A stretch of 25,366 nt of DNA, taken from IMG/VR virus record IMGVR_UViG_3300009425_000086, positions 1 to 25,366 of that record. One strand, given 5' to 3'. Source of the DNA: a virus. The translations under genes and the position numbers were made by a program. The notes beneath the pieces are model-generated. The model was not told the DNA's origin. It saw only the letters and a list, made by a program, of their open reading frames with translations, and did no database searches. Positions 1-25,366 of the stretch are shown here, one piece after another; the stretch's first letter is position 1, and each line of letters starts with the position of its first letter.

Positions 1-233
1 AAAGTGCTAAATCATTTAGTATAACTTCTGTTACTGAACATAGAGATACAGCTCATCATTATAAAGATGCAGAGGGTAATCGAAGAAATAACGGTGGTGT
101 TGGGTGGACTGCAGTATCACATTACACTGAAGAGTCGGAAGAAAATGAAAAAAAGAGGACTATTAAAATTATTAGGCCTGGTAAAATCCGACAAGTTGTA
201 GCAGAATTTGAACGACTGATGGCAAATGAGTAG
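1..233 (+). CDS. 53: Baseplate wedge protein gp53, C-terminal end (partial)
   Basis: An open frame enters from the left edge (first full codon at base 3) and stops at TAG 231-233, giving the last 76 residues. The tail of this fragment, with the segments ENEKKRTIKII and FERLMANE, resembles the end of T4 gp53 (ENEKLRQIKII and a following IRIME). The upstream HHYKDAEGN segment resembles T4's YHVNENGE. In T4, gp53 is a wedge component that joins neighbouring wedges around the hub during baseplate assembly. Here the gene sits directly before hub genes and overlaps the next start by 8 nt (ATGAGTAG), so the two are probably translationally coupled. The match is from memory of the T4 sequence; the N-terminus lies outside the window. 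Confidence 0.8.
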   Translation, partial: SAKSFSITSVTEHRDTAHHYKDAEGNRRNNGGVGWTAVSHYTEESEENEKKRTIKIIRPGKIRQVVAEFERLMANE

Positions 234-1695
234 TTATAAAGCAGGCGAATTTCAAACCGAAGCACTCCACATAGTCAATCAAGAAGGGGAAAGCTTAGAC
301 CTTAGTGGAATTGCAATAAGTTTTCGTCTTTATGAAGATATCGAGAAGAAGTTTGTCACAGGAGATGTGTCGATGGCTGATGGTTTAAACCTGTTAAAAA
401 ACTTTAGGTTTACTGGACAGGAATTCATCCGTATAGCTATAAATCAAAGAGAAGGCACTTGTGATGACGAGTTCTCTGATAAGAAATTCTCTATTGATAA
501 GACATTTAGAGTTTATCAAATTGTCACTGTACTAAGAAAAGAAGGGACAGTACAAACATATCAATTTAAAATTTGTGACCCTGCAAAGTTTACTTCCTTG
601 CGAACCCGACTTAGTAAAACTCTTAGAGGTTCTTACAGTGATATGTTAGGTCAAGTAATGATGGATCATTGTAATGTTACAGCAAAAGAAATTGATAATT
701 GGGAAGATAGTGTCCCACCTAACCAACAGTTTATTGTACCTAACTGGACTATCGCTCGATTTCTTGAGTTTATTTGTTTAAATGCAAATAAGGGTACTGA
801 GGCCGTATATAGGAATGGGATGTTTTTTTACCAAACACTGAATGGTGGATTTAGATTTAGATCAATTGACACAATGTTTAGTGAAGAGTTTCCAATAGAT
901 TTTTCATTATTACCGTTGTCAGCATCAGATACCGATAACAAGAATATCAATGCGCCTGGCGGTTTGAACTCTCAGATTATTTCCATTAAACGACCTCAAG
1001 TATTTGATACACTTTGGGGAACACAGAGTGGTGCATACGCTTCAAGTGCAAAAGTGTATGACCCAATTAAAAAAATCGAAGAAGATATCATCTACGATAT
1101 GGAAGAGACTTTTGGCCGTAGTAAAAACCATGTCTCAGGATATCCTATGATAAGAACAAGTAAGATGTTATTAAATGAACAAGAAAGAATGTTATCTACT
1201 GAGAATATAGTTGACCCAAAGATAAGTCCTAAAGTCAATGAAATAGGTGTTGATCTTGCCCCAAACAAAGCGTCTGACGCTGTAGTTCTTTATGATTACA
1301 ATAGTAATCACGATTTTGATAACAGTGCAGACATTACATCAGACCCCATATTCAAAGGACAGACTTTTAAGAGCAATGGAATTCTAGAGAGAAAAGCATT
1401 ACTTGAAATATTACAGCAGAATAGAATTGAAGTTGTCATACCGTTAAGAACAGATATATCAGTGGGCACTATCATTAATCTTAAGATACCTGAACCTGAA
1501 CTATATAGCGAAACTAGTTCTCCAACGGATAAAGTTAATGACCATAGATATCTAATTACTTCTCTCGGTATTAACGGAAGTTTTTTTAATGCTTCAGGTG
1601 AGATGAATTTAGAGTGTGTTAAAGAGAGTTACGCAAGAGACATATCAAAAGCAACACCAATATTGGATTCAGCTGATCCTGAAGAAGTAGTATAA
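226..1695 (+). CDS. 27: Baseplate central hub protein, gp27-like
   Basis: This 489-residue protein has the layout of T4 gp27, which forms the trimeric hub that holds the gp5 spike and matches the tail tube. The N-terminal 130 residues have the hub beta-barrel pattern (LSGIAISFRLYEDI, then FTGQEFIRIAI), comparable to the start of T4 gp27. Around residues 169-187 a VPNWTIARFLEFI segment parallels IPWTSTFENYLSYV in gp27. The protein is longer than T4 gp27 (about 390 residues), with extra sequence in the middle and an acidic tail. Its position between gp53 and gp5 supports a hub role. The start ATG lies inside the end of gp53, and the stop shares one base with the gp5 start (TAATG), indicating coupled translation of hub and spike. 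Similarity is by pattern, not an alignment score. Confidence 0.75.
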   Translation: MSSYKAGEFQTEALHIVNQEGESLDLSGIAISFRLYEDIEKKFVTGDVSMADGLNLLKNFRFTGQEFIRIAINQREGTCDDEFSDKKFSIDKTFRVYQIVTVLRKEGTVQTYQFKICDPAKFTSLRTRLSKTLRGSYSDMLGQVMMDHCNVTAKEIDNWEDSVPPNQQFIVPNWTIARFLEFICLNANKGTEAVYRNGMFFYQTLNGGFRFRSIDTMFSEEFPIDFSLLPLSASDTDNKNINAPGGLNSQIISIKRPQVFDTLWGTQSGAYASSAKVYDPIKKIEEDIIYDMEETFGRSKNHVSGYPMIRTSKMLLNEQERMLSTENIVDPKISPKVNEIGVDLAPNKASDAVVLYDYNSNHDFDNSADITSDPIFKGQTFKSNGILERKALLEILQQNRIEVVIPLRTDISVGTIINLKIPEPELYSETSSPTDKVNDHRYLITSLGINGSFFNASGEMNLECVKESYARDISKATPILDSADPEEVV

Positions 1696-2756
1696 TGAAA
1701 ACTTATTACGGAATAGTAGAGGATAGACAAGACCCACTTAAGATAGGTAGGGTGCGTGTTCGTGTACATGGTATTCATACTGATAAGAAACATTTAATTG
1801 CGACACCCGATCTTCCATGGGCTCAAGTTGTATTACCTACTACTTCTGCAGGGTTATCAGGATTCGGAACACAACACGGACTCGTGGAAGGGTCTACGGT
1901 ATTGTTGTTCTTTAGAGATGAACACGCATGTCAACAACCAGTAATTATTGGGTCAACTGCAGGTATACCTCAAGCGGGTTATAGGGAGACTGCAACGGAT
2001 GAACAGCTGACTCGGTCAGTAGATAAAGGATTTAATGACCCTAGACAACTTACAGTATCAGGTTATGTTGGAACATCTGATGGCCCGAACCCCGATATGG
2101 ACAGTAGAAGAGGACATGGCCTTACTACTGCACTAGACACTGCACCTAAAATTTATGAATCTAGAGGTATTAGTTATATAGGAAAGGGGTCTTCAATTGA
2201 AGAACCCACACTTACCGAAAAAGATTTACCTTACTATCCATTATACATGGATAGTTCAGACTTATCTAAACTCGCTGATACTACGGATGAAAAAGACCTT
2301 CATGCAGGAAGAGACATACCTAAAGACCTTATTTCTACTAAAAAGGCAATAAAATCTCCTGCAAAACCAGTCTACCCATATAACAAAGTTATTCAGTCAG
2401 AGTCAGGTCATGTCATAGAGATGGATGATACACTAGGTGCCGAAAGACTTGCAATTGAACATAGGTCAGGAACTTTTCAGGAGATTCATCCCGATGGTTC
2501 TATGGTGACTAGAGTTGTAAATGACAACTACACAATACTTTGTAAAGACAACGAAGTGCATATCGGTGGTAAAGTTAACATTAAAGTTTTGGGTGATGCA
2601 AATATTCATGCGATTGGAAAGATTGATATCAAGGGTTCCAGTGATGTTAAGATTGCTTCACTTTCAGGAAACCTAGACCTTGAAGCGGGTGGAAACTTAA
2701 CCTTAACAGCAGACAAAGTATTAGTAAAAGGCTCTGAATTTAGGCCGAACTCATAA
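1695..2756 (+). CDS. 5: Baseplate hub/tail spike protein gp5 without a lysozyme domain
   Basis: This 353-residue protein is a clear T4 gp5 homologue at both ends. Residues 1-95 are the OB-fold: YGIVEDRQDPLKIGRVRVRV matches the T4 VGVVEDRMDPLKLGRVRVRV segment, followed by LPWAQVVLPTTSAGLSGFG. From about residue 225, YPYNKVIQSESGHVIEMDD and GTFQEIHPDGS match the start of the gp5C needle. Residues about 285-345 are short V/I-x-G beta-helix repeats forming the trimeric membrane-piercing spike. T4 gp5 (575 residues) has a lysozyme domain between these parts; here there are only about 130 residues of polar linker with no lysozyme motif (no E-8-D-5-T pattern). The protein should therefore puncture but not digest peptidoglycan. 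The start overlaps the gp27-like stop by one base. Confidence 0.92.
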   Translation: MKTYYGIVEDRQDPLKIGRVRVRVHGIHTDKKHLIATPDLPWAQVVLPTTSAGLSGFGTQHGLVEGSTVLLFFRDEHACQQPVIIGSTAGIPQAGYRETATDEQLTRSVDKGFNDPRQLTVSGYVGTSDGPNPDMDSRRGHGLTTALDTAPKIYESRGISYIGKGSSIEEPTLTEKDLPYYPLYMDSSDLSKLADTTDEKDLHAGRDIPKDLISTKKAIKSPAKPVYPYNKVIQSESGHVIEMDDTLGAERLAIEHRSGTFQEIHPDGSMVTRVVNDNYTILCKDNEVHIGGKVNIKVLGDANIHAIGKIDIKGSSDVKIASLSGNLDLEAGGNLTLTADKVLVKGSEFRPNS

Positions 2757-2758
2757 TT

Positions 2759-4672
2759 ATGGCAACTAGTGAAGAAAGTAAAGTTGAACCCTTAGAGGAA
2801 ACCATAGCGGGTTCGTTCCCATGTCCTGAAGGGGATATATTTTCCTTACCAACAAAAGAAGAAATCGTAAACGCATTTAATGAAATAGCTGCTTTACCTG
2901 GCAAGATGATTGGAAAAGTCCAAGAGATGAAGGCGGAAAAGGCGAAGGAAATTGCAGACTTATATAAACAATTAGAGGAAGCAGATACAGAAGAAGCAAG
3001 AGATGCGATAAACAAAGAGATAGCAGAAAAAGAAGATTACATCAAGACTCAAATCGAGGGTGTAATACAGAAAGAGATTGATGATGTTGTAAAAACTGTT
3101 GAAGAATTTGTTGATATACTAAGTGATGTCTTATCCCCTTGGTGGAATACAAAAGGTCTAAATCGTGATTGGCAAAAAGAGGCCAGAGATGCATTTGAAG
3201 AATTACTTCAGGAGTTCCATCTTTATATACCAGTAAAAATTGCTGAATTATTATCTAAGTTAGTTCCTATTAGTTTTGCAATCAATGTTTTGGGCATATC
3301 GATTGATGTGTTAAAACTAGTCACCGACCCTGCTTATCAAAAAGAATTGCAAGACCAAATTTCAGGTATTAATTTTGATTTACAAATAGTAGAGAAGTTT
3401 AAAGAACTTGAAAAGATTAATGATAAAATAGCAAAATTGGTAGAAGAGTTAGCAGACCCCGACATTAGTATGGAAGACCATATAAAGAAATCGGAAGAGA
3501 TGGAAAAACTAGAAGCACAAAAGAAAGAGATGCTTAGTGCGATTGATATAATCTACGATTTAAAGGATGGGTTTATTGAGAAATTTTGGCAACTTGTTCC
3601 TGAAGAGTTTAGACAATTTGATGGTGAATTCGGAGTAGTAGACAACAAAGCAAAAGGAAAGATAATTTGGAAATGGATTAAAAAGGAAATTAAAGAGTGG
3701 TTGCAGAATTGGTATCTTAAAGCAATACAAGCAGTACTAGGTATCTTTGATAAGATTTGGAGTCTGTTAAATTTGCCTGATTTACCTATTCAAATATTAA
3801 TAGACATTATGAATTTTGATGTAAAGGCATTTATAGCAAGTGCAATCAAAGCCATAAAAGATCAGTGGAAAGCTTTAAAGGAAAAATTCCAAACAGATAT
3901 TGGTAAACTAAAAGACAAGATAGAAAAACTAAAAGAGGAATTAGCAGCCGATGATATTAGTATGGAAGACTATATAAAGAAATCGGAAGAGTTGGATAAA
4001 CTGGAAGCAGATTTAAAGAAGATGCAGGATGAAATGTTTTCAGCTAAAGATGCATTTGTAAAATTGATTAGAGACACTATACTAGACCTTAAAATCTTTG
4101 GTTTTAGTATAGGAAAAATTTTAGGTGCTTCAATAAAATCAACTACTGAATCAATTGAAGAAGAAATTTCTGAAATGTTATTTGCACTGGAAGAATTTAA
4201 AATGAATTTCCATAAGAAGATACTGTTTGAATGGGTAAAAGTAGTTAAGAAGTTTTTTAGTGCGATAGGATTGGGTGCAATTTTTGAGTTTATGTTTCTA
4301 ACATGGTGTGACTTCTTGAAACTAATTGGTATGCCTATGGGTATTAATTTACAACTACCAGCAATTGCAGGTATCATAAGTGTCGTTACAAAAGACACTG
4401 TTAATGCTCCAAAAACTCAAGATAAAGGCAGTGACGATGGAGTTGCATTTACTAAAATGAAAAATGAAGAACAGATAGATGAAACAGCATTCTCAGTCTC
4501 AACTGGAAGTGGAACACTACACGCTTTTATAGACGGAGTTGAAATAGAAGAAGGTATCTTCCCGAACCAAATGCAAAAATCAGGAAACACAGTAACATTT
4601 AACACTGCACCATTGACTCAATCTGAGTATGATTCGGGTGTTACGAAAGATGTTGCATTAATTTTAATATAG
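2759..4672 (+). CDS. Large helical coiled-coil tail protein, possible tape-measure or hub-associated protein
   Basis: I do not recognise this 637-residue protein with certainty. It is mostly helical, with Glu/Lys-rich coiled-coil stretches at about residues 54-95, 221-260 and 385-424. The last two are an internal duplication (ISMEDHIKKSEEMEKLEA and ISMEDYIKKSEELDKLEA) spaced exactly 492 nt (164 codons). Between them lie long amphipathic, Trp-rich helices (KIIWKWIKKEIKEWLQNWY). The last 60-70 residues switch to a beta-rich domain (GTLHAFIDGVEIEEG, then GNTVTFNTAPL) like small domains of fibre proteins. Its size is close to T4 tape-measure gp29 (590 residues), and it sits next to hub genes, so a tape-measure or hub-chaperone role is possible. 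The beta-rich C-terminus argues for some caution. It starts 2 bases after the gp5 stop with no obvious ribosome binding site, so it is probably coupled. Confidence 0.6.
   Translation: MATSEESKVEPLEETIAGSFPCPEGDIFSLPTKEEIVNAFNEIAALPGKMIGKVQEMKAEKAKEIADLYKQLEEADTEEARDAINKEIAEKEDYIKTQIEGVIQKEIDDVVKTVEEFVDILSDVLSPWWNTKGLNRDWQKEARDAFEELLQEFHLYIPVKIAELLSKLVPISFAINVLGISIDVLKLVTDPAYQKELQDQISGINFDLQIVEKFKELEKINDKIAKLVEELADPDISMEDHIKKSEEMEKLEAQKKEMLSAIDIIYDLKDGFIEKFWQLVPEEFRQFDGEFGVVDNKAKGKIIWKWIKKEIKEWLQNWYLKAIQAVLGIFDKIWSLLNLPDLPIQILIDIMNFDVKAFIASAIKAIKDQWKALKEKFQTDIGKLKDKIEKLKEELAADDISMEDYIKKSEELDKLEADLKKMQDEMFSAKDAFVKLIRDTILDLKIFGFSIGKILGASIKSTTESIEEEISEMLFALEEFKMNFHKKILFEWVKVVKKFFSAIGLGAIFEFMFLTWCDFLKLIGMPMGINLQLPAIAGIISVVTKDTVNAPKTQDKGSDDGVAFTKMKNEEQIDETAFSVSTGSGTLHAFIDGVEIEEGIFPNQMQKSGNTVTFNTAPLTQSEYDSGVTKDVALILI
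3419..4030 (+). repeat. Internal in-frame duplication of a coiled-coil segment
   Basis: Two copies of a roughly 110-nt coding segment occur at about 3419-3530 and 3911-4022 within the 637-residue protein. They are visible at DNA level (ATTAGTATGGAAGAC at 3464 and 3956, followed by matching AAGAAATCGGAAGAG stretches) and are 492 nt apart. The offset is a whole number of codons, so the copies encode the same helical hairpin. Residues 54-95 may be an older third copy (KQLEEADTEEARDAINKEI). Confidence 0.8.
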
Positions 4673-4696
4673 AAAGAAGTCTCATCTTCACTGGAG

Positions 4697-4704
4697 TATA
4701 AATA
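4697..4704 (+). promoter_or_regulatory. T4-type late promoter TATAAATA upstream of gp25
   Basis: A perfect T4 late promoter octamer sits in the 37-nt gap before gp25. In T4 late promoters the octamer covers about -13 to -6. By that spacing the predicted +1 is base 4710, the A of the gp25 ATG, which implies a leaderless late transcript. A possible Shine-Dalgarno GGAG (4693-4696) lies upstream of the octamer and would only be present on read-through mRNA. Confidence 0.75.
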
Positions 4705-4709
4705 GATAT

Positions 4710-5132
4710 ATGGCAATAGATATAATCAATGAAGCAAAGACTGTAGCTACCTCTAAAGGTACATATAGGGATTTAGACTTACTTTTTAGAAGACATCCTC
4801 AGACTGGAGATGTGGTTGTGAGAACTGATGCAGAAGCAGTTAAGAGATCAGTTAAAAATATTATATTAACTAACCATTTTGAAAGACCGTTTAAACCAGG
4901 CTTTGGTGGTTCTATCAGAAACCTTCTATTTGAGTTGACTACTAGCAGACAGCTGAGAAAGATGGAGAACAGAATTAGAGATTTGTTGACAACATTTGAA
5001 CCTAGGGTCAGCAATGTAGTAGTAAATCTCTTAACTGGTAACAGTAATGAAATTGCTGTAAACATACACTATTCAATTATAAATGTGGCAGCTAACCAAG
5101 AATTAGAGCTCACAGTAACAAGGGCAAGATAA
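4710..5132 (+). CDS. 25: Baseplate wedge protein gp25
   Basis: This 140-residue protein has the length and fold signature of the GPW/gp25 family (T4 gp25 has 132 residues). In T4 gp25 belongs to the inner wedge core, binds gp6 and gp53, and starts sheath assembly. The diagnostic segment is ERPFKPGFGGSIRNLLFE at residues 58-75, equivalent to SRPFDPEFGCDLSDQLFE of T4. It is followed by a helix (RKMENRIRDLLTTFEPRVSN) and a C-terminal beta sheet. It is followed by gp6 after a single base, as expected for a wedge operon. A late promoter lies directly before the ATG. Confidence 0.93.
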   Translation: MAIDIINEAKTVATSKGTYRDLDLLFRRHPQTGDVVVRTDAEAVKRSVKNIILTNHFERPFKPGFGGSIRNLLFELTTSRQLRKMENRIRDLLTTFEPRVSNVVVNLLTGNSNEIAVNIHYSIINVAANQELELTVTRAR

Positions 5133-5133
5133 C

Positions 5134-7005
5134 ATGGCAATAAAAAGTTCACAAATAAATGTAACCGATTTAGACTTCGATGATATAGCAAGTAATCTAA
5201 AAGGGTATCTGCAAGGACAAGACCAACTAAAGGACTATGACTTTGAAGGTTCTACTATGTCGGTACTGGTTGACCTACTTGCCTATGCAGCACACATTGG
5301 TGCTGTCAATACAAACATCGCAGGTAGTGAACTCTTCCTAGACTCTGCACAGATCAGAAAGAATGTTGTATCTCGTGCAAAGGATTTAGGATTTACGCCA
5401 GGCTCAGAAAGTGCAGCAACTGCAATCGTAGATGTCGCATTAAAGAATGTTAGAAATGCAGATGGAACTTATCCGACAACTGGGGAAATGTCTCTTCTAA
5501 GAGGTGCAATATTTAATGTAAATTTTGATGGGAAGGTATTTGGATTTACTGTTCCTAATACTTTAGTCCCTAGTCAGAATGGGTCAACATATGATTATAA
5601 AAATGTTCCTTTAGTACAGGGAACTTATGCTTCTGATACATTTGTGTTTGACAATCAGATTGCTAATCCTAAATTTGTGTTATCCAACGAAAGGGTTGAC
5701 AGATCAAGAATTGATGTATCAGTAAACTCAGATGGAACTTCAACAACTTATACTTTATCTACTGATGTGTCTACTATTAAAACTACCTCAACCGTTTATT
5801 ACACACAAGAAAATGAAGAGGGGTTTGTTGAATTATACTTTGGAGACGGCACACTAGGTGCAGCTCTAAAGGATGGGGATGTCATTACTGTTACTTATGT
5901 TATTGTAGATGATGTTCATTGCAATGGGGTAAAAACATTTTCACAAGTAACTGCAATTAACGGATATACAGATTCAACTGTTACTACTACTTCAGTTGCA
6001 GCTGGTGGTGGAGAGAAAGAATCAATCGAATCAATTAAATTTAAAGCAACGAAGTTTTATACTTCTCAGAACAGACTGGTAACACTGAATGACTACAAAG
6101 CAAAAGTCAGTGAGTATTACCCGAATGCAGATGCAGTTGCAGTATGGGGTGGGGAAGATAATGATCCCCCAGTATACGGAAAAGTATTCCTTGCAATCAA
6201 ACCATTGAACTCAGACTATCTTTCAAATTCAGAGAAACTTGTAGTAACAAAAAAACTGAAGAGTTTGAACATGTTAACTGTTCGTCCTGAGATCGTTGAT
6301 GCAGAGATAGTTAAGATTCTTCTAACTACAACTTTCAAATATAATGAACGAGGAACAACTCTTTCAAAAGGAGAATTAGAGACTATAGTTACAAGTGCAA
6401 TCAATACATACGATGACATTCATTTAACAAACTTTGATGCAATCTTTAGACACTCAAATCTTATTAAAGATATTGATGCATCGAATGGTGCAGTTTTGAG
6501 TAACACTACTAATGTTAGATTAAGAAAAAAAGTAACTGCGAAGATAGGACAAATTATAGGTTATTCTGTAGGGTTTGGAAACGGTTTCTATAATCCTAAT
6601 TTAGGATACAACGCACTAAGCGGTGGTATTACAAGTACAACTGGTTTCTACTCAGTAGGAGATGCAACCAATATCCATTACTACGATGACGATGGTAAAG
6701 GAGCTTTGAGGGAATATTATCTTTCAGGGCCAACAAGAATTTATACGGATAGTTCTGCAGGAACAATAGACTATTCGACTGGACTAATTACAATCAATGC
6801 TGTCAATATAACCTCAACGGTTAATGTTGATTCAACGATTGACTTCACCATGATACCTAACGGCAATGATGTTGTTGCAACACGAGGAATCTTAATTGAT
6901 ATCTCGGCGGCCGATATTAAAGTATTAGGGGAAGTAGACACCATCGCAAGTGGTGAATCGAGTGCTGGTGTAGGATTTAATTCTACATCGAACTCATCAT
7001 ATTAA
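5134..7005 (+). CDS. 6: Baseplate wedge protein gp6 (Baseplate J-like)
   Basis: This 623-residue protein is the gp6 wedge subunit, which in T4 (660 residues) forms the dimeric ring that holds the inner baseplate together and reorganises during sheath contraction. The N-terminus has the typical gp6/J segments: DFDDIASNLKGYLQ, then DYDFEGSTMSVLVDLLAYA and NTNIAGSELFLDSAQIRKNV at about residues 35-85. A J-like core follows (VELYFGDGTLGAALKDGD around residues 230-250). The region at about residues 290-420 (ESIKFKATKFYTSQNRLVT, then DYKAKVSEYYPNADAVAVWGGED) is characteristic of the family. The C-terminal 150 residues are beta-rich and more variable. It begins one base after gp25 and is probably co-transcribed with it. 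Confidence 0.92.
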   Translation: MAIKSSQINVTDLDFDDIASNLKGYLQGQDQLKDYDFEGSTMSVLVDLLAYAAHIGAVNTNIAGSELFLDSAQIRKNVVSRAKDLGFTPGSESAATAIVDVALKNVRNADGTYPTTGEMSLLRGAIFNVNFDGKVFGFTVPNTLVPSQNGSTYDYKNVPLVQGTYASDTFVFDNQIANPKFVLSNERVDRSRIDVSVNSDGTSTTYTLSTDVSTIKTTSTVYYTQENEEGFVELYFGDGTLGAALKDGDVITVTYVIVDDVHCNGVKTFSQVTAINGYTDSTVTTTSVAAGGGEKESIESIKFKATKFYTSQNRLVTLNDYKAKVSEYYPNADAVAVWGGEDNDPPVYGKVFLAIKPLNSDYLSNSEKLVVTKKLKSLNMLTVRPEIVDAEIVKILLTTTFKYNERGTTLSKGELETIVTSAINTYDDIHLTNFDAIFRHSNLIKDIDASNGAVLSNTTNVRLRKKVTAKIGQIIGYSVGFGNGFYNPNLGYNALSGGITSTTGFYSVGDATNIHYYDDDGKGALREYYLSGPTRIYTDSSAGTIDYSTGLITINAVNITSTVNVDSTIDFTMIPNGNDVVATRGILIDISAADIKVLGEVDTIASGESSAGVGFNSTSNSSY

Positions 7006-7021
7006 ATTATGAATAAAGTGG

Positions 7022-7055
7022 TCTGAGATGGTAGGTTCCATGCTCAGAGTAGCAT
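7022..7055 (+). promoter_or_regulatory. Two mutually exclusive hairpins in the 84-nt leader before the 7090 gene
   Basis: Stem A pairs TCTGAGATGG (7022-7031) with CCATgCTCAGA (7038-7048), with one bulged G and a 6-nt loop. Stem B pairs ATGCT (7040-7044) with AGCAT (7051-7055) around CAGAGT. Both need bases 7040-7048, so only one can form at a time. No T-run follows directly (the next is about 7068-7073), so this is not a standard terminator. The gene's ribosome binding site TATAGGAG follows at 7073-7080. The function is unknown; processing or translational control are possibilities. Confidence 0.45.
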
Positions 7056-7089
7056 CCCATTAATTTGGTTTTTATAGGAGAAAACAACA

Positions 7090-7563
7090 ATGGCAGATAA
7101 AAAAATAAGTGCATTATCACTGGTAGCTGATACAGACATCGGTGCAGATGACCTTCTACATATTGTAGACAATCCCGGCGGAACGCCCGTCAACAAGAAA
7201 ATGACTATTGGTCAGTTATTTGAAAATATCCCTACGCATTTAGCGATAGACGATATTGCGACATTAACTGCAACAGCAACAACTCTTGCAACAACATTTG
7301 CAACAGCAATCGACTTAACGAGTGCTTCAGCAGATGTGGCGTTTACATTAGGCAATGGCACAGACGTAGGTCAGTTAAAAGTAATTTTTGCTTCAACTGA
7401 ACCCGCCTCTACTTATGCAGCTAATATAACAGTATCAGCATGGGGTTACAGTGCAGATACGACTAATCAAATCGTTCTTGATTCAAGAGGCGAAGCGGTT
7501 ATTTGTATTTGGAATGGAACTTCATGGTTCCCTATTTCACAAGTTGGTGCGACACTAACTTAA
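7090..7563 (+). CDS. Small phage structural protein (fibre or decoration type)
   Basis: A 157-residue protein of unknown specific function. The N-terminus KKISALSLVADTDIGADDLL followed by HIVDNPGGTPVNKKMTIGQL is a motif I associate with N-terminal parts of marine phage fibre and decoration proteins. The rest is a Thr/Ala-rich beta domain (VAFTLGNGTDVGQLKVIFAS, then a GTSWFPIS end) resembling a compact trimeric head or shoulder domain. No membrane segment or catalytic motif is seen. It is inserted between gp6 and gp7, has a good ribosome binding site (AGGAG 7076-7080, 9 nt before the ATG), and its own structured leader, so expression may be set separately from gp6. A baseplate accessory or fibre-related virion protein is the best guess. 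Confidence 0.6.
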   Translation: MADKKISALSLVADTDIGADDLLHIVDNPGGTPVNKKMTIGQLFENIPTHLAIDDIATLTATATTLATTFATAIDLTSASADVAFTLGNGTDVGQLKVIFASTEPASTYAANITVSAWGYSADTTNQIVLDSRGEAVICIWNGTSWFPISQVGATLT

Positions 7564-7577
7564 AATAGGAAACATCT

Positions 7578-10500
7578 ATGGCACACGAAAAATATACAAA
7601 GGATAAACTTTCGTATAGACTTCCCTCTCTGCTCCCTGAGTATTTAAGAGACGAAGCCCCTGCGTTTGAAGCTTTCCTTAAAGCATATTTTGAATTCCTT
7701 GAGGCAGAAGTACTTGTACTTTCGTCTCAAAGTGACATAGATGGGGTTTTAAACGAGGATGGTACTGGTAGTCTACTCTTAGAGAAGGCTACCGTATCTC
7801 CCTCACCTTCAGAAGATTCATCAAAAATCTTACAGGAAGTAACATTAACTAATTCAAATGTTAATGCTGAACCCTTTACAGAAGATGAATACATTGTAGG
7901 AAAAACAAGTAAGTCCGTTGCACAAATTGAGATAATCAACGGTAACACAATATATCTCAGATCAATTTCAGGAAATGGTTTTGCATCAGGCGAAACTGTT
8001 GAAGGAAGAGAGTCTAATCAAACAGGTGTAGTTAAATCATATAAAGAGAATAGTATTCTCGCCAACAATCGACTATTGGATTATTCTGATATCGATAACA
8101 CTACAGAAGATTTCTTAGAATACTTCCAAAAAGACTTTATGCCATCAATCGATTTGGCATCTTTAAAAAATAAACGATTAACAATCAAAAATATCCAAGA
8201 CCTTTACAAGAAGAAAGGTACAGTAGATTCAATACAATTCTTAATGAGAGTTCTGTATGCTCAAGACGCTACAATAAGATATCCAATCGAAGAAACTATT
8301 CATGTAGGTGAGTCAGGGTATTCGGAAAAAAGAAGAATGAGAGTAACTATGACTTCAGGTATTCCTGAAGCAAATGATAAAGTTACTCAATATGCATCAA
8401 ATGGAATAGACATCGAAGCTCAAGCAGTTATAGATTATGTTCATATTGATGACGCATCAACAAACTTATATTCATTAGAAATAATGAACAACCATGCAGG
8501 AGTCTTTACAGAAGGTTCTACAGTTAAAATTTTAGACCGTGATGGTGTGACAACTGTTACTGGAACAATCAATGGTATTATTGCAGATGTTACAGAAGGT
8601 TCGTCTAGTTACATATCCCACAATGATAGTGGCGACATACTTTTAGAATCAGGTCTAGCTGCAGTCTATAGTGGAACTTATGACGGAAGTCAATTAAATA
8701 CAGAAGCTACTCATGGTGGTGGTGCATTACTAGAAACCAAAGTAAATCCTTTTGGTTCTATGTACACCTTAAATGATAAAATTAACATTACTGGTTCTAA
8801 GTTAGATACCGATACCATAGAAACACTGTCCACTATAAGTGGTTTGGTGGAAGGATCACTCACAGAAATCATGATTGAAGTCGCAGGAACCAATTATGAA
8901 GCTGGAGACATGGTTGTATTTGAAGGTGGAGAAGGTGGTAATGCAGAGGCAGTCATCGGTTCTACTGGAGACGAGATTCTATTAGAAGGTGGTTCAACAT
9001 TTGGACACTATGAGATTACAACAACTGCAGGACAAACACTGATTGGTGGAGCTGGTGTTAAAGATAACAATGGACACTTTATCATCTTCAATGATAATGC
9101 ACTCGATGTATATCTTGACGGTATCAAAAAAACAGAATACACAGATTACACATGGAAGAATGACAGAGTTGTATTTTTAGTTGCGTGTACAGCAGGTCAA
9201 TTAGTAGAACTTTACACTGAATATAACAGAGTTGTATACGAAGATGGAAGTACCATCGACTATGACGGTTATATGAGTGGTGGATCAAGAGTTGCTGATG
9301 ACGGAAGAATAAGAAGTATACTTCTAAGAGACGGTGGTCAATTCACCTCTATACCTAGAGTACATCCAGGCGGATATATCTATGTAGCTTCGACTGCAGG
9401 ATTCCAAGTAGGAGAAGTAGTCGCTACCCATTCAGGTTCAACAGTCATAGCAAACGGTACTATTTTAAGAATAGACTCAGAGAACAATAGACTTGTTATC
9501 AAAAGACTTTCCTCACATATAGGAGTATTTGTAACTGGTGCAACGATAACTGGTGCAGACAGTACAACTACTGCATTGATAAAACAACATAATGTATCAA
9601 GTGGAACAGGTGCAAAACTTTATTGTTACTCAGATGTAATCGGTGGTGTTGCTTCAATCAATATCCTCGATCAAGGTAATAAATTTAATGAAGATGGTCT
9701 TTTGTCAGGAAGTTCATACTTCCCTATACTAATTAAAAATCACACTGCTAATTTAAACAGAGATATAGTTATAACAGGTGCGTTATCAGGAACTACTGCA
9801 AAAGTTGTTTCATATAATGCAGACACACATATTCTAACCTATAAAGATTTATCAGGAATGTTCTATGATAACGAGAAGGTTACCTATAATGCAGTTGATT
9901 ATTTTTATACTATAAAAAGTAATAACTATGATGGAAGAGGATTATATGCAGGTGAAGGTATTATCGATCAACACTATGTTGGAGATTACGGAACACTTAA
10001 TGCCAATGCATCAAGACTACAAGACGGACTACTTTATCAGACTCACTCCTATGTTATAAAACTTGGAGAGTCTATTAACAAGTGGAGAAGTATAGTTAAA
10101 GAACTACTTCACCCTGCTGGACACATCTTCTTTGGTGAACTTTCATTTGAGAAAAATATAACCAGTTCAGCAATGAAATCTACCTTTCTACCCACAGTTA
10201 TTATTCCACTAAATGCGGCACTAGGTGTGCCAAATGCATTTGCTAGTTCCGAGAGAACAGTAAAAATTTACACTTTATCGGATGAGGTTAATGATCCATT
10301 CACTGTATTAGGAGAAGCAGGACAACCTGCATTCAATACAGACCCAAGAACTGGTGGTGCTTTGACTGCATTTGCAATGGTCAATGGTATCCAGACAGGA
10401 GAAGGAACTGAAGTCCATGACTCTATGATGAGAAGTAGACATATGAATATCAGTGTCATAAATACTTTTGCATCTGCAATAACACAAAGTTCACCTAGAC

Positions 10501-11249
10501 TAGATGATATGATGTCCGTGTTGAATCTTCGTTCTAAAGATAACAATTGGTTAAGAATAGAAACAGAACGAAGGCCTTCAGATCAAGGTATAGTCATTCA
10601 ATTATGGACTCCATCTCATGAAAGTTTAGTATTAGAAGAAGGTGGACTAATAGAATTTGAATCAGTACCCAACTATTTACGATTTGATGAGGCACTTAAA
10701 GAAAATGTACATCATCAAGGAGAGTATGGGGAAAGGATTGTAACTGAGGACGGACTAGACTTAATAAATTTAGAATCAGACACAACACTTCTTGAAGTTC
10801 AACATTTTGTAACTGAAAGAAGTATAGAACTTGAAAGTGGTGGGTTCTATTTTGAAGATGGTGACCGAATAGTATCCGAAACGGAAGTACCGTTCATTGC
10901 AGAAGATATGAGTGAGGTTGGAATAACTTCATTTGTTCCATTAGGAAGTACTTTCCGCAGTCTAAATACTATTACTGGTCAACAAACATATAACATCGCT
11001 TATTATCTAAAACAGGAATCAGGAAATGCATCTATTGGTGACCCAAATACTGAAGCAGGTTTAGGCGATAGTTTTAGATTAGAAGATGGAACAGGAACAT
11101 TGATGGATGAACGATCTAAACCCGAAGGGTTAAGAGTACAGGATTTATCCAACTTTTATCCAAACCTTTTTGTACCCGAATATGAGAATCAAGAAAGAAA
11201 ACGAACAAATATTACATATAGTGCATACATCAACTCTGCAACTGCATAA
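7578..11249 (+). CDS. 7: Baseplate wedge initiator gp7-like protein, enlarged and rearranged
   Basis: This 1223-residue protein carries the conserved C-terminal block of T4 gp7, split by insertions. Residues 15-44 (LPSLLPEYLRDEAPAFEAFL, then KAYFEFLEAE) match T4 gp7 MMPDSYLLQDSNFEAFCEAYIQYL. Residues about 203-240 (LYKKKGTVDSIQFLMRVLYA) match YSTKGIEASYKFLFKVLYN. Residues about 825-855 (NKWRSIVKELLHPAGHIFFG) match SRWKSDVIRFVHPVGFGFIA. The N-terminal 600 residues of T4 gp7 have no counterpart. Instead beta modules of the type GExVxGxxS and AGTNYEAGD are inserted between the conserved blocks, and the last 330 residues contain acidic LExGGxIxxE-like repeats. In T4 gp7 starts wedge assembly with gp10 and then binds gp8, which is the next gene here. 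Ribosome binding site AGGA (7567-7570). Confidence 0.82.
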   Translation: MAHEKYTKDKLSYRLPSLLPEYLRDEAPAFEAFLKAYFEFLEAEVLVLSSQSDIDGVLNEDGTGSLLLEKATVSPSPSEDSSKILQEVTLTNSNVNAEPFTEDEYIVGKTSKSVAQIEIINGNTIYLRSISGNGFASGETVEGRESNQTGVVKSYKENSILANNRLLDYSDIDNTTEDFLEYFQKDFMPSIDLASLKNKRLTIKNIQDLYKKKGTVDSIQFLMRVLYAQDATIRYPIEETIHVGESGYSEKRRMRVTMTSGIPEANDKVTQYASNGIDIEAQAVIDYVHIDDASTNLYSLEIMNNHAGVFTEGSTVKILDRDGVTTVTGTINGIIADVTEGSSSYISHNDSGDILLESGLAAVYSGTYDGSQLNTEATHGGGALLETKVNPFGSMYTLNDKINITGSKLDTDTIETLSTISGLVEGSLTEIMIEVAGTNYEAGDMVVFEGGEGGNAEAVIGSTGDEILLEGGSTFGHYEITTTAGQTLIGGAGVKDNNGHFIIFNDNALDVYLDGIKKTEYTDYTWKNDRVVFLVACTAGQLVELYTEYNRVVYEDGSTIDYDGYMSGGSRVADDGRIRSILLRDGGQFTSIPRVHPGGYIYVASTAGFQVGEVVATHSGSTVIANGTILRIDSENNRLVIKRLSSHIGVFVTGATITGADSTTTALIKQHNVSSGTGAKLYCYSDVIGGVASINILDQGNKFNEDGLLSGSSYFPILIKNHTANLNRDIVITGALSGTTAKVVSYNADTHILTYKDLSGMFYDNEKVTYNAVDYFYTIKSNNYDGRGLYAGEGIIDQHYVGDYGTLNANASRLQDGLLYQTHSYVIKLGESINKWRSIVKELLHPAGHIFFGELSFEKNITSSAMKSTFLPTVIIPLNAALGVPNAFASSERTVKIYTLSDEVNDPFTVLGEAGQPAFNTDPRTGGALTAFAMVNGIQTGEGTEVHDSMMRSRHMNISVINTFASAITQSSPRLDDMMSVLNLRSKDNNWLRIETERRPSDQGIVIQLWTPSHESLVLEEGGLIEFESVPNYLRFDEALKENVHHQGEYGERIVTEDGLDLINLESDTTLLEVQHFVTERSIELESGGFYFEDGDRIVSETEVPFIAEDMSEVGITSFVPLGSTFRSLNTITGQQTYNIAYYLKQESGNASIGDPNTEAGLGDSFRLEDGTGTLMDERSKPEGLRVQDLSNFYPNLFVPEYENQERKRTNITYSAYINSATA

Positions 11250-11252
11250 ATA
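11245..11252 (+). promoter_or_regulatory. Possible late promoter CATAAATA before gp8
   Basis: CATAAATA fits the relaxed NATAAATA late motif described for cyanophages and overlaps the gp7 stop codon. Its predicted +1 is about 11258, which would leave a 25-nt leader that retains the full AGGAG ribosome binding site of gp8. It may act together with the perfect octamer 12 bases downstream. Confidence 0.4.
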
Positions 11253-11256
11253 GTAT

Positions 11257-11264
11257 TATAAATA
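11257..11264 (+). promoter_or_regulatory. T4-type late promoter TATAAATA upstream of gp8
   Basis: A perfect octamer lies in the 33-nt gap between gp7 and gp8. Using the T4 spacing the predicted +1 is about 11270, inside the AGGAGA ribosome binding site (11268-11273), so the mRNA would begin GAGATAG with a 13-nt leader. Confidence 0.75.
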
Positions 11265-11282
11265 TCTAGGAGATAGAAACAA

Positions 11283-12761
11283 ATGGCAGCAATAATCACG
11301 GAAAAGTTTAGAGTACATAACGCTAAACAATTCAAAGAAGACTTCGGAGAAAGTGCTTCTTCAACATATATTTTTATAGGTCGAGCACATTCTTGGCCGA
11401 TTGACACATCACCCCCAACACCTGTAAACGGAGTTTCCGAGGAAATTGATGCATGGTCAGACATGACTGCATTGAAAAAGGTTGGTAGTGCTGATGTATC
11501 ACACGGATTAACAAGATACGATTGGGCAACAGGAACATCTTACGATGAGTATGCAGCTGATTACAGTGCAACTAATACTTCTCCTGCAACTGCGGCAACT
11601 AGTTTATTCGCTTCAAGGTTCTATGTGATGACATCTGATTACAATGTTTATAAATGTATCAGAACAGGAAGACATTCAACAAGTCGTGCCGTTCAACCCT
11701 CTACAGTAGAACCAACAGGAACATCCTCAACACTGATATATACAACTTCAGATGCTAATTGTGGAACAACTGGTTACCAATGGAAATACATGTATACTGT
11801 TACTGCCTCAGATACAATTAAATTTGTAACTAACGATTTTATCCCAGTTAAAACACTAGGTGTTCAAACAGAAATTGACGGACAAAATGGTGGATTAAAT
11901 GCTACCTATGCCGATGATGGTTCAGCTCAATGGGATGTTGAAAACGATGCAGTTGATGGTGCAGTTTATCATGCAATAGTTACTAATGCAGGTTCAGGTT
12001 ATAATAATGGTGATGGTGCATACGAAGGAGTTCCTATTGTAGGAGACGGTTCAGGTGGAGTTTGTACAGTTCATGTTTCAGGTGGAGCACTTACACACAT
12101 CACAGTAACAACGGCAGGCACAGGTTATAAGAGAGCACAAGTTATCATTGCAACAACTACAACTGGTTTATCAGGAATTGGTGGTGGTTCAAATGCAATA
12201 GTTAAATGTATTATCTCTCCAGTTATCGGACACGGTGCTGATCTTATTCAAGAATTAGGTGGAAACCATGTCATCGTAAACTCTAGATTAGAGTTTGGTG
12301 AAGGTAGTGGTGACTTCCCTACGGATAATGATTTCCGTAGAATAGGACTTGTACAAGACCCATTTGCTGTTGGAGATACAGAAGTTTCTGCTCTTGCTTC
12401 AATGGCCGCATATCATCAAATGACTTTATCATCAGTTGCTGGACTTGAAGTAGATGACACAATCGGAAATGCAAATGCTAATGGAACAGGAGTTGCAGTA
12501 TCAAGAATCATTTCTATAACTGGAACCGTAGTTTCACATATCCCAATAGCAAATAGTGCTGGGGATTTCGCAAACTTTGTATCAACAAACAGCATTTATA
12601 AAGATGCAACTGGTTCTTCATTAGGTACAGTCTCTTCAGTGAATGCAGCATTCCCAGAAGTAGAAAAATATTCAGGACAAATTTTGTATATTGAAAATAG
12701 GGGAGCAGTAACAAGAGCTGCAGATCAGATAGAAGATATCAAATTAATTATTGAAATGTAA
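11283..12761 (+). CDS. 8: Baseplate wedge protein gp8, enlarged
   Basis: This 492-residue protein is gp8, a wedge subunit that in T4 (334 residues) dimerises and links gp7/gp10 to gp6. The N-terminus (ITEKFRVHNAKQFKEDFGES, then TYIFIGRAHSWP) matches the T4 VTSKFRTEKMLNFYNSIG and TIFITFGRSEPW segments. YQWKYMYTVTASDTIKFVTN at about residues 160-180 matches YVWEYLFEIPPDVSINRCTN. The C-terminus (KYSGQILYIENRGAVTRAAD, QIEDIKLIIEM) matches HSGEMIYMENRPPIIMAMD. The extra length is mostly a Gly-rich insertion at about residues 226-320 with two GxGY motifs (GSGYNNGD and GTGYKRAQ), plus a beta module at about 375-450. Ribosome binding site AGGAGA is at 11268-11273, 9 nt before the ATG. Confidence 0.9.
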   Translation: MAAIITEKFRVHNAKQFKEDFGESASSTYIFIGRAHSWPIDTSPPTPVNGVSEEIDAWSDMTALKKVGSADVSHGLTRYDWATGTSYDEYAADYSATNTSPATAATSLFASRFYVMTSDYNVYKCIRTGRHSTSRAVQPSTVEPTGTSSTLIYTTSDANCGTTGYQWKYMYTVTASDTIKFVTNDFIPVKTLGVQTEIDGQNGGLNATYADDGSAQWDVENDAVDGAVYHAIVTNAGSGYNNGDGAYEGVPIVGDGSGGVCTVHVSGGALTHITVTTAGTGYKRAQVIIATTTTGLSGIGGGSNAIVKCIISPVIGHGADLIQELGGNHVIVNSRLEFGEGSGDFPTDNDFRRIGLVQDPFAVGDTEVSALASMAAYHQMTLSSVAGLEVDDTIGNANANGTGVAVSRIISITGTVVSHIPIANSAGDFANFVSTNSIYKDATGSSLGTVSSVNAAFPEVEKYSGQILYIENRGAVTRAADQIEDIKLIIEM

Positions 12762-12763
12762 TC

Positions 12764-12781
12764 TTTCTCAATTATGAGAAA
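12764..12781 (+). promoter_or_regulatory. Perfect AT-rich hairpin between gp8 and the DUF4815-like gene
   Basis: TTTCTCA (12764-12770) and TGAGAAA (12775-12781) form a 7-bp perfect stem with an ATTA loop. Only CTTTACATT follows, so it is at best a weak terminator; RNA processing or mRNA end protection are alternatives. Confidence 0.4.
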
Positions 12782-12814
12782 CTTTACATTGACTAAACAT
12801 AAGAGTTAAGGACT

Positions 12815-15800
12815 ATGACAGAAAAAACTGATCTAAACGTATCACCCTACTATGACGATTATACTGAAGATAAAAACTTCCATAAGGTATTGTTCCGTTC
12901 AGGACGAGCTCTTCAATCTCGTGAATTAATTCAGTCACAATCCATACTACAAAATCAAATTGAAAGATCAGGTTCCCATTTATTTAAAGAAGGTTCCATT
13001 GTTGAAGGAGCTCAATCAGGTCTTGATTTAGAATTATATTATGTTAAAGTAAAGTCTGCAAACCCCAATGCTCTAGGTGATGCAAATGTAGAAACCTACA
13101 GAACAGCACTTGTTGGAAAATACTACCAAGGTAAAACTTCAGGAGTTGTTGGTAAGGTTATAATTACTAGTGCAGAAACTACAGACGATGCACTTACTGT
13201 CTTTGTAAAATATGCAACACAGGGAACAAATGATCGGAATTCAGCTACCTTCTTAGCAACAGAAGAATTACAAGAAGTACTATTAGGTGCAGACGGAGCA
13301 GCTTCCGTTGTTACAGCAAACTTAAACGAATTAGAAGTTAAAGCAAAAACAGATGCAGATCATCCTAGTGGTCTTGCTTCAATGGCAGCGATCAAAGAAG
13401 GTATTGTTTTTGTTAGAGGATTCTATGTCAAACTTCCTGCACAAGAACTTCTTCTTGAAAAATATAACGGTAAACCTTCATATAGGATTGGTCTTACTAT
13501 CACGGAATCACTGGTTGGTTCTGCAGCAGATATTTCACTATTAGATAATTCAACAGGAACATCAAACGAAAATTCAACTGGTGCAGACAGATTAAAGTTT
13601 GCACTAACACTTAGTAAGTATTCACTTACTACTACAGACGACACAGACTTTGTTGAGTTAATAAGAGTCAATAAAGGTATTATTGAAATTGCAATCAATA
13701 AACCAATATACGGTGCTATAGAAAATACACTTGCACGAAGAACTTTCGATGCAAACGGTGATTTTGTTTTAAACCAATACACACATAGTTTAAGAGAACA
13801 TTTAGACGACTCCACAAATATGGGGTTCTACACTAAACGAAATGGTGGCGATGAAGGAAAACTAGTACTTCAAGTATCGCCAGGCAAAGCGTACGTTAAA
13901 GGGTACGAGATTGATAAAATTGGAACATCCACAATTGCTCTTAATAAAGCACGAACAACTACATCATTAGATAATGCGAACACACCAGTTCGTATGGGGA
14001 ACAGACTTAAAGTTCTAAACACCCACTCTTTACCTGAATTTGGTAATGAGAGTGGATCAGATACAATGACCCCATTTAAAGCATGTGAGTTATGGGATAC
14101 AACAATTACTACTGCAGGAACTAAACCAACTGCAGGTCAAATCGGGTTTGCTAGAGTTAGAAATGTCGATTTAGATACAGGAACAGCTGCGTCTAATGTT
14201 TATACAGATGTATCTAGATGGAACATGTACATGTTTGACATCAAGATGTTTACTAAACTTACAGGGACAACCTCAGTTGCATCGTTTGTTGTAGGGGACA
14301 AAGTCACTGGTTCATCTTCAGGTGCAACAGGTATTGTTGCAACTACAGTTACTTCAGGTGGTGCATCTATATTGGTTCACGATGTTGTAGGAACATTTAC
14401 AGATGCAGATGCTATTTCAGTTAAGGGTGCAGGAAATACTGCTGTTATAGCAGATGTTACTGCAGTGAGAACATATAATATCGACAGAGCAAGGTCGATC
14501 ACCCAAACTGCAACAAACTCTTTAAGAGAAATATTTACTGCAGACCTTTATGCAAATAAAGACAACACACTAACAGGAACAGTTACGATTTTAACTAAAG
14601 CCGTAACTGGTTTCGGAACTTCATTCCAAAAAGAATTAAAACTAGGTGACATCATACTTGATGGTGCTGGTGCAGAGCGAATTATCGATAGTATTCATGC
14701 ATCCGATCAAACTGCAACCGTATCTGTTAATGCTACAGCAATGACAAATGCAAATTGCACAAGACGAAGAGTGCAGTTATTCGATCAAGATCAAACAGCT
14801 GCTATTTCATCTTGGCCTAGAGATTGGGTTAAATCAAACACACCTGAATCAATTCGGGTAAGACGACAATCAGTTGTCACGGTTGCATCAGCTTCTGTAT
14901 CAGTGGATACAGGTAGTAGTGCAACATTCTCTGACAGAAATTCAGACAACTTTACTATTGCAGTGCTCGAAGCAGGAACAGGCGGTAGTCAAAAATTAGT
15001 GGGTGATATACTTAATATAGAAGACTATACTTTGAGTGTCACATCTTCAGGTTCAGGACAAGCACTTTCAATATCAGGATTTCATGCTCATGATGAGGGT
15101 GCTGTATTAAGAATAACTTCTACACAGACTGTTACAGACCCAGTTAATAGGGATAAAGCATTAAGACAAGCAAGAGTATTAAAAGTTGGTTCAGCAAGAT
15201 CATCTAATGGATTTTACGGTACTGCATACGATGATAAAGATATTTCATTAGGTGTTTCAGATGCATATAAAATCCGTGGAATCTACGAAGGTACTGGTGG
15301 AAGTAATCCTTTACCACCTTCTGCAACATACACAGTATCCAGTGGAACTTTTGTGAACTATGAAAAAGTCATTGGTCAAACTTCAGGTGCTCATGGAATA
15401 ATCATTGCACACTCATTTACTGGTTCTCCTAAAACAGGGACAGCATATTTCTATTATGTCTCAGGAACATTCGTAAATACTGAACTCGTAGTTGGACAGA
15501 CTTCAACTGCAGTTGCACAATTAACTAATATGTCAGCAGGGTCTTCATCTGATATTTCATCAAGATACTTCTTTGACAATGGTCAGAGAGATGGTTTTTA
15601 TGACCTTGGAAAACTTACATTAAAAACAGGAGCTCCTGCTCCATCAAACCCAATTGCAATAGTATTTGATTACTTTTCTGCATCAGGTGGTGGTGATTTC
15701 TTTGATGTAAATTCATATTCAGGTATAGAGTATAAAGATATACCTACCTATTCACCAACAAAAGTTGACTTAGGTGGTCTAGAACCCGATGGAACATTTG

Positions 15801-18800
15801 AACTTTCAGATAGTGTTGACTTTAGACCAGTTGTCGGACAGGTTATCGGAACTACCACATTCGGAACTAATAACGCACAATCTGTAACCGCTCCAGTTGA
15901 TTTAAGTAATAGCACAAGTGGAGCTGTTTTTGCACCATTTGGGTATTCAACAGGTAGAGATTTCACTGCAAGTAGAAGTGGTATTTCAAGTACAGGTGCT
16001 AATACTCCCGATAGTCCTGTAAGTGGTTCAAGTTTTGTAGGGGATATCACATTCTATGTCGGAAGATACGATAAAATATTCTTACACAAATCAGGTGCAT
16101 GGCAAGTATCAGAAGGAACACCTGCATTATCACCAACTAAACCAAAAGCAGTGGACGATTCAATTGAATTATTTGAATTGTATGTTCCACCGTTTACCTT
16201 AAACCTAAAAAATATTAGAGTAAGGTCTCAAGATCATCGTAGATTTACGATGAAAGACATATCTAGGATTAACAAACGTGTTACTAACCTAGAAAGAATT
16301 ACATCTCTATCTTTATTGGAAAGAGATACACAATCAAAACAAATTTTAGACGGAGACGGATTTGATAGATTCAAATCAGGTTTCCTAGTAGATAACTTCA
16401 GAGGACATAAAGTTGGAGATGTAAACCATCCTGATTATGAGTGTGCTATTGATGTTAAAGCGGGTACAATGAGACCCCAAGCTTATTCACAGTTCTTTGA
16501 CATATCTTTAAACACTGGTAGTTCTTCTAGTTACCAAAAGACTGGTGACCTAATAACACTTCCATATACAGAAAAGACTTTTGTAAATGCTGATAAAGCA
16601 TCTCGTTCAATTAATGTAAACCCATACAGTGTATTCTCGTTCATGGGTTCAATGAAGTTAACGCCTGGCACAGATATATGGCAAGACACTACGCAACTAC
16701 CTGAAGTTAGAATCAATAGAGAAGGTAACTTTGATGCAATCAAATCTACTGTTGAAAATTCACTAGGAACAGTTTGGAATGCATGGCAGACTACATGGGT
16801 AGGAGAACCTACAACTGTATCAGAAGAAGTTACATCAACTTCTAGTGGTTCATGGTCAGGTGATCCAACACAAGGTGGTCAATGGATAGCAGGAGAAGAA
16901 GTAACTAGAGAGATTACTGAAACTGTTGAAACACAAACAAGAACAGGTGTCACAACAAGTGTCGTAGAAGACTTCGTAGAAACTAGGGCGGACAGAATAG
17001 TAAGTGTTGCACTTATACCTTTCATCCGTGCGAGATCAATTGAAGTTGACGGACAGAATTTAAAACCAAATACATTCCATTACTTCTACTTTGATAATAT
17101 TCAAGTAGATCAATATGTAAGACCTTACAGTGCAACATATTCACAAGATACTGGAACAACAGTAGTTTCGGGTCTTAAAACCGATGGTAATGGAAGACTA
17201 CGAGGATACTTCGATTTACCTAACACAACTGCACAAAGATTCCCAACTGGAATGAGAGAGTTGAGGGTAACTAATAGTTTTTATAATTTACCAAATCCTT
17301 CATCAGCAGCTTCTGCAATATATCAAGCACAAGGATTATTACAATCATCTCAAACTGAAGTTACCTCTACAAGAAATGGTAGGGTAGTTTACGAACATCA
17401 TACTGGAAATAGAGATGTCATATCTAGAGGTGAAGAGAATAACAGAATACCAGTGGATACAACAGCTCCGCAAGTTCCACCACCGCCTGTAGCTGATCCA
17501 CCGCCTGTGGTCATTGACCCTGTAGAAGAACCATCGGTGCCAGCACCGCCAGTACCTGATCCAGACCCAATTGATCCAGAAGTACCTACACTACCTGCTG
17601 ATCCACCACCGAGTTCACCACAAATACCAATGGAGGCACCTGATTTATGGATGCCTGATAGATGGGACATTGAACCTAGAAGACGAGGTTGGAGAGACCC
17701 TCTTGCACAATCATTTTTGGTTGAGTCAAAAGGTGGTATGTTTGCAACATCAATAGATACATACTTTGAAACTAAAGATACAAATATGCCTGTGTCTATA
17801 GAGATCAGAACAATGCATAATGGTTATCCTGCAAACATAGTAATGCCATTTTCAGAAGTAACTTTGCTTCCAGCTGCTGTTAATACATCAACAGATGGTT
17901 CTGCTAAAACAACATTTACATTCGACTCTCCAGTATACTTAGATGATGGAGTAGAATACTGTTTTGTAATTTCTTCAAACTCAAATGAGTACAATGCCTT
18001 TATCTCTAGAATGGGAGAGAAAGACCTTACAACTGGACAAACAATTGCAGAACAACCATACGCAGGTTCATTGTTTAAGTCACAAAATAACTCAACATGG
18101 ACTGCAGCACAGACAGACGATTTAAAATTCCATTTCAAAGCTGCATCATTTGATACAACTAAAACATCAACAATTAAATTTGATAACGATGCGTTACCAG
18201 CTCAAACACTACAAAGTAACCCTATACAAACATTCTTAGGTCAGACCTATGTTAAAGTATACAGTTATACACATGGTGGTTACAGTACTAATTCTAATGT
18301 CACTATTGCTAATGTCACAGGAGATAAAGAAAACTGTGTCTTAACTATAGCAGCACTGTCAGTGTCAGGAACACCGACTAACGGAACATATACTAATATC
18401 GGTCATTCTGGCGGAACAGGTACAGGGTGTACAGTTGATATAGTAGTTAGTGGCGGTTCAGTAACATCAACTCTTATTAATAAAACAGGTTCAGGATATT
18501 CTGCATCTGATACACTAACAATCAACACTTTCGGTGGTGCGACTGGAACAGTAGCAGTAGACACTATTGGTAATACACTAGGTGGGATACCAATTGCAGC
18601 CATCAATGCAACATATACTGCGTCTGCAAATATAGGAATTGACTCATACACAGTTATTCCTGATCTTTCTGCATATGACTTTATATCAGGTTACAGTGCA
18701 GATGACTCTACAGTTGGTGGTGGATTGAAAACCTTTGGAAAAGGATTAGATGATGACGGTAAAGAAATAAACATAGTTACAGGTGGAGTAACAGCAACAA

Positions 18801-19561
18801 GAGATTATTACTTCGATACATTACATACAATGATACCTAATCTCCAAGCAAACGGTACAAGAATGACAGCTAGTGTAAACACAACTGCAATGTACTCACC
18901 TGAAGGATATATTAATGGATCAGTTTATACTAAGAGACCAATAAAAGCAGATATTACTTTAAATGACAATGCATGGATAGGATATCCTTCTATTGTTGCA
19001 TCACCAATCAATGAAGCAACCAATATGAGTGGTGTAAAATCATTCACTTGCACACTACAAATGCAATCAGCAAATAGTAATATATCACCAGTTATTGATC
19101 TTGATTCAATCGGTGTTCTTGGTATTGCGAACAGAATTAATAACATAGATAGTAGTGCAGATGTACCCAATGGGACAACCTATGTAGCATCTACTGCTCC
19201 TGATGGTGATAACAATGCAATGTCATACATGACTAGAAAGGTAAGTTTAAAGACTCCTGCACAAGGATTAAGAGTTACAGTAGACTTCTTTAGACCACCA
19301 ACAACAGATTTAAAAGTACTCTACAAAGTCTTAGAGAATGATAGTTCAACACCATTCGATGATTTAGAATGGAAATACTTTAATACAGATGGTTCACCCG
19401 ACACAGCAATAGCAGCGGATGGAAGAAACTATAAAGAATATGAATTTTCAGCAAATGATTTACCTGAGTACAGTGCATTCTCAATTAAAATTGTAGGACA
19501 AGGAACCAATACTTCAGTCGTTCCTATGGTGTCTGCATTGAGAACTATTGCACTTGCGTAA
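12815..19561 (+). CDS. Giant tail/baseplate protein, DUF4815-like
   Basis: This 2248-residue protein begins with a segment I recognise from marine T4-like phages and the DUF4815 family: SPYYDDYTEDKNFHKVLFRS, GRALQSRELIQSQSILQNQI, then GSHLFKEGSIV. The central part is beta-rich, with GSSSGATG- and GQTSGAHG-type modules at about residues 490-535 and 840-910. A helical stretch is near residues 1150-1180 (RINKRVTNLERITSLSLLER). About residues 1548-1610 are a proline-rich acidic linker. It is followed by WRDPLAQSFLVESKGGMFAT, a motif seen in tail proteins that carry lectin-like ends. A GxGY module lies near 1852-1906. By position after gp8 it takes the place of T4 genes 9-12, and I infer it forms the baseplate periphery or a fibre attachment arm. 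No enzymatic motif was seen. AAGGA lies very close to the ATG (12808-12812). Confidence 0.72.
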   Translation: MTEKTDLNVSPYYDDYTEDKNFHKVLFRSGRALQSRELIQSQSILQNQIERSGSHLFKEGSIVEGAQSGLDLELYYVKVKSANPNALGDANVETYRTALVGKYYQGKTSGVVGKVIITSAETTDDALTVFVKYATQGTNDRNSATFLATEELQEVLLGADGAASVVTANLNELEVKAKTDADHPSGLASMAAIKEGIVFVRGFYVKLPAQELLLEKYNGKPSYRIGLTITESLVGSAADISLLDNSTGTSNENSTGADRLKFALTLSKYSLTTTDDTDFVELIRVNKGIIEIAINKPIYGAIENTLARRTFDANGDFVLNQYTHSLREHLDDSTNMGFYTKRNGGDEGKLVLQVSPGKAYVKGYEIDKIGTSTIALNKARTTTSLDNANTPVRMGNRLKVLNTHSLPEFGNESGSDTMTPFKACELWDTTITTAGTKPTAGQIGFARVRNVDLDTGTAASNVYTDVSRWNMYMFDIKMFTKLTGTTSVASFVVGDKVTGSSSGATGIVATTVTSGGASILVHDVVGTFTDADAISVKGAGNTAVIADVTAVRTYNIDRARSITQTATNSLREIFTADLYANKDNTLTGTVTILTKAVTGFGTSFQKELKLGDIILDGAGAERIIDSIHASDQTATVSVNATAMTNANCTRRRVQLFDQDQTAAISSWPRDWVKSNTPESIRVRRQSVVTVASASVSVDTGSSATFSDRNSDNFTIAVLEAGTGGSQKLVGDILNIEDYTLSVTSSGSGQALSISGFHAHDEGAVLRITSTQTVTDPVNRDKALRQARVLKVGSARSSNGFYGTAYDDKDISLGVSDAYKIRGIYEGTGGSNPLPPSATYTVSSGTFVNYEKVIGQTSGAHGIIIAHSFTGSPKTGTAYFYYVSGTFVNTELVVGQTSTAVAQLTNMSAGSSSDISSRYFFDNGQRDGFYDLGKLTLKTGAPAPSNPIAIVFDYFSASGGGDFFDVNSYSGIEYKDIPTYSPTKVDLGGLEPDGTFELSDSVDFRPVVGQVIGTTTFGTNNAQSVTAPVDLSNSTSGAVFAPFGYSTGRDFTASRSGISSTGANTPDSPVSGSSFVGDITFYVGRYDKIFLHKSGAWQVSEGTPALSPTKPKAVDDSIELFELYVPPFTLNLKNIRVRSQDHRRFTMKDISRINKRVTNLERITSLSLLERDTQSKQILDGDGFDRFKSGFLVDNFRGHKVGDVNHPDYECAIDVKAGTMRPQAYSQFFDISLNTGSSSSYQKTGDLITLPYTEKTFVNADKASRSINVNPYSVFSFMGSMKLTPGTDIWQDTTQLPEVRINREGNFDAIKSTVENSLGTVWNAWQTTWVGEPTTVSEEVTSTSSGSWSGDPTQGGQWIAGEEVTREITETVETQTRTGVTTSVVEDFVETRADRIVSVALIPFIRARSIEVDGQNLKPNTFHYFYFDNIQVDQYVRPYSATYSQDTGTTVVSGLKTDGNGRLRGYFDLPNTTAQRFPTGMRELRVTNSFYNLPNPSSAASAIYQAQGLLQSSQTEVTSTRNGRVVYEHHTGNRDVISRGEENNRIPVDTTAPQVPPPPVADPPPVVIDPVEEPSVPAPPVPDPDPIDPEVPTLPADPPPSSPQIPMEAPDLWMPDRWDIEPRRRGWRDPLAQSFLVESKGGMFATSIDTYFETKDTNMPVSIEIRTMHNGYPANIVMPFSEVTLLPAAVNTSTDGSAKTTFTFDSPVYLDDGVEYCFVISSNSNEYNAFISRMGEKDLTTGQTIAEQPYAGSLFKSQNNSTWTAAQTDDLKFHFKAASFDTTKTSTIKFDNDALPAQTLQSNPIQTFLGQTYVKVYSYTHGGYSTNSNVTIANVTGDKENCVLTIAALSVSGTPTNGTYTNIGHSGGTGTGCTVDIVVSGGSVTSTLINKTGSGYSASDTLTINTFGGATGTVAVDTIGNTLGGIPIAAINATYTASANIGIDSYTVIPDLSAYDFISGYSADDSTVGGGLKTFGKGLDDDGKEINIVTGGVTATRDYYFDTLHTMIPNLQANGTRMTASVNTTAMYSPEGYINGSVYTKRPIKADITLNDNAWIGYPSIVASPINEATNMSGVKSFTCTLQMQSANSNISPVIDLDSIGVLGIANRINNIDSSADVPNGTTYVASTAPDGDNNAMSYMTRKVSLKTPAQGLRVTVDFFRPPTTDLKVLYKVLENDSSTPFDDLEWKYFNTDGSPDTAIAADGRNYKEYEFSANDLPEYSAFSIKIVGQGTNTSVVPMVSALRTIALA
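17455..17643 (+). other. Proline-rich hinge within the giant tail protein
   Basis: About 60 residues (1548-1610) are dominated by Pro, Asp, Val and Ala (for example PPPPVADPPPVVIDPVEEP). They separate the DUF4815-like N-terminal part from a C-terminal beta-rich part that begins with the DPLAQSFLV motif. Such segments usually form stiff or flexible extended linkers, so this is probably a hinge between a baseplate-bound body and a distal domain. Confidence 0.8.
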
Positions 19562-19562
19562 T

Positions 19563-19775
19563 ATGACTAATTATATTAAGGTAGAAGGACACTCGACTTT
19601 GGTTAGAGATGAAACTTCGACTGGAATAGTTAGTACAGATATCACAGCGTATATGTTACAAAAGAAAAGAAAGGAAGTTTTTTTAAAACAAAAAAACGAG
19701 ATAAATACATTAAAAGAAGATGTTGGTGAAATTAAACAATTATTACAAACACTAATAGAGAGAGTAAATGGCTAA
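19563..19775 (+). CDS. Small coiled-coil virion protein
   Basis: A 70-residue protein. I chose ATG 19563, one base after the stop of the giant gene, rather than the ATG at 19548, which would overlap it by 14 bases. The N-terminal half (NYIKVEGHSTLVRDETSTGI, then VSTDITAYML) resembles small proteins found among marine T4-like structural genes, from memory. The C-terminal half is a charged coiled coil (KKRKEVFLKQKNEINTLKED followed by VGEIKQLLQTLIERV) with heptad-spaced Leu and Ile. An oligomerising adaptor or fibre chaperone role is plausible but not shown. Its stop overlaps the start of the next fibre gene by 8 nt, so the two are probably coupled. Confidence 0.7.
   Translation: MTNYIKVEGHSTLVRDETSTGIVSTDITAYMLQKKRKEVFLKQKNEINTLKEDVGEIKQLLQTLIERVNG
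19700..19707 (+). promoter_or_regulatory. Possible late promoter GATAAATA before the 19768 fibre gene
   Basis: GATAAATA fits the relaxed NATAAATA motif and lies inside the small coiled-coil gene, 61 nt upstream of the fibre start. Predicted +1 is about 19713. It may be a chance match in an A-rich coding stretch. Confidence 0.25.
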
Positions 19776-21810
19776 GACAGTAGACCAATACAGTACGATA
19801 GAAGACTTCAGAAAGAAGTATAACGAACTTGCAGTCGATGTTGGGGATACGTCTGGCCTACGGACAACCAAAACAGCGACAGTTGTTGATGCACTTAACA
19901 GTTTAGAAGATAAGTTATTCTTTTTCCAAGAGTTCATATACACTGCAACTGCAAGTCAGACAGTATTTACTGGTGTAGACACTTATGGTACTACTCTATT
20001 AACAAGAAAGAATAAAATTCAAGTATACAAAAATGGTGTTCATTTAAATGAAGCTACTCAATATACTGCTACCGACCCTGATGATAAAGGAAACTTCGAT
20101 TCTATTACTTTGAGTTCAGCTGCTAATGCTGGTGATAATATCACTATCTATGCATTTACTGGGTCATTTGAGGGGTTGGGTGGTTCTCTTAATCTAAGTG
20201 GTCAATTCACAGAAACAGCTGCAAACGCTATTTACAATGTTAACAGTGATGGTGTTATTCTAAAAGGTTCTAGTTCAAACTCAACAACAACTTTACAAAG
20301 TGGATACACTATTCAATTAGCAGGTAAGACCTACGGTGAAGAAGACGTAACACTTGCAGCAGGTAAAACTTTATCTGCACCTACTATAACAGACAATACA
20401 CTTTCTATCAATAGTGGTAACATAACATCTGGCGTAACAGGAACATTTTCAAGTACTTTAACTGCAGGAAGTTTCACAGACAGCACACTAACAATCACAG
20501 GTGGTGATATAACTGGTGTTGACGATATTACAGGAACAGCAGACTCTACATTCACTGCATTTAAATTTATAGACAAAAGTGGTGCAAACTTAACTGGTGG
20601 TATATTAACTGCAGATTCATTAGACATCGAAGGTGATGCAGATATCAATGGAACAATGGAAGCAGATGCATACACGGTTGACAGTATTCCTCTTAATGAG
20701 TACATTTCAGATACCGTTGGCGCAATGGTTGGTGGAAATACTGAATCAGGAATCAGCGTAACATACGAAGACGGTGATAACACACTAGACTTTAATGTCG
20801 ATGACTTTGATATAACTCTAACAGGTGATGTAGCAGGAACTACTACCGTAACCAACTTAGGAGATGTATCTTTTACAACTACAATACAACCCAACTCTGT
20901 TGCACTGGCTACGGACACTACTGGTAGTTATGTAGCAACAATAGCGGATGCTGGTAACTCTCATATTACTGTTGCAAATAGTGGAGCAGAAAACGCAGGA
21001 GTAACCCTAAACATTACTGATGATGCTATCGATTCAGCACAGATTGCTAATAACGCAGTTGCACTAGGTACGCAAAGTACAGGTAACTATGTTGCCACAA
21101 TAGCAGGAACTGCAAACGAGATAACAGTATCTGGCTCTGGTAGCGAAACAGCAGGTGTGACACTTTCATTACCCGATGATGTCACTATAGGAAATGATTT
21201 AACAGTCACAGGAGAATTGCTTGTACAAGGTGATATAACTTCAATTTCGACTACAAATTTAGAAATAACCGATAAGTTAATTGTATTAGGAAAAGGTTCT
21301 AGTACTTTAGCAAATACCAATGATGCAGGAATTCAATTAGGTGAACATGTTGATGCACCTACACTCAAATACGATCATGCAAACACTAGAGTAAGTATAA
21401 ACAAAACAATTTTTTCTACTGTAGGATTAGGTAATGATGCGGATGCATTAGCAGATATTAACTATAATGGTGCAGTTCCTACAGGTGGTCAAGCATTGGT
21501 ATGGGATACTTCAAATGCATGGTGGGAACCTACAACACTAGGTTCAACTACCGATTCATATGCTGAAGGAACAAACAATAAATACTTTACAGATGACAGA
21601 GTAGATGATACAATTGTTGCTGGTGACGGTTTATCTAAAGCCTATGTAGATGGTGCTGGTGTACTAGATGGTAGAACCACACTAAGTGTAAATTCAAGCA
21701 ATGGCGTCAAAATTACTGGCGACAGTGTCCATTTAGATTATGAAACTGTAAGTTCTGCTCCCACAGTAGTTGGTTCTACTGCGACTGGACACTTATGGTT
21801 CGTCATATAA
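19768..21810 (+). CDS. Tail fibre-like structural protein
   Basis: This 680-residue protein has features of marine phage fibres. The N-terminal 150 residues (DQYSTIEDFRKKYNELAVDV, then TRKNKIQVYKNGVHLNEATQ and TIYAFTGSF) look like a baseplate-attachment part with a small beta domain. From about residue 170 the protein is made of Thr/Gly/Ser-rich beta repeats typical of trimeric shafts (FSSTLTAGSFTDSTLTITGG, LDIEGDADINGTMEADAYTV). A segment is duplicated at about residues 384 and 436 (TTGSYVATIA and STGNYVATIA). Near residues 590-620 is YAEGTNNKYFTDDRVDDTIV, a motif common in fibre proteins. No intramolecular chaperone was identified. It most likely forms or contributes to a long or side fibre; the receptor is unknown. 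Confidence 0.78.
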   Translation: MAKTVDQYSTIEDFRKKYNELAVDVGDTSGLRTTKTATVVDALNSLEDKLFFFQEFIYTATASQTVFTGVDTYGTTLLTRKNKIQVYKNGVHLNEATQYTATDPDDKGNFDSITLSSAANAGDNITIYAFTGSFEGLGGSLNLSGQFTETAANAIYNVNSDGVILKGSSSNSTTTLQSGYTIQLAGKTYGEEDVTLAAGKTLSAPTITDNTLSINSGNITSGVTGTFSSTLTAGSFTDSTLTITGGDITGVDDITGTADSTFTAFKFIDKSGANLTGGILTADSLDIEGDADINGTMEADAYTVDSIPLNEYISDTVGAMVGGNTESGISVTYEDGDNTLDFNVDDFDITLTGDVAGTTTVTNLGDVSFTTTIQPNSVALATDTTGSYVATIADAGNSHITVANSGAENAGVTLNITDDAIDSAQIANNAVALGTQSTGNYVATIAGTANEITVSGSGSETAGVTLSLPDDVTIGNDLTVTGELLVQGDITSISTTNLEITDKLIVLGKGSSTLANTNDAGIQLGEHVDAPTLKYDHANTRVSINKTIFSTVGLGNDADALADINYNGAVPTGGQALVWDTSNAWWEPTTLGSTTDSYAEGTNNKYFTDDRVDDTIVAGDGLSKAYVDGAGVLDGRTTLSVNSSNGVKITGDSVHLDYETVSSAPTVVGSTATGHLWFVI

Positions 21811-21819
21811 GATTATGAT

Positions 21820-23547
21820 ATGTCAGACGAAATTTTTATAAACACAGGTACTAGCTTTCAGCAACAGTACACTGCAAGACAACCTGCGATAAGTCAAGTT
21901 ACTACGCCTGCGATAAGAGACGCACAGGGGAACACAAGCGCACAGACTCCATTTACTTACAATCATAGACAACCCTATGCTTTTAGGAGTCCTTCAAGCG
22001 CACAGACTCCTAGTATTGGTCAAGCAAGATCACCGTCTACATATCAGAGACAAGGACAAACGCCTGATACCTATCAAGCAAGAAGTCCATTTACTTATCC
22101 TCGGATAGCACAGATTGTATATCAAAATCCCACTACTTACCAAAATAGACAGCCTGGCACATATCCAAGGATTGCACAGATTGTATATCCTTACATTGCA
22201 CAAGCAAGACAACCGAGTATATACCGACATCCGACTATTTTACGCACCCCATTTACTTACAACCATAGGTCACCATCTGCCCAGCAGAATACAGGAAACT
22301 CTAGACAATCAATAGCGTATCCTGCAGATATACAGAGTCCAGCTCGACAACCTAGTATTGTTCAGAGTCCTAGTATTGTTCAGAGTCCTAGTATTGTACA
22401 GACTCCTAGTAGTACTCAAACGCCAACGAGTCAGCGGACTCCGAGTACTTCTCAACAATCGACAAACCAGCAAAGTCCTAGTACTTCTCAACAATCGACA
22501 AACCAGCAGGCCAACACGAATACACAGACTAGTGTACAGTCTTTTACACAGGTGCCGTACAACAATACCGATGGTACTACTGCTGCAACTTTAGCTGCTC
22601 AGTCAAGTCATAACCATACCAACTATTCCTATGCTAACACATGGACTGTAAGGTTAAGATTTAGAATGGTAGTAACTATCAGCGGTAGTTCTCAAACTAT
22701 TGTTTGGCAAATAAGCAGGGGTGGCCAGTCTGGGCAAGAATTTCCTGTACAACAAGCTGCTTCCAATTTCTATGGAAGTGGGGGAAACGTGGCGTTTTCT
22801 GGTACATGGCGAACGGTAGAAACATGGGTATTTACTGGTGGTAGTACTTTGTTTGCCGACACTGTTGGTTTTGGCAGTACTGTTTCTTCATCCCTGTATT
22901 CTGCTACTTCGTCTGCGACACATGAAACTTACATACAGCGCTTAATGAATTGTGAAGAAAGTTTCAGTATTCCACCTAGCGGTGTTATTAATGCAAGCTA
23001 TACTGTAGCACCTAACGCTCAAAAATCAGGTTATCCTACTCTTACTACAAACAATCATTCCGTTGACTTGGACATGTCGGTAAGTTGTCAAGGGAGTTGT
23101 TTCTTTGCTGGAACACAAGTTCTTCTTTCCGACAATACCACTAAAAATATAGAATTAATGGAAGCAGGTGATATGGTTATAGGACAAGACGGTGTAGTTA
23201 ATGCCGTTGTTGATGTAATTACAGTATCTAAGGAAAACGACACATTCTACACTATTAATGGTGGTTTACAAACAACACCATCTCATCCACTCTTAACAAC
23301 TACAGGTTGGAAGTGTTGTGATATCACAGTGAACCCTAACGAACATGCTGATTTAAATATGACAGACTTAGCAATTGGAGACTTCCTTGTTAAGACTGCG
23401 AATGATGGAACAATATCAAGTGAAGAGGTAACAACTCTTACTAACGAAACTATCGATGATGTTACAATTTATAACTTGGATGTGACAGATTCCCCTGAAG
23501 GGAATGACACATATGTGGTTGACAATTATGTTGTACATAACAAGTAG
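21820..23547 (+). CDS. Repeat-rich tail protein with a C-terminal Hint (hedgehog/intein) autoprocessing domain
   Basis: This 575-residue protein has three parts. Residues about 18-240 are degenerate 6-8-residue repeats of the form (Q/R)(S/T)P(S/F)(T/I)(Y/V), rich in Gln, Pro, Thr, Ser and Tyr, with no Lys, Cys or Trp. Residues about 240-425 are a beta-rich domain (WTVRLRFRMVVTISGSSQTI). Residues 427-574 are a Hint domain: Cys427 starts block A (CFFAGTQVLLSD, then IELMEAGDMVIGQDG), T486-P-S-H489 is block B, and YNLDV, then DTYVVDNYVVHN, forms the C-terminal block ending His573-Asn574. One Lys follows before the stop. Known Hint domains attack the peptide bond before the Cys, so the 426-residue N-terminal part may be released or ligated to another molecule; the terminal Lys is not a normal splicing nucleophile. 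No ribosome binding site is obvious. Confidence 0.85.
   Translation: MSDEIFINTGTSFQQQYTARQPAISQVTTPAIRDAQGNTSAQTPFTYNHRQPYAFRSPSSAQTPSIGQARSPSTYQRQGQTPDTYQARSPFTYPRIAQIVYQNPTTYQNRQPGTYPRIAQIVYPYIAQARQPSIYRHPTILRTPFTYNHRSPSAQQNTGNSRQSIAYPADIQSPARQPSIVQSPSIVQSPSIVQTPSSTQTPTSQRTPSTSQQSTNQQSPSTSQQSTNQQANTNTQTSVQSFTQVPYNNTDGTTAATLAAQSSHNHTNYSYANTWTVRLRFRMVVTISGSSQTIVWQISRGGQSGQEFPVQQAASNFYGSGGNVAFSGTWRTVETWVFTGGSTLFADTVGFGSTVSSSLYSATSSATHETYIQRLMNCEESFSIPPSGVINASYTVAPNAQKSGYPTLTTNNHSVDLDMSVSCQGSCFFAGTQVLLSDNTTKNIELMEAGDMVIGQDGVVNAVVDVITVSKENDTFYTINGGLQTTPSHPLLTTTGWKCCDITVNPNEHADLNMTDLAIGDFLVKTANDGTISSEEVTTLTNETIDDVTIYNLDVTDSPEGNDTYVVDNYVVHNK
22351..22404 (+). repeat. Tandem 18-nt coding repeats (QSPSIV)
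   Basis: Three head-to-tail 18-nt units begin at 22351, 22369 and 22387; the first two are identical and the third differs by two bases. They encode the six-residue unit PSIVQS/T of the Hint-tailed protein. Unit number could change by slippage or recombination. Confidence 0.9.
22413..22509 (+). repeat. Repeat block shared with the downstream twin gene
   Basis: Two exact matches to the next gene lie here: 30 nt (22413-22442 equals 23625-23654) and 36 nt (22474-22509 equals 23686-23721). A further 20-nt match is 21991-22010 with 23899-23918, and a 21-nt match is 21936-21956 with 23904-23924. The matches keep the same reading frame. Confidence 0.92.
23098..23544 (+). other. Hint domain coding segment
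   Basis: This segment codes for residues 427-575 of the repeat protein, about 149 residues, the size of a mini-intein without an endonuclease. Key residues seen are Cys427 at the start, the GTxV motif next to it, Thr486 and His489 (TxxH), and the terminal His573-Asn574. There is no homing endonuclease motif (no LAGLIDADG pair). Confidence 0.85.
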
Positions 23548-23556
23548 GGGGGAGAG
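23547..23556 (+). promoter_or_regulatory. Strong G-rich ribosome binding site of the twin gene
   Basis: GGGGGGAGAG begins at the last base of the preceding TAG stop and lies 3 nt before the ATG at 23560. It contains a strong GGGAG core and a run of six G, unusual in this AT-rich DNA. It supports independent initiation of the second twin gene. Confidence 0.7.
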
Positions 23557-23559
23557 AAA

Positions 23560-24411
23560 ATGAGTATATGGACATCAGACGCAATCCCATCCCGATCACC
23601 TAGCATTACACAGACTCCTAGCACTACTCAAACGCCAACGAGTCAGCGGACTCCTAGCACTACTCAAACGCCAACGAGTCAGCAGAGTCCTAGTACTTCT
23701 CAACAATCGACAAACCAGCAGACTACTTATACAAAGCAGACTACTTATACAAAGCAGACTAATGCCAATCACCAAACCAGCTACAGGCATCCGAGTACAT
23801 ATCAACATCAAGTACAAAATCCATCTACTTATCCGTATATAATAAATACTCAAACTCCGAGTATTGCAAATGGACAGTCGTCTTCTAATGTTCAGAATCC
23901 TTCAAGCGCACAGACTCCATTTACACATAGTGCTGATGGTCAAACACCTTATGCATATCAGGCTACTGGACAAACTCCATATATTGCAAATAGACAAAAT
24001 GCTGCACAAACACCTTATGCATATCAGGCTACTGGACAACAACCTTATATTGCAAATAGACAAAACGCTTATCCTTATACTGCAAATGCACAGAGTCCAT
24101 TTACTTACCAACATAGGACACCGTCAATATATCAAAATCCTTTAATTGGTCAAAACCCCACTATTGGTGATGCCAGACAACCCAGTATAGTTCAAACTCC
24201 TTATACTCTTGCGTATCAGTATCAAGCACCTTTTACATATCAGGTGACCTATCCTAATACAAGAACTATTGGGCCGCTTGCTAAAGTGAAAGGAATATTC
24301 AGAAACAAAGGTGATGGAACTGTAGAAAAAGTGGATGAAGTCTATACAAATGATAGTGGCACACTAGAAAAAATTCATCAATCTGTTCCTACAGCACAGT
24401 ATCAAACTTAA
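23560..24411 (+). CDS. Repeat-rich twin of the Hint-tailed protein, with a fibre-type C-terminus
   Basis: This 283-residue protein has the same kind of low-complexity repeats as the preceding gene (residues about 13-230): QTPSTTQTPTSQRTPS, SPSTSQQSTNQQ, QTPYAYQATGQTPYIANRQN and SPFTYQHRTPS. It lacks the beta domain and the Hint domain. The last 45 residues (IGPLAKVKGIFRNKGDGTVE, then KVDEVYTNDSGTLEKIHQ, residues 238-276) form a paired-strand motif like those at the ends of phage tail proteins (V-K-x-Y-x-K-x-x-G-x-x-K-x-V type). Lys is absent from the repeats except in two QTTYTK units. The gene lies in the same frame as its neighbour, 12 nt after its TAG. It is probably a fibre or adhesion protein working together with, or acting as acceptor for, the Hint protein; this role is inferred. 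Confidence 0.78.
   Translation: MSIWTSDAIPSRSPSITQTPSTTQTPTSQRTPSTTQTPTSQQSPSTSQQSTNQQTTYTKQTTYTKQTNANHQTSYRHPSTYQHQVQNPSTYPYIINTQTPSIANGQSSSNVQNPSSAQTPFTHSADGQTPYAYQATGQTPYIANRQNAAQTPYAYQATGQQPYIANRQNAYPYTANAQSPFTYQHRTPSIYQNPLIGQNPTIGDARQPSIVQTPYTLAYQYQAPFTYQVTYPNTRTIGPLAKVKGIFRNKGDGTVEKVDEVYTNDSGTLEKIHQSVPTAQYQT
23614..23685 (+). repeat. Tandem 36-nt coding repeat (TPSTTQTPTSQR)
   Basis: Two near-identical 36-nt units start at 23614 and 23650, differing near the end (CGG versus CAG). They encode a 12-residue unit of the twin protein. Confidence 0.9.
23719..23754 (+). repeat. Tandem 18-nt coding repeat (QTTYTK)
   Basis: Two identical 18-nt units (23719-23736 and 23737-23754) encode QTTYTK twice, the only Lys-containing repeats in the protein's low-complexity part. 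Confidence 0.9.
23941..24072 (+). repeat. Tandem 66-nt coding repeat (QTPYAYQATGQxPYIANRQNA)
   Basis: Two copies of a 66-nt unit start at 23941 and 24007 with few differences. They encode a 22-residue Tyr-rich unit of the twin protein. The first 33 nt of each copy are identical. Confidence 0.9.
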
Positions 24412-24416
24412 GGTGG

Positions 24417-24424
24417 TATAAATA
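24417..24424 (+). promoter_or_regulatory. T4-type late promoter TATAAATA before the 24430 gene
   Basis: A perfect octamer lies in the 18-nt gap. The arrangement TATAAATAGTTATATGGC is the same as before gp25, with the octamer starting 13 nt before the ATG, so the predicted +1 (24430) is the A of the start codon. AAGGTGG (24410-24416) upstream would serve as ribosome binding site only on read-through mRNA. Confidence 0.75.
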
Positions 24425-24429
24425 GTTAT

Positions 24430-24762
24430 ATGGCTATCATTGCAAACATATTCATTGACCAAGGGGCGGACTTTTCACTTACCGTAAACGTATCTGATGT
24501 AGACGGAAGTGTATTGAATCTCACTGGTTATACAGCATCCTCGCAAATAAGGAAAACTTATGCTTCTTCAAGTGCAAGTGGAACCTTTACAACTGCGATT
24601 ACAGCTGCAGATGGTCAGGTAACCCTTTCATTAACCGACACGGTAACTACGGCTCTTCCAGCTGGAAGATATGTATATGATCTAACTGTAACAAGTGCAG
24701 CTGGAATAACTACAAGAGTGGTCGAAGGTCAGGCAATAGTAACGCCAGGCGTAACGAGGTAA
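24430..24762 (+). CDS. Small beta-sandwich virion protein, BppU-N-like
   Basis: A 110-residue protein predicted to be one beta-sandwich. The pattern IFIDQGADFSLTVNVSDVDG, then LNLTGYTASSQIRKTYASSS and LPAGRYVYDLTVTSAAGITT, matches small proteins encoded among marine T4-like structural genes. It also resembles the N-terminal domain of baseplate upper proteins (DGSxxxLTGYTAxxxIR). It ends with VVEGQAIVTPGVTR. It is most likely an accessory virion protein attached to fibres or baseplate. It has its own late promoter directly at the start codon and is followed after 3 bases by the next gene, with which it should be co-transcribed. Confidence 0.68.
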   Translation: MAIIANIFIDQGADFSLTVNVSDVDGSVLNLTGYTASSQIRKTYASSSASGTFTTAITAADGQVTLSLTDTVTTALPAGRYVYDLTVTSAAGITTRVVEGQAIVTPGVTR

Positions 24763-24765
24763 ATC

Positions 24766-25005
24766 ATGGCTATTAAAGGAACATTGAGTCGAGTCGCAAC
24801 CATCGGTGGAAGTATCGTTGGTGCAGGAAACATTCGTGCAAAACAAGTTGCGATTGGAACAACGGCTAGTACAGATATTTCAGCAAAATCAATTTCAGAA
24901 CTTGCAGATGTAAATGCAACAGAAACCGATGACGGTATTCTTTCATACGATGCAAGTACCGACAAGTGGGTAACAACTACTACACTTGATGGTGGAACAT
25001 TTTAA
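24766..25005 (+). CDS. Small fibre-type structural protein
   Basis: A 79-residue protein starting 3 bases after the previous stop, with GAGGT (24755-24759) as ribosome binding site. Its second half (SISELADVNATETDDGILSY, then DASTDKWVTTTTLDGG) is a motif found repeatedly inside phage fibres, where it marks a shaft segment before a tip. The first half is Gly/Ala-rich (LSRVATIGGSIVGAGNIRAK). As a free-standing short protein it may be a fibre subunit, an adaptor, or a remnant of a larger fibre gene. No stop-codon scar is visible, so I treat it as intact. Confidence 0.65.
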   Translation: MAIKGTLSRVATIGGSIVGAGNIRAKQVAIGTTASTDISAKSISELADVNATETDDGILSYDASTDKWVTTTTLDGGTF

Positions 25006-25035
25006 TTTACTAAATAACTATACAAACAAATCAAG

Positions 25036-25122
25036 GATACCAACCAGTGAAGGTATCGACCCACATAGTGAGTGGACTGTCTCTAATATATGATGTAATC
25101 ACGGCCTCGACAGTGACAGGCC
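25036..25122 (+). ncRNA. Candidate structured RNA: three hairpins with AGTGA loops
   Basis: The 163-nt gap 25006-25168 holds no gene but three consecutive hairpins. The first is GATACC (25036-25041)/GGTATC (25052-25057) with loop AACCAGTGAA. The second is CCAC (25061-25064)/GTGG (25072-25075) with loop ATAGTGA. The third is GGCCT (25103-25107)/AGGCC (25118-25122) with loop CGACAGTGAC. All loops contain AGTGA, and loops 1 and 3 are both 10 nt with CAGTGA at the same place. ACTGTC (25076-25081) can pair with GACAGT (25109-25114) in loop 3, giving an H-type pseudoknot. I do not recognise a known riboswitch class. No T-run follows, so it is not a terminator on the + strand. Confidence 0.45.
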
Positions 25123-25168
25123 AAACTTAAATAAATTAAAAAATTAACCTTTATAGGAAAATATAAAA

Positions 25169-25366
25169 ATGGCAACAGTAATTCAAATCAAAAGAAGTAC
25201 AGGTTCCGCTGCACCCGCTACGAGTAATCTCGCAGAAGGTGAGTTGGCATATGTACAAGATAGATCGAATTCAGGTGCTAGTGCAAAACTTTACATTGAA
25301 TCCGTAGATTCAGATAACTCTACACCCCTAATCCATGCGATTGGTGGTAAGTATTATACTGATATC
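25169..25366 (+). CDS. Tail fibre-like protein, N-terminal part (partial)
   Basis: The gene starts at ATG 25169 with ribosome binding site AGGA (25155-25158) and runs off the right edge after 66 codons. The start (MATVIQIKRSTGSAAPATSN, then LAEGELAYVQDRS) is the well-known N-terminal pattern of marine phage fibre proteins, IQIKRSxGxxAPxxLxxGELAY, followed by a small beta domain (AKLYIESVDSDNSTPLIHAI, GGKYYTD). It probably encodes a further fibre or tropism protein. The leader upstream contains the three-hairpin element. Confidence 0.8.
   Translation, partial: MATVIQIKRSTGSAAPATSNLAEGELAYVQDRSNSGASAKLYIESVDSDNSTPLIHAIGGKYYTDI

Follow-up and report, generated by a model that had tools for sequence, protein, structure and literature searches.

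The stretch of DNA analysed here (the window) is a 25,366-base IMG/VR fragment carrying T4-like baseplate genes, one of which is nearest to its counterparts in Pelagibacter phage HTVC008M, Mosig and cyanophages (35–37% identity). The genes and features discussed in the following are located at these positions:

12815–19561, plus strand: VrlC homologue, probably marking the start of the host-recognition region
21820–23547, plus strand: gene A, a 575-residue fibre-type protein built from a head, xP repeats and a beta region and ending in a Hint domain
21820–21864, plus strand: conserved N-terminal head of gene A, MSDEIFINTGTSFQQ (type I)
21877–22539, plus strand: xP repeat region of gene A with even spacing of 6, 8 or 10 residues
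22540–23097, plus strand: beta-rich module of gene A, residues 241–426
23098–23544, plus strand: Hint domain, most likely a BIL, residues 427–574, plus Lys575
23275–23286, plus strand: block B motif TPSH, residues 486–489
23536–23547, plus strand: His573-Asn574-Lys575-stop
23560–24411, plus strand: gene B, a partner protein with xP repeats and a conserved C-terminal PLAKVKGxF...KIHQSVPTAQ region

The product of the VrlC homologue comprises 2248 residues and shares 32–36% identity with VrlC of HTVC008M over two long segments. In pelagimyophages, a variable host-recognition cluster including tail fibres is located after VrlC (PMC7029224). Gene A lies directly downstream of the VrlC homologue, and the contig stops before any neck gene. 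It translates into 575 residues without internal stops and has relatives in other loci (among them L001, L004 and L008). As judged from sequence and position, gene A most likely encodes a marine T4-like phage's tail protein of the fibre or adhesin type and probably sits in the host-recognition region; the tail protein proposed in the preliminary description is upheld by this locus and is of the tail-fibre type. A protein with an LtfC-like domain is encoded after gene B. No family above cut-off was obtained for gene A in NCBIfam and PHROGs, and neither the whole gene A protein nor gene B matched any named phage in a BLAST search, the low-complexity filter of which possibly masks the repeats. 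A comparable repeat gene was absent from the stretches of HTVC008M and Mosig that were read.

The repeats that had been noted in gene A are real and follow a strict spacing rule. In 203 unique relatives, the distance from one x-P to the next was 6, 8 or 10 residues in 1714, 2651 and 1020 pairs, respectively, while distances of 5, 7 or 9 residues were nearly absent (2, 34 and 24 pairs; the corresponding window regions are 21877–22539 and 23560–24300). This even register suggests extended or strand-like repeat units. Gene B contains the same repeats as gene A, also at the DNA level; no fold was obtained for them in gene B with AlphaFold2 (pLDDT 39). In several loci (L097, L101, L014 and L118) the head of gene A and the tail of gene B form a single open reading frame. 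A comparison that also covered L127 and L130 shows that, in phages in which the two genes are split, a variable module or a Hint domain is found at the break point. The beta domain assigned to the region after the repeats is plausible from the sequence and from a homologous region in L008; the model gives it little backing, as residues 241–426 have low pLDDT and no fold could be assigned. This module is the probable receptor-binding part of the gene A product. It ends with Ser426, the last residue of the N-extein. A second cysteine is present four residues before Cys1 in the window (CQGSC, Cys423 and Cys427) as well as in L001 (CPGCC) and L086 (CPLCC), and a Cys423-Cys427 disulfide could serve as a redox latch on processing.

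A Hint domain at the very C-terminus, the central claim of the preliminary description, was borne out by sequence and by structure prediction. Cys427 (preceded by Ser426), TPSH at 486–489 and His-Asn-Lys at 573–575 are all present. In Pfam, the families PF14623 (Vint, 34.5 bits, cut-off 27) and PF05203 (Hom_end_hint, 33.6 bits, cut-off 32.1) were matched, both starting at residues 426–427, and PI-SceI was found as a weak match in a search of PDB sequences (E 0.0025). An AlphaFold2 model of residues 241–575, based on an alignment of 49 relatives, shows a horseshoe-shaped, all-beta Hint fold with a pLDDT of 94–98 over most of the domain and Z scores of 13–21 to many inteins and BILs. The best solved fold is BIL2 of Tetrahymena BUBL1 (6y75; Z 21.5, 1.5 Å over 138 residues), a match which, for the predicted model, is far above chance. 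It is followed by the A-type BIL of Clostridium thermocellum (2lwy; Z 18.0, 1.6 Å over 126 residues), by inteins from Z 17.7 downwards (6riz, nearly tied with 2lwy) and by hedgehog (Z 16.6). Among 28 gene A Hint domains with a median pairwise identity of 34%, Cys1 and the block B histidine are conserved in all 28 and His-Asn in 26.

The domain ends with His573-Asn574 and is followed at position +1 by Lys575 instead of Cys, Ser or Thr, as is characteristic of A-type BILs; BIL structures also top the fold list. A canonical class 1 intein would carry Cys, Ser or Thr at +1, where here a lysine precedes the stop codon. Hedgehog proteins have a sterol-recognition region after the Hint domain, while gene A ends one residue past it; since His-Asn is conserved and BILs head the fold list, the hedgehog reading was ranked behind a BIL. 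Taking sequence and model together, residues 427–575 most likely constitute an A-type BIL domain.

Scans of IMG/VR yielded many relatives of genes A and B, which allow the position of the Hint domain in this family to be described. The heads of gene A fall into two types, type I (MSDEIFINTG..., as in the window; found in 74 loci) and type II (MATGSQKVKTPTGW...). The middle part always consists of xP repeats, and the C-terminal module is variable: it can be one of various beta-rich ends, a stretch rich in Gly, or a Hint domain. The latter was present in 4 of 43 distinct type I C-termini (window, L008, L001 and L086) and in 24 of 55 of type II. Where type I homologues share this beta module but have no Hint domain (L116, L015, L012, L013 and L017), they end at the position at which the Hint domain would begin. 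By this comparison, the Hint domain is an optional module appended to an otherwise complete protein, and the cap is probably removable. In type II, it is preceded by a Gly tract and followed by a short tail. When it is deleted in silico, the resulting tails resemble those of Hint-free proteins, a resemblance resting on low-complexity sequence: an aromatic residue follows the Gly run in 14/24 compared to 7/10 (overall F/Y frequency 8%), and Lys or Arg is found among the last three residues in 23/24 compared to 9/10 (background 33%). In a VrlC homologue with a related, internal Hint domain (L239), homology to the VrlC of the window restarts exactly at the residue following His-Asn.

Several further arrangements were observed. 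In L239 and L245, the BIL-like Hint domain lies inside VrlC before RDPLSQTF, and the +1 residue is Arg. Nearly identical C-terminal beta modules are attached to a type I and a type II head in L009 and L025, indicating module exchange between two fibre genes. Two to three tandem Hint domains per phage protein are encoded in L300, L249, L243, L251 and L244, some of them separated by linkers of only a few residues, often Lys. A similar terminal Hint domain recurs in unrelated carriers. In Thr-Pro-rich proteins (L335, L331, L327 and relatives), Cys1 and the His-Asn-Lys-stop end are present and the block B histidine is absent (MTYTQP). In L001 (6001–7821) and L086 (5001–6689), His-Asn is lost (VDS) together with the terminal Lys, while Cys1 and the block B histidine are kept; judging by these two proteins, the family tolerates cleavage on the N-terminal side only, or a lack of activity.

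The residue after His-Asn deserves separate treatment, as the single Lys after Asn574 had been taken to rule against normal splicing. This argument fails, since A-type BILs can splice without a +1 nucleophile (PMC4031507); it is also countered by the invariance of the lysine in terminal Hint domains and by sister genes, in which the residues after His-Asn resemble Hint-free tails. A motif scan of IMG/VR for Hint C-termini followed directly by a stop codon, run with a single motif form and with TAA and TAG stops only, returned three matches, none of which was a real Hint domain ending at Asn. When one extra codon was allowed, 32 matches were obtained, all of them Hint-type C-termini and all with Lys (32/32). 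The Cys1 motif was found at the correct distance in 25 of these, and five of the remaining seven are short fragments. Because many of these rows are near-duplicates, Hint domains with up to three residues after Asn were clustered, and Lys was the +1 residue in every cluster (5/5 at 40%, 20/20 at 50% and 30/30 at 70% identity). One scan of bacterial genomes added seven real Hint domains and one cut by the contig end, all with Lys, whereas chance matches ended in Leu, Ser, Phe, Cys, Tyr or, once, Lys. The bacterial proteins ending in this way are L479, L480, L481, L467, L471, L473 and L486, of which L480 contains leucine-rich repeats. In a control with the motif applied without the downstream condition, mostly true inteins were recovered, a +1 Cys, Ser or Thr being present in 56 of 64.

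A signal at the DNA level was rejected as the reason for the lysine, as distinct rows contain 16 AAA and 15 AAG codons and three different stops, and so was a general C-terminal bias, given that Lys is the last residue in 9% of the neighbouring proteins. As no real Hint domain was seen to end at Asn and all 32 carry one more residue, a peptide bond following the Asn is apparently required. The invariant lysine in terminal Hint domains of phages and bacteria, so far seen in sequences, suggests a chemical role that has not been described. Alternatively, Lys575 could play a structural role as a single-residue C-extein.

On balance, we consider it fairly probable that the gene A product is a tail protein of the fibre or adhesin type in which the A-type BIL of residues 427–575 acts as a self-removing C-terminal cap. 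The fold, the conserved active site, the terminal position, the optional nature of the module and the lysine rule are features of gene A and its family. The activity, order of steps and fate of the thioester would follow the known A-type BILs, which have a C-terminal His-Asn and no +1 nucleophile: a thioester forms at Cys1, the Asn cyclises, and aminolysis can then complete splicing, although cleavage products dominate (PMC4031507). Cleavage in front of Cys427 and handover to a nucleophile, as proposed in the preliminary description, would be plausible on this basis. After folding, the Ser426-Cys427 bond would be converted into a thioester with the help of His489. Cyclisation of Asn574 would then break the Asn574-Lys575 bond, and resolution of the thioester would free the Hint domain from the repeat and beta-rich protein. 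Since A-type BILs lack a Cys, Ser or Thr at +1, the thioester would be either captured by the amine of the freed Lys575, which yields the mature end ...CQGS-Lys, or hydrolysed, which yields ...CQGS. Known BILs yield mostly cleavage products (PMC7664689), and splicing of the cap may therefore be minor.

The alternative that holds up best is simple N-terminal cleavage, in which thioester hydrolysis frees a folding or solubility domain on maturation, in a role like that of the C-terminal chaperone domains of tail fibres. The terminal location, the optional occurrence, the intact Cys1 and block B histidine and the existence of members lacking His-Asn (L001 and L086) are in line with it. We nevertheless regard it as unlikely, as it leaves the conserved His-Asn and Lys, as well as the absence of real domains ending at Asn, unexplained.

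A somewhat bolder and rather doubtful proposal is that the +1 Lys is functional and defines a lysine class of Hint domains of its own, in which the side-chain or main-chain amine of this Lys takes the thioester. The fibre would then end in a Lys that has been added enzymatically or that is attached by an isopeptide bond, or be joined via Lys to another molecule. If true, this class would represent a third +1 chemistry, alongside that of inteins with Cys, Ser or Thr and that of the BILs known to date, which are non-nucleophilic at this position.

Covalent attachment is a serious rival because BIL2, the nearest fold, is reported to make isopeptide bonds. The thioester made by the Hint domain would be passed to the side chain of a lysine in another subunit (the gene B product or a neighbouring fibre chain) or to an amine of the cell surface, creating an isopeptide bond. 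This is the reaction reported for BIL2 of Tetrahymena BUBL1, which links a C-terminus to the side chain of a lysine and needs a nucleophilic lysine (PMC8616854); in a variant, the protein may carry its own acceptor in Lys575. An invariant Lys behind His-Asn in terminal Hint domains and Gly-rich ends before Cys1 in type II would fit. However, most gene A homologues are Hint-free, and attachment is hence not needed for the fibre; moreover, the acceptors are candidates only and fold likeness does not establish a reaction, so that we rate this reading as improbable. Least probable is a relic or selfish element, an intein devoid of endonuclease and +1 nucleophile and kept by chance: the 148-residue domain indeed contains no homing endonuclease, its distribution over type I and type II C-termini is patchy and the L335 family lacks the block B histidine, but the active-site residues are invariant despite low overall identity, Lys is kept via synonymous codons across many carriers and comparable domains are found repeatedly in carriers that are not related.

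The question of why BIL domains exist can be addressed in this family, where they repeatedly cap fibre-type proteins of abundant marine phages as an optional module; since capped and uncapped versions occur as natural pairs, their role becomes testable. The His-Asn-Lys-stop rule provides a specific one-residue prediction on the chemistry of the whole class. A fibre end that is processed, as in the favoured self-removing cap, or ligated would be a new maturation step for phage host-binding proteins. No description of BIL domains in phage tail proteins was found in the open-access literature; the lysine rule may be noted in subscription papers.

Among the known systems, BIL4 of C. thermocellum (2lwy) shares the Hint fold (28% identity), Cys1, the block B histidine, His-Asn and the lack of a +1 nucleophile with the domain of gene A. 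In reviews, BILs are assigned to variable regions of bacterial proteins (PMC7765530). In contrast to BIL4, the domain of the window forms the very end of a phage fibre-type protein, in which a single Lys is left past Asn. BIL2 of Tetrahymena BUBL1 (6y75, 6tmm), the closest fold, has 23% identity and lies between ubiquitin-like domains of a ciliate protein, whereas the window protein has no ubiquitin-like part. The canonical inteins of phage enzymes (terminase, helicase) have the fold and the block A, B and G motifs in common with it, but are followed by a +1 Cys, Ser or Thr and a long C-extein instead of Lys and a stop. The hedgehog autoprocessing domain (1at0) is similar in its C-terminal position, N-S acyl shift chemistry and fold; the domain of gene A differs in keeping His-Asn and in having no sterol-recognition region, and is closer in fold to the BILs.
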